NCBI GenBank assembly: GCA_001604185.1
Contig: LVAV01000022.1
Coordinates: 851-64,850 of the forward strand
Length of the DNA: 64,000 nucleotides
Origin: Clostridiales bacterium Firm_16
GTDB lineage: Bacteria > Bacillota > Clostridia > Saccharofermentanales > Saccharofermentanaceae
Direction: 5' to 3'
Below, in pieces: positions 1-64,000 of this stretch. A program made the translations under genes and the position numbers. Below the pieces are notes generated by a model that worked only from the letters and a program-made list of their open reading frames with translations, searched no databases and was not told the origin of the DNA. How positions within the stretch are numbered: position 1 is the first letter of the stretch; each line of letters opens with the position of its first letter.

Positions 1-25
1 ACTTTTCACAGTTTCATCAGACGGT

Positions 26-160
26 TTCTATGTTTGAGTAGAATCCGTCCTACGCCCCAGCTGAAATCATACGACGGATCTTCTGGAAAACATAGAACAG
101 TCCTACTTTTCAAGAAAAAACGTACGACAGAATACGCTTAAACGGATAATCCGTCGTATG
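26..160. repeat. Cluster of nested, mutually exclusive inverted repeats
   Basis: Three inverted pairs are visible: 26-35 with 88-97 (TTCTATGTTT), 43-49 with 73-79 (ATCCGTC), and 68-79 with 149-160 (CATACGACGGAT, 12 bp perfect). The first two nest into one hairpin of about 72 nt. The third uses the same central bases and so excludes it. No gene is convincing in positions 1-355. The segment could be a leader of a gene beyond the window edge, a structured RNA or a degenerate repeat; the sequence does not decide. Confidence 0.55.
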
Positions 161-269
161 CCTACTTGAGCGCCCAGAACAGGACTTCCTTGTATACTAT
201 TTCAAAATGAACGCATCAGCAGAAAGTGGCATGTTTACAAGTTATTCCCAAGTTTTCCGTGAAGAACCG

Positions 270-300
270 AAAAAAGGAACCGTCTTGTGGCGGTTCCTTT
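270..300 (-). terminator. Rho-independent terminator of the serpin gene
   Basis: A 10-bp stem (273-282 with 291-300) and 8-nt loop read on the minus strand are followed by a run of T. It lies about 55 bp past the serpin stop codon. Confidence 0.8.
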
Positions 301-355
301 CAGCTTTGGAGGGAGTGTATGGTATCGCTTCCGCGGGGTTAACGGAAGCATCTTA

Positions 356-1606
356 TCAATTTACAGAGGCAACCGTTCCGAGGAAAACGGGAAGACCCGT
401 ATCCATATCTACGATTGCATAGGCGAAGGGACGATCGCAACGTACATAGCGGACATTTGTCTCCTTCACGGAGAGACTGAGGGTCATATGGATTGCTGTG
501 GCTGCTGCCGCTTTCGTGCCTTCACGGTCGACCTCGATATGGGTCTTATGGATCACTTCCGTGATCGATGCAGAGGATTCAGACATCTTCGAGAAATCCG
601 CACCGCCGGAGAAGGGGGAAAGCATACCCATATCCTGAAGGATTTCCACCATATGCTTGGAATAGTCGCTCTTGAATTCCGGGAAAGATGTGTGAACCTT
701 GTATTTGTTGGTCTGGCTGGTCCAGAGTTCCCAGTAATCTTCAGCAGATAGTTCTGCCATAAATGCATTGATATCTTTTTCCGAATCTGAAGGAAGGATT
801 GCCATAAATCCGTATTTCCCGCCTTCGTATGGCTTGATGAATCCGGCGGCCTTGTCGCTGCTTATGTAGATATTCTCGTTGCTGTGCAGGAAGGTCGTAT
901 CTGTCTCGGTGCCGTCCGTGCCGCAGAATGTCTCTTCGTAAACAGACTCTTCGGCAATTCCGGTTTCCCATTTGCTTTCGAAAGCGATGGCATTGATCAA
1001 GACCATCAGGTCGCTTTTATCATCCAGATCATTGATCAACTGGGGGATCATGCCGTCAGTCTTTTCATTGACCCAGGAATTGATGGTGGATACGGCGTTC
1101 TTGTCGAAAGGCAGCGCTTCCGCCTCTGCGTCAAAATGTTCCTTTACGTAATTGATGTATTCTTCACGGACTGCGGGTGCAAACTTCTGGTTGATCCAGA
1201 TGGAATTGGCGATCTTGAGTTTGTCGCTTCGCAGCGAGCTCATACGATCCAGGGCGAACTGCAATGCTTTTTCGCTGCCGACTCCCGGAACAAGGATGTC
1301 CTGTATGTTTTTCAGTGTATCCCCTTCGGCACCCGCTGCGGCCATTTCCAGTGCCAGAAGCAGGGAGTCCGAAGAGATCATGACATTCGTGCCGTCAGCT
1401 TGTTCGGCACATCTTTTCATGACACCGAATACGAATTCGGAATAGGCGCGACGGAGTTCATCTATCTCGGAACTTACAAGATTGCCGGCCTGCTGATCCT
1501 GCATCGTGATCCAGGATGTTTTGTCTGTGGATTTCTTTCCTGCACATCCGGATGCGGCTGAAATCAGCATGGATAGTGTCAGAAGTGTTGCGATCATTTT
1601 CTTCAT
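356..1606 (-). CDS. Serpin-family protease inhibitor, predicted lipoprotein
   Basis: This 416-residue protein matches the serpin fold in length and motifs. The N-terminus is a lipoprotein signal peptide with the acylated cysteine near residue 21 (AASGC), so the mature protein should sit on the outer face of the membrane. Near the C-terminus the hinge reads REGTKAAAATA, the small-residue run that lets inhibitory serpins insert their loop, and the end (PFAYAIVDMDTGLPVFLG) matches the serpin signature. By hinge counting the P1 residue is around a Ser/Leu-rich stretch, but the loop looks about five residues longer than in alpha-1-antitrypsin, so P1 is uncertain. It is monocistronic, with AAGGAG before the ATG and a terminator behind. 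The target protease is unknown. Confidence 0.9.
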   Translation of the reverse strand: MKKMIATLLTLSMLISAASGCAGKKSTDKTSWITMQDQQAGNLVSSEIDELRRAYSEFVFGVMKRCAEQADGTNVMISSDSLLLALEMAAAGAEGDTLKNIQDILVPGVGSEKALQFALDRMSSLRSDKLKIANSIWINQKFAPAVREEYINYVKEHFDAEAEALPFDKNAVSTINSWVNEKTDGMIPQLINDLDDKSDLMVLINAIAFESKWETGIAEESVYEETFCGTDGTETDTTFLHSNENIYISSDKAAGFIKPYEGGKYGFMAILPSDSEKDINAFMAELSAEDYWELWTSQTNKYKVHTSFPEFKSDYSKHMVEILQDMGMLSPFSGGADFSKMSESSASITEVIHKTHIEVDREGTKAAAATAIHMTLSLSVKETNVRYVRCDRPFAYAIVDMDTGLPVFLGTVASVN

Positions 1607-1736
1607 GTTTTCTTTTTCTCCTTCTTACTCACCAAAGAAGCGAGTCTTCGACCAGCCCCTCGGGTGCTCTGTCTATTAGACGAAACAAGAGGAGGATTCG
1701 TTGCAGAAAAATGAAAAAAAGATTGTGGATTTCTTC

Positions 1737-2786
1737 TCAGCGGTAGGCGCGGATGGCGGAAGCAAAAGCGAGGTTTTCGTATTCTTCCGGTGTGACCAGG
1801 TGCCCAAGAGATGCCGCTTTTTTAGTTACGCCTTTTGGTCGGGAGGACGGGATACGGATCTCGTAACCCAGCATCTGCCAGCGCAGGTGAGAGAAGACGT
1901 GGCGGCTTGGTCCCAGGACACGGATGTCGAAGGAATCTTCGTCCGAAGGATCGATCCCGAGATGATCGGAAAGCCATTGCACGACGTCGTGATGTGAAAG
2001 TGTTCCGGGAAGATCCATTAACTCGAAAAGCCCGGCCAGAAGTCCCTTGTCCGGACGCTTTCTGACCAGGATCTTCTCGCCGATATAGATCTTCAGGATC
2101 GTGTGTTCCTCGATGGGGGTCTCTTTCTTTTCCTTGCGCTGCGGGAATTTCTCGGGCAGGCCAAGAAGCGACGCACTGCAGTCGGCGGCCAGCGGACAGA
2201 TGCTGCATCGAGGGGATTTCGGTGTGCAGACCAGAGATCCCAGATCCATCAGGGCCTCATTGAAGTCGCCGGGATCCTCTTGTGGGATCAGATTTTTTAC
2301 ACGGGAAAAAATCTCGTTATAGGTGCTCTTGTCTGACGGGATCAGCGGCAGGGCATCAAGCCTGCAGAAGATACGGATACAGTTTCCGTCTACGGCGGGG
2401 ACAGGAACGTCGAAAGCCTGGGAAGCGATGGCCCCGGCCATATAAGGCCCGATCCCGGGGATCTCCAGAAGAAGATCCGGAGAAGAGGGAAGGGTACCGT
2501 TGAAGTGGTCACAGACATATCGGGCACCACGCATAAGATTTCTGGCCCGGGAATAATAGCCGAGACCTTCCCAGAGTTTAAACACTTCGTCCTCGGAAGC
2601 AGAGGCGAGGGTCATGGGGTCAGGAAACCTTCTTAGGAAACGTGGATAGTAATCGAGAACAGTTGTCACGCGGGTCTGCTGGAGCATCGCTTCGGAGATC
2701 CAGGTGCCGTAAGGGGTACGTTCTTTCCGCCAGGGAAGATCGCGATGGTTCTCATGGAACCAGGAAAGAAGTGCTTCTACGTCCAT
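1737..2786 (-). CDS. mutY: A/G-specific adenine DNA glycosylase MutY
   Basis: MutY removes adenine mispaired with 8-oxoguanine in base excision repair. The 349-residue protein has the helix-hairpin-helix segment EIPGIGPYMAGAI, the catalytic Glu at about residue 32 (ISEAMLQQTRV), the conserved Asp in AVDGN, and a four-cysteine iron-sulfur motif C-x6-C-x2-C-x5-C. The C-terminal third is the Nudix-like 8-oxoG recognition domain. Its start overlaps the end of the upstream HD-domain gene by 10 bp and has no clear ribosome site, so translation is probably coupled. Length and motifs are normal for the family. Confidence 0.96.
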   Translation of the reverse strand: MDVEALLSWFHENHRDLPWRKERTPYGTWISEAMLQQTRVTTVLDYYPRFLRRFPDPMTLASASEDEVFKLWEGLGYYSRARNLMRGARYVCDHFNGTLPSSPDLLLEIPGIGPYMAGAIASQAFDVPVPAVDGNCIRIFCRLDALPLIPSDKSTYNEIFSRVKNLIPQEDPGDFNEALMDLGSLVCTPKSPRCSICPLAADCSASLLGLPEKFPQRKEKKETPIEEHTILKIYIGEKILVRKRPDKGLLAGLFELMDLPGTLSHHDVVQWLSDHLGIDPSDEDSFDIRVLGPSRHVFSHLRWQMLGYEIRIPSSRPKGVTKKAASLGHLVTPEEYENLAFASAIRAYR

Positions 2787-3310
2787 GGCAGAAGTGCGAT
2801 CAGAACAGAGAAGGCACGTGCGATCTGTGCAAAGACTTTCTTCTGGGAAAGCTTGCGTCCGACTCCGATGAAAAATTCCTTGTTGGCGCAGTGCTTGTCT
2901 GCGAGGGTGACAAGGAGACTTTCTCTGTATTTCGGCGGAACCGGAGTCAACGGGAACATGTGACGCACGATGATATTCTCTTCGATAGGAGTCAGGTCGA
3001 AGTCACGCTTGGCGTTCTCCAGGGCAATGTACGGGTGTGCAAATCCATGAAGTCTGTCCAGCTTGACGGTATGCCAGTCATAGAGGAAATAGTCGTGGAG
3101 CAGAGCCCCGCGGACCAGCTGATCTTTATGGAAACGGAAGGGAAGCCGCATAGCCATGGCAAGCGCAGTGCGGGCCACCATCAGGCTGTGGTCGTAACAG
3201 GTGCATTTCCCATGTTGGGTATACTGGCGTAAAGGCTCAAGTTTACCGCTTTTCAGGACCGGAGCTGCCAAAGTAGAAAATAGGCTGTCGTACTTATACT
3301 GTCGTTTCAA
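2777..3310 (-). CDS. HD-domain phosphohydrolase family protein
   Basis: A protein of about 177 residues with HD-superfamily metal-ligand spacing: a His in the CYDHSLMVA helix, then LLHDYFLYDW, then a third His in RHMFPL. HD proteins are metal-dependent phosphohydrolases; the substrate cannot be told. A TTG at 3325 opens the frame but has no ribosome site. A TTG at 3310 lies seven bases after GGGGAG, so I prefer 3310. The gene is cotranscribed with mutY, which it overlaps by 10 bp. Confidence 0.75.
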   Translation of the reverse strand: MKRQYKYDSLFSTLAAPVLKSGKLEPLRQYTQHGKCTCYDHSLMVARTALAMAMRLPFRFHKDQLVRGALLHDYFLYDWHTVKLDRLHGFAHPYIALENAKRDFDLTPIEENIIVRHMFPLTPVPPKYRESLLVTLADKHCANKEFFIGVGRKLSQKKVFAQIARAFSVLIALLPWT

Positions 3311-3345
3311 AAAGACTCTCCCCAAATTCGAGCATATCTATGATT

Positions 3346-3375
3346 ATTGTAATACAATCTCCAAGGCTTTCGCAA
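3346..3375 (-). promoter_or_regulatory. Sigma-A-type promoter of the HD gene and mutY
   Basis: Read on the minus strand, TTGCGA and TACAAT are separated by 18 bp. The predicted start site is about 30 nt upstream of the HD gene. Confidence 0.6.
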
Positions 3376-3488
3376 CCGGAAGAATGGTCAACTTTCTTTT
3401 AAAATCAGCAATTTGCAAACAGTTTGTGAATATGGTCCAAACCGTGTATTTTTGGACGTATTTTCGTGAAATCAAGGCAACTTGAACA

Positions 3489-3517
3489 TTGACACTTTGC
3501 CCCTAAGAATATAAACT
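3489..3517 (+). promoter_or_regulatory. Promoter of the pentose operon
   Basis: TTGACA (3489-3494) is followed after 17 bp by TAAACT, with an overlapping TATAAA at 15 bp. This predicts a leader of about 160 nt before the transketolase gene. Confidence 0.55.
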
Positions 3518-3552
3518 AAATAGCAAGTGAGCTCGAGCTCTCATTTTTTTCT

Positions 3553-3582
3553 TTTCTTTTCGAAAGCGATTTCGAAAAGAAA
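3553..3582. promoter_or_regulatory. LacI-family operator in the transketolase leader
   Basis: A perfect palindrome with 13-bp arms (3553-3565 and 3570-3582) has the core GAAAGCGATTTC, the GAAA-n-CG-n-TTTC form typical of LacI-family operators and of catabolite-responsive elements. It lies about 30-60 nt after the predicted start site, where a bound repressor would block elongation. The likely binder is the LacI-type regulator at 5748 in the same operon. The palindrome could also fold as an RNA hairpin, but no T run follows, so it is not a terminator. Confidence 0.7.
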
Positions 3583-3682
3583 TCCTTCTCCTCAGAACGA
3601 TGAGGATTCGAGCCGCTTACTCTTGTCTGTATTACGCCGTTTTGGTGTATGCGAAATATAAAGTTTATAGAAGAAGGAGTGT

Positions 3683-5686
3683 ATGGAATCTATGAGTACA
3701 CAAATCGAAACAAATGCAATTTCCGCCATCCGTGTTCTTTCCGCGGATATGATCCAGAAGGCGAATTCTGGTCACCCGGGCCTCCCGCTCGGTGCAGCCG
3801 CGATGGCTTACACGATCTGGGGAAAGGAGATGGCCTTCGACCCGAAGGATCCGAAGTGGATCAACAGGGATCGTTTCGTTCTTTCCGGCGGTCATGGTTC
3901 CGCACTCTATTACTCTCTGCTGCATCTCTTCGGAGTAGGCGGTCTGTCTATCGAAGACCTCAAGCAGTTCAGACAGCTTGATTCCAAGACACCGGGTCAT
4001 CCGGAGTACGGTCATACAGCTGGTATCGATGCTACAACAGGTCCTCTGGGCGCCGGTCTTTCCATGGCTGTCGGTATGGCAGTAGCAGAAGCTCATCTGG
4101 CTGAGACATTCAACAAGCCGGAGTTCCCGGTCATCGACCACTACACATACGTAATGTGCGGTGACGGATGCCTGATGGAAGGTATTTCCGAAGAGGCTCT
4201 GTCTCTTGCAGGTACTCTGGGTCTTGATAAGCTGATCGTTCTTTATGACTCCAACAGCATCAGTATCGAGGGTTCCACCAACATCGCATTCACAGAGAAT
4301 GTAAGAGGCCGTATGGAAGCTTGCGGTTTCCAGACGATCCTGGTTGAAGATGGTAACGATGTAGATGCTATTGCTAAGGCTATCGAGGCTGCTAAGGCTG
4401 AGAAGACCAAGCCTTCCTTCATCGAAGTACGTACGATCATCGGTTACGGCTGCGAAGCAAAGCAGGGTACACCTTCCGCTCACGGTGAGCCGCTGGGTGA
4501 GGAGAATATCGCTAAGATGCGTGAGACACTGGGCTGGCCGTGTGCTGAGTCCTTCGTAGTGCCGCAGGATGTATACGATCACTATGCTGAGCTGGGTGCC
4601 AAGGGTACAGATGCTCACGCAAAGTGGGACGCTCTCTTTGCTGAGTATGCTAAGGCATATCCGGATCTGAAGGCTCTCTGGGACAAGTATTTCTGTGAAG
4701 ATTATTCCGCACTGCTTAACGACGAAGATCTGTGGACAGTAGATGACAAGCCACAGGCTTCCCGTGCTCTGGGTGGTAAGGTCCTCAACAAGCTGGCTGA
4801 CCGTATCCCGAACCTGATCGGTGGTTCCGCTGACCTGGCTCCGTCCAACAAGTCCTACATGAACGGTAAGGGTGATTTCAGCAAGGAAGACCGTGCCGGA
4901 AGAAATATGCACTTTGGTGTTCGTGAGCTGGCTATGGCCGGTATCTCCAATGGTATCCTGCTCCATGGCGGTCTGCGTTCCTACTGCGCAACATTCTTCG
5001 TATTCAGCGATTACACCAAGCCGATGGCTCGTCTGTCCGCTCTCATGAACATCCCGCAGATCTTCATGTTCACACACGATAGTATCGGTGTTGGTGAAGA
5101 CGGTCCGACACATGAGCCGATCGAGCAGCTGACCATGCTCCGTTCTATGCCGAACTTCAATGTATGGCGTCCGTGTGATGCAACCGAGACTGTTGCTTCC
5201 TGGGTAGCAGCTATCTCTTCTGAGAAGACACCGTCTGCTCTGGTACTTTCCAGACAGAACCTCATGCCGCTGACCACTTCCTCTAAGGAAGCGCTCAAGG
5301 GTGCTTATATCGTAGCTAAGGAATCCAAGGATACTCCGGATGTGATCATCCTGGCTTCCGGTTCTGAGGTTGAACTGGGAATCAAGGCGAAGGATGTTCT
5401 GGCCGGCGAAGGTATCGACGCTCGTGTCGTAAGTGTTCCTTGCCTCGATGTATTCCTCGCTCAGGATAAGGCATACCGTGATTCCATCGTACTGCCTTCC
5501 GTAACTGCAAGAGTTGCTGTAGAAGCAGGTTCTTCCTACTCCTGGGGCAAGCTTGTCGGTCTCGACGGTGCTTATATCACCATGGATACCTTCGGTGCCA
5601 GCGGTAAGCCGTCCATGCTCATGGAGAAGTATGGTTTCACAGTTGAGAACGTTGTTAAGGCTTGCAAGGAAGTTGCTTCCAAGTAA
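3683..5686 (+). CDS. tkt: Transketolase
   Basis: Transketolase moves two-carbon ketol units between pentose and hexose phosphates in the cytoplasm, with thiamine diphosphate. At 667 residues it is the full bacterial single-chain form. Visible are the N-terminal NSGHPGLPLGAA segment, the TPP/metal motif GDGCLMEGISEEA, and the pyrimidine-domain region with the GVGEDGPTHEPIEQL motif. ATG 3683 is only 3 nt from AAGGAG while ATG 3692 is 12 nt away, so either may be used; the difference is three residues. As first gene of an operon with a LacI regulator, beta-xylosidase and xylulokinase, this copy is probably a pentose-induced one. Confidence 0.97.
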   Translation: MESMSTQIETNAISAIRVLSADMIQKANSGHPGLPLGAAAMAYTIWGKEMAFDPKDPKWINRDRFVLSGGHGSALYYSLLHLFGVGGLSIEDLKQFRQLDSKTPGHPEYGHTAGIDATTGPLGAGLSMAVGMAVAEAHLAETFNKPEFPVIDHYTYVMCGDGCLMEGISEEALSLAGTLGLDKLIVLYDSNSISIEGSTNIAFTENVRGRMEACGFQTILVEDGNDVDAIAKAIEAAKAEKTKPSFIEVRTIIGYGCEAKQGTPSAHGEPLGEENIAKMRETLGWPCAESFVVPQDVYDHYAELGAKGTDAHAKWDALFAEYAKAYPDLKALWDKYFCEDYSALLNDEDLWTVDDKPQASRALGGKVLNKLADRIPNLIGGSADLAPSNKSYMNGKGDFSKEDRAGRNMHFGVRELAMAGISNGILLHGGLRSYCATFFVFSDYTKPMARLSALMNIPQIFMFTHDSIGVGEDGPTHEPIEQLTMLRSMPNFNVWRPCDATETVASWVAAISSEKTPSALVLSRQNLMPLTTSSKEALKGAYIVAKESKDTPDVIILASGSEVELGIKAKDVLAGEGIDARVVSVPCLDVFLAQDKAYRDSIVLPSVTARVAVEAGSSYSWGKLVGLDGAYITMDTFGASGKPSMLMEKYGFTVENVVKACKEVASK

Positions 5687-5747
5687 GATCCGATACAGTA
5701 GAGCTACTACATAAACCATAAAAAAGAATAAAGACTAAGGAGAGGCT

Positions 5748-6767
5748 ATGGCAACGATCTACGACATAGCGAAGGCCTGCGGGCTTTCACCGGCAACAGT
5801 ATCTAAGGCGTTGTCCAATGCCAGTGATGTCAGTGCAGCGACACGTGAGCGTGTCCGCCGCACGGCACAGGAATTGGATTATGTGCCGAACGCAGGGGCG
5901 CGAGCTCTGAGCCAAAGCCGAACCTGGTCAATCGGAGTATTGTGCCAGGACGCATCACAGATGGGTCTCTGGCATTATCTCTTTGCGCAGGTCATCGAGA
6001 GTTTCAAGGACTACGTGGAACAGCACGGATACGACATCGTATTCATTTCCAACAAAGTCGGAAACCTCGGCCTGTCCTATCTGGGACATTGCCGGTACCG
6101 TCATGTGGACGGAATCTTTATCGTCAATACCGACCATGACCAGAAGGATGCCAAGGAGTTAATAGAGAGCAATCTCCCGAAGATCGCCATCGACTTTGAA
6201 AACGAGAATATCGGTTGCGTCATGACGGATCCGGATAAGAGCATGTCCATGATCTACGAGCATCTTTATGCTCTGGGGCACAGGAATATTGTCTATCTGC
6301 ACGGACAGCGCGGTAAGTTTATTACAGAAGCCAGGATCCGTGCATTGGAGAAGGCCGCGGCCAGGATCGGGGATGAGAAGTCTTCTTTCCGGTTGTTCCC
6401 GTCACATTATTATTCTATTGAGGGCGGTTACGATTCTATGCGTAAACTGCTTCTTGCGACCGCTCAGGATCGACCGACAGCCGTGATCGCCAGTGACGAC
6501 TACTCCGCGATCGGTGTGATCGATGCGATCCGTGATGCAGGACTTTCGGTTCCGGATGATATCTCTGTTGTCGGATTTGACGGTATCGAGATCACACAGC
6601 GTACCAGCCTGAAGCTGACCACGATCCGCCAGGATACGAGAGCCATCGGAGAAGCGGCGGCGAAGAATCTTCTTTCGCAGATCTCTTCCGATCGTGGAAT
6701 CGAGAAGACGATTTTGCTTGAACCACAGTTGATCTTAGGAGAAAGCTGTAAAAATCTGAACAAGTGA
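5748..6767 (+). CDS. LacI-family transcriptional regulator
   Basis: A 339-residue repressor with an N-terminal LacI helix-turn-helix (TIYDIAKACGLSPATVSKAL) and hinge helix (VPNAGARALSQ), followed by a periplasmic-binding-type sugar domain (VVGFDGIEITQ near the end). It lies 61 bp after tkt, with AAGGAG before the ATG, and 9 bp before the GH3 gene. It probably regulates its own operon through the palindrome at 3553-3582; the inducer is likely xylose or a xylo-oligosaccharide, judged from its neighbours only. Confidence 0.93.
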   Translation: MATIYDIAKACGLSPATVSKALSNASDVSAATRERVRRTAQELDYVPNAGARALSQSRTWSIGVLCQDASQMGLWHYLFAQVIESFKDYVEQHGYDIVFISNKVGNLGLSYLGHCRYRHVDGIFIVNTDHDQKDAKELIESNLPKIAIDFENENIGCVMTDPDKSMSMIYEHLYALGHRNIVYLHGQRGKFITEARIRALEKAAARIGDEKSSFRLFPSHYYSIEGGYDSMRKLLLATAQDRPTAVIASDDYSAIGVIDAIRDAGLSVPDDISVVGFDGIEITQRTSLKLTTIRQDTRAIGEAAAKNLLSQISSDRGIEKTILLEPQLILGESCKNLNK

Positions 6768-6776
6768 GGATGATAT

Positions 6777-8873
6777 ATGGAGAAGTATCTTGACCCGAAT
6801 TATTCCTTTCAGGAACGAGCCGAAGATCTGGCGGACCGAATGACTTTCGAAGAACAGGTTCCGCAGTTGAGTTACGGCGCACCGGCCATCGACAGACTGG
6901 GTGTTCCTGCATATAACTGGTGGAACGAAGGCCTGCACGGTGTTGCCCGTTCCGGTACGGCCACCATGTTCCCGCAGGCCATCGGTCTTGCGGCCATGTT
7001 CGATGACCGTCTTCTGAATAAGGTGGCACATATCATCGCGACGGAAGCCCGTGCGAAATATAACGAGTCTTCCAAGCACGGAGACCGTGACATCTATAAG
7101 GGACTGACTTTATGGAGCCCGAACATCAACATCTTCCGTGATCCTCGTTGGGGAAGAGGACACGAGACCTACGGTGAGGATCCGTATCTTACGACCCGAC
7201 TGGGTGTATCCTTCGTTAAGGGTCTTCAGGGTGACGGAAAATATATGCTGGCGGCCGGTTGTGCCAAGCACTTTGCTGCTCATAGCGGACCGGAAGCACT
7301 TCGTCATGAATTCAATACCGTCGCATCTGATAAGGATCTGGGAGAAACGTATCTTCCTGCTTTTGAAGCCTTGATCCGAGAGGCCAAGGTAGAAGGTGTC
7401 ATGGGTGCGTATACCCGTTTGAACGGTGAGCCCACATGTGCCAGCAAATACCTGATGGGTAAGTTAAAGGAGTGGGGCTTTGACGGTTATTTCGTTTCTG
7501 ACTGCTGGGCCATCCGCGATTTCCATGAGAAACACCACGTTACTTCAACAGTTACCGAATCTGCAGCCATGGCCATCAACGCAGGCTGTGATCTTAACTG
7601 TGGTAACACATATATTCATATGCTGGAAGCTGAGCAGGAGGGTCTTGTTTCGAGAGCGACCATCCGTAATGCTGTCGTACGTCTGATGCGTACACGTATG
7701 CGTCTGGGCCTTTTCGAAGAGCATACAGAGATGGATGACATTCCCTACGATGTTGTTGCTTGTGATGAGCATAGAAAAGTATCCCTGGAGTGTGCAGAGA
7801 AATCCATGGTCCTTCTTAAGAACGAGGGCCTGCTGCCGCTTAAGAAAGAGAATATTTCTTCCATCGCCGTCATCGGTCCGAATAGTGACAGTATCGATGC
7901 ATTGCGTGGTAATTACTATGGAACCAGTGTCGGTCCGAAGACCTTCCTGGAAGGTATCCGTGACGAAGCCGGTGATGCGATCCGTGTATACTATGCAGAA
8001 GGTGCACATCTGAGCAAAGACCGGATCGAGTCCTTGGCAAAAGCGGGTGACGGTATTGCCGAGGCCCTGATCCTGGCTGAGCGTTCTGACGTAGTGGTCC
8101 TCTGTGTCGGCCTTGATGCCACACTGGAGGGCGAACAGGGTGATACAGGTAATGCTTTCGATTCTGGCGATAAGAGAGATCTGCTCCTGCCGGAGGGTCA
8201 GCGTGTCCTGGTCGAGAAGGTACTGGAACTGGGTAAGCCGACAGTCGTTGTTCTTTCCGCAGGAAGTTCCATTAATCCTCTTTGCGAGAAAGCAGAAGCA
8301 TTGATCCAGTCTTGGTATCCGGGTGAACTGGGCGGAAAGGCTCTGGCGAATATCCTTTTCGGTAAGATTTCTCCATCCGGTAAACTGCCGGTTACCTTCT
8401 ACGAGACGATCGATAAGGTTCCGGATTTTGCCGATTATTCCATGAAGGGAAGAACCTATCGTTATACGCGTGAGAATATCCTTTATCCCTTCGGTTTCGG
8501 TCTTACTTATTCGAAAGTTGCAGTCACGGATTGCGTTTATGATCCGGACAAGCAGGCTGTCGTTGTGACGGTACAGAACCAGGGTGATGTAGATACAGAA
8601 GATGTGGTTCAGGTATATATCCGTAACACCTCATCCGAATTTGCAGAACCATACCCGAAGCTTTGTGCGTTCCATCGCGTGGCTCTGGCCGCCGGCTCGG
8701 AAGAGAAGATCGAGCTTACCATCGACGATCGTGCTTTCCAGGTAGTCAACGATGCAGGTGAGACCATCACGGACGGCAATCAGTTCGACATCTTTGCCGG
8801 TTGCTCGCAGCCGGATCCGTACAGTGAATCCCTCAGCGGTGTTCCCTGTATCCGCGTTTCTGTTGTAAAATAA
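6777..8873 (+). CDS. Glycoside hydrolase family 3, beta-xylosidase/beta-glucosidase-like
   Basis: A 698-residue retaining exo-glycosidase. The GH3 barrel contains NWWNEGLHGVARSG, KHFAAHSG and the nucleophile Asp242 in YFVSDCWAI. A C-terminal alpha/beta sandwich and fibronectin-like domain follow (from about residue 560, YPFGFGLTYSKV). There is no signal peptide, so it should act in the cytoplasm on imported oligosaccharides. The NEGLHG-type entry motif and the neighbouring xylulokinase favour beta-xylosidase activity; beta-glucosidase or arabinofuranosidase activity is possible. Next to the lacI-type gene in the same operon. Confidence 0.92.
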   Translation: MEKYLDPNYSFQERAEDLADRMTFEEQVPQLSYGAPAIDRLGVPAYNWWNEGLHGVARSGTATMFPQAIGLAAMFDDRLLNKVAHIIATEARAKYNESSKHGDRDIYKGLTLWSPNINIFRDPRWGRGHETYGEDPYLTTRLGVSFVKGLQGDGKYMLAAGCAKHFAAHSGPEALRHEFNTVASDKDLGETYLPAFEALIREAKVEGVMGAYTRLNGEPTCASKYLMGKLKEWGFDGYFVSDCWAIRDFHEKHHVTSTVTESAAMAINAGCDLNCGNTYIHMLEAEQEGLVSRATIRNAVVRLMRTRMRLGLFEEHTEMDDIPYDVVACDEHRKVSLECAEKSMVLLKNEGLLPLKKENISSIAVIGPNSDSIDALRGNYYGTSVGPKTFLEGIRDEAGDAIRVYYAEGAHLSKDRIESLAKAGDGIAEALILAERSDVVVLCVGLDATLEGEQGDTGNAFDSGDKRDLLLPEGQRVLVEKVLELGKPTVVVLSAGSSINPLCEKAEALIQSWYPGELGGKALANILFGKISPSGKLPVTFYETIDKVPDFADYSMKGRTYRYTRENILYPFGFGLTYSKVAVTDCVYDPDKQAVVVTVQNQGDVDTEDVVQVYIRNTSSEFAEPYPKLCAFHRVALAAGSEEKIELTIDDRAFQVVNDAGETITDGNQFDIFAGCSQPDPYSESLSGVPCIRVSVVK

Positions 8874-8938
8874 GTAACGCGACAATTTAGTTAATTTGGG
8901 CTTCGACCCTGAAAATATAAAACAAGGAGACAATAACT

Positions 8939-10462
8939 ATGAAATATCTTATTGGTATCGACATCGGAACATCCGGAACGAAGACAGCACTGTTTTCCCA
9001 GGATGGAAAACTGGTTTCTGCCCATACAGTGGAATATCCTCTGTACCAGCCGCAGAACGGTTATGCAGAGCAGGAGCCGGATGATTGGTGGAATGCTGCC
9101 CTTACCGGTCTGAAGACGGTTGTTAAGGAGAGCGGCGTCAACAAGGACGATATCGCAGGTATCGGTCTTTCCGGTCAGATGCACGGTCTCGTTATGCTGG
9201 ATAAGGATGGCAAGGTTCTTCGTAAGTCCATCATCTGGTGTGACCAGAGAACCGCTAAAGAGTGCGAAGAGATCACCGAGAAGGTTGGTCTGGAGAAGCT
9301 GATGGCCATCACAGCCAGCCCGGCTCTTACCGGTTTTACCGCTTCGAAGATCCTGTGGGTAAGAAACAATGAGCCCGAGATCTACAGCCAGGTAGCTCAC
9401 ATCCTTCTGCCGAAGGACTATGTACGTTACAGACTGACCGGCGAGTTCGCAACTGATGTTTCCGATGCTTCCGGTATGCAGCTTCTGGACATCAAGAACC
9501 GTGACTGGTCCGATGAAGTTCTCCAGCTCCTCGATATCGATAAGGCTTGGCTCGCCAAGGTATATGAGTCTGTCGAGATCTCCGGCCGCGTGACCGAAGA
9601 GATCGCAGCAGAGACCGGTCTTCCGGCCGGTATTCCGGTTGCTGCCGGTGCCGGTGACAATGCGGCTGCAGCTATCGGATGCGGCGTCGTAAAAGAGGGT
9701 ACTGCTTTTGCAACTCTCGGTACTTCCGGCGTTGTTTTTGCTCATACAGATGATATGCAGGTTGATCCGAAGGGCCGTGTACATACATTCTGCTCTGCCG
9801 TTCCGGGCTGCTGGCACGTAATGGGTGTTCATCAGGCTGCATGTCTGTCCCTGAAGTGGTTCAAGAACACCTGCTGTGATGCAGAAGTGATCGAAGCAGA
9901 CAAGCAGGGTATCGATGTATACCAGCTCCTCGACAAGATCGCTGCGGATGTTCCGATCGGAGCCAACCGTCTTCTGTACCTGCCTTACCTGATGGGTGAG
10001 AGAACACCGCATCTGGATCCGAATGCCCGTGGTGTATTCTTCGGTCTTTCTGCTATGCATGAGAGAAAAGATATGCTCCGTGCCGTTATGGAAGGTGTTG
10101 TTTACGCTCTGCGTGATTCCATCGATATCTTCAATAACCTCGGTGTTAAGATCGATTCCATGTATGCATGTGGCGGCGGCAGCAAGAGTAAGTTCTGGAG
10201 ACAGATGCTGGCTGACGTATTCAACTGCACAGTGAATACATGCGCTTCTGACCAAGGTGGTGCACTGGGTGCCGCTCTCCTGGCAAGCGTAGCTGCAGGC
10301 GTATATCCGACGATCCAGGAAGCTTGCGGTGCGACGATCTTCTCCGCATCCTCCATGTCTGCAAGAGAAGACGTACATGCGCAGTACGAGCCCTTCTACC
10401 AGATCTACAAGGATCTCTATGCTCCGATGGCCGAGAACTTCAAGAGACTGGCTAACGTATAA
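8939..10462 (+). CDS. xylB: Xylulokinase
   Basis: Phosphorylates D-xylulose to xylulose-5-phosphate using ATP. The 507-residue FGGY kinase shows the phosphate motif GIDIGTSGTKTALF at the N-terminus, the sugar-binding GLSGQMHGLV, and the catalytic Asp in GAGDNAAAAIG near residue 239. An AAGGAG lies before the ATG. It is the last gene of the operon and is followed by a strong terminator. Xylose isomerase, needed to make its substrate, is absent from the window. Confidence 0.95.
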   Translation: MKYLIGIDIGTSGTKTALFSQDGKLVSAHTVEYPLYQPQNGYAEQEPDDWWNAALTGLKTVVKESGVNKDDIAGIGLSGQMHGLVMLDKDGKVLRKSIIWCDQRTAKECEEITEKVGLEKLMAITASPALTGFTASKILWVRNNEPEIYSQVAHILLPKDYVRYRLTGEFATDVSDASGMQLLDIKNRDWSDEVLQLLDIDKAWLAKVYESVEISGRVTEEIAAETGLPAGIPVAAGAGDNAAAAIGCGVVKEGTAFATLGTSGVVFAHTDDMQVDPKGRVHTFCSAVPGCWHVMGVHQAACLSLKWFKNTCCDAEVIEADKQGIDVYQLLDKIAADVPIGANRLLYLPYLMGERTPHLDPNARGVFFGLSAMHERKDMLRAVMEGVVYALRDSIDIFNNLGVKIDSMYACGGGSKSKFWRQMLADVFNCTVNTCASDQGGALGAALLASVAAGVYPTIQEACGATIFSASSMSAREDVHAQYEPFYQIYKDLYAPMAENFKRLANV

Positions 10463-10504
10463 TTTTTCGAAGCATATCAGTAGCAATAGCAATAACTTTT
10501 CGAG

Positions 10505-10548
10505 ACGGTCTTTCCTGACAGATGATGTCAGGAAAGACCGTTTCTTTT
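10505..10548 (+). terminator. Strong terminator after xylB
   Basis: A perfect 16-bp stem (10505-10520 with 10526-10541) and 5-nt loop are followed by TTTCTTTTTC. It closes the pentose operon. Confidence 0.93.
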
Positions 10549-10569
10549 TCTGTTTGCGTTTATCAATTT

Positions 10570-10599
10570 TTGTTGTTTTGCAAAATGCTGAATGATAAA
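10570..10599 (+). promoter_or_regulatory. Possible promoter of the AIM24-family gene
   Basis: TTGTTG and GATAAA are separated by 18 bp. It lies between a strong terminator and the next gene, so a promoter is expected here, but the match is moderate. Confidence 0.4.
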
Positions 10600-10632
10600 A
10601 TTGAAGTATCAGAATAAAGAATAAACGGAGGT

Positions 10633-11316
10633 ATGAATATGCAATATGAGATTAAAGGCGATCAGCTGCCTGTAGTTGTCTGCACATTGAATCCGGGCGA
10701 GTCGATGATCACTGAGCGTGGTGCGATGAGCTGGATGACATCCAACATGAGAATGGAAACACAGGCCGGTGGTGTCGGTAAAGCACTGGGTCGTATGTTC
10801 TCCGGTGAATCAATCTTCCAGAACAAGTATACCGCTGAAGGCAGTATGGGACTGATTGCTTTTGCATCCAGCTTCCCGGGTGAGATCCGTGCTCTGAATA
10901 TTGCTCCGGGATCCAGCATCGTCTGCCAGAAGAGCGCATTCCTTGCGGCTGAGCCGGGAGTTGAACTCAGCATTCACTTCAAGAAGAAGCTTGGCGCCGG
11001 ATTCTTCGGTGGTGAAGGTTTCATCATGCAAAAACTCTCCGGACAGGGAACCGCATTCGTAGAGATCGACGGTTCTATGGTTGAATATCAGCTCCAGGCC
11101 GGACAGACCATGCTTCTGGATACCGGTTATCTCGCCATGATGGACGAGACCGTTCAGATGGATATCGAGATGGTTCACGGTGTGAAGAACATCTTCCTCG
11201 GCGGTGAGGGACTCTTCAATACGAAGGTCACCGGCCCCGGCCGTGTATGGATCCAGACCATGCCGCTCAGCGCCGTTGCAGGTATTATCGGTGCACACAT
11301 TCCGGGTCGTGGCTGA
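10633..11316 (+). CDS. TIGR00266/AIM24-family protein
   Basis: A soluble protein of 227 residues (225 from the second ATG at 10639, which is better spaced from GGAGG). The beta-rich sequence, with ESMITERGAMSWMT near the start, a Gly-rich GGVGKALGRMFSGES segment and GAGFFGGEGFIMQKL in the middle, matches the TIGR00266/AIM24 family. Bacterial members have no settled function; the fungal homologue is mitochondrial. It stands alone between two terminators. Confidence 0.88.
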   Translation: MNMQYEIKGDQLPVVVCTLNPGESMITERGAMSWMTSNMRMETQAGGVGKALGRMFSGESIFQNKYTAEGSMGLIAFASSFPGEIRALNIAPGSSIVCQKSAFLAAEPGVELSIHFKKKLGAGFFGGEGFIMQKLSGQGTAFVEIDGSMVEYQLQAGQTMLLDTGYLAMMDETVQMDIEMVHGVKNIFLGGEGLFNTKVTGPGRVWIQTMPLSAVAGIIGAHIPGRG

Positions 11317-11353
11317 TCGAAGGATCACCGATTCACATCATTTGGAAAAAAGG

Positions 11354-11388
11354 ATGCCCCGGGTCGCAAGACCGGGGGCATTTTCTTT
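11354..11388 (+). terminator. Terminator after the AIM24-family gene
   Basis: A 7-bp stem (ATGCCCC/GGGGCAT), one mismatch, four more pairs and a GCAA loop (11354-11381) are followed by TTTTCTTTTC. Confidence 0.88.
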
Positions 11389-11423
11389 TCTTTCCGAAGA
11401 AAGCGGTTATACCGTCGGAACAA

Positions 11424-11452
11424 TTGAAAAACAGGGGACTTTGATTTACGAT
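11424..11452 (+). promoter_or_regulatory. Promoter of rsmE (and probably hisS)
   Basis: TTGAAA and TACGAT are separated by exactly 17 bp, about 37 bp before the rsmE start. Confidence 0.6.
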
Positions 11453-11488
11453 AGACATAGTCTTTATGGAAAGAGAAGTAGAAGGATC

Positions 11489-12238
11489 ATGACAAGGCTT
11501 TTTATTGAAAATGCGATCGATAAAGCTACATCGGTGTGGGAGATCGAGGGCAACGATGCCCGCTATCTGTCTGACGTGTTGAGGATGCGTCCCGGTGAGG
11601 AACTGATCCTCTGCGATAAGGACCGGATCGATCACGTGTGTGTGATCGAGAATATCGCAAAAGGCCATGTGGCCGTTTCCATCAAGGACCGACATCCCAA
11701 CACCAACGAGCCGAAATTTCAGGCTACCGTTTACCAGGGTCTGGCCAAGGGGGAACGGATGGATCTTTCTATCCAGAAGTCCGTAGAACTGGGCGTGACA
11801 CGTTATGTGCCTACAGCCTGCAGCCGTTCCATCGTGAAAATGAAACCCGGCAGTAAAGACGGGAAGAAGGACCGTTGGCAGGCCATCGCGCTGGAAGCGG
11901 CAAGACAATGCGGAAGAGGCATTGTCCCGACGGTGGAAGCGCCTATGGAGCTGAAGGATGCCCTTATCGAGGCAGGAAAAACCTGCGACCTGGTTCTTTT
12001 CCCATGGGAGGAAGAGAAAGAAGGAAAGCTGGGTGAGATCCTGAATGCCTTCGATTTCGAGAAATGCCCGAAGATCGCGGTCTTTATCGGACCAGAGGGA
12101 GGATTTTCCGAGGAAGAAGCACGTATGGCGCAGGAAAACGGCGCAAAACTGGTCACTCTTGGTAAAAGGATACTAAGGACCGAGACAGCGGCGCCCGCAG
12201 TTTTGGCTATGTTGGTCTATCGAAGCGAACTTATTTAG
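11489..12238 (+). CDS. rsmE: 16S rRNA (uracil1498-N3)-methyltransferase RsmE
   Basis: RsmE methylates U1498 of 16S rRNA using SAM. The 249-residue protein has the SPOUT knot motifs FIGPEGGFSEEEA and LGKRILRTETA, plus the family segment LSIQKSVELGVT. The open frame extends 95 codons upstream, but that part crosses a terminator and the preceding gene; ATG 11489 begins the conserved MTRLFIE start and has AGAAGGA upstream. hisS follows 40 bp later. Confidence 0.95.
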   Translation: MTRLFIENAIDKATSVWEIEGNDARYLSDVLRMRPGEELILCDKDRIDHVCVIENIAKGHVAVSIKDRHPNTNEPKFQATVYQGLAKGERMDLSIQKSVELGVTRYVPTACSRSIVKMKPGSKDGKKDRWQAIALEAARQCGRGIVPTVEAPMELKDALIEAGKTCDLVLFPWEEEKEGKLGEILNAFDFEKCPKIAVFIGPEGGFSEEEARMAQENGAKLVTLGKRILRTETAAPAVLAMLVYRSELI

Positions 12239-12278
12239 TGTATAATAAATTGTTTAATAGTTTGTAGGAGAGAACGAT

Positions 12279-13541
12279 ATGAAATACAGTTGTCAGAAGG
12301 GCACGAAGGATATTCTGCCTGAAGAGATCTATAAGTGGCAGAAAGCCGAGAGAGCTTTTGCCGATATTTGCGGACAGTACGGCTATAAGGAGATCCGCAT
12401 TCCGACCTTTGAGCAGACAGATCTGTTCCTGCGCTCGGTCGGTGATACCACAGATGTGGTCCAGAAAGAGATGTATACATTCGAGGATAAGGGAGGAAGA
12501 TCCATTACGCTTCGTCCGGAAGGTACGGCGGGTGTCGTTCGTAGCTTCGTAGAGAACGGTATGGCCTCTCTGCCGAGTCCGGTCAGATTATTCTATAACA
12601 TTACGGCTTTCCGCTATGAGAAGATGCAGAAGGGCCGTTATCGTGAGTTCCATCAGTTCGGCGTCGAGGCTTTCGGCGCACAAGGACCGGCCATCGATGC
12701 CGAGATCATCAGTATTCTGGTTGCCTTCTTCGAGAGAATGGGCCTGAAGAAGACGAAACTCTGCATCAACAGCATCGGCTGTCCCACATGCCGTGCGGAG
12801 TATAACAAGATCCTGAAGGATTATTTCCGTCCGCACCTGTCTGAACTCTGCGAGGACTGCCAGTCCCGTTTCGAGAAGAATCCGCTTCGTATGATTGACT
12901 GTAAGGAAGAGAAGTGCCAGGCTCTGGCGGCTTCGGCTCCGAGACTGATCGATTATCTCTGTGACGATTGTAAGACACACTTCGAAGGACTGAAGGCGAA
13001 TCTGGAAGGTCTGGGTATTGCGTATACCATCGATTCCGGTATCGTTCGTGGTCTGGACTACTATACACGTACTGTTTTCGAGTTTAAGTCCGAGAATGTC
13101 GGTTCTCAGGGTACGATCTGCGGCGGTGGCCGTTATGACGGACTGGTTTCGGAGATCGGCGGACAGCCGACACCGGGTATCGGATTCGCCATGGGTGCCG
13201 AGCGCTTCCTTCTGGAGATGGAAGCCCAGGGTATCGAGATCGAGAAGGATCAGCCTGTAAGTCTTTATATTGCCAATCTTTCACCGGAGACACAGATCGA
13301 AGCACAGAAGATCGCTTTCGCTTTAAGAAAGCAGGGCATCGGATGTGAGATCGATCTTATGAACCGTTCTTTCCGTGCGCAGCTGAAGTATGCAGGTAAG
13401 ACCGGTATTCCCTTCCTTCTGGTTCTGGGCGACGATGAGATCGCTTCCGGCAAGGCGAAACTGAAGGCCATGGCAGATGGTACCGAGAAGGAGATCGAGC
13501 TGAGCGCACTGGCAGATGCGATCCGGAACTGGAACGCATAA
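12279..13541 (+). CDS. hisS: Histidyl-tRNA synthetase
   Basis: Charges tRNA-His. The 420-residue class II synthetase shows motif 2 (RPEGTAGVVRSF), the histidine motif GLDYYTRTVFEF, the motif 3 region GFAMGAERFLLEME and a C-terminal anticodon-binding domain (SLYIANLSPETQ onward). A second histidine-specific segment, GTICGGGRYDGL, is also present. TAGGAGAG precedes the ATG. No T-box leader is seen in the 40-bp gap after rsmE. Normal length. Confidence 0.97.
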   Translation: MKYSCQKGTKDILPEEIYKWQKAERAFADICGQYGYKEIRIPTFEQTDLFLRSVGDTTDVVQKEMYTFEDKGGRSITLRPEGTAGVVRSFVENGMASLPSPVRLFYNITAFRYEKMQKGRYREFHQFGVEAFGAQGPAIDAEIISILVAFFERMGLKKTKLCINSIGCPTCRAEYNKILKDYFRPHLSELCEDCQSRFEKNPLRMIDCKEEKCQALAASAPRLIDYLCDDCKTHFEGLKANLEGLGIAYTIDSGIVRGLDYYTRTVFEFKSENVGSQGTICGGGRYDGLVSEIGGQPTPGIGFAMGAERFLLEMEAQGIEIEKDQPVSLYIANLSPETQIEAQKIAFALRKQGIGCEIDLMNRSFRAQLKYAGKTGIPFLLVLGDDEIASGKAKLKAMADGTEKEIELSALADAIRNWNA

Positions 13542-13599
13542 GATCTGCGCAGATTCTTAAAAAGTAATTTGTGAAGAACGTCCACTATTGGAGGAGACG

Positions 13600-14607
13600 A
13601 TGAAGAAACACAACCAGAATAATAAGGACAGTATGCCGAAGAAGCCGCTGATCGCTGAAGAGAATGCGGTAGAGGAGAAAGTAGAACAGGAACCGGTGGA
13701 AGAGGTTGCTGAAGAGATGGTCTCGGAAGAGGAATCGTCTGAATCTGCATCCGAGGAAACTGTCGAAGAATCCGTGGATGAGAAAGCTGAGGAGCCGGAA
13801 TCATCCGAGGAGACAGAATCGGAATCCGACGATGAGGATGTGTCAGAAGAAACCGAAGAAGCAGAGGAAGAAACTTCCGATGCAGAAGAAGCGGTCGAAG
13901 AGAGTGACGATCAGTCCGATTCTGAAGAGGAATCTTCGGAAGAGGAAAAGCAAGAGGAAGAGGAAGAGTCTCCGAAGGCTGCCGCTAAGAAGAAGAGAAA
14001 ATCCAGAAAACATGCCGACGAGGAAGAACTGGATGAGGAGGAACTGGCGAAAGAGAAGAGTTCTCTTTATATGTTCCTGGATACGGTTCGTTTCGTAGCT
14101 GTCGGTCTTCTGGTCGGTATCCTTCTGGTGGTATTCGTGATCCAGAGAAACGATGTGTACGGTACTTCAATGGAGCCGACACTGCAGTCCGGAGATGCGG
14201 TATTTGTACAGATGCTGTCCGTTTATATGGGCAACTTCAACCGCGGTGATATCGTCACCATTGATGCAAAAGGCATGGAAGGCTATACCCACGAAGAAAA
14301 CCTGATCAAGCGTGTCATTGGACTTCCGGGTGAGACCATCAAGATCGAGGACGGTAATGTATATATCAACGGTAATCTTCTGGATGAATCTGCTTATCTT
14401 CCAAGTGAGACAAGAACCTATGTGGGTGCAGAGGGACAGGCCCGCGGATATATGGAACTGACACTGGGACCGGATGAGTATTACTGCATGGGCGATAACC
14501 GCTCCACCAGTAAAGACAGCCGACGTCTCGGACCATTCAAGAAGAGTCAGCTGGAATCGAAGGTCCTGATGCGGATCTATCCTTTCAACAAGATCAAGTT
14601 CTTCTAA
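13600..14607 (+). CDS. lepB: Signal peptidase I with a long acidic N-terminal extension
   Basis: Type I signal peptidase, cleaving signal peptides outside the membrane. From ATG 13600 it has 335 residues; an in-frame TTG at 13588 lies upstream of the GGAGGAG ribosome site and is rejected. Residues about 16-126 are almost only Glu, Ser and Asp, then a Lys/Arg-rich stretch, then one transmembrane helix (about 162-182). The catalytic Ser190 is in YGTSMEPTL, the general-base Lys237 in NLIKRVIG, and box E is GDNRSTSKDSR. The acidic tail of about 110 residues would be cytoplasmic and is much longer than in typical SipS-type enzymes. lepA follows 21 bp later. Confidence 0.95.
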   Translation: MKKHNQNNKDSMPKKPLIAEENAVEEKVEQEPVEEVAEEMVSEEESSESASEETVEESVDEKAEEPESSEETESESDDEDVSEETEEAEEETSDAEEAVEESDDQSDSEEESSEEEKQEEEEESPKAAAKKKRKSRKHADEEELDEEELAKEKSSLYMFLDTVRFVAVGLLVGILLVVFVIQRNDVYGTSMEPTLQSGDAVFVQMLSVYMGNFNRGDIVTIDAKGMEGYTHEENLIKRVIGLPGETIKIEDGNVYINGNLLDESAYLPSETRTYVGAEGQARGYMELTLGPDEYYCMGDNRSTSKDSRRLGPFKKSQLESKVLMRIYPFNKIKFF

Positions 14608-14628
14608 TAGAAACGAGTAAAGTAAAAC

Positions 14629-16437
14629 ATGGAAAGACAGGAAAAAATACGTAACTTCTGTATCGTGGCCCATATCGATCACGGCAAGTCCACACTGGCG
14701 GACCGCCTGATCGAGAATACGGGCGTGGTCGAAACACGTGAGATGCAGAACCAGATACTGGATAATATGGATATCGAGAGGGAACGTGGTATTACCATCA
14801 AGTCCCAGTCGACCCGGCTTCTTTATAAGGCGAAAGACGGCGAAGAATATATCCTGAATCTTATCGATACTCCCGGTCACGTAGACTTTAACTACGAGGT
14901 TTCCAGAAGCCTTGCGGCCTGTGACGGCGCCATTCTGATCGTGGATGCGGCCCAGGGTATCGAAGCCCAGACACTGGCCAATGCCTATCTGGCTGTAGAC
15001 GCCAACCTGGAGATCCTTCCGGTCATCAACAAGATCGATCTTCCTTCCGCCCAGCCGGAGGAAGTGAAGAAAGAGATCGAAGACGTGATCGGTCTGGACG
15101 CATCCTACGCGCCATTGATCTCAGCTAAGAACAATATCGGCATCGATGAGGTGCTGGAAGGTATCGTGAATTACCTGCCGGCTCCGAACGGAGATGAGAG
15201 CAAGCCTCTTCGTGCATTGATCTTCGACTCCAAATACGATTCTTATAAGGGCGTTATCGTCAATGTCCGTATTGTAGAAGGTTCCGTAAAACTCGGTGAT
15301 AAGATCCGCATGATGAATACCGGCGCCGAGTTCGTCGTAACTGAACTTGGTTATTTCCATCCGGGTGAATTTGTTCCTTCCGAGTCTCTTCTGACCGGTG
15401 AGGTAGGTTATATCTGTGCGTCTATTAAGAATGTAAGAGATACGGCTCCGGGCGATACCGTAACACTGGCCGACAGCCCGGCATCTGAGCCGCTGAAGGG
15501 TTATAAGCCGATTCAGCAGATGGTATTCTGCGGTCTGTATCCGGTAGACGGCGCGAAGTATCCGGACCTTAGAGATGCACTGGAGAAACTGCAGCTGAAT
15601 GACGCAGCATTATCTTTCGAAGCAGAGACTTCGGCCGCGCTGGGATTTGGTTTCCGTTGCGGTTTTCTGGGCCTTCTTCACTATGAAGTTATCCAGGAGA
15701 GACTGGAGAGAGAATTCAATCTGGACCTGATTTCGACGGCGCCTTCCGTAGTTTATAAAGTTCACACGACCAAGGGTGAAGAGATCCGTATGGATAATCC
15801 GACCAATATGCCGGATCCGGCGGAGATCGACTATATCGAGGAACCGATCGTGAAGTGCACGATCATGACCCCGAAGGAATATGTCGGTAACCTGATGGAA
15901 CTCTGTCAGGATCGTCGTGGTGAGTATATCAACATGGAGTATATGGACGATATCCGCGTGATGCTCCACTACAGAATGCCACTCAACGAGATCATTTACG
16001 ACTTTTTTGACGCATTAAAATCCAGGACTCGTGGTTATGGTTCTCTGGACTATGAGATGGACGGCTACGAGAAGAGCGATCTGGTCAAACTGGATATCCT
16101 TCTGAACGGCGATGTGGTGGATGCCCTTTCCTTTATCGTACATAAGGACAAGGCCTACGCCAGAGGACGCCGCATGACCGAGAAGCTGAAGGAGAATATT
16201 CCGAGACAGCAGTTCGAAGTACCGGTACAGGCGGCCATCGGCGGCAAGGTCATCGCCAGAGAGACGATCCGTGCTTTCCGTAAAGACGTACTGGCGAAGT
16301 GCTACGGCGGCGATATTACGCGTAAGAAGAAACTCCTGGAAAAGCAGAAGGAAGGTAAGAAGCGTATGCGTCAGGTAGGCTCCATCGAAGTACCGCAGGA
16401 AGCCTTCATGAGCGTGCTGCGGCTGGACGATGACTGA
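14629..16437 (+). CDS. lepA: Elongation factor 4 (LepA)
   Basis: A ribosome-associated GTPase of 602 residues, thought to act on stalled or mispositioned ribosomes. G1 ([14 protein letters not shown]), the switch segment [12 protein letters not shown]3 (DTPGHVDF) and G4 (NKIDLP) are all present, followed by the EF-G-like domains and the LepA-specific C-terminal domain ([30 protein letters not shown]). The ribosome site is weak, suggesting coupling to lepB, a common neighbour. Confidence 0.97.
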
Positions 16438-16468
16438 TACAGGACTTTTTCCAGTGGCCTGAATGTAA

Positions 16469-17269
16469 TCAACCAAGAAGCGGGAACCCCGGGAACGATG
16501 TGTCCTTGGGGTTTTCTTCGTTATAGGTGATGATCTCGTTACGGACGGCCTGCATGCGCTGGTCCAGGATCTCGATCTGTTCGGCACAGTTACGTAGTTC
16601 ATCGGCCAGGACCTTGGCTCGCTCCGGCGGGAGATCGTGCTTATAGTGAAGCTTATGTTCCAGGCTGGCCCAGAAATCCATGGCGATGGTACGAAGCTGG
16701 ACTTCGACCTTCATGTTGCGCTTCTCGTTCTTCAGAAAGATCGGGACTTCTACGATGAGGTGAAGACTTCTGTATCCGCTGGGCTTCGGCTCCTTGATAT
16801 AGTCCTTGCGCTTGATCAGGGTGATATCGTCCTGGGAAAGAAGGGATTCAGCCAGTTCGTAGATATCGTCCGGAAAAGAACAGATCACGCGGACGCCGGC
16901 GATATCGTGGATGTTCTCCTCGATGGAAGAAAGATCCAGCGGAAGGTGCTTTCTGCGCATCTTGCGAAGCAGACTGTCCACAGACTTGACACGGGACTTG
17001 ATACTCTCGATGGGGTTTCTTTCCAGTTCGACGGAAAGGGCTTCGTCCAGGACCTTGAACTTCGTTTCCACTTCCATGATGGCGCAGTGATAATAGGCGA
17101 AAAGCTGATCGATCGGCTTGGTATTCGCTTCTACGAAATCCAGGAATTCATCGGACATGAGGCTCTCTCTTACAAAGTCCTCCTGATACGGTGTCAGGGC
17201 ATTATGAAGTTCCTCCACAAGTGGGGTAAATTCGAGTTCGTCGTCATTCATATTATTGTTATCAGACAT
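16469..17269 (-). CDS. Small alarmone synthetase (RelQ/RelP-like GTP pyrophosphokinase)
   Basis: A 266-residue RelA/SpoT-type synthetase domain without HD hydrolase, TGS or ACT domains. Motifs: GVRVICSFPDDIYELAE, the (p)ppGpp synthetase core KPSGYRSLHLIVEVP, and VEVQLRTIAMDFWASLEHKL. Such enzymes make pppGpp/ppGpp under cell-wall or other stress and often act as tetramers. AAAGGAG lies before the ATG. It is convergent with lepA and divergent from the lipoprotein gene. It may be called YjbM- or YwaC-like; subtype is not decided. Confidence 0.92.
   Translation of the reverse strand: MSDNNNMNDDELEFTPLVEELHNALTPYQEDFVRESLMSDEFLDFVEANTKPIDQLFAYYHCAIMEVETKFKVLDEALSVELERNPIESIKSRVKSVDSLLRKMRRKHLPLDLSSIEENIHDIAGVRVICSFPDDIYELAESLLSQDDITLIKRKDYIKEPKPSGYRSLHLIVEVPIFLKNEKRNMKVEVQLRTIAMDFWASLEHKLHYKHDLPPERAKVLADELRNCAEQIEILDQRMQAVRNEIITYNEENPKDTSFPGFPLLG
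16485..16516 (+). terminator. Possible lepA terminator inside the convergent gene
   Basis: AACCCC (16485-16490) pairs with GGGGTT (16508-16513), followed by TTC. It lies within the last codons of the convergent small alarmone synthetase gene. The inner stem is imperfect. Confidence 0.35.
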
Positions 17270-17383
17270 GCTATGTCTCCTTTTTTAGCGGGTTTTCCTA
17301 TATTCTAATACAAAGTTCTCGGCAGTTTACTAAGAGTTTGTAAAGATTCACGGTAATTATGCGGTTTTAAGTTTTGAGGTATG

Positions 17384-17392
17384 TGATATAAT
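17384..17392 (+). promoter_or_regulatory. Extended -10 promoter of the lipoprotein gene
   Basis: TGATATAAT is a perfect -10 with an extended TGn motif, 31 bp before the ATG. A -35 is weak. Confidence 0.65.
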
Positions 17393-17422
17393 ACACTCAT
17401 ATCACTAGGAGGTGAAGGAATC

Positions 17423-18079
17423 ATGAAGAAAGTATTGGGGGCCGCTATGGCAGTGATGATCGCATTTGCTTCTGTTGGTTGTTCTGCAAGCGCATATAAG
17501 ACTTTAAGAGCAAGACTGAAGAAGAACGCAGAGAAGTATTTCGATGCATCTGAACCGTCCAAGAAGCAGCTCAAGGCGATTGAAAGTGACGATTTTTCAC
17601 CGGATGACAGCGTATTTAAGGACGGCTGCTATCTGATCGAAGATGAAGAGGATATCGGAAAGTCCACCTACGGGCTGAAGGCTTTGAAGGGCGGCGGAGC
17701 AACCGGTTCAATGCTCGTTATTAAGAATGAAGGCGATTCCATCGTTTTCGGACAGACTCTCGAACTGGAAGATAAGGAACTTGCCGCTGATGTATATGAT
17801 GAGCTGGCTAAGAGCCTGGTATTCGACTCGAAGGATCTCAAGGAAGCTAAGAAGAGCATCAAGGATCTGGAGACGGGCGTAGATGATGAAAGCGAGAACT
17901 ACTATGCCGGTATTGTTCTTTCTGAGAGCAAGAACATGGTAAAGGGTGTTTACCTCAAGCTGGACGGTAAGGTCGTTACCGCGTTTTACTACAACGGTGA
18001 ACTGAAAGCGGATCTGTATGAAGAGTTCCTCGATTTCATGTTCAACGCTAAGCTTCAGGATATGGAAGCATTGCTTTAA
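17423..18079 (+). CDS. Predicted lipoprotein of unknown function
   Basis: The first 20 residues form a lipoprotein signal peptide ending in SVGC, so the mature protein is likely membrane-anchored outside the cell. The remaining 195 residues are charged and mixed alpha/beta with no motif I recognise. AGGAGGTG precedes the ATG and an extended -10 promoter lies upstream, while a perfect bidirectional terminator lies downstream, so it is a single-gene unit. Confidence 0.8.
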   Translation: MKKVLGAAMAVMIAFASVGCSASAYKTLRARLKKNAEKYFDASEPSKKQLKAIESDDFSPDDSVFKDGCYLIEDEEDIGKSTYGLKALKGGGATGSMLVIKNEGDSIVFGQTLELEDKELAADVYDELAKSLVFDSKDLKEAKKSIKDLETGVDDESENYYAGIVLSESKNMVKGVYLKLDGKVVTAFYYNGELKADLYEEFLDFMFNAKLQDMEALL

Positions 18080-18110
18080 TTCCTGAGCGTTTGGAATTAT
18101 TGAATGAGAA

Positions 18111-18148
18111 AAGGTCCCGTGGAGTGATCCACGGGACCTTCTTATTTG
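18111..18148. terminator. Bidirectional terminator between convergent genes
   Basis: A perfect 13-bp stem (18111-18123 with 18128-18140) closes a GTGA loop, with T-rich flanks on the plus side. It can serve both the lipoprotein and the permease gene. Confidence 0.9.
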
Positions 18149-18175
18149 TGATGGTATATCTTCTGCCGCAGGTTC

Positions 18176-19666
18176 TTACAAAGCTACGAAGAACTTGAAG
18201 AGGAAGATGAAGGAAAGAATGTATGTCAGTACGGAAACTTCCTTCGCCTTGCCTGTGCATACCTTAATGATGGTGTAGCTGATGAGGGCAAGTCCGATAC
18301 CATGACCGATGGAGCCGGAGATCGGCATAGCCAGGATCATGATGGCGACCGGTACCAGTTGGGAAACATCAGAGAAATCGATATCCTTGAGGTTGCCCAG
18401 CATCAGGATACCAACATAGATCAGTGCAGAAGATGTGGCGGCTGCCGGGATGATGGCAGCAAGAGGTGCGATAAAGATACAAAGCAGGAAGAGGATCGCA
18501 GAAACAACCGCGGTCAATCCTGTACGTCCGCCGGCCTCAACACCGGATGCAGATTCTACGAAAGTAGTAACGGTAGAAGTACCGGTTACGGAACCTGTGA
18601 TCGTACCGACAGCGTCGGAGAGAAGTGCCTGCTTCATGTTCGGCATGTTTCCGTCCTTATCCAGCATCTTGGCACGGGATGCGGTACCGACCAGAGTTCC
18701 GATGGTATCGAACATGTCGATGATACAGAAGGTGATGACCAGTGTGATGATGGTGAACCAGCCGATCTCGGCAAATCCCTGGAAGTCCAGTTTGAACAAA
18801 GTAGTATCTACCATGTCCTGGAAGGGCGGAACAAAGGATGCGGTCTTCAGGCTTTCGAAAGGATTGATCTCGAAGAAGAGTGCTTCAGCTGCCCAGTAAA
18901 CGGCAGATGCAGCGAGCATACCGTAGAGAACGGCACCTTTTACCTTCTTGTGGTCAAGGGCGATGATAACGAAAAGACCGATGAGCATCGTCACAACGGT
19001 CAGGATCATCATGTTATATCCGTCACCCATGGATTCCTTGGCAAAAGCTGCGGTCAGAGATCCGAAGAAATCACGCATTGCATAGAAAGGACCACCTTTA
19101 TCGGAATAGATACCAACGTTGGATCCGAATCCGATATTCATAAGCATCAGACCGATAGCAGGTCCTATACCCAGACGAACACCCAGAGGAATGGCCTTTA
19201 CGATCTTCTCACGTACGTTTAATACCGAGAGAACGATAAATACCAGACCTTCGATAAAGATGATGACCAGTGCGCTCTGGAAAGAACGCAGATACGTCAT
19301 TCCTGTCATTGCTACGATGTTTGCCGTTACCGCAGCGAAGAAACTGTTCAACCCCATTCCCGGTGCCATGACGAAAGGCTTGTTGGCTAAGAAAGCCATG
19401 CAGAGCGTACCGATCGCCGAGGCAATACAGGTGGCAAGAAAGACACCGTTCCAAAGGTTCTGTCCTTCTGCTCCGAATCCTGTGAGAAGATTCGGGTTCA
19501 AGGCGATGATGTAGGCCATCGTCATGAACGTTGTCAAGCCGGCGATGACTTCCGTCCGTACGGTGGTTCCGTTCTGCTTCAGTTTGAACACTTTGTCCAA
19601 CCCGGAAGAAGGGACTTCGGTCGTGCCTGATTTCTCATTTTGTTTCTGAGAATCTGTCTTACCCAT
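18176..19666 (-). CDS. NCS2-family purine permease (AzgA/PbuG-like)
   Basis: A 496-residue membrane transporter of the AzgA branch of NCS2, which imports adenine, guanine or hypoxanthine by proton symport. The diagnostic segments are MTMAYIIALNPNLL, PFVMAPGMGLNSFFA and TSTVTTFVESASGVEAGGRTG. About twelve or more hydrophobic segments are visible. AGGAGGT precedes the ATG. I looked for a purine riboswitch upstream and did not see the conserved loops. Confidence 0.94.
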   Translation of the reverse strand: MGKTDSQKQNEKSGTTEVPSSGLDKVFKLKQNGTTVRTEVIAGLTTFMTMAYIIALNPNLLTGFGAEGQNLWNGVFLATCIASAIGTLCMAFLANKPFVMAPGMGLNSFFAAVTANIVAMTGMTYLRSFQSALVIIFIEGLVFIVLSVLNVREKIVKAIPLGVRLGIGPAIGLMLMNIGFGSNVGIYSDKGGPFYAMRDFFGSLTAAFAKESMGDGYNMMILTVVTMLIGLFVIIALDHKKVKGAVLYGMLAASAVYWAAEALFFEINPFESLKTASFVPPFQDMVDTTLFKLDFQGFAEIGWFTIITLVITFCIIDMFDTIGTLVGTASRAKMLDKDGNMPNMKQALLSDAVGTITGSVTGTSTVTTFVESASGVEAGGRTGLTAVVSAILFLLCIFIAPLAAIIPAAATSSALIYVGILMLGNLKDIDFSDVSQLVPVAIMILAMPISGSIGHGIGLALISYTIIKVCTGKAKEVSVLTYILSFIFLFKFFVAL

Positions 19667-19703
19667 AAATTCTACCTCCTATAAAATAAATCACTCTACT
19701 AAA

Positions 19704-19732
19704 ATTCTACGGCAACGAAAAACGAGTCGCAA
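19704..19732 (-). promoter_or_regulatory. Promoter of the purine permease gene
   Basis: On the minus strand TTGCGA and TAGAAT are separated by exactly 17 bp, giving a leader of about 30 nt. The rest of the 257-bp intergenic stretch (19667-19923) shows nothing else I can name. Confidence 0.6.
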
Positions 19733-19923
19733 TAAAAAAGACTGATTCTCATGTCCAAAAAAACACGTCGATTTTTGTGTGATGTGAAGAAAGGAAGATG
19801 GCCGGACCGGTAATTGCATATATGGCAAAATGCAAACATTATTCAGTAAATAGTTGGTATTTTCTGAAAGACCCGTGACTTACAATAGTAATGTGTAAAA
19901 ATGAAACGAAGTGAGGAAAAAAC

Positions 19924-21099
19924 ATGGAAAATTTTACCTTTTATTCTCCGACATACTTTGCTTTCGGTAAGGATACCGAGAACCAGGCGGGACAGCTTGT
20001 AAAGAAGTTTGGCGGAACGAAAGTCTTGATCCATTATGGTGGTGGAAGTGTTATCCGTTCCGGTCTTCTGGATCGTGTTAAGAAGTCACTTGAGAATGAG
20101 AATATCCCATATATCGAACTGGGCGGAGTAAAACCGAATCCGAGAAGCGGACTGGTATATGAGGGCATCGAGTTGTGCCGCAAAGAAGGGGTAGACTTTA
20201 TCCTGGCAGTCGGCGGCGGAAGCTCCATCGACTCTTCCAAGGCGATTGCAGCCGGTGTGGTCTACGATGGCGATTTCTGGGATTTTTACAGCGGTAAGCC
20301 TATCGAGAATGCACTTCCTGTGGGAACGGTCCTGACGATCTCTGCAGCCGGAAGTGAAGGCAGCCCGGACTCGGTCATCACGAAGGAAGAAGGCATGTTC
20401 AAGCGTGGTGCCAGCGGAGATGCGATTCGTCCGAAGTTCAGTATCCTGAACCCGGCACTGACCATGACACTTCCCGCATACCAGACAGCTTGTGGTGTAA
20501 CAGATATCATGGCACATCTTTATGAGCGTTATCTGACCAATACGAAAGAAGTAGAAGTGACAGACCGTCTCATCGAGGCACTGCTCCTTACCATGAAGAA
20601 GGAAGGCGCAAGAGCGGTTTTCGAGCCGGAGAATTATGATGCACGTGCTAACGTGATGTGGGCCGGCATGATGGGTCATAACCATTCCTGTGGTGTAGGA
20701 AGATCCCAGGACTGGAGAAGTCACTGCATCGAGCATGAACTGTCTGCTCTTTATGATTGTGCACATGGTGCAGGTCTGGCTATCGTTATGCCTGCAGTAT
20801 TCCGTTATTCTCTGAAGCACGATGTTATGCGTTTCGCACAGGTTGCGGTTCGTGTATGGGGATGCGAGATGAATTTCCAGGATCCGGAGAAGACGGCTCT
20901 TGAGGGAATCGATGCATTCCAGAAGTTCCTGATCTCCATCGGTATGCCGAGTACTTTTGCCGATATCGGAGCGAAGGAAGAGGATATTCCGAAACTTGTA
21001 GATGTTCTCTGTCATGGGGATGGAAGAGACGGTACGATCTATGGTTTCGTTGATGTGAACGAAGAAGACTGCACGAACATTTATAAGATGATGCTGTGA
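19924..21099 (+). CDS. Iron-containing alcohol dehydrogenase (butanol dehydrogenase-like)
   Basis: A 391-residue group III alcohol dehydrogenase that would interconvert aldehydes or ketones and alcohols with NAD(P)H. The cofactor motif is AVGGGSSIDSSKAIAAG; the metal ligands Asp and His lie in VTDIMAHLYE, and further His in HCIEHELSALYDCAHGAG. It resembles the BdhA/YqhD branch. The next gene starts 14 bp after the stop. A second, divergent family member lies at 62508, at the other end of the accessory region. Confidence 0.93.
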   Translation: MENFTFYSPTYFAFGKDTENQAGQLVKKFGGTKVLIHYGGGSVIRSGLLDRVKKSLENENIPYIELGGVKPNPRSGLVYEGIELCRKEGVDFILAVGGGSSIDSSKAIAAGVVYDGDFWDFYSGKPIENALPVGTVLTISAAGSEGSPDSVITKEEGMFKRGASGDAIRPKFSILNPALTMTLPAYQTACGVTDIMAHLYERYLTNTKEVEVTDRLIEALLLTMKKEGARAVFEPENYDARANVMWAGMMGHNHSCGVGRSQDWRSHCIEHELSALYDCAHGAGLAIVMPAVFRYSLKHDVMRFAQVAVRVWGCEMNFQDPEKTALEGIDAFQKFLISIGMPSTFADIGAKEEDIPKLVDVLCHGDGRDGTIYGFVDVNEEDCTNIYKMML

Positions 21100-21113
21100 G
21101 AGAGGATAATACC

Positions 21114-22136
21114 ATGAAAGCTTTATTTATCGGGGGGACCGGTACCATCAGTACAGCTATTGTGAAGAGATTAAGTGAAGATCCTTCCTGGGAAGTGTAT
21201 CTTCTGAATCGCGGAAACAGAAGTGCTGTTGTGCCATCTAACGTGAAGACGATACTCTGTGATGTACATGACGAGAAAGCGACAGCTGAAGCACTGGCCG
21301 GTATGACATTCGATGTTGTGGGAGACTTTATCGGATTTACGGTCGCGGATGTGGAGCGGGATTTCCGTCTCTTTAACGGGAAGACAAAACAGTTTATCTA
21401 CATCAGTTCCGCATCGGCTTACCATAAGCCGTCTGCTGACTATGTCATTACAGAAGGCACGGCGCTGGCCAATCCGCACTGGGAGTATTCCAGAAACAAG
21501 ATCGCCTGCGAAGAGTATCTCATGAAGATGTATCGTGAAGAAGGATTCCCGGTCACCATCGTTCGCCCCAGCCATACTTATGATGAGAGAAATGTACCGC
21601 TGGGTGTGCACGGAAAGAAGGGATTCTATCAGGTGATCCGCCGTATGCAGCAGGGTAAGCCGGTACTGATCCAGGGGGACGGAACCTCCCTTTGGACTGT
21701 GACTTTTAATTCGGATTTTGCTATCGGATATACCGGATTGATGGGTAATCCTCACGCCATCGGTGAGGCCTTCCAGATCACGGGGGATGAGACTCTTTCC
21801 TGGAATCAGATCTACCAGACCATCGCAGATGCACTGGATGTAGAACTGAAGCCTTACTATGTATCTTCTTCCTTCTTAAGCGGAGCAGGGGATAAGTACG
21901 GTTTCGACTTCGAAGGAAGCCTCATCGGCGATAAAGCGGTATCGGTCGTTTTCGATAACAGCAAACTGAAGCACATTGTTCCGACTATGCGGACAAATGT
22001 GAGATTCGATCAGGGTGTGCGGATCGCACTGTCCTATGTGTTGAGTCATCCGGATGAATACGAAGAAGATCCGGAGTTCGATGCATGGTGTGATAAGGTG
22101 ATCGCGTCACTCGAGAAAGCAAAGCAGGAAATCTGA
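21114..22136 (+). CDS. NAD-dependent epimerase/dehydratase (extended SDR)
   Basis: About 340 residues. The N-terminal MKALFIGGTGTISTAIVKRL is an extended-SDR Rossmann motif (GGTGTIS). The segment SRNKIACEEYLMK provides the Lys of the YxxxK site, with Tyr apparently at YSRNK. The sugar or isoprenoid substrate is unknown. The frame is open from a GTG at 21096, but ATG 21114 lies 8 nt after AGAGG and begins the conserved strand, so it is preferred. It is cotranscribed with the alcohol dehydrogenase and followed by a terminator. Confidence 0.85.
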   Translation: MKALFIGGTGTISTAIVKRLSEDPSWEVYLLNRGNRSAVVPSNVKTILCDVHDEKATAEALAGMTFDVVGDFIGFTVADVERDFRLFNGKTKQFIYISSASAYHKPSADYVITEGTALANPHWEYSRNKIACEEYLMKMYREEGFPVTIVRPSHTYDERNVPLGVHGKKGFYQVIRRMQQGKPVLIQGDGTSLWTVTFNSDFAIGYTGLMGNPHAIGEAFQITGDETLSWNQIYQTIADALDVELKPYYVSSSFLSGAGDKYGFDFEGSLIGDKAVSVVFDNSKLKHIVPTMRTNVRFDQGVRIALSYVLSHPDEYEEDPEFDAWCDKVIASLEKAKQEI

Positions 22137-22174
22137 AACCAACATTTCAGAAACCCTAAATAACCCCCAATCAG

Positions 22175-22212
22175 AATATCCCTGGGAGCCAAGACCAGGG
22201 ATATTTTTTTAG
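22175..22212 (+). terminator. Terminator of the alcohol dehydrogenase-epimerase operon
   Basis: A perfect 11-bp stem (22175-22185 with 22195-22205) and 9-nt loop are followed by TTTTTT. The A-rich other flank lets it work weakly for the convergent gene too. Confidence 0.88.
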
Positions 22213-22232
22213 CCTATGAAATTATGAATGAA

Positions 22233-23321
22233 TTACTGTTCAACGATCTTAAGATCTTTCTTGACCTTCTTCCATAAGTTGGAAAAAGCCTTGTCTTCGT
22301 AGTAGGAGACATTCAGTTCGATGACCTCCATGGCTGTCTTGCCGAGGGTATCGTAGCCTTTGCTGCTTTCGTTGATGGAGATGAAGCGAAGATTCTTCGT
22401 GTCGTAGTCCGGGTGGACATCGAATTCTTTGGCAAGCTTTACGGCTTTCCTTAATGTGGTGTCCGCTTCCTCCGGTTTCTTCAAGTGGATCTGCATCTCG
22501 GCGATATGGGTCAGGAACAGTACGCTCATCTTATCCATGTAATTCGGAACATTTCTTTTCTTGAATCCGGCGCAGAAGGAGAGTCCGAAGCTCAGGCAGT
22601 CTAACGCATTCTTATAATCTCTTCTCCTCCAGTAGAGAATGGATAATCCCATGATGGCTTCGATAAACGGGGAGATGGTCAGGATCAGGCCATAGGAAAG
22701 ATACCCGATGGAATCTTCTTCCGGGTGCTCGCTCATGGCGAGATTCAGACCGATCTTACTGTTATACATGCCGCCCGCATTGTGCTGCTTATAGATCTCG
22801 ACACCTTTCTCCCATTCTCCGAGATTGCAGTAGCTGTGCGCCAGATCTCCGTAGAGAGTCGCTTCGCTGATCAGAGGATCTGTGTTCTGGGAAAGAAGGG
22901 AGGTGGCCTGGATAAGAAGCTCATGTCCGCGGTTGACCATCTTCATGTCGGAGGTAAGCATGCCGAAGTTGATGAAATACTTGGCGCTCTCATGCACGAT
23001 GGCAAAATCGTGAGGATATTTCTTCAGAGCTTTTTCCGCTTCCTGAATACCGGCCGGATCCTGAGAATCGAAATAGGTATGAATCCTCTTGGCGGTAGCG
23101 GTAATGCGGTTATCCTTCATAGCGTAGCCCAGCAGGGCGTCCACGGAAGAATCGAAGAAGTCTGCCATCTCTACGATCAGATTCAGTTCCGGGATCGAAA
23201 GCCCGGCTTCCCACTTATATACCGCACCCACGGTCACACCCAGTACCTCGGCCAGCTGCTCCTGGGTCAGCGACCGCTCTTTACGAAGTTTCCTTATGTT
23301 TTCAGACAGCATCAGTTCCAT
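22233..23321 (-). CDS. XRE-family regulator with C-terminal TPR-like helical domain
   Basis: The N-terminal 60 residues are a classical HTH_3 domain (LTQEQLAEVLGVTVGAVYKWE). The other 300 are helical repeats that resemble TPR sensor domains of Rgg/PlcR-type regulators, which often bind peptides; that role here is inference. The open frame begins at 23420, but ATG 23321 lies 8 nt after AGGAGG and starts the domain, giving 362 residues. It is divergent from the GH32 gene, with a palindrome over its predicted promoter, so it may regulate itself and possibly the neighbour. Confidence 0.88.
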   Translation of the reverse strand: MELMLSENIRKLRKERSLTQEQLAEVLGVTVGAVYKWEAGLSIPELNLIVEMADFFDSSVDALLGYAMKDNRITATAKRIHTYFDSQDPAGIQEAEKALKKYPHDFAIVHESAKYFINFGMLTSDMKMVNRGHELLIQATSLLSQNTDPLISEATLYGDLAHSYCNLGEWEKGVEIYKQHNAGGMYNSKIGLNLAMSEHPEEDSIGYLSYGLILTISPFIEAIMGLSILYWRRRDYKNALDCLSFGLSFCAGFKKRNVPNYMDKMSVLFLTHIAEMQIHLKKPEEADTTLRKAVKLAKEFDVHPDYDTKNLRFISINESSKGYDTLGKTAMEVIELNVSYYEDKAFSNLWKKVKKDLKIVEQ

Positions 23322-23352
23322 GTGTCGTGCCTCCTGTTGGTTGATCCGCTTT

Positions 23353-23392
23353 ATTGTACCTGATAGACAGGAAGAATGGAATGACTTTCCAT
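23353..23392 (-). promoter_or_regulatory. Promoter and candidate operator of the XRE regulator
   Basis: On the minus strand TTCCAT and TACAAT are 17 bp apart. The -35 is half of an inverted repeat ATGGAA-n5-TTCCAT (23376-23381 and 23387-23392), consistent with autoregulation. Confidence 0.45.
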
Positions 23393-23456
23393 ACTGACAG
23401 ATATAGAAAGATTCTACCATCGGTAGGAGACGAGGTGGAGAAGATCTGCGGTAAAA

Positions 23457-23465
23457 TGGTATAGT
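23457..23465 (+). promoter_or_regulatory. Extended -10 promoter of the GH32 gene
   Basis: TGGTATAGT is an extended -10 motif 43 bp before the GH32 start codon. No good -35 is visible. Confidence 0.45.
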
Positions 23466-23508
23466 GAATATGTTAAGTCAGACTACGTATCTTCAGAAAG
23501 GACTGCCT

Positions 23509-24624
23509 ATGAAACAGCGCCCGAACCTCCACTTCACGCCTGAGAAGGGCTGGATGAACGATCCCAACGGCCCGGTGTTCTATAAGGGAGAATACCATCT
23601 TTTCTTCCAGCACGATCCGGATTCCCTGGTGTGGGATACCATGCATTGGGGACATGCGAGATCGAAAGATCTGGTGCATTGGGAGCACCTGCCGATCGCA
23701 CTTTGCCCGGATGAGCAGGGCGTGATCTATTCCGGCTGTGCTTTCGTGGACGAAGAGAATATCACGGGATGGGGAACGAAGGAAGATCCTGCGCTGCTGC
23801 TGTTCTATACATCCCATAACATGGAAACGAGAAGAGAGATGCAGTGTCTGGCCTATACGACCGACTGTGTGCACTTCACTAAATACGAAGGAAACCCGAT
23901 CCTTCCCGGAAGAGACTATACTCCGGCAAGAGATCCGCAGGTGTTCCGAAACCGGATCCTCGGCGGATTTTCGATGGTGATCACGAGGGAGAAAGAAGTG
24001 GAGTTTTATCACTCGAATGATTTCGTGGATTGGGAAAAGACCGGTGCGTTTCTCCTTCCGGAATATGCGCTTTCCGGCATGATCGAATGTCCCTGTATAT
24101 TCGAAACTTTGGATGAGAACGGAGCATCGAAAACCGTTCTGATGCTGAGTATGGATGTGCCGGAAACGGAGTTCGGAAAGTTCCCCGAACAAGCCGTAGC
24201 TCACGCCCGCTGCATGCAATACTTCGTAGGCCGATTCGATGGCAGAGCTTTTGCCGTAGATAAGGAGCAGAAAGAAGTACTGCTGGTGGACTATGGGCCG
24301 GATTTCTACGCGGGGACGATCTTCGCCAATGTGAAGGATACGATCCTGATTGCGTGGCTGGGAGATTTCTCGGAGGGGGCAAGAAACACGCCGATGGAGC
24401 AGGAAGGGTTCCGCGGAATCCAGAGTTATCCGAGAAAACTGACCTTGCAGAAGACGGAAACGGGGTATCGGCTGCATCACGAGTTCTATCCCGATCCGGC
24501 GGCTTTCGAAGGAGAACTTAGCTATATCAGAAGTGAGACCGAAGAAAAGATCGCAGACGGCTGTGTCACCGAGATCCTGGGGGAGAAGGGAATCCTGCCG
24601 GTCACCCGTATACTTACCGTATAA
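23509..24624 (+). CDS. Glycoside hydrolase family 32 (beta-fructofuranosidase / sucrose hydrolase)
   Basis: Hydrolyses fructosides such as sucrose, sucrose-6-phosphate or short fructans. The nucleophile Asp is in WMNDPNG, the transition-state Asp in ARDPQVF and the acid/base Glu in the MIECPCIFE segment. An in-frame GTG at 23464 lies upstream, but ATG 23509 has AAAGGA at proper spacing and starts the conserved RPNLHFTPEKGWMNDPNG. With 371 residues it is shorter than the roughly 480-residue norm; the propeller is complete and the C-terminal beta-sandwich is cut short. No signal peptide, so cytoplasmic. No sucrose transporter or fructokinase is nearby. Confidence 0.92.
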   Translation: MKQRPNLHFTPEKGWMNDPNGPVFYKGEYHLFFQHDPDSLVWDTMHWGHARSKDLVHWEHLPIALCPDEQGVIYSGCAFVDEENITGWGTKEDPALLLFYTSHNMETRREMQCLAYTTDCVHFTKYEGNPILPGRDYTPARDPQVFRNRILGGFSMVITREKEVEFYHSNDFVDWEKTGAFLLPEYALSGMIECPCIFETLDENGASKTVLMLSMDVPETEFGKFPEQAVAHARCMQYFVGRFDGRAFAVDKEQKEVLLVDYGPDFYAGTIFANVKDTILIAWLGDFSEGARNTPMEQEGFRGIQSYPRKLTLQKTETGYRLHHEFYPDPAAFEGELSYIRSETEEKIADGCVTEILGEKGILPVTRILTV

Positions 24625-24642
24625 AGAAAAACGGAACGGGAA

Positions 24643-24651
24643 TGATACAAT
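24643..24651 (+). promoter_or_regulatory. Extended -10 promoter of mtnN
   Basis: TGATACAAT lies 46 bp before the mtnN start, in the 73-bp gap after the GH32 gene. Confidence 0.5.
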
Positions 24652-24697
24652 GAAAGTGGGAAGGATCTTCTCGGATAAGAAAGGGAAATGAAGGATT

Positions 24698-25381
24698 ATG
24701 AAATATGGACTGATCACGGCCAATGACAATGAGCTGAAGCCGTTTCTTAAGGAAATCGAGTTAACACGTACCGTCGATGATACGATGCTGAAGGTCTACG
24801 AAGGAACCCTTGGCGGGAAAGACGTGGTGATGCTGTATAGCGGTGCCTGTAAGGTCAATGCGGGCATTGCGACCCAGATCCTGATCGACCATTACAAAGT
24901 AGATGCAGTGATCAATCCGGGCGTGGCCGGCGGCATGGATCCGAAGGTGAAGATACTGGATACGGTGGTCTCCACAGAAGTAGCTTACCATGACGTGGCG
25001 GACTTTATCCTGACAGGCTTTCATCCTTGGATGAAGGATGCATTTTTCCGGGCAGACGAGGCACTGCTTTCTACCGCGCGAAAAGCACTGGAGAATTATC
25101 CTTCGGAGGGGAAGATCTACTTCGGAAGAACGGTAACGGGAGAAGCATTTATCGAGAACGAGGGACGCGATAAGATCAACGAGATGTTTCATCCCTTGTC
25201 GGTAGATATGGAGACCGGGGCTATGGCGCATGCGTGCTATGTGAACAAGATCCCGTTCCTGTCGATCCGTTGTATCACAGACACGGCGGAATATAGCGGA
25301 GATGCCGCTTATGAGGAGAATCTGGAGGCGGCAACAGAAAATGTGAAAAACATCACCTTACAGGTCCTGCGTTCACTCTGA
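24698..25381 (+). CDS. mtnN: 5'-methylthioadenosine/S-adenosylhomocysteine nucleosidase
   Basis: Cleaves methylthioadenosine and S-adenosylhomocysteine to adenine plus the thio-ribose, recycling by-products of SAM use. The 227-residue protein has the phosphorylase-fold segments NPGVAGGMDPKV, the ribose-binding VDMETGAMAHACY and the catalytic Asp region RCITDTAEY. Normal length. Several SAM methyltransferases lie in the same region, but a link is only suggestive. A broken GNAT gene follows 34 bp later. Confidence 0.92.
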   Translation: MKYGLITANDNELKPFLKEIELTRTVDDTMLKVYEGTLGGKDVVMLYSGACKVNAGIATQILIDHYKVDAVINPGVAGGMDPKVKILDTVVSTEVAYHDVADFILTGFHPWMKDAFFRADEALLSTARKALENYPSEGKIYFGRTVTGEAFIENEGRDKINEMFHPLSVDMETGAMAHACYVNKIPFLSIRCITDTAEYSGDAAYEENLEAATENVKNITLQVLRSL

Positions 25382-25415
25382 CCGGTAAGGGCTTGAAAAG
25401 AAACAGGAGATATTT

Positions 25416-25518
25416 ATGAAACTGGAAACAGAACGATTATTGATTACAGGTTTTCGAAGGCGTCGGAGACTATCAGGGAGAACATCGTGAGATCTTCAAG
25501 AGTATCTGGAGGAAATAA
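25416..25518 (+). pseudogene. Remnant of a GNAT acetyltransferase gene (both ends kept, middle lost)
   Basis: Frame one begins with MKLETERLLIT, the standard start of RimJ/RimL-type GNAT enzymes, preceded by AGGAG, and runs on out of frame to a stop at 25488. Frame two, shifted by one base, reads VFEGVGDYQGEHREIFKSIW then a stop at 25516, which looks like a natural protein end. The simplest reading is that most of a gene was deleted with a frameshift near 25449. The retained 3' end carries the GGAGG ribosome site of the next gene, which may explain why it persists. That both ends come from one gene is inference. Confidence 0.65.
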
Positions 25519-25521
25519 GGG

Positions 25522-26175
25522 ATGAGTAAAACCTATTCGCACATTCTTTTCGACCTGGACGGAACACTGACAGATTCCGGGCCGGGTATTATGAATTCCT
25601 TTGCCTACGCCGTCGAGAAAATGGGCGGGCAGGTAACGGACAAGGAATCTTTCCGAAAGTTTGTGGGACCACCGCTTCAGGATTCTTTCGGGCGTGTGCT
25701 GGGGTATTCTCCGGAGGATACGCAGAAAGCTATTGTATTTTATCGGGAATACTATTTCGGTAAAGGCGGTGCGACAGAAAATACGGTTTATCCAGGTATC
25801 GAGGAGCTGCTTTCTGAACTGAAAAAAGCCGGCAAGACCCTCCTCGTGGCTACGTCTAAGAATATACGCGGAACGACACTTGTGCTGGAGCACTTCGGAT
25901 TGAATAAGTATTTCGATTTCGTGGCGACGGCCAACGATGAAGATCGTCTGCATAAGTCGGATGTGATCCGGTATGCGCTCTCTCTTTGCAAGGGAGTGGA
26001 TCCGAAAGACTGCGTTATGGTAGGTGACCGGGAAAACGATGTCTCGGCGGCCAATGAAGTGGGGGTCGATTCCATCGGAGTTCTGTATGGATACGGAGAT
26101 GAAGAAGAACTGACCACGGCCGGTGCCACGCATCTGGCGGCTACCGCGGAAGATGTGAGAAAACTGATCGGATAA
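25522..26175 (+). CDS. HAD-family hydrolase (phosphoglycolate phosphatase-like)
   Basis: A 217-residue HAD subfamily IA phosphatase. The nucleophile motif is FDLDGTLTDSG, motif II is LLVATSKN, and motif III/IV is KSD...VMVGDRENDV. It resembles Gph- and 5'-nucleotidase-type enzymes (KFVGPPLQDSF cap segment); substrate not decided. GGAGG 9 nt before the ATG lies inside the tail of the GNAT remnant. Confidence 0.88.
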   Translation: MSKTYSHILFDLDGTLTDSGPGIMNSFAYAVEKMGGQVTDKESFRKFVGPPLQDSFGRVLGYSPEDTQKAIVFYREYYFGKGGATENTVYPGIEELLSELKKAGKTLLVATSKNIRGTTLVLEHFGLNKYFDFVATANDEDRLHKSDVIRYALSLCKGVDPKDCVMVGDRENDVSAANEVGVDSIGVLYGYGDEEELTTAGATHLAATAEDVRKLIG

Positions 26176-26232
26176 GAGGACTTTTTAGCTGCTGCTGAAA
26201 CGGTACATGGAATGTTGTAAGGAGATATTCGT

Positions 26233-26727
26233 ATGGCAAAAGACATGACAGTTCCTTGTGAGGATGGATTGATCTCGGTTCGTGTAGGAGCGATCATCAT
26301 GAAGGACGGAAAGATCCTGATGGTCAGTAATGGAAAGAACGATTATCTTTATACCGTAGGCGGACGAGTGAAGTTCGGCGAGACGGCAGAAGAAGCGATC
26401 GTCCGTGAAGTAGAAGAAGAGACCGGTGTCCGGATGGAGATCGACCGTCTCGGATTCGTTAATGAGAATTATTTCTACGGCGATGTTCCGTCCAATATGG
26501 GAAAACTGATCTACGAGATGTCGTACTACTTCTACATGAAGGTGCCGGAAGGATACTCTCCTGCAAGCAACGTGTTCCTGGAAGAAGGAAATAAAGAGTT
26601 CCTGGAATGGGTGCCGCTGGATACTCCGGTCACGATGTATCCGACATTCTTTAAGTCGGAACTTCAGCATCCGGAACAGCTGGTGAAATTCTTCACAACA
26701 GATGAAAGGAAAAAGGAAATAACATGA
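26233..26727 (+). CDS. Nudix hydrolase
   Basis: A 164-residue pyrophosphohydrolase with a complete Nudix box (GRVKFGETAEEAIVREVEEE then TGV, about residues 48-70). It acts on a nucleoside diphosphate linked to another moiety; the substrate is unknown. The preceding GGEM-type strand VGGRV is normal. Its stop overlaps the start of the PHP gene by 4 bp (ATGA), indicating translational coupling. Confidence 0.92.
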   Translation: MAKDMTVPCEDGLISVRVGAIIMKDGKILMVSNGKNDYLYTVGGRVKFGETAEEAIVREVEEETGVRMEIDRLGFVNENYFYGDVPSNMGKLIYEMSYYFYMKVPEGYSPASNVFLEEGNKEFLEWVPLDTPVTMYPTFFKSELQHPEQLVKFFTTDERKKEIT

Positions 26728-27491
26728 TCGACGGACATATCCATATTGAACGTGGCGAGTATACGATAGAGTGGATCTGGGAGTTCGTAAAGAAGGCTCA
26801 GGAGATGGGGATCGATGAGATCGGACTTCTGGAACATAACTATCTGTTTGAAGAGTTCGCACCTATGTATGACTCGGCATGTGCCTACAGTGAATACGTG
26901 AAAAACTGGTTTAAAAGAAAAGCAGGAAACCGGAAACTCGATGAATACCTCAGGCTGATCGACCAGGTCCGTAAAGAAGAATTCCCCGTGAAGATCAAGT
27001 TCGGACTGGAAGTATGTTACTTTCCCAAGTACGAAGAGTTTACTTCTGATCTGGTGAAAGATAAGGGCTTCGATTTCCTTCTGGGAAGTATGCATTTTGT
27101 GGACGATTTTGCCTTCGACCATAATGCTGAAATGTGGGAAGGTGAGGACGTGGACCGGGTGTATCGGCGGTATTTCGAAGATTCGGTGCTGCTGGCACGT
27201 AGTGGGATTTTTGACGGGATCGGACATCCGGATACCATTAAGTTATTCGGGCACAGACCCTCTTTCCCACTAACAGAGTATTACGAGAACCTGGCCGTGG
27301 AATTGAGTAAGAGCGGGATGTATGCCGACCAGAACAGCGGCGCACATCGAAGATGTCCGGACACGGCGCCTCTGGGAATGGATCCGGAACTGCTGCATAT
27401 TCTGAAATCCCACAACGTTAAGATCGTGACTTCTTCGGATGCCCATACTCCGGAGGATGTCGGATACATGGTCAAAGATATGGAGACTTGA
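26724..27491 (+). CDS. PHP-domain phosphoesterase (histidinol-phosphatase-like)
   Basis: A 255-residue PHP metal-dependent phosphoesterase. Ligand motifs are HIH at residues 5-7, LLEHNYLFEE, SMHFVDDFAFDH, GHPDTIKLFG and SSDAHTPEDVG. Histidinol-phosphatase is the best-known member, but no other his gene except hisS is nearby, so the role is open. It overlaps the Nudix gene by 4 bp. A second PHP protein is encoded at 56822 on the other strand. Confidence 0.88.
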   Translation: MIDGHIHIERGEYTIEWIWEFVKKAQEMGIDEIGLLEHNYLFEEFAPMYDSACAYSEYVKNWFKRKAGNRKLDEYLRLIDQVRKEEFPVKIKFGLEVCYFPKYEEFTSDLVKDKGFDFLLGSMHFVDDFAFDHNAEMWEGEDVDRVYRRYFEDSVLLARSGIFDGIGHPDTIKLFGHRPSFPLTEYYENLAVELSKSGMYADQNSGAHRRCPDTAPLGMDPELLHILKSHNVKIVTSSDAHTPEDVGYMVKDMET

Positions 27492-27513
27492 AAAAGTCAG
27501 TAAGGAGAAAGCT

Positions 27514-28116
27514 ATGGCAAATCTGATCATTGTCTGTGGACCGCAGGCCGTCGGCAAAATGACGGTGGCGGAAAGCTTGAGAGATAAACTGCACTATAAC
27601 ATGATGATGAATCATGACAGCATCGAAGTATCCGACCGGATCTTCGGTTTTAACACCCCTGCGCAAGTTGAGTTCAATGCGGTGTTCAGAGAAAAAGCCT
27701 TCGAGATCGCGGTCAAAAACAATGTCGACCTGATCTTCACCTATGTCTGTGCCTTCGATATCCCGAAGGACAGGGATTATCTTCTGAGTCTGAAGTCCCT
27801 CTTCGAAAATGCCGGAGGTAAATTCTACTTTGTAGAGCTTTTCACGGATCTGGAGACACGACTTGCGCGAAATGAAACACCCTACCGTCTGGAACGAAAA
27901 GCCTCCAAGCGTGATATTGCATGGAGCCGGGCCAATGTTATTTCAGATGCGAAAAAGTATAAGCTGAACACAGACGAAGGCGAGGTCTTCTGCGAGAACC
28001 ATATCAAGATCGATAACACGAATCTGGAACCGGATCAAGTGGCAGAGAAGGTCATTACTGCCTTCGGACTGGTACCGGTCGAGAAAGAGGAGAAAGAATA
28101 CCGTTTCGGATTTTAA
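27514..28116 (+). CDS. P-loop NTPase / small-molecule kinase-like protein
   Basis: A 200-residue protein beginning with a Walker A motif (VCGPQAVGKMT). It has kinase-like helices and a lid-type segment RLERKASKRD, resembling AAA_33-type or gluconate/shikimate-type small kinases. The substrate is unknown. The frame is open from 27439 inside the PHP gene, but ATG 27514 has AAGGAG 7 nt upstream and starts the P-loop strand. Confidence 0.8.
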   Translation: MANLIIVCGPQAVGKMTVAESLRDKLHYNMMMNHDSIEVSDRIFGFNTPAQVEFNAVFREKAFEIAVKNNVDLIFTYVCAFDIPKDRDYLLSLKSLFENAGGKFYFVELFTDLETRLARNETPYRLERKASKRDIAWSRANVISDAKKYKLNTDEGEVFCENHIKIDNTNLEPDQVAEKVITAFGLVPVEKEEKEYRFGF

Positions 28117-28227
28117 GTGCAGTTATATCTGAAAAAAGATTGTCGAAAAAAGTACTTGAAAACAATTTTAAATCATATTAGCCTTCTTTGTAGGACGTCC
28201 AAATCCTGAAAACAAACGAGGTTTAAG

Positions 28228-29220
28228 ATGAACAAAGAACAACTCCATAGTTACATTGCAAGCAGTACCGGCAACGAGAAGAATATCTGTCAGATCTGCG
28301 CGATCCAGGATAGTGAGATGGTGTACGAAGATTCCTGGCATGGCTTTTCCGTTGACGATGCGGCGCACGTTATGTCTGTGACCAAAGGGGTCATGGCACT
28401 TCTTGTGGGCATCGCCATGGATAAGGGTCATATTCTAAGTGCCGATCAGAAGGTTTTGGACTTCTTTCCGGACTATAAGGTGAAGCGGGGAGAGAAGACG
28501 ATCTACGATGTCACGCTTAGGCATCTGCTTACTATGACTGCTCCTTATAAGTATCGTTCGGAACCCTGGGTGAAGGTGTGTACGTCTTCAGACTGGACAG
28601 TTGCTGCACTGGATCTTCTTGGCGGACGCGCGGGGATTACCGGTGATTTCAAGTATGCAACCCTGGGCATTCAGATTCTTACGGGGATCCTGGAACAGGC
28701 GACGGGAGAGAAATGCATTGATTTTGCAAACCATGATCTGTTTCTTCCTTTAGGTATCCCGGAGCACAGGATCCATGGGGCCAGCAGCAAAGATGACCAG
28801 TTCAACTATGTGATGAGTAAGGAACCGAGAAAGAGTGAGTGGTACTCGGATCCTAAAGATGCCGTGACAGCCGGATGGGGACTTTGTCTTTCCGCGCGGG
28901 ATATGGCAAAACTCGGAGAAATGGTCCTTCGAAACGGTACATATAACGGGCAGCGGATCCTTTCCGAAAAATATATCTGTGAAATGCTCACGCCTCGTGT
29001 TAAACTGGGAGAGATGTTTGGGTTTATGAGTTACGGTTATCTCTGGTATAAACCGTACGAAGACAAAGAAGTCTATGCAGCCATTGGTGACGGGGGAAAT
29101 ATCATCTACATCAACAAAGACAAGAACATTTCTGTCGGTATCACCGGTACATTCAAACCCAGGATTTTCGATCGAGTCGAATTTATCGAGACAAAGGTAA
29201 TACCTGCTTTGGCAGAATAA
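28228..29220 (+). CDS. Serine hydrolase of the class C beta-lactamase family
   Basis: A 330-residue penicillin-binding-type serine hydrolase. The SxxK catalytic motif is SVTK at residues 50-53, and the usual RHLLTMTAPY segment follows. The third motif region reads IGDGGNIIYIN rather than the KTG of beta-lactamases, as in many esterases and peptidases of this family. There is no signal peptide, so it is probably cytoplasmic and not a true beta-lactamase. The preceding gap of 111 bp is the largest in this stretch. Confidence 0.88.
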   Translation: MNKEQLHSYIASSTGNEKNICQICAIQDSEMVYEDSWHGFSVDDAAHVMSVTKGVMALLVGIAMDKGHILSADQKVLDFFPDYKVKRGEKTIYDVTLRHLLTMTAPYKYRSEPWVKVCTSSDWTVAALDLLGGRAGITGDFKYATLGIQILTGILEQATGEKCIDFANHDLFLPLGIPEHRIHGASSKDDQFNYVMSKEPRKSEWYSDPKDAVTAGWGLCLSARDMAKLGEMVLRNGTYNGQRILSEKYICEMLTPRVKLGEMFGFMSYGYLWYKPYEDKEVYAAIGDGGNIIYINKDKNISVGITGTFKPRIFDRVEFIETKVIPALAE

Positions 29221-29240
29221 CGATCAGGAGGAAGAGAAAC

Positions 29241-29927
29241 ATGGCGAATGCAATCAAGATCAATGACAACACCTGGAGGATCGAAGACGGACAGGTCCGT
29301 TTCCTGCTTCTTTGCGGAACAGAGAAAGCGGCGCTCATCGATACAGGCATGACCACCACGAATGCCAAAGAGATCGCAGAAGGTCTAACGGATCTTCCGC
29401 TGATCCTGATCAATACCCATGCGGATCCGGACCACATTGCCGGCAACGGAGCTTTTGACGAGTTCTATATGTCTCCGAATGAAGAAGAGAACTACAGAAA
29501 TTTTAACGGCAAGGGATTGATCCTTTCTGTATGTGAAGGTGAGATCATCGACCTTGGCGGACGTATCCTGCGGATCATCGACATCCCGGGTCATACGCCG
29601 GGAAGCATTGCGATCCTGGACGAGAATTATCGTGTCCTGATCAGTGGAGATACTGTACAGGACGGACACATTTTCATGTTCGGACCAATGCGGAATCTGG
29701 ATCAGTTTATGGAAAGCCTGAAGCATCTTACGGAGTTCGAAGAGTCCTTCGATGAGATTTATCCGATGCACGGTTCTTTCCCGGTGAAGCCGGATCTGAT
29801 CGGCAAGCTTCTGGAAGGGGCACAGCAGATCAAGAACGGAACCGTAGAAGGACAGAAAGTGGAGTTTTTCGGAAACAAGGCTTTGCTGTACCAGTTCCCC
29901 TATGCAGGTCTCTTGTGTGACCTCTGA
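29241..29927 (+). CDS. Metallo-beta-lactamase-fold hydrolase
   Basis: A 228-residue MBL-fold protein. The metal motif is NTHADPDHIAGN, with Asp in place of the second His of the HxHxDH motif, a variant found in many clostridial members. The other ligands are His in PGHTPGS, Asp in ISGDTVQDG and His in YPMHGSF. It may be a glyoxalase II-like or other thioester or phosphoester hydrolase. AGGAGGAAG precedes the ATG. Confidence 0.88.
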   Translation: MANAIKINDNTWRIEDGQVRFLLLCGTEKAALIDTGMTTTNAKEIAEGLTDLPLILINTHADPDHIAGNGAFDEFYMSPNEEENYRNFNGKGLILSVCEGEIIDLGGRILRIIDIPGHTPGSIAILDENYRVLISGDTVQDGHIFMFGPMRNLDQFMESLKHLTEFEESFDEIYPMHGSFPVKPDLIGKLLEGAQQIKNGTVEGQKVEFFGNKALLYQFPYAGLLCDL

Positions 29928-29936
29928 GGCAAGGCC

Positions 29937-30566
29937 ATGAAGAACCCCTGGGAAGAAATCAGTCTGGATGATTACGAGAATCACATGCGTCTGGAGTCTG
30001 TGAACCAGCTTCAGACGTTGAATGCCATGATGAAGAAGCAGTTCGAGGATTATGCGGTGAATACTGTCATGATCCTGGGTGTGGCCGGAGGAAACGGTCT
30101 GGAACATGTTTCTTCTTTCCATTTCAAGAAAGTATACGGCGTGGATATCAACTGCGATTACCTGCGTACAACTGCCGAACGGTATGCGTATCTGGGCGAT
30201 GTGCTGGAGTGTCTGCACCTGGATGTGGTGAAGGAGGCGGACGCGCTTCCGAAAACAGATCTTCTGATCGCTGACCTTCTGGTGGAGTATATCGGGAATG
30301 AAGCTTTCGTCAATGCTATCCGTCATACCTGTCCGAAATATGTTTCCTGCATTATTCAGATCAACACAGACAAGGAGAACTGGGTTTCCGATTCTCCTTA
30401 TCTGCATGCCTTTGATGGGTTGGATGCAGTCCATCACCAGATGGAGGCAGACCGTCTTTCTGAAGCGGTATGTAGTGCCGGATATTGTAAAGGTCCTCAG
30501 TATTCGGAATCTCTTCCTAATGGCAAAGCGCTTGTAAGGATCGATTTCTATTCCGACAAAGTATGA
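29937..30566 (+). CDS. Class I SAM-dependent methyltransferase
   Basis: A 209-residue protein with the motif I strand MILGVAGGNGLEHV and the acidic end of strand 2 in YGVDINCDYL. The methyl acceptor is unknown. The start codon lies 9 bp after the MBL gene stop with AAGGCC as a weak ribosome site, so the two are probably coupled. A promoter for the next gene begins soon after the stop. Confidence 0.82.
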   Translation: MKNPWEEISLDDYENHMRLESVNQLQTLNAMMKKQFEDYAVNTVMILGVAGGNGLEHVSSFHFKKVYGVDINCDYLRTTAERYAYLGDVLECLHLDVVKEADALPKTDLLIADLLVEYIGNEAFVNAIRHTCPKYVSCIIQINTDKENWVSDSPYLHAFDGLDAVHHQMEADRLSEAVCSAGYCKGPQYSESLPNGKALVRIDFYSDKV

Positions 30567-30596
30567 AAATGCATTTGGATAAACAGTAGTTGCGTG

Positions 30597-30626
30597 TTGC
30601 AATAAATCGAACAAATGTGCTACAAT
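30597..30626 (+). promoter_or_regulatory. Promoter of the DUF3795 gene
   Basis: TTGCAA and TACAAT are separated by 18 bp, and the -10 carries an extended TGC. It predicts a leader of about 75 nt. Confidence 0.65.
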
Positions 30627-30706
30627 ATTTACATGCGATGCAAGGCGCAATTCCGGAAACTTGAATCGCAGGAACTGTGAAAGCAGAAATAAGGAAGGTG
30701 AATCTT

Positions 30707-31054
30707 ATGAAGGACTTTATTGCTTACTGTGGACTGGACTGCGAGAAGTGTGAAGCACGTATCGCGACCGTGAATAACGATGATGCACTTCGTCAGAAAG
30801 TGGCCAAGGAGTGGTCAGTTATGAATGAAGTCGAGATCACACCGGAGATGATCAACTGTACCGGTTGCCGTATGCCGGGTGTGAAATTTCCTTTCTGTGA
30901 ATCCATGTGTCCCATCAAGATCTGTTCTTCGGAAAAGAAGTATGAGACCTGCGCCGACTGCAGTGAAGTCGTTACCTGTGAGAAGGCCTCCATGGTGTTG
31001 GGAAATAATATGGAAGCAAGAGAGAATCTCGGAATCAGCGAGTCTTTCTCATAA
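30707..31054 (+). CDS. DUF3795-family cysteine-rich protein
   Basis: A 115-residue protein with paired cysteines (YCGLDCEKCEA, NCTGCRMPG, CESMCPIKIC, TCADCSEVVTCEK), the pattern of DUF3795. The Cys content suggests metal binding, but no function is established. The GTG at 30677 opens the frame; ATG 30707 has AAGGAAGGTG at good spacing and is preferred. It has its own promoter. Confidence 0.88.
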   Translation: MKDFIAYCGLDCEKCEARIATVNNDDALRQKVAKEWSVMNEVEITPEMINCTGCRMPGVKFPFCESMCPIKICSSEKKYETCADCSEVVTCEKASMVLGNNMEARENLGISESFS

Positions 31055-31216
31055 CGTCATAGTATAAGCGGTCGCCGTTGTCCGTTTTTGCTAAAGATTC
31101 TGCCACGAATCCCTCTGAAAGAGGCTTTGTAAAACAGAACGAAACTGACTGTTTTCTTACGTTGTCGCAGAAATAAACTAGACGATCTTAAGAGATGTGA
31201 TAAAGGAGAAAATGAA

Positions 31217-31783
31217 ATGAGTAACATTTACGAGGAATGCCCGGTACTGGAGAATGACAGATGGCTTTTACGCTTTGTTAAAGAGGAAGATGCCGAGGAT
31301 CTTCTGAAAGTGTATGGAGATAAGCAGGCGCTGCCGTTCTTCAACAGTGATAACTGTCATGAAGATAACTTCTACTACAACACGAAGGAGAAGATGGATA
31401 ATGCGATCCGTTTCTGGATCGAGTCTTATACGGATAAGTGGTTTGTCAGACTTGCGATCGTGGACAAGCATATCGCGCAGGCCATTGGTACCATAGAGAT
31501 GTTCCACAGACCGTCCGATGATGATTTTGATGGAGACGGACTGATCCGTCTGGATGTAAGAAGTGATTATGAGAAGTCCGAAGAACTGCAGGAGATACTG
31601 GAACTATTGATTCCACAGGCATACGATCTTCTGGATTGCAAGGAGATCATCACGAAGATCCCGCTTTATGCCGTGGAGCGTATCGATGCAGCGAAGAAAC
31701 TCGGTTTCGAAAAGTCGGATCGTCTCCTGGTCGGTGGCGAAGACCGCTATGCCTACAAGGGCTATTGGGCCGTAAAGAAATAA
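31217..31783 (+). CDS. GNAT-family N-acetyltransferase
   Basis: A 188-residue protein of RimJ/RimL-like length. It shows the N-terminal segment RWLLRFVKEEDAEDLLKVY and the strand pair QAIGTIEMFHR...LIRLDVRSDYEK, but the usual acetyl-CoA loop RxxGxG is not clear (YEKSEELQEILEL occupies its place), so activity may be weak or altered. Substrate unknown. The 162-bp gap before it holds only weak hairpins. Confidence 0.8.
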   Translation: MSNIYEECPVLENDRWLLRFVKEEDAEDLLKVYGDKQALPFFNSDNCHEDNFYYNTKEKMDNAIRFWIESYTDKWFVRLAIVDKHIAQAIGTIEMFHRPSDDDFDGDGLIRLDVRSDYEKSEELQEILELLIPQAYDLLDCKEIITKIPLYAVERIDAAKKLGFEKSDRLLVGGEDRYAYKGYWAVKK

Positions 31784-31799
31784 CAGAGAGACAGGGAAA

Positions 31800-32582
31800 A
31801 TGAAGTACAGCATTATTGACTACGAGATAGTGGGAGAAGGTACACCGGTCCTCATCGTCCACGGCTGGGGAATCGACAGGACAACGATGCAGGCTGCCTT
31901 CGAACCGGTATTTTCTGAACTTGGCGGATACAAACGTTTCTATATCGATCTTCCGGGTATGGGAAGATCCGAACACGGAGATGTCCGTAACTCCGATGAT
32001 ATCCTTTCGCTCCTGCATGGCTTTGCCGTTGATGTGATCGGAGAAAGTTTTATTCTGGTGGGACAGTCCTATGGTGGTCTGCTTGCCAGAGGCTTCGTCA
32101 ATCAGTATAGTGATCTTGTGAAGAAACTGATCCTTCTTGTGCCTTGCATCATCCCCGGAGTCAGACAGGGACGTGTCGAGCAACTTCAAGTAATGGAACG
32201 TGATGATGAACTACTATCCTCTCTTTCGAAGGAAGATTATGAGAGCTTTACTCTCATGAATGTGGTACTGACAAGGCCTGTCTGGGAGAGATATAAGAAG
32301 TACCTTATGCCGGCACTGGCCAGGGCGGACTGGGCGTATCTGAATTCGGATCTCGAGGGAAGTTTCTCGTATACTGTTGATGAGATGGAGCCGGTATCGA
32401 TTCCGACTCTGATCATTGCAGCCAAGCAGGACACGGAAGTCGGATACAAGGATCAGTTTGACCTGATGAAGATCTATCCGAATTCCACATACTGTGCGGT
32501 AGAGAAAGCAGGTCATAACTTACAGATTGAACAGCCGGAAGTATTCGATAGTATTCTGAGATCCTGGCTGATCAGTCATTGA
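31800..32582 (+). CDS. Alpha/beta-fold hydrolase
   Basis: A 260-residue esterase/hydrolase-type protein. The oxyanion motif is HGWG (residues 21-24), the nucleophile Ser90 is in GQSYGG, the acid Asp is in AAKQDTEVG and the His is in KAGHNLQIEQPE. It may act on an ester, lactone or peptide; the substrate is not evident. It lies 17 bp after the GNAT gene and 31 bp before the HD gene. Confidence 0.9.
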   Translation: MKYSIIDYEIVGEGTPVLIVHGWGIDRTTMQAAFEPVFSELGGYKRFYIDLPGMGRSEHGDVRNSDDILSLLHGFAVDVIGESFILVGQSYGGLLARGFVNQYSDLVKKLILLVPCIIPGVRQGRVEQLQVMERDDELLSSLSKEDYESFTLMNVVLTRPVWERYKKYLMPALARADWAYLNSDLEGSFSYTVDEMEPVSIPTLIIAAKQDTEVGYKDQFDLMKIYPNSTYCAVEKAGHNLQIEQPEVFDSILRSWLISH

Positions 32583-32612
32583 ACTGATTACTTATCGAAG
32601 CGGAGAAAGCGT

Positions 32613-33236
32613 ATGTTACCTACAAAGGAAGTAGCATTAGAGGAACTGAGAATAGCAGGAGAGATGAACCCCGGACCCTGGTCCAAGCATTCTCTGAATA
32701 CCGGTATTGCAGCAAGAAATATCGCAGAGAAGATTCCGGGAATGGATTCTGAGAAAGCATTTATCGTCGGCGTACTGCATGATATCGGCCGACGGATCGG
32801 TATCGTCGATATTCCGACGCATGTATATGCGGGATATGAATACTGCATGCAGAAAGGCTGGGATGAAGTCGCGCGGATCTGCATGACGCATTCTTATCTG
32901 CTGATGAAGGATGAATTCACCTATGAACCGCAGACCGAGCATGAGAAGAAGATCAAGGAATATGTCTCGGCTACAGAGGCAGATGACTACGATAAGCTCA
33001 TTCAGCTTTGTGATGCACTGGCAGTCGACTATGGATTCGTGATTTTGGAGAAGCGTTTCGTGGATGTGACACGCCGGTACGGAATCATGGAAGGATACAT
33101 TAAAGGATGGGAAGTGGCTTTTGCCATCAAGGAAGACTTCGAGGCCAGAATGGGATGCTCGATCTATGACGTGCTTCCGGATATCGGTAAGACCACGCTC
33201 CTGACGCCGAAGCCCTGGTACCCGCCGAAGAAGTAA
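32613..33236 (+). CDS. HD-domain hydrolase
   Basis: A 207-residue protein with an HD metal site: His in WSKHSLNTG, the pair in VLHDIGRRIG, His in CMTHSYLL and Asp in LIQLCDALAVDYG. It is likely a phosphohydrolase, substrate unknown. It is not close to the HD protein at 2777. The ATG follows CGGAGAAAG, and the next gene starts 13 bp after the stop. Confidence 0.85.
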   Translation: MLPTKEVALEELRIAGEMNPGPWSKHSLNTGIAARNIAEKIPGMDSEKAFIVGVLHDIGRRIGIVDIPTHVYAGYEYCMQKGWDEVARICMTHSYLLMKDEFTYEPQTEHEKKIKEYVSATEADDYDKLIQLCDALAVDYGFVILEKRFVDVTRRYGIMEGYIKGWEVAFAIKEDFEARMGCSIYDVLPDIGKTTLLTPKPWYPPKK

Positions 33237-33248
33237 ACGGAGAATAGG

Positions 33249-33854
33249 ATGGACAGACCGAGTTTTGACAGCATAAAGGATTATTCGGAGTTTTGTAAGT
33301 ATTACTGGTACAGAGATGAGCTGATCCGGATCTGTAAGGATCACGGCTTGAAGACCGCAAGCGGAAAGATCGAATTATATACGATCATTGAAGCGTATTT
33401 TGCAGGAGAGAAGATCCTGCCGGAAAAGAGGCCGGTCAGGAAGAAGAAATCTACCGTTACGGAGCTTACTCCGGAAACAGGATTGATCGAGTGCGGCTTT
33501 ACTTTCGGTCCTCGGTTCCGGGAATTCTTCGAAAGACAGATAGGTGTACAACGATTCAAGTTCAATGTGGATATGGTAGCGACTGCGAAAGCCGTCAAGG
33601 AAAACGGCGATGAGTCATTCACACTGGGAGATCTTCTGGATATTTACTATGGCAAAAAGACCTATGCCACATATGATCGCTCTGCGTTACAATGGAATCA
33701 GTTCGTGAAAGATTTCTGTTCGGATCCCGCGACTGAAGTCTATCCGAAAAGACTGGAAGCCGCGGCACGGCTGTGGAAGATCGTGCGGGAATCGGACCAG
33801 GAGAAAGTATATACGCATATGATTCTGGAACAGCATAAAGACAGCCTGATGTAA
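33249..33854 (+). CDS. SAP-domain protein (DUF6434-like)
   Basis: A 201-residue protein. Residues about 15-52 (ELIRICKDHGLKTASGK and the following helix) match the SAP helix-extension-helix fold, which in other proteins binds nucleic acid. A basic linker KRPVRKKK follows. The C-terminal half (FGPRFREFFERQIGV, TLGDLLDIYYGKK) resembles the DUF6434 architecture of small Bacillota SAP proteins. No enzyme motif is seen. It sits in the co-directional row 17 bp before a dehydrogenase gene. Confidence 0.72.
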   Translation: MDRPSFDSIKDYSEFCKYYWYRDELIRICKDHGLKTASGKIELYTIIEAYFAGEKILPEKRPVRKKKSTVTELTPETGLIECGFTFGPRFREFFERQIGVQRFKFNVDMVATAKAVKENGDESFTLGDLLDIYYGKKTYATYDRSALQWNQFVKDFCSDPATEVYPKRLEAAARLWKIVRESDQEKVYTHMILEQHKDSLM

Positions 33855-33870
33855 GGCGCAGGAGAGAGTT

Positions 33871-34830
33871 ATGAAAGTCATCGTATTAAGTCACGCTTTA
33901 AAGCAGAGAAACATAGAGAAGATTCAGGAAACGGCTGAGAAAGCAGGCGCACAGGTCTGCTTCGTGGAAGAGGAAAGAAAGATCCCTTCTGAGTTCCAGG
34001 ACGCGGAAGTATTATATGGATTCGGCATGATCACAGCCAAGACGAGTACTGCCTTAAAGTGGCTTTGTGTGCCGTCGGCCGGTGTGGACTATATGATGAA
34101 GGAGGATGCTTTTGCCAATAAAGACTGCATCCTGACCAATTCTTCCGGAGCTTACGGTGTGACCATTGCGGAACATATCATTGCAGTCAGTCTCATGATG
34201 ATGAGAAAACTGACGCTGACATATGAGGAATCACTTAACGGTGTATGGGGCCGTCCGAAGCCGCAGAAGTCTCTGAAAGACTGCAGGATCACGGTTCTTG
34301 GAACCGGCGATATCGGAAGTCAGTTTGCAAAAAGGGCAAAGGCTTTCGAACCTAGGACGATCATAGGTGTGTGCCGTAGCGGAAAGAGTACGGAACCAAG
34401 CTATGACCGTGTGGTATCCACCGCAGAACTGGATGCGATCCTTCCTTCCACCGATCTTCTGGTAATGAGTCTTCCGGATACACTGGAAACGAAAGGAATC
34501 CTTTCGAAGGAGAGATTATCTCTTCTCCCGAAGGATGCATATATCGTGAATGTGGGACGTGGCTCTGCTATCGATGAAGATGCCCTGGCGGATCTTCTGG
34601 ATGCAGAATACCTGGGCGGTGCGGCACTGGATGTATTCCAGAGAGAACCACTTCGTAAGAGCAGTCGTCTTTGGAATACGAAGAATCTTCTGATCACGCC
34701 GCACGTGGCAGGCAATCTTACTTTGGATTATACGTTGGATACGAACGTGGATATGTTCTGTGAGGATCTGCTCAATTATTCGCAGGGCCTTCCATTAAAA
34801 CATATCGTGGATAGAAAAAAGGGTTATTGA
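33871..34830 (+). CDS. D-isomer-specific 2-hydroxyacid dehydrogenase
   Basis: A 319-residue NAD(P)-dependent dehydrogenase that reduces 2-oxo acids. The Rossmann motif is VLGTGDIGSQFAKRA; the substrate-binding Arg is in NVGRGSAIDEDAL and the catalytic His in ITPHVAGN. Its closest general type is the phosphoglycerate/glyoxylate reductase family, but the exact substrate is open. AGGAGAG precedes the ATG. Confidence 0.92.
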   Translation: MKVIVLSHALKQRNIEKIQETAEKAGAQVCFVEEERKIPSEFQDAEVLYGFGMITAKTSTALKWLCVPSAGVDYMMKEDAFANKDCILTNSSGAYGVTIAEHIIAVSLMMMRKLTLTYEESLNGVWGRPKPQKSLKDCRITVLGTGDIGSQFAKRAKAFEPRTIIGVCRSGKSTEPSYDRVVSTAELDAILPSTDLLVMSLPDTLETKGILSKERLSLLPKDAYIVNVGRGSAIDEDALADLLDAEYLGGAALDVFQREPLRKSSRLWNTKNLLITPHVAGNLTLDYTLDTNVDMFCEDLLNYSQGLPLKHIVDRKKGY

Positions 34831-34863
34831 TTGAGAGTGTGAACCGTAAGGAGGAAGCAGTGT

Positions 34864-35583
34864 ATGAGCCAGAATGTTATGGTAACCGGTGCAGGTAAAG
34901 CAGTAGGATTAGGATTTAATCTGGTACTTCGCTATCTGGAAGCAGGGGATACGGTCGTAGCAACGATCCGTAAACCATGTCCGGAACTGGAAGAACTGAA
35001 AGAGAAGTATGGCGAGAAACTGATTATCCTCACCATGGATATCGGAAGCACACCCTCTGTTGAGCAGGCGGCCTCGGAACTGGGTGAAAAACTGGATCAT
35101 CTGGATCTGATCATCAATAATGCCGTGTCGGTATCCCCCGACTGTGATAAGGGATTCTTCGATGCTAATCTCGATTACATCGCACGAACCGTCGATATCA
35201 CGGCTGTAGGTGCCATGCGCGTCATTAAGGCTTTCTATGGCCTTCTTAAGAAGAGTGAGATGACGGCTTTGATCATGAATATCTCTTCCGAAGCAGGCAG
35301 TATCTCGAAGTGTTACCGCACCAATATGATCGATTACGGCATGGCCAAAGCCGCATTGAATATGGCTACGATGAATCTGGTAAACACCTTTAAGGATGAT
35401 CGGTCCATCAACATCTTCTGCGTGCATCCCGGATGGATCCGTACAGACGGACGGGAAGATAATCCGGCGCCACTGTCTTCTTATGAAGCGGCAGGGATCC
35501 TGCAAGACCTTTTCGAGAAGAAGCGCAACGATTTTACCGGTCATCGGTTTATTACAAACGAGAACGAAGACTACCCGTTCTGA
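34864..35583 (+). CDS. Short-chain dehydrogenase/reductase
   Basis: A 239-residue classical SDR. The cofactor motif is VTGAGKAVGLG, the NAG-type motif is NNAV, Ser is in NISSEAGS and the YxxxK site is DYGMAKAAL. It would oxidise or reduce a hydroxyl or keto group with NAD(P). The substrate is unknown. AAGGAGGAAG precedes the ATG. A gap of 130 bp with an extended -10 follows, so the transcript may be re-initiated after it. Confidence 0.9.
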   Translation: MSQNVMVTGAGKAVGLGFNLVLRYLEAGDTVVATIRKPCPELEELKEKYGEKLIILTMDIGSTPSVEQAASELGEKLDHLDLIINNAVSVSPDCDKGFFDANLDYIARTVDITAVGAMRVIKAFYGLLKKSEMTALIMNISSEAGSISKCYRTNMIDYGMAKAALNMATMNLVNTFKDDRSINIFCVHPGWIRTDGREDNPAPLSSYEAAGILQDLFEKKRNDFTGHRFITNENEDYPF

Positions 35584-35650
35584 GACCGGCCGGATATCTC
35601 AATTTGTGCGTATACTGTAAGTCTAATCCTGCGTAAAGATTTAGAAGAAA

Positions 35651-35659
35651 TGGTACAAT
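35651..35659 (+). promoter_or_regulatory. Extended -10 promoter before the ArsC/Spx-like gene
   Basis: TGGTACAAT lies 55 bp before the start codon at 35714. No good -35 is visible. Confidence 0.5.
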
Positions 35660-35713
35660 ATATCCTGGGATCGGATCGGTCCCTCAAGATTTCATGGAAT
35701 CGAGGAAATGATT

Positions 35714-36070
35714 ATGTTGGAAGTGTATTGCTACAGTAGATGTACGACTTGCCAGAAAGCCCTAAAATGGCTGGAAGCAAAGGGAATCGAGCACAAGGTC
35801 ATCGATATCAAGGAAAACCATCCGAATGAGAAGAATCTTCGGAAATACTACAAAATGAGCGGACTTCCGCTTAAGCGTTTCTTCAATACCAGCGGCATCC
35901 AGTATCGTGAACTGGAACTGTCTAAGAGACTTCCGGATATGAGTGAGGATGAACAGTTTGCACTTCTGGCAAGCGACGGCATGCTGGTCAAGCGCCCTCT
36001 TCTGGTCGGTAAAGATTTTGTTCTGACCGGATTCAAAGAAACTGAGTGGAGCGAGAAGCTCTCTGTCTGA
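35714..36070 (+). CDS. ArsC/Spx-family thioredoxin-fold protein
   Basis: A 118-residue protein with a CTTCQ (CxxC) motif at about residues 9-12 (YSRCTTCQKALKWLE) and the ArsC-type segment MLVKRPLLVG. It matches the arsenate reductase-like YffB/Spx group. True arsenate reductases use other cysteines, so the role may be in thiol redox or RNA polymerase binding rather than arsenate. ATG 35708 touches the ribosome site; ATG 35714 is 7 nt after GAGGA and is preferred. Confidence 0.9.
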   Translation: MLEVYCYSRCTTCQKALKWLEAKGIEHKVIDIKENHPNEKNLRKYYKMSGLPLKRFFNTSGIQYRELELSKRLPDMSEDEQFALLASDGMLVKRPLLVGKDFVLTGFKETEWSEKLSV

Positions 36071-36098
36071 GTTATCACAAGAAAGACGAGGAAAGAAT

Positions 36099-37289
36099 AT
36101 GAAACTGTTTTTATGTGGCGGCGGATCTGGCGAGCAGACCGCGGCGGTCAATCGTGTATTTAATGCGGTCATCGACCACGATAAACCGCTTCTTTACATT
36201 CCTTTGGCCATGGATGAGAATGAACATTCTTATGACGATTGCTATGAGTGGATCAAGGGCGAACTGGCTGAGGTAGATGTGCCTTCTATCGAGATGGTCC
36301 GTTCTTACGAAGAACTGGCTGCGAAGAACCTTGCTGAATATGGATCGATCTTCATTGGTGGCGGCAATACTTTCGAACTTCTGAAAGGAATCAAGGACAG
36401 TGGTGCTTTTGCCAAGCTGCAAGAGTATATCCGCAACGACGGAGTCGTTATGGGCGGCTCGGCGGGAGCGATTATCTTCGGTAAGGATATTATGACGGCC
36501 ATCGCTATGGATCCGAACGATGTAGAACTGGAAGATACCGCCGGATTCGATGTGCTGGATGGAGAATCTATCTTTGCGCATTACACCAATGAGTGGACCG
36601 AGGAGGCACACCAGCGTTTTACAGAGTTCCTGCAGAAGTATACTTCCGAGAATGAGTCGGTGTACGCCCTGCCTGAAGAAGATACGATCTTTGTTAACGG
36701 AGACCAGATTCAGATCATCGGCGACAGACCGTACTACTTCTTCGAAAGCGGAACGAGAGAAAAGAAGATGGCGGAGATGAGAAACGAACTCAAGGATAAC
36801 GAGTGGCCTTTGGAATACATTGACCACGACCGTTGGATCGCGAGAGGTATCGTTTTCGATGAACAAGGCAACTTCTATTTCGTCCGTGCCGAGCGCGATG
36901 ATCTTTTCGGAAAAGCAACCATGATCGAGACTCCCGGCGGCGGAGTGGAGAAAGGCGAGAACCTGAACATGGCGATCCGCCGTGAACTCAGTGAGGAACT
37001 TGGGGTTGAAGTGGAAGTGATCTGTAAGATCGGTGTGGTCAGTGACTACTACAACGTCATCCACAGACATAACCTGAGCAACTATTTTCTCTGCAAGGTG
37101 AAGTCTTTCGGAGACAAGCATCTGACAGAAGATGAGATCAATGACTTCCATCTTTCTACCTTGAAGATGACATTCGATGAGGCGGTGGCAGAATACGAGA
37201 TGCGCAGGGAGACACCTATCGGAAGACTGGTAGCCAACCGAGAACTGCCGGTACTTATGCGGGCCAAGGCGATCATCGATACTCTTTGA
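36099..37289 (+). CDS. Fusion: peptidase S51-like domain + Nudix hydrolase domain
   Basis: A 396-residue two-domain protein. Residues 1 to about 215 match peptidase family S51 (dipeptidase E/cyanophycinase-like): SIFIGGGNTFELLK, then the nucleophile Ser121 in MGGSAGAI and a plausible His161 in FAHYTNEW. Residues about 240-396 form a Nudix domain with a perfect box from G281 to V303 (GGVEKGE, then RRELSEELGV). Both sites look intact. There is one continuous frame, no internal ribosome site at the join and no frameshift, so this is a real fusion and not two genes. S51 enzymes cleave Asp-X dipeptides or isopeptides; the Nudix part suggests a nucleotide-linked substrate. The combined role is unknown. 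Confidence 0.88.
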   Translation: MKLFLCGGGSGEQTAAVNRVFNAVIDHDKPLLYIPLAMDENEHSYDDCYEWIKGELAEVDVPSIEMVRSYEELAAKNLAEYGSIFIGGGNTFELLKGIKDSGAFAKLQEYIRNDGVVMGGSAGAIIFGKDIMTAIAMDPNDVELEDTAGFDVLDGESIFAHYTNEWTEEAHQRFTEFLQKYTSENESVYALPEEDTIFVNGDQIQIIGDRPYYFFESGTREKKMAEMRNELKDNEWPLEYIDHDRWIARGIVFDEQGNFYFVRAERDDLFGKATMIETPGGGVEKGENLNMAIRRELSEELGVEVEVICKIGVVSDYYNVIHRHNLSNYFLCKVKSFGDKHLTEDEINDFHLSTLKMTFDEAVAEYEMRRETPIGRLVANRELPVLMRAKAIIDTL

Positions 37290-37311
37290 CAGGTGGCAAT
37301 CAGGAGGAAAT

Positions 37312-38250
37312 ATGTACTTTGATGAACTGAAAAAGGGTATGACAGTAGAGACGGCACCGGCGGTGATCGAGAAAGAGAAGATGCTGGCATTTGCCCGGGA
37401 ATACGATAATATCCCGCTTCATGTGGATGAGGAATACGCAAAGACGACCCATTTCGGGAGAATCATCGCGCCGGGCGTCATGTCCTTTATGGCGGTATGG
37501 GCGAAGTATCTGGATGTGGCTTTCTTTGAAGATGCGCTTCTGGCCGGAAAGTCTTCCAAGATCGAGTGGATGAAACCCGTGTTTGCGGAGGATGTCCTGA
37601 CCGGTAAAGCAACCATCACGAATCTGGTTCAAAGAAGCGAGAAGAATGGTCTGGTGGAGCTGACGATCGAAGTATATAACCAATACGGCGAGCATGTCAT
37701 GACCAATGTGACAGAGGCCGTTGTGAAGTGTAGAAAGAAGATCCTGGAGACCGAAAGGCTTTTCCTTCGTGAGATGACGATGAGCGATCTGGATGCACTC
37801 TATGCGGTGCTCGGCGATCCGGACATCATGCAGCACTATCCCTATTCCTTCGATGAGGAGCGTGTACGTGCGTGGATCGAGCGCAACATGAACCGTTACC
37901 ATGACAATGGTTTCGGACTTTGGGCCGTATGTTTGAAAGAGAGCGGTGAGATGATCGGTGACTGCGGTCTGACACTTCAGAATATCGAAGGCGAGATGCT
38001 GCCGGAGATCGGATACCATATCCGTAAAGACCAGCAACGTAAAGGATATGCCAAAGAGGCGGCAGCCGCGGTGCGTGACTGGGCCTTCGCCAATACGGAG
38101 TATCCCGCACTTTATTCCTACTGCAAGTATACCAATGTCGGATCTTTCAAGACGGCGGAATCCATCGGTATGCATTTCGAGAAAGAGTACCCGGATGAGG
38201 CCAATAAGATCACGCACGTATCGGTGATCCGAAGAGACGAAATGGTATAA
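37312..38250 (+). CDS. Fusion: MaoC-like hydratase domain + GNAT acetyltransferase
   Basis: A 312-residue two-domain protein. Residues 1 to about 138 match the MaoC hot-dog hydratase fold, keeping the catalytic Asp32 and His37 in YDNIPLHVDEEYA and the AxG segment IIAPGVMSFM. Residues about 144-312 are a RimJ/RimL-type GNAT (LETERLFLREMTMSD, then the acetyl-CoA loop RKDQQRKGYAKEA). The domain join is at about residue 140. MaoC domains handle acyl-CoA thioesters and GNAT domains transfer acyl groups from CoA, so a shared acyl-CoA chemistry is plausible but is inference. The gene lies 22 bp after the S51-Nudix fusion. Its stop codon is part of the next promoter. Confidence 0.88.
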   Translation: MYFDELKKGMTVETAPAVIEKEKMLAFAREYDNIPLHVDEEYAKTTHFGRIIAPGVMSFMAVWAKYLDVAFFEDALLAGKSSKIEWMKPVFAEDVLTGKATITNLVQRSEKNGLVELTIEVYNQYGEHVMTNVTEAVVKCRKKILETERLFLREMTMSDLDALYAVLGDPDIMQHYPYSFDEERVRAWIERNMNRYHDNGFGLWAVCLKESGEMIGDCGLTLQNIEGEMLPEIGYHIRKDQQRKGYAKEAAAAVRDWAFANTEYPALYSYCKYTNVGSFKTAESIGMHFEKEYPDEANKITHVSVIRRDEMV

Positions 38251-38251
38251 T
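38243..38251 (+). promoter_or_regulatory. Extended -10 promoter overlapping a stop codon
   Basis: TGGTATAAT is a perfect extended -10. Its TAA is the stop codon of the MaoC-GNAT gene. It lies about 50 bp before the next start codon. Confidence 0.6.
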
Positions 38252-38299
38252 GAGAGGGCATCAGAACGCGATCCTGATGCAGAAAGAGAACGAAGAGCC

Positions 38300-38884
38300 G
38301 TGGGTGAAGAGAAAAAGAAGAAATCAGTAGGTCTGATCGTCCTGGATGTGTTGTTTTCTACTGCACTTGTTGTGCTTTCGTGCTATCTGACTTTCGGAAT
38401 TCACTGGACGGAAATGTATATCGGGATCCCGATCCTGATCGGCGCGGCGATTGCGTTCTTCGTCGGATATGACCGGCTGGTCGCCTACATTCCGGTAGAT
38501 GCCCCGAAAGCGGAGGCTCGATTATTCTTCGGTGCGATCGTAGGCTTAAGTGTACTGATCCAGCTGATCGGATTTGTTTATCTGCACTATAACTACGGAA
38601 ACCAGGGCTGTGCGATCATATTCCTGTGCCTGGTGGAGTCCTTGAGTATCATTGTGATCTATCCGACATGGGATCAGATCAAATCCGCTAAAAGTGTGAA
38701 ATGGTTCTGCAGACTGGCGATACTCGTACTGATCGCCATCGGCCTGTATTTGAACGTATATAGAAAATTCACGATGGCAAGCGCCATGGTAGGTGCATAT
38801 ATGCTTGTTGACTGTATGGCACTTTCCATCATGGCCTTCTCCAGGAGCAACAAGAGCGACAAAGAATCGAAAAAGGATAAGTGA
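38300..38884 (+). CDS. Multi-pass membrane protein of unknown function
   Basis: A 194-residue protein starting with GTG. After a Lys-rich start it has about six hydrophobic segments (first from LIVLDVLFSTALVVLSCYLT) and a charged C-terminus (DKESKKDK). No family signature is recognised. The ribosome site is weak (GAACGAAG). It precedes the APH-like kinase gene by 1 bp, so the two are almost certainly cotranscribed. Confidence 0.72.
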   Translation: MGEEKKKKSVGLIVLDVLFSTALVVLSCYLTFGIHWTEMYIGIPILIGAAIAFFVGYDRLVAYIPVDAPKAEARLFFGAIVGLSVLIQLIGFVYLHYNYGNQGCAIIFLCLVESLSIIVIYPTWDQIKSAKSVKWFCRLAILVLIAIGLYLNVYRKFTMASAMVGAYMLVDCMALSIMAFSRSNKSDKESKKDK

Positions 38885-38885
38885 A

Positions 38886-39680
38886 ATGGAAAAGATATAT
38901 CTGCCTGAAAGTATAAGAAAGATGGTCGAGGGTAAGGAGTATTCCTTCAATGATATGGGTAAGTCCGGATCGAAGGTCCTGATCTTCGATGATGCGGTGT
39001 TGAAGATCGTGAAGTTCCGGGAGAGAAACGAAGATGTGGTCAAGCTGATGCGATGGCTGGAGGGAAAAGTGCCGGCCCCTCGCGTGCTTGCGTACGAAAG
39101 AGAAGACGAGTATCAGTATCTGCTCATGAGCAAAGTGAAAGGCACCATGAGCTGTGATCCTTACTACATGAACCGCCCGAAAGAAATGATCCGTGCTCTG
39201 GCGGATGGCATGAAATTTCTCTGGAGCGTGGATATTTCCGATTGCCCGAGAATGATGGATCTGGATGTAGAACTGAAAGAAGCAAGAGTTCGTGTAGAGA
39301 ATAATGATGTGGATACCAGTGACGCGGAACCGGAGACATACGGTGAAGGTGGATTCAAGGATCCGGAGGATCTTCTTTCCTGGCTGGAGACCCATCGCCC
39401 AAGTTGCGAGATGGTGCTTTCCCATGGAGATTACTGTCTGCCGAATGTGTTTATCGAGGATGGAAAGTTCTGTGGCTTTATCGATCTTCCGGAGGCAGGT
39501 GTTGCGGATAAGTGGAGAGATATCGCCCTTTGCTACCGAAGCCTGAAACATAACGCAGAAGGAACTTTCGGCGGGGATGTGTATCCCGATATCGATCCGA
39601 ACATGCTTTTTACTGAACTGGGGATCGAGCCGGACTGGGACAAGATCAATTACTACATTCTGCTCGATGAACTTTTTTGA
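38886..39680 (+). CDS. Aminoglycoside 3'-phosphotransferase-like kinase
   Basis: A 264-residue kinase-fold protein, the same length as APH(3')-IIIa. It keeps the ATP-site Lys (VLKIVKF), the substrate-side segment VDISDCP, the catalytic loop HGDYCLPNV and the C-terminal WDKINYYILLDELF, nearly the same as the tail of APH(3')-IIIa. The metal-binding loop reads GFIDLPEAGVADKW, where the known enzyme has Gly-Arg-Ser after IDL, so two residues differ while the Asp is kept. The frame is open upstream, but ATG 38886 begins the family start. Aminoglycoside phosphorylation is plausible, but another hydroxylated substrate is possible; it is not near any mobile element. Confidence 0.85.
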   Translation: MEKIYLPESIRKMVEGKEYSFNDMGKSGSKVLIFDDAVLKIVKFRERNEDVVKLMRWLEGKVPAPRVLAYEREDEYQYLLMSKVKGTMSCDPYYMNRPKEMIRALADGMKFLWSVDISDCPRMMDLDVELKEARVRVENNDVDTSDAEPETYGEGGFKDPEDLLSWLETHRPSCEMVLSHGDYCLPNVFIEDGKFCGFIDLPEAGVADKWRDIALCYRSLKHNAEGTFGGDVYPDIDPNMLFTELGIEPDWDKINYYILLDELF

Positions 39681-39692
39681 GGAGACGACTTC

Positions 39693-40460
39693 ATGGAAGA
39701 GACAAAAGAAAAAAGAAATCTAAAGGTGATCAATCGTGATGTGCTGAAATATATGGCACTTTTTATGATGGGAATCGGTCACTTGATCACGTATATCGAA
39801 ATCGGGCATGCCCTGTTCTTGCCGCGCGCAGTGCTTCGCTTCTTTGTCTTCGGACAGATGTTTGCACCTCCGATTTTTTTCTTTTTTATCTCGGAAGGAT
39901 ATATCCATACCAAATCTCGAAAAAAGTATGCGATCCGGCTTCTCAGCATGGCCCTGATCACACAGATTCCATTATACTTATGCCACTACTTTACTGAAGG
40001 GAAATCGCTCACGGCCATGTTTACATCCTGGAGTGTCTTGGCGACGCTGTTTATGGGGCTGATGGTGCTTATCGTATGGGACAGCAAATGGATGCTTCCT
40101 GTTCGTATCCTGGTCATGCTGGCCATCACGGCCCTGACCTGGGTGATGCAGGCAGAGTGGATGATCTTTGGACCGATTTTGATCTTTACATTTTATATTC
40201 TTCGTGAAAAGCCCATGATCCGCTATTTCGTTCTTTCGGTTTTACTGCTGCTTCATCAGTTTATTTGTAACGGCTTTTTCTTCGATCTGACATTTACGTC
40301 TTTCCAGTGGTTCATTCCCGAGATGATCGCCATCACGATGATCACGTTCTTCTATAACGGGAAGAAAGGAAGCTCTTCGAAGTTTTCTAAGTGGATCTTC
40401 TATATATTCTATCCGGCACATCTGCTTCTGATATTTGCCATCAAGATGTTTCTGAAATGA
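39693..40460 (+). CDS. TraX-family membrane protein
   Basis: A 255-residue protein with about eight hydrophobic segments. The N-terminal NRDVLKYMALFMMGIGHL and the following helices match the TraX family, first known as the F-pilin acetylase but widespread in chromosomes of Bacillota with no known role there. No conjugation genes are near. AGGAGACG precedes the ATG; it lies 13 bp after the APH-like gene. Confidence 0.85.
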   Translation: MEETKEKRNLKVINRDVLKYMALFMMGIGHLITYIEIGHALFLPRAVLRFFVFGQMFAPPIFFFFISEGYIHTKSRKKYAIRLLSMALITQIPLYLCHYFTEGKSLTAMFTSWSVLATLFMGLMVLIVWDSKWMLPVRILVMLAITALTWVMQAEWMIFGPILIFTFYILREKPMIRYFVLSVLLLLHQFICNGFFFDLTFTSFQWFIPEMIAITMITFFYNGKKGSSSKFSKWIFYIFYPAHLLLIFAIKMFLK

Positions 40461-40500
40461 GTTTTATACTAGAAAGAGCATGATTTCATAGTGCCTCTGC

Positions 40501-40509
40501 TGCTATAAT
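40501..40509 (+). promoter_or_regulatory. Extended -10 promoter
   Basis: TGCTATAAT is a perfect extended -10, 25 bp before the next start codon. Confidence 0.6.
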
Positions 40510-40533
40510 CGCCTTAGATATGAGGTGAGAAAA

Positions 40534-40899
40534 ATGGATCTGATTCGATATTTTAGAGCAAAAGAGGGATGCACTATGAATATGCGAGAAGCACTGGATG
40601 CGATTGTTGCTTCCTGTGATCTGATCAACCGCACATTCGATAATTTCTGGGTGTGCTATGACGACTATCTTACGGATGAGATCACAAAAGAAGAAGCTGA
40701 AGAGTTCGGCCTTTTAGATCGAAATTCCGTAGAAGCCAGATTGAATGGCTATGCGTTCTGCGTAACCGATAAATATGGATGCGATCTTCTGAAAGTCTAT
40801 CTGGATGTATATAAAAAGAAACAAACTTCTCAGTTTGCGAGATATGTATGTATCTATACTACAGACGGACATATCATCGACGACATTTTCAGTATCTGA
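40534..40899 (+). CDS. Hypothetical protein
   Basis: A protein of about 121 residues that I do not recognise. It is acidic at the N-terminal half (EITKEEAEEF) and mixed alpha/beta, with a conserved-looking FWVCYDDYL and a C-terminal strand GHIIDDIFSI. There is no signal peptide or membrane segment. The GTG at 40525 lies inside the AGGTGA ribosome site, so ATG 40534 is the better start. It has its own extended -10 promoter. Confidence 0.65.
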   Translation: MDLIRYFRAKEGCTMNMREALDAIVASCDLINRTFDNFWVCYDDYLTDEITKEEAEEFGLLDRNSVEARLNGYAFCVTDKYGCDLLKVYLDVYKKKQTSQFARYVCIYTTDGHIIDDIFSI

Positions 40900-40967
40900 T
40901 GCGCCTTCCGGGTTGGGAAGGAGTATCATGAATAAATAGAAACACAAACTGCAGGGAGAAAGATACA

Positions 40968-41483
40968 ATGAGTGAACTTACGATCCGAGACGCGAGAAAA
41001 GAAGACGCGAAGAGACTTTTGGAGATCTATTCTCACTATGTTTTACGAACAGCGGTCTCTTTTGAGTATGACGTTCCTTCGGAGGAAGAGTTTTCGCAGC
41101 GGATCGAGACGATCAGCGCCAAGTATCCGTATCTGGTCTGTGAGAAGGATGGAAAGATCCTCGGCTACGTGTATGCGAGCGCGTACAGTACGCGGGATGC
41201 GTATTCCTGGACGGTGGCAACTTCCATCTATCTGGATAAAGATTACCGAAGACAGGGCCTGGGCACACTTCTTTACGATGAATTGGAAAAAAGACTGAAA
41301 GCCATGGGGATCGTCAATCTCCTGGCCGGCGCCGCATACAGTGAAGAAGAGGACGAGTACCTGACACATGACAGTTTCAACTTCCACTCGAAAAAAGGGT
41401 ATACTGAGGTTGCCCACTTCAAGACCATAGGCAAGAAATTTGACCGATGGTACGATCTGATGTGGATGCAGAAGAAGATTTGA
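40968..41483 (+). CDS. GNAT acetyltransferase, phosphinothricin acetyltransferase-like
   Basis: A 171-residue GNAT of the PAT/MnaT/YwnH type. It has the segment YVLRTAVSFEYDVPSEEEF, the strand SIYLDKDYRRQGLGTLLYDE with an intact RRQGLG acetyl-CoA loop, and the end YTEVAHFKTIGKKFDRWYD that is typical of this group. These enzymes acetylate the amine of phosphinothricin, methionine sulfoximine or similar amino acids. The real substrate is unknown. Confidence 0.9.
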   Translation: MSELTIRDARKEDAKRLLEIYSHYVLRTAVSFEYDVPSEEEFSQRIETISAKYPYLVCEKDGKILGYVYASAYSTRDAYSWTVATSIYLDKDYRRQGLGTLLYDELEKRLKAMGIVNLLAGAAYSEEEDEYLTHDSFNFHSKKGYTEVAHFKTIGKKFDRWYDLMWMQKKI

Positions 41484-41511
41484 AACAGGATTATTCTTTG
41501 GAGAAATACAT

Positions 41512-42255
41512 ATGAGCGATATAACCTATAACTACGAAAACAGAAATTATATTGTGACCGGTGCTTCGTCCGGTATGGGAAGAAGCTGCAGTGAGACGCT
41601 TCTTGCTGCCGGCGCATCCGTCTTCGGCATCGATCTTTCCGAAGGAACGATCCAATCCGAGAAGTATACCCACTACCAGTTGAACGTTGCAGACGAAGGC
41701 GAAGTAGAAAAGACGATCCGGGAGATCCTTTCCCGGTGCGGGAAGATCGACGGACTGGTTAATGTAGCGGGCGTTTTTGCCAACAACAAGCCATTCTACG
41801 AGCTGGATTCTGAATCCTGGAACCGGGTCATCGGAGTGAATCTTACCGGTACCTTCCTGATGTCGAAGTATGTATCCCGTTCCATGATCGAAAACAGAAG
41901 CGGCCGGATCGTGAATGTGAGCTGCATTCGTTCGACGATCTTTAAAGAGAATATGGCTGACTATGCGGCATCCAAGGGTGGTGTATCTGCTTTCAGTTCT
42001 GCGATGGCACTGGATCTGGCCCCCTTCGGGATCCGGGTCAATGCCGTGGCTCCGGGATTTATCCGGACCGGCATGACGGCAAAGGCTTTTGACGATCCGG
42101 CGATTGCATCCGCATCCGAGAAACTGATTCCGGTAAGCCGGATCGGTATTCCGGAGGATGTGGCATCCGTCGTGATGTTCCTTCTGTCGGATACGGCCGA
42201 TTATGTTACAGGAACCACGGTATTCGTGGATGGCGGGTACAAAGCTAAGAAGTGA
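41512..42255 (+). CDS. Short-chain dehydrogenase/reductase (FabG-like)
   Basis: A 247-residue classical SDR. The cofactor motif is VTGASSGMGRSC, NVAG marks strand 4, Ser is in NVSCIRS, and the YxxxK site is DYAASKGGVSAF. The C-terminal YVTGTTVFVDGGY is standard. It resembles 3-oxoacyl-ACP reductases and sugar-alcohol dehydrogenases; the substrate is open. The next gene begins 13 bp later. Confidence 0.92.
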   Translation: MSDITYNYENRNYIVTGASSGMGRSCSETLLAAGASVFGIDLSEGTIQSEKYTHYQLNVADEGEVEKTIREILSRCGKIDGLVNVAGVFANNKPFYELDSESWNRVIGVNLTGTFLMSKYVSRSMIENRSGRIVNVSCIRSTIFKENMADYAASKGGVSAFSSAMALDLAPFGIRVNAVAPGFIRTGMTAKAFDDPAIASASEKLIPVSRIGIPEDVASVVMFLLSDTADYVTGTTVFVDGGYKAKK

Positions 42256-42267
42256 GAGGATATGAGA

Positions 42268-43059
42268 ATGGATAACTTCGTAGATGAAAGAGATCATAAA
42301 CTTCTGGAAAGGGATAGATATACTTTCTTCGTTCTGGGACGGATCCTTGGCGGAGATGTGCAACTGAGACTGACGGACCATGAGAAACTGATCCTTTGCT
42401 TCACGGGTGATCCGTATCCTGTCTGGATCTGGACACCGGACAGTGCGTCCTCCGAAGAGATGGAACGGGCATATATGCTGGCCAAGGAGAATGGTCTGGT
42501 TGGTAACGGGAAGCACTTTAATCTGAAATACGAACTGGCAGAGTACTTCATGAAGCGTGCGAAAGAAGACGGTGTCGAACTTTCTATCCTAACGAATATG
42601 TTTGCCTATGACTGCCCGGAGCCGATCAAGCCGGAGTCGCAGCCGGATGGCGGCATCCATACGTGTACGATGGATGACCTGGAGGATTTGCTGGAGATCA
42701 TCAACTTTTTCCATCAGGAGACCGAAGTGGATCAGAAGGATGAGGAGAGCTATCGGAAAGATGCGGAAATGTTTATTTCTTCCGGGAAGACCTTCCTGTG
42801 GAAAGATGCGCAGGGTAACAGCGTAGCCAGCTGTAAGTATGCGCCGAACGGAGATATGGCCTCTATTAATCTTGTGTTCACGCATCCGCAGTTCAGAAGA
42901 AAGCACTATGCCGAGAATCTGGTATATCAGGTTTCCATGCTGATCAAGGAGCAGGGATATATTCCGATGCTGTATACAGACGCTGACTATGTCGCATCAA
43001 ATGCCTGCTATGAGAAGATCGGTTATATCCTGCGCGGCAAGCTCTGTACGATCGGATAA
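42268..43059 (+). CDS. GNAT-family protein with an extra N-terminal domain
   Basis: About 263 residues from ATG 42268, which is 7 nt after GAGAGGA; an ATG at 42262 is too close. The C-terminal half (residues about 130-263) is a GNAT domain with the weak acetyl-CoA loop HPQFRRKHYAENL. The N-terminal half (TDHEKLILCFTGDPYPVWIW) resembles the first half of tandem GNAT proteins but lacks the loop. Substrate unknown. Confidence 0.85.
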   Translation: MDNFVDERDHKLLERDRYTFFVLGRILGGDVQLRLTDHEKLILCFTGDPYPVWIWTPDSASSEEMERAYMLAKENGLVGNGKHFNLKYELAEYFMKRAKEDGVELSILTNMFAYDCPEPIKPESQPDGGIHTCTMDDLEDLLEIINFFHQETEVDQKDEESYRKDAEMFISSGKTFLWKDAQGNSVASCKYAPNGDMASINLVFTHPQFRRKHYAENLVYQVSMLIKEQGYIPMLYTDADYVASNACYEKIGYILRGKLCTIG

Positions 43060-43076
43060 TAAGTGAGGTAGAGAGA

Positions 43077-44636
43077 ATGGTTCATTTTGGTTTTTCCTAT
43101 GTCGGGCTGATCTATCTGGTGATGCTGTTTGTACCCAATATCATCTGGGCGAAAAACCAGCCGGCCGATTACGAAAAGTATGTTCATAAGGAGAATAAGG
43201 TTCTTCTTTTTCTGGAAAGGATCGGCGAAGGACTGACCAGTGTCTGTGCGCTGGTATTTTCTGATCTGAACATCCGGGTGGAGTCGATATGGTTGCTGTG
43301 GCTTCTGGTTTCCTTCCTTCTCATGATCTTCTACGAACTGTACTGGATCCGGTATTTCAGAAGTCCCAAGACGATGACGGATATGTATTCAAGTTTTGCC
43401 GGATTCCCGGTAGCCGGTGCATCCCTTCCTTGTGTGGCATTCTTTATGCTGGGAATCTATGGAAGCAATATCTTCCTGATCCTTTCTTCGCTCATTCTTT
43501 CTGTGGGTCATATCGGTATCCATCTGATGCACAGAAACGAAGTCGTGGAGAAGAAAAAGCCCGGGAAGGTCATTCGTATCGTAAGAGTCGTGCTGCTGAT
43601 CCCGGTGGTGGCCGGTTTGTTGCTGACGACTGTGACCATTGCAGGAAGAAACATCAACTGGTTCAGCCATCCGATCGATACATCCAAGGGAATCAACGAA
43701 TCGGCCTATGTGCCTGTCGGCGGGCAGGAGTTATATCTTCTGATCCGTGGACGAAATGTTCAAAATCCGGTCATTGTATATATCCATGGTGGTCCTGCAG
43801 GTCCGGATTCCTTGATCTCACCTGTATTTACTGATCCCTTGATCGATGACTATACGGTCGTGTGCTGGGATCAGCGTGGATGCGGACGGAGCTATTTCCG
43901 AAATGCCGACCAGGATCCGAAGAATCTGACGGTGAATTTTGAGCAGGCCATAAAAGACACAGATGAACTGGTGGACTATGTAAGAACGAGATTTAACCAG
44001 GATAAAGTCATCCTGATGTGCCATTCCTATGGAACATTGGTCGGCACAAACTATATTCAGGAACATAGCGGGAAAGTGGCGGCTTACGTAGGTATCGGAC
44101 AGTTCGTAAACTGCCGTGAATCGGACCGGCTGGCCTATGAAGATGCTTTATCGGTGGCACGGTCAAGAGGAGAAGATACATCGGAACTTGAAAAGACATA
44201 TCAAGAGTATCAGGGTGGTGATTCGATCGTTGAATACATGGCACTTCGCAATGCAACATCCAAGTATCACCCGGCGAAGAATAAAGCGAATACACCGTTG
44301 CTTGCTTTGTTTTCCCCGTACACAGGTGTAAATGACATCCGATGGGTGTTGAAGCAGATCGATCTTGAGAAGTATCAGGAACTGGAGCGAGAGCTTTTTA
44401 CGACGACATATTACTACGATGTGTATGAGCACTCGTTGGAGTTCGGTGTTCCGATGCTCTTTATCTCCGGGGAGATGGATTATGTATGTAATTGTCAGTT
44501 GACGAAGACCTTCTGTGATGCCCTGAAGGCGCCGCGAAAAGAGTTCTGTGAGGTAGAGGGCGGAGGCCACACACCTCATTACGAAACGCCGGAGTTATTC
44601 GCGAAGAAGGTATTGGATTTTCTTAAGCAGCAGTAG
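43077..44636 (+). CDS. Membrane-anchored alpha/beta hydrolase (proline iminopeptidase-like)
   Basis: A 519-residue protein in two parts. Residues 1 to about 205 hold about six hydrophobic segments. The rest is an alpha/beta hydrolase of the prolyl iminopeptidase type: YIHGGPAGPDS (oxyanion), WDQRGCGRSY, nucleophile Ser in LMCHSYGTLVG, and a final His in EGGGHTPHYE. Proline iminopeptidases are normally soluble and about 300 residues, so the membrane domain is unusual. With an even number of helices the active site would face the cytoplasm. Confidence 0.88.
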   Translation: MVHFGFSYVGLIYLVMLFVPNIIWAKNQPADYEKYVHKENKVLLFLERIGEGLTSVCALVFSDLNIRVESIWLLWLLVSFLLMIFYELYWIRYFRSPKTMTDMYSSFAGFPVAGASLPCVAFFMLGIYGSNIFLILSSLILSVGHIGIHLMHRNEVVEKKKPGKVIRIVRVVLLIPVVAGLLLTTVTIAGRNINWFSHPIDTSKGINESAYVPVGGQELYLLIRGRNVQNPVIVYIHGGPAGPDSLISPVFTDPLIDDYTVVCWDQRGCGRSYFRNADQDPKNLTVNFEQAIKDTDELVDYVRTRFNQDKVILMCHSYGTLVGTNYIQEHSGKVAAYVGIGQFVNCRESDRLAYEDALSVARSRGEDTSELEKTYQEYQGGDSIVEYMALRNATSKYHPAKNKANTPLLALFSPYTGVNDIRWVLKQIDLEKYQELERELFTTTYYYDVYEHSLEFGVPMLFISGEMDYVCNCQLTKTFCDALKAPRKEFCEVEGGGHTPHYETPELFAKKVLDFLKQQ

Positions 44637-44652
44637 ACGAGGAGTAAGTAAT

Positions 44653-45468
44653 ATGCGTGAAGAAAAAGAAGCAATTCGTGAGCATTATAATGCGGATCCG
44701 AAGAAAGAATGGGAACGACTAAAGAGTCAGCATCCTTACGAGAAATATATAACGATCCACATGATGGACAGATACATAAAGCCCGGCAGTACCATACTGG
44801 ATATCGGAGGCGGACCGGGTCATTATTCGATCCATTATGCGAAAGAGGGTCATGAAGTGACTCTTCTGGACTTAAGCGATGAGAATGTACGCTTTGCGAA
44901 GAAGAAGGCCAGACAGTATGGCGCAAAGATCACAGCCATGCAGGGCGATGCCATGGACCTTTCCCGTTTCCCGGATAATTCCTTCGATGTGGTATTTCTG
45001 ATGGGACCGCTTTACCACCTGATGGAAGAGAAGAGCCGGGTGAAGGCACTGAATGAGGCGAAACGAGTTCTTAAGCCGGGAGGATATCTGTTCAGCAGTT
45101 TTATCCTGTTATACGGCGGTGTGGTTTTCGGTCTTCGGGATTTACAGAAAACGATCGTCGAGGATGATAATCGATTAAAGTATCTTTTCGATGCGACGGC
45201 CAAAGACGAGAGTGCTTCTTTCGAGGCTTTTACCTTCGCTTACATGACGAATGTAAAGGAGGCAAAGCAACTGCTCGCTTCGATTCCCGGACTTCGGACG
45301 GAGACGGTTTTCGGACAGGAGAGTATCCTTTCCCCATACAAGAACGTATTGAGGGAAAGTTCCCGAAAAGTACGGCTGGCTTGGTATGATTATGCCATAC
45401 GATTCTGCGATAAAGAGGATTACCTGACACATACAGAACATCTTATGATCGTGTCGGTAAAGGAATAA
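44653..45468 (+). CDS. Class I SAM-dependent methyltransferase
   Basis: A 271-residue methyltransferase. Motif I is TILDIGGGPGHYSIHYA, strand 2 ends in VTLLDLS and motif IV/V is FDVVFLMGPLYHLME. This resembles the YafE/UbiE-like type; the acceptor is unknown. It is the last gene of the plus-strand row that began at 23509 and is convergent with the cyclic-nucleotide-binding gene 10 bp away, with no clear terminator in between. Confidence 0.9.
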   Translation: MREEKEAIREHYNADPKKEWERLKSQHPYEKYITIHMMDRYIKPGSTILDIGGGPGHYSIHYAKEGHEVTLLDLSDENVRFAKKKARQYGAKITAMQGDAMDLSRFPDNSFDVVFLMGPLYHLMEEKSRVKALNEAKRVLKPGGYLFSSFILLYGGVVFGLRDLQKTIVEDDNRLKYLFDATAKDESASFEAFTFAYMTNVKEAKQLLASIPGLRTETVFGQESILSPYKNVLRESSRKVRLAWYDYAIRFCDKEDYLTHTEHLMIVSVKE

Positions 45469-45478
45469 CGCAGACGAA

Positions 45479-46387
45479 TCACTTGTTGTACGATTCGGTG
45501 ATCTCTTTGCAGTTTTTAAGAAAATCGATATTCAGCTTTCTCAGGCGATAGGACAGATAGCGCAGGATCAGGATCACTTTTGCCGGATCCGACTGCAGCA
45601 TCTCTTCCAGGTCTTCCGGATAAATGGCTTCGATACGGGTATCGTCGGTTTCAGAAACAGCCGTGATACTTCTTGGTTCGCCGGTTGCCATTTCTACTTC
45701 GCCAAAGAAAGAGATCGCATTCTGCTCAGAGGTTTTCGCCTCGTCTGCCTGCCCACAGTTGGTATACATTCCGATCGTTCCTCTCTGAAGAACGTACATG
45801 CAATTTTCGATATCGCCTTCGTTATATACGATGGTGTCCTTCTCAAGGGCTTCCGTCTTATTCGACAGCGTGCCGAACAACTGTACCAGTTCTGCATGAA
45901 GTGCATCTTCGTTTGGCTCGTTGACTGCATTCTTGTTGGACTGATACATGCTGATATGTTTCTTGATCTTGGAGAAGAAAGAGTCACTTTGGGTATTGGT
46001 ATTCGTTTCCCGTGCTTCTTTAAGAAGGGCTTCGGATTCATTGTAATCGTCGGTCATGAGCTGGATCCTTCTGCCGATGTGTCTCATGAGTAAAAGGATC
46101 TGTTCGGGATTCTCTTCGAAAAATGTGTTCATCTCATCTGCGGGGATCTCGATGACGGTCACGTTTCCTGTTGCGACAACTGTAGCATTTCTGGGATAGG
46201 CCTCGAGGATCGCCATCTCGCCGAAGTATTCGCCTGATTCAAGAACCGCGATCCGGAAAGGATTGTTCTTGTCATAATTCGCATAGACACCTGCTTTTCC
46301 CTCTGTGAGAAGATAGAAACTCTTGCCGATATCTCCCTCTTTGATGATCTCTTCACCATTCTTAAATGTCCTCTGCGATAAACTCAT
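45479..46387 (-). CDS. Protein with two cyclic-nucleotide-binding domains
   Basis: A 302-residue soluble protein with two cNMP-binding folds. The first (residues about 5-120) has ESGEYFGEMAILEAYPRNATVVA, which is a standard phosphate-binding cassette. The second (about 175-290) has NAISFFGEVEMATGEPRSITAVS. No DNA-binding or enzyme domain is joined to them, so it is a sensor module without a visible output. The gene has its own promoter with an overlapping palindrome. Confidence 0.88.
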   Translation of the reverse strand: MSLSQRTFKNGEEIIKEGDIGKSFYLLTEGKAGVYANYDKNNPFRIAVLESGEYFGEMAILEAYPRNATVVATGNVTVIEIPADEMNTFFEENPEQILLLMRHIGRRIQLMTDDYNESEALLKEARETNTNTQSDSFFSKIKKHISMYQSNKNAVNEPNEDALHAELVQLFGTLSNKTEALEKDTIVYNEGDIENCMYVLQRGTIGMYTNCGQADEAKTSEQNAISFFGEVEMATGEPRSITAVSETDDTRIEAIYPEDLEEMLQSDPAKVILILRYLSYRLRKLNIDFLKNCKEITESYNK

Positions 46388-46400
46388 ATTGCAACCCCTC

Positions 46401-46444
46401 CCAATACGATATTGGACATTTTCATGTCTGGTTTCATTATAGCA
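46401..46444 (-). promoter_or_regulatory. Promoter and palindrome of the cNMP-binding gene
   Basis: On the minus strand TGCTATAAT (46436-46444) is an extended -10. Downstream, CCAATA-CGA-TATTGG (46401-46415) is an inverted repeat just before the GGGAGGGG ribosome site. Confidence 0.55.
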
Positions 46445-46459
46445 TGATTCTCTTTTTCC

Positions 46460-47734
46460 CTACGCTGTTTTTTCAGTCGTAGTTGTTGTTTTTCTATCGG
46501 AACCATCGTCCGGGAAATTGTCTGTGAACTCCCAATGTTCTGCACCTGTATTCGTTCTTAGTCTGGTACGAAGCGCAGCAATCGTCGATCTGGGCTCGAG
46601 AAGCCATTCAAAAGCATTATCGGTATCTTTGTCACAAGTGGCACCTTTTACTTTGATCTGACTGTCTTGATAGAAAGCGTTATCAAACCAGACATACCAG
46701 TAAAGGACCTTATTCTCTGCAGGAGTCGTATTCTCATCCACATAGTCGATCTTGTATGCGATCACAGCCTTGTTCTGGTTATGTTCGGGATCATAGAATA
46801 CACCCATTCCGGTATATTCGGCAGATACGAACCGGGTCTTATCCGGAAACGTTTTCTTAAAGTTATCCAGGAACGGCGCGATACCTTTTTTCGTACCCTC
46901 TATCATGCCATCTGTTATTTCATCCACAGTTCTGATCAGATCGTGCTTTTCAAATTCGGACGGGTCTTTACCATCGAAGGGGAGGTAAAGACTTTTGTCG
47001 ATCGTATTCGATCGCACAGCATAGACACGGCCTAAATCTTGAGCGACCATTTCTGCATCCGTGAACCCGGCGTCTATGTACCAGTTATCAAAGAAGAGGT
47101 AGGACGGTACGGCCAAATGACCCAAAGCCATAAATCTGTCTCCGGCAGGGGATACAGAAAAGGCAACCGGGAAAAAGAACTGCCGCTTAACCGCTTCTTC
47201 GCCTGTGTTATCGGTAACCTGTATCTGATAGACTCTCTCGATAAATGAGTCGACGACTTCACCCGTACGGACGGCTTCCACATATACCATACCTACAAAA
47301 TGAAATGCATCAACAGTGATCTTGTCAGCACAATCCGGATTGATGTCTTTCAGCTTCTTATCGAAAAAGGCCTCAGCCTCCATGTCCATGTCCGCGGTCA
47401 CCTGTTCGCTCAACTCTTCAGGTGAATTGAACAACGCAGGTTTTTCTTCTTCGGCTTTGGCAGTACTATTAAACAATACGCCATTCAAAGCAAGAACGGT
47501 AATCGTTACGATTCCGGCCAGAAGCACGCCGGCGATAGAAAACAGAAGGACGAATTTACGCTTTTTCCGTGATCCGGAAGGAGCTTCTGCATTTGCCTTG
47601 TTGTCTGCGTCAGTGTCTGTCGGCGCAGGATTTTCGAACATCGGAGTAATTGCTACAGATGCCGGAGTAAGGAGCGGTTGCGGCATAGTTTCCGTGGTTT
47701 TTTGCACGTTTTCGTGGGTGTCGTTAGTATCCAT
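46460..47734 (-). CDS. Single-pass membrane protein of unknown function
   Basis: A 424-residue protein. The first 70 residues are cytoplasmic, Thr/Pro-rich with a basic GSRKKRK at the membrane, then one transmembrane helix (about residues 60-85). The large C-terminal part is outside, with mixed acidic sequence and no recognised family, ending in a Thr run (KTTTTTEKTA). The Thr-rich tail resembles the linkers of surface proteins of Clostridia. It lies upstream of the cNMP gene in the same direction, 72 bp away. Confidence 0.75.
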   Translation of the reverse strand: MDTNDTHENVQKTTETMPQPLLTPASVAITPMFENPAPTDTDADNKANAEAPSGSRKKRKFVLLFSIAGVLLAGIVTITVLALNGVLFNSTAKAEEEKPALFNSPEELSEQVTADMDMEAEAFFDKKLKDINPDCADKITVDAFHFVGMVYVEAVRTGEVVDSFIERVYQIQVTDNTGEEAVKRQFFFPVAFSVSPAGDRFMALGHLAVPSYLFFDNWYIDAGFTDAEMVAQDLGRVYAVRSNTIDKSLYLPFDGKDPSEFEKHDLIRTVDEITDGMIEGTKKGIAPFLDNFKKTFPDKTRFVSAEYTGMGVFYDPEHNQNKAVIAYKIDYVDENTTPAENKVLYWYVWFDNAFYQDSQIKVKGATCDKDTDNAFEWLLEPRSTIAALRTRLRTNTGAEHWEFTDNFPDDGSDRKTTTTTEKTA

Positions 47735-47956
47735 TGCAGTATTCTCCCAAACCTTTCTTTATATAAAAATTTTACTATCTATTTTTCAGAGGAAATGACG
47801 GATTTGTAATAAAGAATTTCGTTGATGTCTACTGGATTATCGGAAAGACATCCAACTTTTTTAGAATATACAAGTGGTATATTTCCCCGAACGTGTGCCT
47901 GCGATAGAATAAATAGTGTGATTATTTTTCGGTGTGAGAGAAAAGAGGATGTGAAG

Positions 47957-48487
47957 ATGTTGAGACTAAGACCGTATAAAGCATGCGATGCAGAAAAAAT
48001 CGTAACCTGGATCTCGGATGAGAGGACCTTCGCGTTTTGGGGAGGAGCCCGCTTCGGTGCTTATCCGTTAAAGGCGGAAGACATGAATGAGAAGTATCTG
48101 AAGAACAACGGCGACTGCGTCGAAGCAGATAACTTCTACCCGATGAGTGCTTGCGACGAAGACGGCGTAGTCGGACATCTGATCATGAGATATATCCACG
48201 GAAACAACAAGATCCTTCGTTTCGGATGGGTCGTTGTAGACGGATCCAAGCGAGGAAAAGGCTACGGGAAGCAGATGATCCAGCTGGCGCTTAAATACGC
48301 TTTCGAGATCCTCCAAGTGGATACTGTTACCATCGGTGTTTTCGAGAATAACACTTCGGCATATAAGTGCTATCTTTCTGCCGGGTTTAGAGCGTCGACA
48401 GTGTGCGAGGATTCTTTTGAAGAAATCGAGGGAGAGACACTTCGCATCGTGGAGCTGGAGATCAGCAAAGAGGAGTGGAGGGAATAA
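47957..48487 (+). CDS. GNAT-family N-acetyltransferase
   Basis: About 176 residues. The core shows LRPYKACDAEKIVTWI at the start, the strand LRFGWVVVDGSKRG and the acetyl-CoA loop KRGKGYGKQM. The motif ENNTSAYKCYLSAGF is the standard GNAT helix. The open frame extends to 47822, but ATG 47957 is 7 nt after AGAGGA and starts the domain. The 222-bp gap before it (47735-47956) shows no clear promoter or repeat. Confidence 0.92.
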   Translation: MLRLRPYKACDAEKIVTWISDERTFAFWGGARFGAYPLKAEDMNEKYLKNNGDCVEADNFYPMSACDEDGVVGHLIMRYIHGNNKILRFGWVVVDGSKRGKGYGKQMIQLALKYAFEILQVDTVTIGVFENNTSAYKCYLSAGFRASTVCEDSFEEIEGETLRIVELEISKEEWRE

Positions 48488-48489
48488 AC

Positions 48490-49020
48490 ATGAATGTTTT
48501 CGAAGCTCTTTTTCAAAGACGCAGTTATCGTGGGAAGTTTAAGGATACACCTGTTCCGAGAGAGGACCTCCGAAAGATCCTGGAGGCGGGATTAGCCGCG
48601 CCTTCCGGTTGCAATAAGCAGACGACATCCCTCATTGCGGTTGACGATCCGGAGGTGCTTTCTAAACTCAAGGCAGTGATCGATCCGCCGGTTGCACAGA
48701 CTGCGCCTGCCGCAATCTGTGTATTGACGCAGCGAATCAACGCATACCGTGACAGATGCTTCGCCATCCAGGATTATTCTGCGGCAATCGAAAATATGCT
48801 CCTGGCTATCGTGGAACTGGGATATCAGAGCTGCTGGTACGAAGGCCATATCACTGACGAAGACAGGATCGGAGAGAAGATGGCGGAGATCCTCGGCGTG
48901 CCGGAAGGATACGAACTCGTCTGCTATCTGCCGGTAGGTATTGCGGAAGACGAAGTGAAAATGCCGAATAAGAAAGAGTTTTCGGACCGCGCCTGGTTCA
49001 ATTCTTTTAAGGGAGAATAA
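48490..49020 (+). CDS. Nitroreductase-family protein
   Basis: A 176-residue FMN-type nitroreductase. The N-terminal QRRSYRGKFKDTPVPREDL and AGLAAPSGCNKQ match the FMN-binding face, and the C-terminal LGVPEGYELVCYLPVG is standard. It would reduce nitro compounds or quinones with NAD(P)H; the substrate is unknown. ATG 48490 lies 6 nt after GGAGGGA; the upstream GTG at 48475 is part of the previous gene's end. Confidence 0.9.
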   Translation: MNVFEALFQRRSYRGKFKDTPVPREDLRKILEAGLAAPSGCNKQTTSLIAVDDPEVLSKLKAVIDPPVAQTAPAAICVLTQRINAYRDRCFAIQDYSAAIENMLLAIVELGYQSCWYEGHITDEDRIGEKMAEILGVPEGYELVCYLPVGIAEDEVKMPNKKEFSDRAWFNSFKGE

Positions 49021-49027
49021 AAAACTT

Positions 49028-49480
49028 ATGTCGTTTATGGAGAGATGGTTTCAAGGTTTTGGAGAAGGTCTGGAGAAGATGTCGCGTGAAGAGCGGGGAC
49101 GGCTTTTTCAGGGGTGTGCATCCATGTGTGGAAAGGATGCACTGAAGTACCTGTATGCAGATCTTTTTGCGGAGTGTGAGGGCAATCTGGATTGCTTTTT
49201 CGGAAGACTGCATGAGCTTAAGAAGGTAGACGGTGTTGTGGTCATTCCGGGAAAAGAATATGAGATCCATTTTCTGTCCTGTGACTGCGATCTGCACACC
49301 AAAATGAATGTAAATACCCCCAAACTCTGCGAGTGTTCAAGACAGAGCATCACGTACTGGCTGGGACAGCTTCTGCCGGAGGAGAAGTTTCTGGTGGAAG
49401 AGATAGAGACGATCCTTGGAGGACACGAGAAGTGCCGCTTCCGGATCGTGAAGAAAGAGGACAATTATGGTGACGTTTAA
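49028..49480 (+). CDS. Cysteine-rich hypothetical protein
   Basis: A 150-residue protein with nine cysteines, several in pairs: C30/C34, C50/C56, C85/C87, C101/C103 and C136, plus His90. The pattern SCDCDLHT...LCECSRQS and the end GGHEKCRFRI resemble small Cys-rich domains (DUF6144-like) and the last strand of V4R-type domains, but I cannot assign a family with confidence. Metal or cluster binding is likely. Its stop codon overlaps the next gene by 14 bp. Confidence 0.65.
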   Translation: MSFMERWFQGFGEGLEKMSREERGRLFQGCASMCGKDALKYLYADLFAECEGNLDCFFGRLHELKKVDGVVVIPGKEYEIHFLSCDCDLHTKMNVNTPKLCECSRQSITYWLGQLLPEEKFLVEEIETILGGHEKCRFRIVKKEDNYGDV

Positions 49481-50039
49481 AGAGATGGATAAGACCTGTT
49501 TTGAGATGTACGATCAGGTCGCCCAGAATGTGGAAGTAAAATCAGAGTACCGGATCAAGCGTGTAAATGGCGGTCTGGGCGGATTGATTCTGGAAGAAGT
49601 TCCGGTTACACCGTATGTGAAGGACCTGAGTGTCTATGAGAGGGCAACCGAGTATGAGCAGAATTTCGATGTCAGCAACTGGCATTTCTACATGGCATTT
49701 GACGGAGATATTCCGGTAGGCGCGGCGACGATCGCCGGTGCGAATCCGAATATCAATATGCTGAGCGGAAGAGCAGATGCATGCGTGCTCTGGGACATCC
49801 GTGTGGCAGATGCCTATAAGCATCAGGGTATCGGACAGAAACTTTTCGATATGGCAAAGGCCGGAGCGCAGGCGGACGGCTACAAGCAGATGATCATCGA
49901 ATGCCAGAACAATAACGTGACAGCGTGCAATTTCTATAAAAAGCAGGGCGCGCTGCTGGGCAAGATGGATGCCTACGCCTACTACACCGATCCGGAAACG
50001 AGAGACGAGATCCAGTTTATCTGGTATCTTGATCTGTAA
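49467..50039 (+). CDS. GNAT acetyltransferase, streptothricin acetyltransferase-like
   Basis: A 190-residue GNAT. The segment WDIRVADAYKHQGIGQKLFD contains an intact acetyl-CoA loop (HQGIGQ), followed by IIECQNNNVTACNFYKKQGA and a final IQFIWYLDL. This order and ending match streptothricin acetyltransferases (Sat4/SatA-type). Such enzymes acetylate streptothricin; the native substrate may differ. It overlaps the preceding gene by 14 bp and is followed 14 bp later by a small hypothetical gene. Confidence 0.85.
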   Translation: MVTFKEMDKTCFEMYDQVAQNVEVKSEYRIKRVNGGLGGLILEEVPVTPYVKDLSVYERATEYEQNFDVSNWHFYMAFDGDIPVGAATIAGANPNINMLSGRADACVLWDIRVADAYKHQGIGQKLFDMAKAGAQADGYKQMIIECQNNNVTACNFYKKQGALLGKMDAYAYYTDPETRDEIQFIWYLDL

Positions 50040-50053
50040 TGGAGGAAAGAAAT

Positions 50054-50434
50054 ATGACGTGTAAATTTGTTCGGATCCAGGGAAGAGATAAGGCATATAG
50101 AACCCAGTACCCGAGAGGCATCTTTGCTATGGGCTGGCGCTTGATCCAGGATGGCAGCATGTCCCCTGAGGATGAGAAGCTTTTCCGCGACATCGACGAT
50201 TGGTTTAAGGAGAATCTTCCGGAGCCGGTTCCGTGTCAGAATGGAGAAACGGTCATTACTTTCTTTAAGACCGAGACTACGAAAGAGATGCTCGAAAAGA
50301 TCGCGCCGGCAGTGGCCCTTATGGATAAGTACGAGCAGCCGTACGATATCGTCTATACCAACTTCGTCGGCAACATCGTGTACGAAGACGAGTGGCAGAT
50401 CGCGGTCCGTGTAGAAAACGGAAAAATGGTTTAA
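50054..50434 (+). CDS. Hypothetical protein
   Basis: A 126-residue protein without signal peptide or membrane segment. No family is recognised. It has a central acidic/helical segment (SPEDEKLFRDIDDWFKENL) and C-terminal strands VGNIVYEDEWQIAVRVENG. ATG 50039 is part of the previous gene's stop, and ATG 50054 is 8 nt after GGAGG, so the latter is used. It is closely linked to its neighbours on both sides. Confidence 0.65.
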   Translation: MTCKFVRIQGRDKAYRTQYPRGIFAMGWRLIQDGSMSPEDEKLFRDIDDWFKENLPEPVPCQNGETVITFFKTETTKEMLEKIAPAVALMDKYEQPYDIVYTNFVGNIVYEDEWQIAVRVENGKMV

Positions 50435-50448
50435 GTCAGGAGAACAAT

Positions 50449-51300
50449 ATGGAAATGCGAATCATCGAAAGCTGTGCGGAGTGCCTTTACGATAAACAGG
50501 CTCATCGCTGCAGCGATCCTTCTTATCTTACGAGAGTGAAGGAGATCATCGACAACCGAAAGCCGGAAGATACATCACCTTATCTGGTGTATCAGTTCAA
50601 TCTCGAATACGAGAAACGCTTCGGAAAGAAATCTTCTTACAGCGAGGTCAAGAAGAAGTACAATGACCTTCTGCTTTCCATGGAGCAGTCTTTCCGTGCA
50701 AAAATCGAGGCCGCGGAGGATCCGCTTCTTCAGGCGCTCCTTTATGCACGGATCGGCAACTATATCGATGTGGCGGCCATGAATGTCATTAAAGAAGAGA
50801 CCTTGATGGAGCTCTTCGAGAACGTGCAGAACCGTCCGCAGGAAGAAGAGGTGATCCGACATTTCGTCGCGGATTGCGAGAAGGCGAAAAGATTACTTCT
50901 CATCTCAGATAACTGTGGCGAGATCGTCCTGGACAAGCTCTTTATCGAGCAGTTGAGAAAGCGCTTCCCGGATCTTTCCGTTTCCGTACTGGTGCGTGGA
51001 GAAGAAGTCCTGAACGATGCGACAGTGGAAGATGCGAAAACCGTGGGCCTCGACCGCGTAGCCAATGTGATCAGCAACGGTCTTCCGATCGCGGGTACAG
51101 TCTATACGATGCTTCCGGATGAAGCAAAACAGGCAATAGATCAAGCAGATGTCATCCTGGCAAAAGGACAGGGAAATTACGAATCCTTGAGCCGGCAGGG
51201 AAGACATATCTACTTTTCTTTCCTTTGCAAATGTGAGTTGTTTACGAATCGCTTTTCCGCACCGCTTCTGACCGGAATCTTCTGCGAGGAAAGAGAGTAA
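50449..51300 (+). CDS. DUF89/ARMT1-family damage-control phosphatase
   Basis: A 283-residue protein of the DUF89 family. Characteristic motifs are the N-terminal CAECLYDKQ, the metal site SDNCGEIVLDK, then RGEEVLNDATVEDA and AKGQGNYESL. Family members are metal-dependent phosphatases thought to remove damaged sugar phosphates or related compounds. The open frame extends upstream to 50392 inside the previous gene, but ATG 50449 has CAGGAG and begins the CxxC motif. Substrate unknown. Confidence 0.9.
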   Translation: MEMRIIESCAECLYDKQAHRCSDPSYLTRVKEIIDNRKPEDTSPYLVYQFNLEYEKRFGKKSSYSEVKKKYNDLLLSMEQSFRAKIEAAEDPLLQALLYARIGNYIDVAAMNVIKEETLMELFENVQNRPQEEEVIRHFVADCEKAKRLLLISDNCGEIVLDKLFIEQLRKRFPDLSVSVLVRGEEVLNDATVEDAKTVGLDRVANVISNGLPIAGTVYTMLPDEAKQAIDQADVILAKGQGNYESLSRQGRHIYFSFLCKCELFTNRFSAPLLTGIFCEERE

Positions 51301-51322
51301 TAGAGATAACAGGAGAATAAAA

Positions 51323-51994
51323 ATGGATATTGAAAAACTTAAGAAATACGATTGGAGCCGTGTATACTTCGTCATCGGCACTTCCTATGCGGGAAAGTCC
51401 ACCATCGTGAAGAACCTGGCAAAAAAGCATAACGGCATCGCCCTGGAAGAGAACTACCATGATGCGAAACTTCCGGAGCTCGACAGTAAAGAGTTCCCGA
51501 ATCTCTGCTATACCAGGGATCTGCAGGACTGGCACGAATTCATCCGCCGTACTCCGGACGAGTATTACAACTGGATCCAGAACGTTAAGAAAGAATGTGA
51601 GATCGTGGAATTCCAGATTTTGGAGGAACTCCTGCCGAAGCCGGAGAACCAGGGAAAACTGATCTTCATCGATACGAACATCTGTGTCGAGACTTTGCAT
51701 CAGATCACGGACGACAAGCACGTGCTGGTAATGCTTTCAGACCCGCAGATCTCGATCACCCGGTTCTTTGACCGTCCGGACGCGGAGAAACAGTTCCTTT
51801 ATAAGCTGATGCTCGAGGAGCCGGACCCGCAGGCGGCACTGGATAACTATAGGGAGATCCTGACCCGGATCTGCTCGAAGGAGAGCTACGACGAGCTGGA
51901 AAAGGCCGGATTCCCGATCATCTACAGAGATGAGAACAGGAGCGAAGAGGATACGGTATGTCTTGCCGAGAAGATCCTCGGGATTGTGGTATAA
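51323..51994 (+). CDS. P-loop NTPase / kinase-like protein
   Basis: A 223-residue protein with a Walker A motif GTSYAGKST (Lys25). The rest shows a kinase-like core (KLIFIDTNICVETL; LVMLSDPQISITRFFDR). It may be an AAA-type small kinase. No substrate can be named. It is unlike the P-loop protein at 27514 apart from the fold. Its stop codon forms part of the next gene's -10 element. Confidence 0.82.
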   Translation: MDIEKLKKYDWSRVYFVIGTSYAGKSTIVKNLAKKHNGIALEENYHDAKLPELDSKEFPNLCYTRDLQDWHEFIRRTPDEYYNWIQNVKKECEIVEFQILEELLPKPENQGKLIFIDTNICVETLHQITDDKHVLVMLSDPQISITRFFDRPDAEKQFLYKLMLEEPDPQAALDNYREILTRICSKESYDELEKAGFPIIYRDENRSEEDTVCLAEKILGIVV

Positions 51995-51995
51995 T
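51987..51995 (+). promoter_or_regulatory. Extended -10 promoter overlapping a stop codon
   Basis: TGGTATAAT is a perfect extended -10 whose TAA is the stop codon of the P-loop gene. It lies 36 bp before the next start. Confidence 0.62.
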
Positions 51996-52030
51996 CTTTT
52001 CGGACAAAAACGAAAGGATCTAGTGACAAC

Positions 52031-52705
52031 ATGGGTAAAGCAAAAGACAACACGGTGAAACAAGAACGCAAGCTTACGGAAGCGGAGATCAAGAGAAGCG
52101 AAAACTTCAAGGTAAAAGAGGCGGCGCTCCTGGAAAAGGGATATACCCGCCATGACCTGACGATCTCCATCGAGAAAGCCAATACGGTGGGAGCACTTCT
52201 GACACTGCCCCTGGTAGGCGCACTCGTTCTGGCTTACTATCTCTATAACGGTGAATTCGGCATCATGAATGCGCTGCACGACAATCTGGTTCTGTATTTT
52301 ATCGGACTGGCCGTCATTATGGTCTCTTTCGTGGTATGTGCCATTCTCCACGAAGGCATCCACGGTCTCATCTGGGGGGCCGGCGCCGAAAACGGTTATA
52401 AGGACATTGAATTCGGTTTCATCAAGGAGAAGATCACTCCGTATTGTGCCTGTCTTTCCCCGTTGAAAAAGCCGCTTTATATCTTTGGAGCATTGATGCC
52501 TATGACGATACTCGGTATCGTTGTAGGCGTCCTTTCTATTTTCCTCGGGAATGTAGTGATGCTGATCATCGGGGCTTTTCAAACCATGGGTGGTGCCGGA
52601 GATCTGCTTGTCACGTGCATGCTTCTAAAGTATAAGACGAAGGGCAAAGACGCCATCCTGATGGACCACCCGACGGACTGCGGACTGGTGGTTTTCGAGA
52701 AATAA
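52031..52705 (+). CDS. DUF3267 membrane protein, putative zinc-binding
   Basis: A 224-residue protein with about four hydrophobic segments. The second or third carries HEGIHG (HExxH), followed by the PYCACLSPLKKPLYIFGALMP region typical of DUF3267. The HExxH suggests a metalloprotease-like metal site inside the membrane, but activity is unproven. The N-terminal 50 residues are charged and cytoplasmic. It has its own promoter. Confidence 0.85.
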   Translation: MGKAKDNTVKQERKLTEAEIKRSENFKVKEAALLEKGYTRHDLTISIEKANTVGALLTLPLVGALVLAYYLYNGEFGIMNALHDNLVLYFIGLAVIMVSFVVCAILHEGIHGLIWGAGAENGYKDIEFGFIKEKITPYCACLSPLKKPLYIFGALMPMTILGIVVGVLSIFLGNVVMLIIGAFQTMGGAGDLLVTCMLLKYKTKGKDAILMDHPTDCGLVVFEK

Positions 52706-52750
52706 CAAAGAAAAATCAAGGTTTATCGGTTTTGGAAAAGGAGAAGAAGT

Positions 52751-53185
52751 ATGGTACGGGAAGCGAATCGTGATGATCTGGACGGAATGCTGGAATTGTA
52801 TTTGTTTCTTCATGAAACATGTGTGCCGGAGAGAAATGCACATCTGGCAGATACCTGGAACACCATTATGGAAGACCCTAACTACCATCTGGTCGTCAAT
52901 GAGATCGACGGGAAGATCGTGTCATCCTGTACCTGTCTGATCGTTCCGAATCTGACACACGGTGTGCGTCCCTACGCATTCATCGAGAATGTAGTAACAA
53001 ATGAGAACTACCGGGGTAAGGGTTATGCGACCCAGTGTCTGGATTATGCCCGCAATCTTGCCCGCCGGGAGGATTGCTACAAGATGATGCTCATGACAGG
53101 ATCGAAAAAGGAGTCAACACTGCGATTCTATGAGAATGCCGGCTATGAGAAAGAAACAAAAACGGCATTCTACCAAAGTTTGTAA
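52751..53185 (+). CDS. GNAT-family N-acetyltransferase
   Basis: A 144-residue minimal GNAT. The start is MVREANRDDLDGMLELY, and the core has IENVVTNENYRGKGYATQCL with an intact RGKGYA acetyl-CoA loop, then MLMTGSKKESTLRFYENAGY. The substrate is unknown. The ATG follows GGAGAAG. The next gene, a lipoprotein, begins 48 bp later. Confidence 0.93.
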   Translation: MVREANRDDLDGMLELYLFLHETCVPERNAHLADTWNTIMEDPNYHLVVNEIDGKIVSSCTCLIVPNLTHGVRPYAFIENVVTNENYRGKGYATQCLDYARNLARREDCYKMMLMTGSKKESTLRFYENAGYEKETKTAFYQSL

Positions 53186-53232
53186 GTTCTTTTACAGAGG
53201 AAAAGAAACGTCATAGTAAGAAGGAGATACAT

Positions 53233-53946
53233 ATGAGTAAACACGTAGTAAAAAATGTCAGCCTTGCAATGATCCTTTGCCTGATGCTCGCGCTCTTTGC
53301 CGGGTGCGCCGGACCCGTGTCCCGAGCCAGACAGAAGGAATGGGTCGAAAAGATGAACGAGACTTTCAAGAAGGACGAATTCACCTATGCGGGACCGCAT
53401 TCTGGAGAGTATGGCCAGGAGCAGTATATTGCTGACGTCAAGTCGAAGAAGTATCCGGAAAACAGAATCATCGTGAAAGAGTTAAACGGAAAGTTGCTGA
53501 CAAATTACAACTCGATCCGTTATCGCGACGAAGCGGTTGACTATGTGAACGATTATTTCAGAGGTAGATTCTCCTGCGACAGCTACAAAGTGAAGTATGC
53601 TCCGGTTGATCAATTCGGACCTGTGATCGATTACTCTTTCGATGAGTACTACGATGAATGCTTCTCTTTTAACTGTGTAAGGATCGCACTGATCTCGAAA
53701 AACGGAAATTTCCCTTCGGATGAGGAGATTGCCGAGGAAATGTTAGCGATAGCAAAAGACCGAGATGAAATCTGTAGTTTATATGTTCATTGCATTAGGG
53801 ATAAGGATGATGACTGGGTCCTGGATAGTGACAAGTACTTCGAACTGTACATGAAAGAGGAGCGAAAAGTAAACTATATTAGAGTCGCCCATGATGAAGG
53901 CAAAAAAACCAAGTTCGAAAGAATCATGGAAAACGTGACCTGGTGA
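53233..53946 (+). CDS. Predicted lipoprotein, paralogue A
   Basis: A 237-residue protein with a lipoprotein signal peptide ending in LFAGC. The mature part has no recognised family. It aligns along its whole length with the next gene at 54070: MNETFKKDEFTY and MNEVFKDDEFTY, LLTNYNSIRY in both, and a helical PSDEEIAEEMLAIAKDRDE against PSEEEMAEKLLSIAKKRDE. The pair is therefore a tandem duplication. AAGGAG precedes the ATG. Confidence 0.82.
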   Translation: MSKHVVKNVSLAMILCLMLALFAGCAGPVSRARQKEWVEKMNETFKKDEFTYAGPHSGEYGQEQYIADVKSKKYPENRIIVKELNGKLLTNYNSIRYRDEAVDYVNDYFRGRFSCDSYKVKYAPVDQFGPVIDYSFDEYYDECFSFNCVRIALISKNGNFPSDEEIAEEMLAIAKDRDEICSLYVHCIRDKDDDWVLDSDKYFELYMKEERKVNYIRVAHDEGKKTKFERIMENVTW

Positions 53947-53997
53947 TCTTGCTCCATGCCAGTGACGATGTCCTTGTGTGTTCCGTTTCGCCGAGAC

Positions 53998-54026
53998 TTG
54001 TAAAATCCTGAATCAAGCGTTATAAA
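53998..54026 (+). promoter_or_regulatory. Promoter of lipoprotein paralogue B
   Basis: TTGTAA and TATAAA are separated by exactly 17 bp, with a leader of about 37 nt. The second copy can therefore be expressed on its own. Confidence 0.65.
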
Positions 54027-54069
54027 GTATGAGGAAGAAAACGATAATCTTTGCGAAGAGGAGACGCAT

Positions 54070-54786
54070 ATGAAAAATCGTATAAGAAGAGTGTGTAGTC
54101 TGGGAGTGACACTGTGTCTGGTGATCACTTTTATTTCCGGATGTGTCGGACCTGTCGGAAGAGCGCAGCAGAGACGGTGGGTCGACAAGATGAATGAGGT
54201 GTTCAAGGATGACGAGTTCACCTACGATGGTCCGGCAAGCGGCGAATTGGGAGAAAAATCCGGATTAACCTATCCAAACTCGAAAAAGTATCCGCATAAA
54301 TCTGTCGGAGTGAAGGAAGTCGATGGTCAACTTCTGACCAATTACAATTCCATACGCTATGAAGAGGCTGCAGAGGAATACATCTACGACTATTTCGAAG
54401 GTAAATTCGACTGCGACCGGCATGAGATCACGTATATGGTACGTGATGCATATGGCCCTTTGGTCGATTATTCTGAGAAGGAATACGTCAAGAACTGTGT
54501 GACGCTGAACCGTGTCAGGGTCGCACTGGTCAAGAAAGACGGAATTTATCCTTCCGAAGAGGAAATGGCCGAGAAACTGCTTTCCATCGCGAAAAAGCGT
54601 GATGAGGTCTGTGATATCACGGTGTATTACATGACGGAGGCATCGGACAGTACAAACTGGGTAAAAGAATCCGATGTATACTACACATTACACATGACCG
54701 AGCCTCGCAAGGTGGAATATATCCGTTCGTATTATTTCCATCATAGCGAAGATAATAACGTCATCGTGGAAAATCTGAGCTGGTAA
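54070..54786 (+). CDS. Predicted lipoprotein, paralogue B
   Basis: A 238-residue protein with a lipoprotein signal peptide ending in FISGC, paralogous to the preceding gene (see there for shared segments). The best conserved region is LLTNYNSIRY and the helix before it. Family and function are unknown. AAGAGGAGACG precedes the ATG. The separate promoter suggests the copies are differently regulated. Confidence 0.82.
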   Translation: MKNRIRRVCSLGVTLCLVITFISGCVGPVGRAQQRRWVDKMNEVFKDDEFTYDGPASGELGEKSGLTYPNSKKYPHKSVGVKEVDGQLLTNYNSIRYEEAAEEYIYDYFEGKFDCDRHEITYMVRDAYGPLVDYSEKEYVKNCVTLNRVRVALVKKDGIYPSEEEMAEKLLSIAKKRDEVCDITVYYMTEASDSTNWVKESDVYYTLHMTEPRKVEYIRSYYFHHSEDNNVIVENLSW

Positions 54787-54819
54787 GAGAAACACTTTCT
54801 GCCGCACGAGGAAGCCGAT

Positions 54820-55695
54820 ATGCATTTTGTAGACGCCAAGGGAATACTTACCAGCAACAATGGTACCGGTATGAATATCTACCGAGGCTGTACGCATGGC
54901 TGCATCTACTGCGACAGCAGAAGTGTATGCTACCAGTTTACCCATGATTTCGAAGATATCGAAGTGAAACAGAATGCGCCGCAGCTTCTGGAACTGGCGC
55001 TTCGAAGTAAGCGCAGAAAGTGCATGATCGGTACCGGTTCTATGTCGGATCCTTATATGCATTGTGAAGAGAAGCTGGGGCTGACGCGCCAATGTCTGGA
55101 GATCATAAGAAAGTATGGCTTCGGCTTAGCGATCCAGACGAAATCAGACCGGATCCTGCGGGATATCGATCTTCTCGATGAGATCAATCAATCGGCCAAA
55201 TGCGTGGTACAGATGACGCTGACGACATACGACGATGATCTTTGCAAGATCCTGGAACCCAATGTATGTAACACCCGCCGTCGGATCGAAGTCCTGGAAA
55301 AGATGCAGGAAAGAGGCATTCCCATGGTGGTGTGGATGACACCGATCCTTCCGTTTATCAATGACACAGTGGAAAATATACGGCCGATCCTGGATGCCTG
55401 TGTGCGTCTGGGCGTTAAGGGCATCATCTGCATGGGTATGGGTGTGACGATGCGGGAAGGAGACCGAGAATACTTCTATGCTGCACTGGACCGGCATTTC
55501 CCGGGCGTGAAAGAAAAGTATATCCGGACTTATGGAAATGCCTATGAACTCCCCAGTCCCAATTCGCCACAGTTGATGGATCTTTTTCGGAAAACCTGTC
55601 AGGAACACGGGATCCTTTATCACCCGGAGGAGTGCTTCCGGTATCTGAATACGCTTCCTGAGAAGTACACACAGCCGAGTCTTTTCGACCTGTAA
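54820..55695 (+). CDS. Radical SAM protein of the SPL family
   Basis: A 291-residue radical SAM enzyme. The [4Fe-4S] ligands are C24, C28 and C31 in YRGCTHGCIYCDSRS. It is the short SPL-family type (Rv2578c-like, related to spore photoproduct lyase); true spore photoproduct lyase has other residues. The segment IGTGSMSDPYMHCEEKLGLTR is typical of this group. Substrate unknown; it needs anaerobic or reducing conditions. CGAGGAAG lies before the ATG. Confidence 0.9.
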   Translation: MHFVDAKGILTSNNGTGMNIYRGCTHGCIYCDSRSVCYQFTHDFEDIEVKQNAPQLLELALRSKRRKCMIGTGSMSDPYMHCEEKLGLTRQCLEIIRKYGFGLAIQTKSDRILRDIDLLDEINQSAKCVVQMTLTTYDDDLCKILEPNVCNTRRRIEVLEKMQERGIPMVVWMTPILPFINDTVENIRPILDACVRLGVKGIICMGMGVTMREGDREYFYAALDRHFPGVKEKYIRTYGNAYELPSPNSPQLMDLFRKTCQEHGILYHPEECFRYLNTLPEKYTQPSLFDL

Positions 55696-55764
55696 GTCGC
55701 GCGTTGAACCGCTGTGCCATATGGTAAAATGGACACATGAAGTGTCGAAGAGGAGGGTGCGGCT

Positions 55765-56787
55765 ATGAAAGTTATCACACTAGGTAAGACAGGAATCACA
55801 ACACCTCAGAATGCTTTTGGCGCGTTACCGATCCAGCGTGTGGATCTGGATATGGCCAAGCAATTGTTGCGCCGGGCCTACGAAGGCGGCATGACCTTCT
55901 TCGATACGGCGAGAGCCTACTCGGACAGTGAAGTGAAGATGGGCGAAGCTTTCGACGGCATGCGGGACAAGATCTTCATCGCCTCAAAAACCATGGCGAA
56001 TACCCCGGAGAAGTTCTGGGAGGACCTGCATACTACCCTTACCAATCTCAAAACCGATTATCTGGATATCTATCAGTTCCATTGCGCCAAGCAATGTTTT
56101 GCCCCGGGAGACGGAACCGGTATGTATGAAGCCATGCAGGAAGCGATCCGGCAGGGAAAAGTGCGTCACGCGGGCATTACGGCCCACCTGATCGGTGTCG
56201 CGGAAGAAATCGTGAAGAGCGGTCTGTATGAGACGCTTCAGTTTCCGTTCTCCTATCTTGCATCCGATCGCGATATTGCGCTGGTAAAGGCCTGCCAGAA
56301 AGCGGGTATGGGCTTTATTGCCATGAAGGGCCTGGCCGGCGGTCTTCTGACCAACAGCCGCGCATGCATGGCCTTTATGAGTCAGTACGAGGCCCTGCCG
56401 ATCTGGGGGATCCAGCGGGAAGAAGAACTGGAGCAGTGGCTGTCATTCTTCTCCGAGCCTTCGGAAATGACCGAGGAGATCCGGGAGTTCATCGAGGCAG
56501 ACAAGCAGCATCTTTCCGGGGATTTCTGCCGAGGCTGTGGTTACTGTATGCCCTGTACCGTGGAGATCCAGATCAGCCAGTGTGCCCGTATGTCCCAGTT
56601 GATCCGCCGTGCACCGTCTGAGAACTTCAAGGGCGAATTCTGGCAGGGAGAGATGGCGAAGATCGAGAACTGTATCGACTGCGGTCTCTGCAAAACAAGG
56701 TGCCCCTATGGCCTGGATACACCGAATCTTCTTCGCAAGAACCTGGCAGATTATAAGGAGATCATCGCAGGAAACGTAGAAGTATAA
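55765..56787 (+). CDS. Aldo/keto reductase with C-terminal ferredoxin domain
   Basis: A 340-residue protein. The first 240 residues are an aldo/keto reductase with Asp and Tyr in FFDTARAYSDSE, Lys in FIASKTM and His in YQFHCAKQ. The last 90 residues hold two cysteine clusters: CRGCGYCMPC and CIDCGLCKTRCPYG, the second being a typical 4Fe-4S set. This fused type is common in anaerobes. The substrate is unknown. AGGAGG lies before the ATG. Confidence 0.93.
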   Translation: MKVITLGKTGITTPQNAFGALPIQRVDLDMAKQLLRRAYEGGMTFFDTARAYSDSEVKMGEAFDGMRDKIFIASKTMANTPEKFWEDLHTTLTNLKTDYLDIYQFHCAKQCFAPGDGTGMYEAMQEAIRQGKVRHAGITAHLIGVAEEIVKSGLYETLQFPFSYLASDRDIALVKACQKAGMGFIAMKGLAGGLLTNSRACMAFMSQYEALPIWGIQREEELEQWLSFFSEPSEMTEEIREFIEADKQHLSGDFCRGCGYCMPCTVEIQISQCARMSQLIRRAPSENFKGEFWQGEMAKIENCIDCGLCKTRCPYGLDTPNLLRKNLADYKEIIAGNVEV

Positions 56788-56821
56788 TGTGGCAAAAGAG
56801 ACCGGAACGTGGTTCTCGTCT

Positions 56822-57631
56822 TTATCTTTCGTCCAGAGGCGCCATGAAGACGCGGTGACGCTTGAAGTAGCAGACTTCCCGGATTCCCAGTGACTGCAGA
56901 TACAGGGAGAAGTCCGTGATGGCCGTGCCGAGATTCTGCGGAATATGGGCATCGGAACCTAAGGTGAACAGCTTTCCGCCCATCTGCATATATCTCTTCA
57001 GGATCTCCGGGTCCGGCTTACTGTGGCGCTTCACCGGAGTTGCAGTGTTGATCTCAAGAGCTTTTCCCTTAGAAATCAGGGCCTCAAACAAACGGTCAAA
57101 TTCCTTCGGACAATCCTGATACAGGATCTCTTCGTCCTGGTTCGGATTGAATTTGTTGACGTAATCGAAGTGAGCGGCAACATCGAAATGATCGACTTTC
57201 TCCGCCATTTCGGCCATCTGGGCAATGTATTCCCGGTTTCTGTCCTGCGCGGATAGAACGTAGGCTTCCTTACTGAAGAACAGATCAACGCCACGGAAGA
57301 GGTGATTGCTCAGAAGGACAATGTCCAGATCCTTGTGCTGGGCGAATTTGTCGATGGCTTCGGCAGTATGGGTCTGATAACCGAACTCCACGCCCTGAAG
57401 AAGCTGGAGCGTCGGGGGACAGAGCTTGCGCCATTTGCGGAAGGCGTCACTATATTCCTTGAGGTCGAAGGTCTGGATGTTATCGTTGGGATCCGGATTG
57501 TCATACTCGAAATGCTCCGTGACGGCCACGATGTCCAGATTGCGCTTGACCGCAGTGGAGATCAGCTTGTCGATGGTCATCTTCGCATCCGGTGAGAAAT
57601 GACATGTATGATTGTGTACGTCTGTACGCAT
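56822..57631 (-). CDS. PHP-domain phosphoesterase (histidinol-phosphatase-like)
   Basis: A 269-residue PHP metal-dependent phosphoesterase. Ligand motifs are DVHNHTCHFSPDAK, VTEHFEYDNP, GVEFGYQ, HFDYVNKFNP, EINTATPVKRHSKPD and GSDAHIPQNLG. The set is complete, and the length fits HisK-type histidinol-phosphatase. No other histidine biosynthesis gene is near. GGGAGG lies 5 nt before the ATG. A second PHP gene lies at 26724. Confidence 0.9.
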   Translation of the reverse strand: MRTDVHNHTCHFSPDAKMTIDKLISTAVKRNLDIVAVTEHFEYDNPDPNDNIQTFDLKEYSDAFRKWRKLCPPTLQLLQGVEFGYQTHTAEAIDKFAQHKDLDIVLLSNHLFRGVDLFFSKEAYVLSAQDRNREYIAQMAEMAEKVDHFDVAAHFDYVNKFNPNQDEEILYQDCPKEFDRLFEALISKGKALEINTATPVKRHSKPDPEILKRYMQMGGKLFTLGSDAHIPQNLGTAITDFSLYLQSLGIREVCYFKRHRVFMAPLDER

Positions 57632-57794
57632 ATCCGCCTCCCAGGTAGAAATACGGGCGAAAGACGTGAAATCTTTCCCCTTGGACCAGAATGGTTCATG
57701 AAAATTATACTACAACGAGATGATACAAAGAACCTGTCAACTGAAATTCACTCATTGTTGATTCGTTAAGTGAAGCAATTGAGCCATTTCGTCA

Positions 57795-57823
57795 TTGACC
57801 GAAAAGGAAAAGAATGATACCAT
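57795..57823 (+). promoter_or_regulatory. Promoter of the tRNA-Leu gene
   Basis: TTGACC and TACCAT are 17 bp apart, and the -10 is preceded by TGA. It lies 22 bp before the tRNA. The rest of 57632-57794 shows nothing clear. Confidence 0.6.
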
Positions 57824-57845
57824 TTCCCGTGAAGATTTTATACAT

Positions 57846-57928
<83 letters not shown>

Positions 57929-57941
57929 AAAGAAATGAAGT

Positions 57942-57985
57942 TACCCCCATTCTTTGTACAGATGTGCAGGGAATGGGGGTATTTA
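57942..57985. terminator. Terminator between tRNA-Leu and the convergent exporter gene
   Basis: An 11-bp stem (57942-57952 with 57971-57981, TACCCCCATTC and its complement) closes a loop with further partial pairing. The T-rich flank is short, so termination may be moderate. It lies between convergent genes. Confidence 0.65.
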
Positions 57986-58837
57986 CGTTATCAGGATCAT
58001 GCCGCTTATCATGATCGCGAAAGCAACTAAGAAAGAAATGCCCGGTAATTCCCGAAAAAGCACTATGGATAATAGCGCGCCTATGAACGGAGTAATGGCA
58101 TAGTACGAACTGGTTTTGGCCGCGCCAAGGCTCCGTTGGGCAGATACATAGAAGTACACAGAGAGTCCGTAAGCGAAAAAACCGAGAATGAGGGCTCCAA
58201 TCACAAAGAAAGATAGATGGATCTCTTCCTGCAGTATATGTGATACAAGGAGTGCACCGGATCCTGAACCAATACCTTTGATTACTACTATCTTAGAAGG
58301 ATCGCATTCGGAAAGTTTTCTGGTGCAGTTGTTCTCGAATCCCCATGAAATGCAGGCCAGAAAAGCGAATACTGAGTATGGACTGAAGGAAAGTGATTCC
58401 GTTCCTTCAAAGGACAAAAGAAGGCTGGAAACCGTGATCAGCGTGATACCGAAACACAGCTTTCCGGATATCTTTTCGCGGAAGAGAAAATAAGCGATCA
58501 GAGAAGTCGCGACGATCTCGAAATTGTTGATCAGTGAGATGTTCGCGGCAGAACACTTTGATAATCCAATCATGAGAAGGACCGGCGCGGCGATATCCAG
58601 GATCACCATGACGGTAATATATGGAGAATCTTTTTTGCATATCATTCTGAACGTACCGGTATTCTTCTTTGCGTGGCTCACCGGAAACATCCCGATGCCG
58701 GCTCCCAGATAAAGTAGACCGGCCAGAAATGACGGAGGAATCTGTGTCATTAGGATCTTTGATATCGGGGTACTCAGTGCATAGAGGATAGCTGCCAGGA
58801 TGGCGAATAGAACCGGCCTCGTTTTTTTGTCTGTCAT
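57983..58837 (-). CDS. EamA/DMT-family transporter
   Basis: A 284-residue membrane protein with about ten hydrophobic segments in two homologous halves of about 140 residues, the drug/metabolite transporter pattern (LFAILAAILYALSTPISKIL at the start; ITPFIGALLSIVLF near the end). Members export amino acids, nucleotides or small toxic compounds; the substrate is unknown. Its start overlaps the stop of the methyltransferase by 4 bp, so the two are coupled. The TetR-type gene is divergent. Confidence 0.88.
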   Translation of the reverse strand: MTDKKTRPVLFAILAAILYALSTPISKILMTQIPPSFLAGLLYLGAGIGMFPVSHAKKNTGTFRMICKKDSPYITVMVILDIAAPVLLMIGLSKCSAANISLINNFEIVATSLIAYFLFREKISGKLCFGITLITVSSLLLSFEGTESLSFSPYSVFAFLACISWGFENNCTRKLSECDPSKIVVIKGIGSGSGALLVSHILQEEIHLSFFVIGALILGFFAYGLSVYFYVSAQRSLGAAKTSSYYAITPFIGALLSIVLFRELPGISFLVAFAIMISGMILIT

Positions 58838-59418
58838 GTTTTTTGTAAGATGACAAGCTGCCCGTATTTGCGTTTTTTGATGGCCACTGTCGAGAATCCA
58901 GACTTGCTGAATCTTTCAGAAATCTCATCACTTGAGAAAAACTCACCGTTATATCTTTGTGCGAGCCGGTTGATCACTTTTCGGATGATCTTCGGAAAGT
59001 TCGGATCGGCAATATAGAGCAGTCCGTCAGGTTTCAAGATCCTTTGCGCCTCTCTTTCAAAAGCTTCTTTATCCGGAAAATGATGATACGCCATACATGC
59101 GGTAAGAACATCAAACTGATTTTCGGTATATTGTGTGTTTTCGCATGAGCACTGCCGGATATCTGCGTCAGGACATTTGTTTCTTGCGATCTTCAGCATT
59201 TCCGGTTCGATATCGATCCCATGGGCTGAAATGTTTTCCCGATCTGAAAGGGTCCGCAATATCGTTCCCGTACCGCATCCGACATCCAGTACTTCAGCGG
59301 AAGGTGACAGTTCAATGTTGTCATAGATCAGCCTGTAGAAGACCTTGGAAAGCTTCCCTTCGAAGTGGTCATCGTATTTGTCGGCTCTTTTATCAAATTT
59401 GAAATCGCGTTTCTCCAT
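58834..59418 (-). CDS. Class I SAM-dependent methyltransferase
   Basis: A 194-residue small methyltransferase of the UbiE/YafE type. Motif I is EVLDVGCGTGTIL, strand 2 is HGIDIEPEMLKIA, motif IV is FDVLTACMAYHHFPD. The acceptor is unknown. AAAGGAG precedes the ATG. It is in an operon with the EamA transporter downstream and divergent from the TetR-type gene, with an operator-like palindrome 21 bp upstream of its start. Confidence 0.92.
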   Translation of the reverse strand: MEKRDFKFDKRADKYDDHFEGKLSKVFYRLIYDNIELSPSAEVLDVGCGTGTILRTLSDRENISAHGIDIEPEMLKIARNKCPDADIRQCSCENTQYTENQFDVLTACMAYHHFPDKEAFEREAQRILKPDGLLYIADPNFPKIIRKVINRLAQRYNGEFFSSDEISERFSKSGFSTVAIKKRKYGQLVILQKT

Positions 59419-59438
59419 AGTAAACTCCTTTGAAAAAA

Positions 59439-59472
59439 ATATCGAACATCGTGTTCGATATCATGATATAAT
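59439..59472. promoter_or_regulatory. TetR-type operator overlapping a promoter
   Basis: ATATCGAACA-TCG-TGTTCGATAT (59439-59461) is a perfect 10-bp inverted repeat. A second palindrome ATATCATGATAT follows (59458-59469) and runs into TATAAT (59467-59472), a -10 for the TetR-type gene. The site also lies 21 bp before the divergent methyltransferase. A repressor there would control both directions. Confidence 0.7.
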
Positions 59473-59553
59473 TGAAGGGTAGTAAAACGAAGAGCAGATT
59501 CCGGAATCTGTTCACTACTGAACAAAAGAGACAAAATTGTACGGTAATTGCTT

Positions 59554-60108
59554 ATGGACAGAAGACAGCAGAAAACAAGGAATGCCATTTATGATGCCCT
59601 CTCGGAACTTCTGAAGAAGAAAAGGTTCGAAGACCTTACCGTGCAGGACATCATCGATGAAGCCAATATCGGAAGAAGTACATTTTATTCTCACTTTGAG
59701 ACGAAGGATCAGCTTCTTGAAGAGATGTGCCGTGAGATGTTCGAACACGTCTTTTTATATGATCTGGCGCCGGAAGCCGGACATGATTTCTCCGGCGGTC
59801 ACAAGGGAATAGCGGAAAGACTGACGCATGTTCTTTATCACATCTCGGAACATAAGGAGAATATCTCGGCAATATTAGGCGGGGAGAGTGAGCAGACATT
59901 TGTCAGATTCTTCCGTGAATATTTGGAGGATGCTTTTGACGATGTTCTGGGACACGGGAATATGAAGATTCCAAAGGATTTCCGGAAGCAGTTTATTATC
60001 GGAAGCTTTGTGGAAACAGTCAAATGGTGGATAACTGCGGGATTAAAACTCGCGCCTGAACAGGTCGTTGAGTATTATCTTACGCTCATCGGTGGAGGTG
60101 CGAAGTGA
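59554..60108 (+). CDS. TetR/AcrR-family transcriptional regulator
   Basis: A protein of about 184 residues. The N-terminal 50 residues are a TetR HTH (RKTRNAIYDAL-like start; LTVQDIIDEANIGRSTFYSH). The C-terminal domain resembles TetR_C_33-type domains of AcrR-like regulators in Clostridia. The start codon is ATG 59554 (a TTG lies 6 nt upstream); neither has a strong ribosome site. It probably binds the palindrome at 59439-59461. The next gene overlaps its stop by 4 bp. Confidence 0.9.
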   Translation: MDRRQQKTRNAIYDALSELLKKKRFEDLTVQDIIDEANIGRSTFYSHFETKDQLLEEMCREMFEHVFLYDLAPEAGHDFSGGHKGIAERLTHVLYHISEHKENISAILGGESEQTFVRFFREYLEDAFDDVLGHGNMKIPKDFRKQFIIGSFVETVKWWITAGLKLAPEQVVEYYLTLIGGGAK

Positions 60109-60929
60109 AGAGAATAGCAATTATTGGTGACTACAATCCTAAGGAAGAAACACATACCCTTATCTTGAGATCCATCGAAGATATTCAGAAAGAACTGAAT
60201 GTTGATCTGAAAACGCAGTGGATCGGAAGCGATGAACCGGCAATATCTAAGAAGAACCTAAGCGAATTTGACGGTTTTTGGTTCTCTCCGGGATGCCCAT
60301 ATAAGAATACTAAGAATGTTTTGGCGGCAATTCAATATGCAAGAGAAAACAGAGTGCCTGCGTTGGGAACGTGTGCCGGATTTCAACACATGGTCATTGA
60401 ATTTGCACGTAATGTGTTAGGTCTATATGGAGCAGACAGCGTTGAAAATGACCAGAAATGCGCAGATGCGGTGATCGAAAGATTAGCTTGCTCATTAATG
60501 AAGCAGAAGGAACAACTGAAGATATCCGATCCCGATACGATCCTCGGACGTACAATGGGCGAAGACGAATTCATCGGAGAATATCGATGCAATTTTGGCT
60601 TTAATGAAGCGTATCACAGTGCTTTTCGAGATAGCGATGTGATCGCGGCAACAGTACAGAATCATGACGGATTTCTACGAGGATTCGAGTTAAAAGAGCA
60701 TCCTTTCTTTGTAGGTACTCTTTTTATACCCCAACTGGATTATAAAGGGGACGGTCCATACAGGATCATCAGGTCGTTTATAGATGCTGTCGGTGTTCAT
60801 GGAGAAAGCGAGAAAAAGATTCGAGAGCTTACCGGCGCAAACATGGATATTGATCTGGTCAGTGAGTTTCAGATTGACAGAAACGACGCTTGTGTATACC
60901 ATTATCCTATTAACATAGTAGGTAACTGA
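60105..60929 (+). CDS. CTP-synthase-like class I glutamine amidotransferase
   Basis: A 274-residue protein resembling the glutaminase half of CTP synthase without its synthetase half. The nucleophile Cys is in GTCAGFQHMV, and the start MKRIAIIGDYNPKEETH matches. The usual C-terminal HPEF motif reads EHPFFVGTLFIPQ, so the triad Glu is replaced by Phe and the His is kept. It may bind but not hydrolyse glutamine, or use another residue. GTG start 11 nt after GGAGG overlaps the TetR stop by 4 bp, so both are cotranscribed. Confidence 0.85.
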   Translation: MKRIAIIGDYNPKEETHTLILRSIEDIQKELNVDLKTQWIGSDEPAISKKNLSEFDGFWFSPGCPYKNTKNVLAAIQYARENRVPALGTCAGFQHMVIEFARNVLGLYGADSVENDQKCADAVIERLACSLMKQKEQLKISDPDTILGRTMGEDEFIGEYRCNFGFNEAYHSAFRDSDVIAATVQNHDGFLRGFELKEHPFFVGTLFIPQLDYKGDGPYRIIRSFIDAVGVHGESEKKIRELTGANMDIDLVSEFQIDRNDACVYHYPINIVGN

Positions 60930-60972
60930 AACAACATGATGAATGAATATGAATCATGAAAGGATGGAGAGT

Positions 60973-61365
60973 ATGAAAATCATAGAAACAAAGAAGGCAC
61001 CTGCAGCAATCGGACCGTATTCCCAGGCCATCGTTAACGGCGGACTGGTCTATACATCGGGACAGATCCCGATCGATCCGGCTTCGGGAAGCATCACGGA
61101 GACGACGATCGAAGGTCAGACAGAGCAGGTTATCCGGAATCTTCAGGCGGTTCTTGAAGAGGCGGGAAGTGGTCTGGATAAAGTCGTGAAGACGACCTGT
61201 TTTCTATCGGATATCGGTAACTTCGCTACATTCAATTCAATCTATGCAAAGGCATTTACGGGAAATCCGGCAAGAAGTTGTGTTGAAGTGTCAGCTCTTC
61301 CGAAAGGAGCCCTCGTGGAGATCGAGGTCATCGCTGTGATAAGTGAAGATTATCTCGGACGATAA
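60973..61365 (+). CDS. RidA/YjgF-family enamine/imine deaminase
   Basis: RidA hydrolyses reactive enamines made by PLP enzymes such as threonine dehydratase. The 130-residue protein has AIGPYSQAIV, VYTSGQIPIDP, VVKTTCFLSDI, the Arg of PARSCVEVSALPKGALVEIEV and normal length. The open frame starts at 60943, but ATG 60973 follows AAAGGATG and begins the conserved MKIIETKKAPAAIG. Confidence 0.94.
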   Translation: MKIIETKKAPAAIGPYSQAIVNGGLVYTSGQIPIDPASGSITETTIEGQTEQVIRNLQAVLEEAGSGLDKVVKTTCFLSDIGNFATFNSIYAKAFTGNPARSCVEVSALPKGALVEIEVIAVISEDYLGR

Positions 61366-61453
61366 AACGCCGGTATTTTTCAAATATGTACCCGGATGAT
61401 AGCATGAATGCATAACATCCAAATCAGTCTACGAACTTGTTCGCGGAGGAGTA

Positions 61454-61975
61454 ATGCTAGTTAGGAAAGCAACAATAAAAGATGCAGATAAGATAAGCAA
61501 GCTGGAGGCAGGTTCTTTTCCTAAGGAAGAGGCGGCCTCCTTATCTGCTTTTCGAGACCGTCTGCGCGTGTATCCGAATCACTTTCTGGTAGTGGAAGAG
61601 GATGGTGAGATCCTGTGCTGTGTCAACGGTCTGGTCACGGATGAGAAGGATCTGACGGATGAGATGTATTCATCCGCGGATCTTCACGATGAGAACGGGA
61701 AGTGGCAAATGATTTTCGGGGTGGCGACGCATCCGGATCACCGCCGGCAGGGACTTGCTTCCGATATCGTCAGACGATTTGTCGAATATGCCCAGAAGGA
61801 AGGAAGGCTCGGAGTCGTTCTTACCTGTAAGGACTATCTGGTTCACTTCTATGAACGGCTCGGATTCGTAAATGAAGGAGTTTCCGGATCGGCGCATGGA
61901 GGGGTCACATGGTATCAGATGCGACTGACTTTCCCGCGTTGCGAAGTATCGACGGAATCAAGAAGTGATGACTGA
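61454..61975 (+). CDS. GNAT acetyltransferase, arylalkylamine N-acetyltransferase-like
   Basis: A 173-residue GNAT of the bacterial AANAT-like type. It has LEAGSFPKEEAASLSAF at the start, the segment GKWQMIFGVATHPDHRRQGL with an intact acetyl-CoA loop, and the end RLGFVNEGVSGSAHGGVTWY, all typical of this group. Substrates in related proteins are aromatic amines and polyamines. The next GNAT gene overlaps its end by 8 bp. Confidence 0.93.
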   Translation: MLVRKATIKDADKISKLEAGSFPKEEAASLSAFRDRLRVYPNHFLVVEEDGEILCCVNGLVTDEKDLTDEMYSSADLHDENGKWQMIFGVATHPDHRRQGLASDIVRRFVEYAQKEGRLGVVLTCKDYLVHFYERLGFVNEGVSGSAHGGVTWYQMRLTFPRCEVSTESRSDD

Positions 61976-62411
61976 CATGAAGAAAGATATAGAATACCAG
62001 ATAATTGATACGGTCGACGGGATCGACTTTGAGGAAGTAGCTGAAATCCTTTCTTTCTATGGGTTGAGCAATCTGGATGCGAAAACACAGAGGACCGTAT
62101 TTGAGAACAGCTATGTAACGATTTTCATCAAAACTGATGAAAAATTGATTGGGGTCGGACGAGCCATATCTGATGGTATCACGCATGCCGCGATCTTTAA
62201 CATTGCCGTGAGAGATGAGTACAGAGGTCACGGGATAGGTAAGAGAATCGTTGACGAGATCTTGAAAAGAGTAGAGGGATGTAACGTTACCTTGTATACA
62301 CACCCGAAGCACATCGGACTATATGAGCATTGGGGATTTAAGAGACTTAAGACGGCTTATGTCATATTTCATGATGAGTCGCATTATAAAGAAGCGGGTT
62401 TTATCGACTGA
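61968..62411 (+). CDS. GNAT-family N-acetyltransferase
   Basis: A small GNAT of about 147 residues, or 144 from ATG 61977; both starts lack a clear ribosome site and overlap or touch the previous stop, so translation is coupled. The core shows IFNIAVRDEYRGHGIGKRIV with an intact RGHGIG loop and LYEHWGFKRLKTAYV at the end. Substrate unknown. Confidence 0.9.
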   Translation: MTDMKKDIEYQIIDTVDGIDFEEVAEILSFYGLSNLDAKTQRTVFENSYVTIFIKTDEKLIGVGRAISDGITHAAIFNIAVRDEYRGHGIGKRIVDEILKRVEGCNVTLYTHPKHIGLYEHWGFKRLKTAYVIFHDESHYKEAGFID

Positions 62412-62436
62412 TTCGTCTTCTTTTGCAGAATAACTC

Positions 62437-62467
62437 TTGACTTAGAGTTAACTCCAAGTTGTAGAAT
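62437..62467 (+). promoter_or_regulatory. MerR-type promoter (19-bp spacer, palindrome in spacer)
   Basis: TTGACT (62437-62442) and TAGAAT (62462-62467) are separated by 19 bp, longer than the sigma-A optimum. The spacer holds a near-perfect palindrome CTTAGAGTTAACTCCAAG (62441-62458). This is the layout recognised by MerR-family activators such as AdhR/NmlR-type regulators of aldehyde response. No merR-type gene is in the window, so the regulator would act from elsewhere. Confidence 0.75.
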
Positions 62468-62507
62468 GAAGTTGTGATCAGGAAAATTCTGCAAGGAGGA
62501 GTAAAAC

Positions 62508-63674
62508 ATGTTAGGTAATTTCAGTTATAAGAACGCAACAAAGCTCTATTTCGGAGATGATTCACTTCAGTTTTTAAACGAGGAACTTCCGAAATACGGA
62601 GAGAACGTCCAGCTCATCTATGGCGGCGGTTCGATCAAGAAGAACGGTCTCTACGATGAGATCGTGAAGATCCTTAAGGATAACGGAAAAACGATCGTGG
62701 AGGATGGCGGTGTTATGCCGAATCCGACGGTCGAAAAGCTCCGTGAAGGCATCAAGATCGCGCGTGACAACAAAGTCAATCTGCTTCTTGCGGTAGGTGG
62801 CGGTTCCTGCTGCGACTACGCGAAGGCGGTATCCGTTTCCGTTCACTGTGACGAGGATCCATGGGACAAATACTATATCCGTTTTGAAGAGCCGACATGT
62901 GAGATCGTTCCTGTCGGATGCGTGCTGACTATGGCCGGAACGGGTTCCGAGATGAATGCGGGTTCCGTCATTACGAACCATGAACAGAAACTGAAGGTCG
63001 GCCACGTTTTCGGTGAAGAAGTCATGCCGAAGTTTTCGATCCTGAATCCGAAATATACTTTCTCTCTTCCGAAGAGACAGATGGTAGCGGGTATCTACGA
63101 TATCTTTAATCACATCTGCGAACAGTACTTCTCAGGTGAAGACGATAACACGAGTGATTATCTCTCGGAAGCTCTGATGAAGTCCGTTGTACACAGTTCT
63201 CTGATCGCGATCGAGAATACGGAGGATTACGAAGCAAGATCCAACATCATGTGGACAGCGACATGGGCGTTGAATACGCTTATTGCAAAAGGTAAAACTA
63301 CGGACTGGATGGTCCATATGCTCGGCCAGGCTGCAGGCGCTTACACCGACGCGACCCACGGTATGACATTGTCTGCCGTATCTCTCCCGTACTATCGATT
63401 CATCATGCCATATGGCCTAAAGAAGTTTGTCCGCTTTGCAGAGGAAGTATGGAATGTTTCTCCTTCCGGAAAGACAGACGAACAGATTGCGGAAGAAGGT
63501 ATTCGGGAGATGGAGAAGTGGATGCGTAGAATCGGTGTCGCGATGAGTCTTTCCGAACTCGGAGCTACAGAAGACATGATCGATGGAATCGCCGACGCGA
63601 CATTCATCCTCGAGGGCGGCTACAAGGTGCTCACTAAAGATGAAGTGAAGCAGATCCTTAAGGAGAGTTTGTAA
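62508..63674 (+). CDS. Iron-containing alcohol dehydrogenase (second copy)
   Basis: A 388-residue butanol-dehydrogenase-like enzyme. The cofactor motif is AVGGGSCCDYAKAVSVS, and metal ligands lie in IYDIFNHICEQYF and in DWMVHMLGQAAGAYTDATHG. It differs clearly from the copy at 19924, so it is not a recent duplicate. AGGAGG precedes the ATG. The MerR-type promoter upstream suggests induction by aldehydes or thiol stress. Confidence 0.94.
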   Translation: MLGNFSYKNATKLYFGDDSLQFLNEELPKYGENVQLIYGGGSIKKNGLYDEIVKILKDNGKTIVEDGGVMPNPTVEKLREGIKIARDNKVNLLLAVGGGSCCDYAKAVSVSVHCDEDPWDKYYIRFEEPTCEIVPVGCVLTMAGTGSEMNAGSVITNHEQKLKVGHVFGEEVMPKFSILNPKYTFSLPKRQMVAGIYDIFNHICEQYFSGEDDNTSDYLSEALMKSVVHSSLIAIENTEDYEARSNIMWTATWALNTLIAKGKTTDWMVHMLGQAAGAYTDATHGMTLSAVSLPYYRFIMPYGLKKFVRFAEEVWNVSPSGKTDEQIAEEGIREMEKWMRRIGVAMSLSELGATEDMIDGIADATFILEGGYKVLTKDEVKQILKESL

Positions 63675-63683
63675 GGTGATAAT

Positions 63684-64000
63684 ATGGTAAAAAGACTGGT
63701 ATCTATTATCTGCTGCCTGAGTATGGTGGATATGCTCGGGGCCTGCAGTAAGTCCACCAAAGAGAGCAGTTCTTCCGAAACAACTACATCGTCTACGGCA
63801 GTAATTGAGACGACAGCGGAAGAAACGACGACTCAGGCATCGGACACTACGGCAACAAGCAGTGAAGACGAAGTAAAAGAGCGGATCGAGAGCATGAAAG
63901 AAGAGAGCAATATGGTACTTAAGATCAATGATCAGACCATTAAAGTGGAATGGGAAGAGAACGAATCGGCTGCTGCCCTTAAAGACCTGTGCTCGAGTGC
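63684..64000 (+). CDS. Lipoprotein with a cyclophilin-like fold domain (partial)
   Basis: Incomplete at the window end; the ATG at 63684 follows AAGGTGA. A lipoprotein signal peptide ends in LGAC, then a Ser/Thr-rich linker of about 45 residues, then the start of a beta domain (MVLKINDQTIKVEWEENESA) that matches the cyclophilin-like fold protein family. It is cotranscribed with the alcohol dehydrogenase, 9 bp downstream. Confidence 0.82.
   Translation, partial: MVKRLVSIICCLSMVDMLGACSKSTKESSSSETTTSSTAVIETTAEETTTQASDTTATSSEDEVKERIESMKEESNMVLKINDQTIKVEWEENESAAALKDLCSS

Follow-up and report, generated by a model that had tools for sequence, protein, structure and literature searches.

The S51 peptidases fall into six clades, of which clade V, with a conserved Asp as the third residue of the catalytic triad, is that of MccG; according to the main text of the study that described them (PMC9239234), MccG enzymes cleave processed microcin C, and five out of seven stand-alone homologues tested were able to protect E. 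coli. The same text reports that PepE, where the third triad residue is Glu, gave no protection, and that MccG with Glu substituted at this position kept its protection against one of two microcins and was less effective against the other. It further reports that some S51 peptidases cleave isoaspartyl-nucleotides, that the product of S51 cleavage of microcin C is a phosphoramide, i.e. a compound with no diphosphate, and that the GNAT enzyme MccE2 acetylates the same microcin C payload.

The gene considered here lies within the window, by which we mean the whole stretch of 64 000 nucleotides that was analysed, and its product, P0001, carries an S51 peptidase and a Nudix hydrolase in a single chain (Table 1). 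Translation gives an uninterrupted frame with an ATG start, 396 codons and a stop, preceded by a plausible candidate ribosome-binding site, gacgaggaaagaatATG. Both Pfam domains score above their cut-offs: 98.1 bits against a curated cut-off of 23.9 for Peptidase_S51 (PF03575, 7e-28) and 44.6 bits against 21.1 for NUDIX (PF00293, 1.8e-11). The preliminary description of this DNA had proposed that the two domains form one protein with an intact Ser121 motif and an intact Nudix box from G281 to V303, and the sequence bears this out: Ser121 is within GGSAG, and the box, G281-X5-E287-X7-R295E296-L-S-E299E300-L-G302-V303, is an exact instance of the pattern GX5EX7REUXEEXGU. It had also stated that its author knew of no standard family with this order of domains, and searching P0001 against Pfam and NCBIfam turned up none. 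In a HMMER alignment with Salmonella PepE, S121, H161 and E193 face S120, H157 and E192 (PepE numbering as in the main text of PMC9239234), so that the Ser-His-Glu triad is common to both. The same genome has two more S51 matches elsewhere, with weaker scores (E ~3e-10 and ~4e-10).

Table 1. Features of the S51-Nudix gene and of the genes on either side of it (positions in the window)
Feature	Position	Strand	Basis
ArsC-family gene, 28 nt upstream of the fusion gene	35708..36070	+	
S51-Nudix fusion gene (P0001), 396 aa	36099..37289	+	Open frame, Pfam, genus survey
Peptidase_S51 domain, residues 3-207	36105..36719	+	Pfam; triad by PepE alignment
Joint and Nudix leader, residues ~219-247	36753..36839	+	Stand-alone relatives; low pLDDT at 226-243
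NUDIX domain, residues 248-351	36840..37151	+	Pfam; exact Nudix box G281-V303
Largely helical C-terminus of the Nudix half, residues 352-396	37152..37286	+	Shared with stand-alone relatives; model
MaoC-like dehydratase and GNAT acetyltransferase fusion, next gene	37312..38250	+	

An AlphaFold2 model of P0001, obtained from 19 sequences, is of moderate confidence (mean pLDDT 73.7, pTM 0.53; pLDDT 56.1-73.7 over the five models). Both halves fold in the predicted structure, as a working two-domain protein should, and pLDDT drops below 50 only at residues 226-243 and 317-324. Searched against the PDB with Foldseek, the first half found peptidase E structures (7c9b, 6a4r and 3l4e; E 5e-11 to 4e-10); for the second, the matches were Nudix enzymes, e.g. 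the Ap6A hydrolase 1vc8 (TM 0.82 by target length). The joint is inside a low-confidence stretch, which is consistent with a flexible tether, and the model leaves the placement of one half relative to the other undefined.

The fusion is found in a group of bacteria of the gut and the rumen. Survey of the genus, 23 genomes in all, revealed a full-length S51-Nudix gene in 14, uninterrupted in 13 and with an in-frame TAA in one (G021). The remainder consisted of two genomes with an S51-GNAT gene, four with a Nudix gene of the same subfamily and no S51, one in which the S51 gene is cut at a contig end (G004) and two (G001 and G019) where neither half was found at E 1e-15. Separate adjacent halves with a frameshift at the join, an arrangement that would have spoken against a genuine fusion, were found in none of these 23 genomes, counting the contig-cut one. 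A pattern scan of 84 980 species genomes with P0001 gave 19 relatives, mostly on contigs that the genus survey had already covered; 12 of the relatives are near full-length (from query residue 6 or earlier through 394 or later); one of the 12, L012, has a stop and is the contig of G021. A ruminant host is named for 8 of the 12 and no host for the other 4. Catalytic residues are kept among the homologues: the triad in all 18 S51 rows compared, and the complete Nudix box in all 42 Nudix-half proteins extracted, a count from which a 43rd place, broken by a TAG (G042), was left out. A simple counting method puts dN/dS at about 0.05-0.16 for the S51 half in 19 of 20 pairs (the pair G013-G007 being omitted, as its dS of 0.01 makes the ratio of 0.8 meaningless) and about 0.03-0.12 for the Nudix half in 16 of 18 pairs, the two others, both with G015, being saturated; these values are rough because many dS are near or above 1. 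The S51 and Nudix halves are thus alike under purifying selection and, in view of the low dN/dS and the kept motifs, both are most likely still functional.

The Nudix subfamily of P0001 is found well beyond this architecture. A survey of the family (115 genomes) gave 36 genes, to which a sample of the class (391 genomes) added 7 from beyond the family. Fourteen of these 43 are S51-Nudix genes, all in the genus of the window, 20 stand alone and 9 have other partners: five are Nudix-Nudix, two GNAT-Nudix (with two different GNATs), one Nudix-GNAT and one esterase(SASA)-Nudix, the last at a contig start. Architectures were called from frame length, sequence and, for representatives, Pfam, and frame length was the measure of standing alone; one gene so counted (G092) has an extra N-terminal stretch of ~50 residues. 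Met224 of P0001 coincides with the first residue of several stand-alone relatives (L037, which begins MTELRNEFQDNEW, L050, L053, L067 and L074), so that the joint seems to consist of the C-terminus of S51 run into what was once the start of a Nudix gene, and Met224 is probably a former start codon, now internal. The idea that it is conserved as an internal start for a free Nudix protein was rejected: the Met is absent in 7 of the 14 rows compared (G013, G002, G022, G003, G006, G020 and G015), and it looks like a relic.

The S51 half, too, has changed partner. In G012 and G014 the same S51 half is fused to a GNAT acetyltransferase instead of Nudix, and G002 has S51-Nudix, a TGA and then a separate GNAT gene (partly unread, N) whose product is 96-98% identical to that GNAT over 100 residues. 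The fused proteins of G012 and G014 comprise S51 and the Nudix leader as far as EYIDHD, then four codons from the old stop-and-gap region, then the GNAT, and a similar short sequence is found at both edges of the swap (ATCGATCAC and ATCGACAC). Judging from these sequences, the arrangement of G002 is likely to represent the precursor of S51-GNAT, in which the Nudix body would have been lost and S51 run into the next gene; that the change went in this direction is deduced from the leftover leader.

The two halves do not share one history. Compared with G003, G006, G017, G020 and G022, the window protein is 65-66% identical in S51 and 88-90% in Nudix, whereas with G002 the figures are 85% and 77%. 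At the DNA level, in windows of 25 codons, identity with G020 is 60-77% before about residue 229 and 79-88% after it. Maximum-likelihood trees that unite the window group with the second (G003-type) group were rejected for S51 (p-AU 7e-5), and those that unite it with G002 were rejected for Nudix (p-AU 0.004), the groups for these tests having been picked with the identity table already known. G013 and G007 differ by 6 codons in 1-217 and by 51 in 218-396, which places a recombination edge between codons 202 and 218; patchy identity inside the Nudix half of the window and G002 indicates that exchange was not limited to the joint. Histories in such conflict speak against the halves being tightly co-adapted.

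The locus as a whole is made up of genes for small accessory enzymes, most of which lie on the same strand; they include Nudix, PHP, a beta-lactamase-like hydrolase, GNATs, an ArsC-family protein, APH, and also SDRs and others (read from translations). Other fusions are found in it. The next gene, MaoC-GNAT, is fused in three of the five genus genomes that have the MaoC gene and, by frame length, its MaoC part stands alone in two relatives. The GNAT family of this gene is present in 18 of the 23 genus genomes, fused to MaoC in three and to APH in one and stand-alone in other genomes, and in G087 a 71% relative is fused to the front of a Nudix half of the P0001 subfamily. The APH case (G007, L078:10321-11625) has the GNAT and an APH phosphotransferase domain in one protein, encoded immediately downstream of S51-Nudix. 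Fusion is not general in the locus, since in the stretches compared no member is fused in either of two other families, GNAT c1 (12 of 12 at 186-191 aa) and MFS c3 (11 of 11 at 427-436 aa). Of the 15 genus loci that allow a judgement (L087 and L091, where contig ends are too near, were left out), 11 have an MFS gene within a few genes upstream of S51, and the window, L080, L081 and L090 are without it; the only one of the 11 that was tested, from L082, matches Pfam MFS_1 and is weakly Mef-like, below the NCBIfam cut-offs. In L092 (17928-19175), a GNAT follows an N-terminal part of ~250 aa with no Pfam match and, by eye, a P-loop-like start, GLQSSGKTT. Upstream of the S51-Nudix gene of G002 (L081:5208-7636) there are adjacent LuxC- and LuxE-like genes (acyl-CoA reductase and acyl-protein synthetase), and at 53233-54786 the window has a tandem pair of similar small lipoprotein-like genes (read from translations). 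Integron-like cassettes were considered as the source of the shuffling and set aside: a search for repeats from 25 to 50 kb found 17 direct families with 2-3 copies apiece plus 4 inverted pairs; these were scattered and for the most part weak, and nothing common to the genes was seen among them. Promoter-like matches were not in excess (4 against 3.3 in shuffles); terminator-like matches numbered 6 against 1.9.

The explanation that we favour, and regard as rather probable, is that P0001 is a tethered pair of independently working hydrolases joined by gene fusion within an accessory-enzyme locus. Neighbouring genes of a fast-changing cluster would have run together to give the S51-Nudix protein. 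Its first half would be a PepE-like serine peptidase hydrolysing Asp-X amides and its second a nucleotide pyrophosphohydrolase of the MutT/ApnA-hydrolase type, both activities and substrates being predicted ones; the two would be house-cleaning or detoxifying enzymes, each active and selected separately. The main benefit of fusion would be co-expression and a 1:1 dosage, presumably with no substrate handed from one half to the other. Since its parts are separate or otherwise joined in relatives, the protein looks like a product of local gene shuffling and not like a dedicated two-step enzyme. The preliminary description had suggested a function of the latter kind, either on a substrate containing both an Asp-type peptide or isopeptide bond and a nucleoside diphosphate linkage or in removing a damaged conjugate in two steps. 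Substrate coupling of this sort did not hold up as first choice, being weakened by Nudix genes that are alone or with other partners, by the GNAT swap and by the conflicting trees of the two halves. The tether may nevertheless matter beyond co-expression, the fused state being the commonest in the genus and none of the genus genomes having unfused halves side by side, and recombination that preserves the fused frame can alternatively be read as selection for the fusion.

Another possibility, which we think unlikely, is that the fusion is selectively neutral, i.e. a chance join that persists because each half is needed. The same Nudix subfamily is repeatedly fused with unrelated partners, and MaoC-GNAT and GNAT-APH show that joining also happens nearby. 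The GNAT c1 and MFS c3 families, unfused in the stretches compared, show that fusion is not general and speak against this possibility; so does the persistence of the S51-Nudix frame through large divergence and recombination.

Less probable still is that P0001 detoxifies aspartyl-nucleotide conjugates in a modular way, be they microcin C-like antibiotics or endogenous waste resembling aspartyl-adenylate. Its S51 half would cut the Asp-nucleotide amide as MccG does, and the Nudix or GNAT part would treat the nucleotide or cap the amino group. Against this, P0001 shares Glu at the third triad position with the non-protective PepE, where the MccG clade has Asp, and the phosphoramide left by S51 would offer Nudix no diphosphate; on the other side stand cleavage by MccG, protection by five of the seven homologues tested and the action of MccE2 on the same payload (all from the main text of PMC9239234). 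The partial protection afforded by the Glu mutant in that text also favours the detoxifier, and implies that the third triad residue alone is not decisive. By analogy with the S51 peptidases described there as cleaving isoaspartyl-nucleotides, P0001 may have a role in conjugate removal. An MFS gene near S51 in most informative loci, though not in the window, fits such a role, as does an S51 relative flanked by aminoglycoside resistance genes on a plasmid of Campylobacter (see below); against it, the partners come from whichever accessory genes are near, and the genome's single ThiF-family match, a frame of 258 aa outside the window, gives no hint that microcin C is made. This frame has a size that suits a tRNA-modifying relative rather than MccB. 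The chances are poorer again for a more elaborate version, a mix-and-match resistance enzyme in which the S51 core cuts aspartyl-nucleotide conjugates and an exchangeable Nudix or GNAT module, swapped among rumen bacteria, finishes the job. If the aspartyl-nucleotide reading were true, it would represent a new modular route of resistance against Trojan-horse antibiotics.

An assembly error, a frameshift artefact or a pseudogene, to which the in-frame TAA of G021 might point, is already refuted by the 13 uninterrupted copies, that of the window included, and by dN/dS well under 1, and we give it next to no credence.

The S51-Nudix protein and its relatives provide a natural record of ongoing gene fusion, with parts that are alone, fused, re-partnered (a likely precursor being visible as well) and, among close relatives, recombined at the domain joint. 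They also caution against a common inference, namely that a fused pair of enzymes must share a substrate.

Among known systems, PepE-type aspartyl dipeptidases (1fy2, 6a4r and 7c9b) and Lmo0363 (3l4e) have the fold of the S51 half and are its best PDB matches by sequence as well as by structure, with 21-26% identity in structural alignments; P0001 differs from them by its added Nudix tail. Its scores against the Peptidase E equivalog PRK05282 (79.4 bits for a cut-off of 156) and the cyanophycinase model TIGR02069 (27 bits for 126.6) are below threshold. The Nudix half has the exact box and the fold of MutT/ApnA-hydrolase-like enzymes (1vc8, 3i7u and 2azw), from which it is set apart by its own N-terminal leader and C-terminal helices; none of the listed NCBIfam models, the MutT 8-oxo-dGTP diphosphatase TIGR00586 included (35.7 bits for 97.9), is matched above its cut-off. 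MccG belongs to the same S51 family but, as a clade V enzyme, has Asp where P0001 has E193, and the main text of the MccG paper makes no mention of Nudix (PMC9239234). The likeness to MccE2 is drawn at the level of the GNAT class: a GNAT replaces the Nudix half in two genomes, and in G002 it is simply the next gene downstream. Of the 23 plasmid and 2 phage records that matched P0001, none covered 80% of it. A conjugative Campylobacter jejuni plasmid carries a shorter S51 relative (L145:8001-8531), 48% identical over 164 residues, which has aph(2'')-Ih on one side and aph(3')-IIIa on the other and lies downstream of tet(O). In a sample of the phylum (398 genomes, at least 148 with an S51 match), no strict Nudix box was found at 14 S51 places, taken among the matches listed as the 11 longest frames and the 3 best scores; at one of them (L136) a simple S51 motif was also unseen, and a 336-aa frame with stops (G547) fell outside the 14. 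A literature search that covered papers outside subscription showed no S51-Nudix fusion in the titles and abstract openings retrieved. Fusion of neighbouring enzyme genes is an event of a well-known kind; the S51-Nudix architecture and its visible re-partnering seem to be new.
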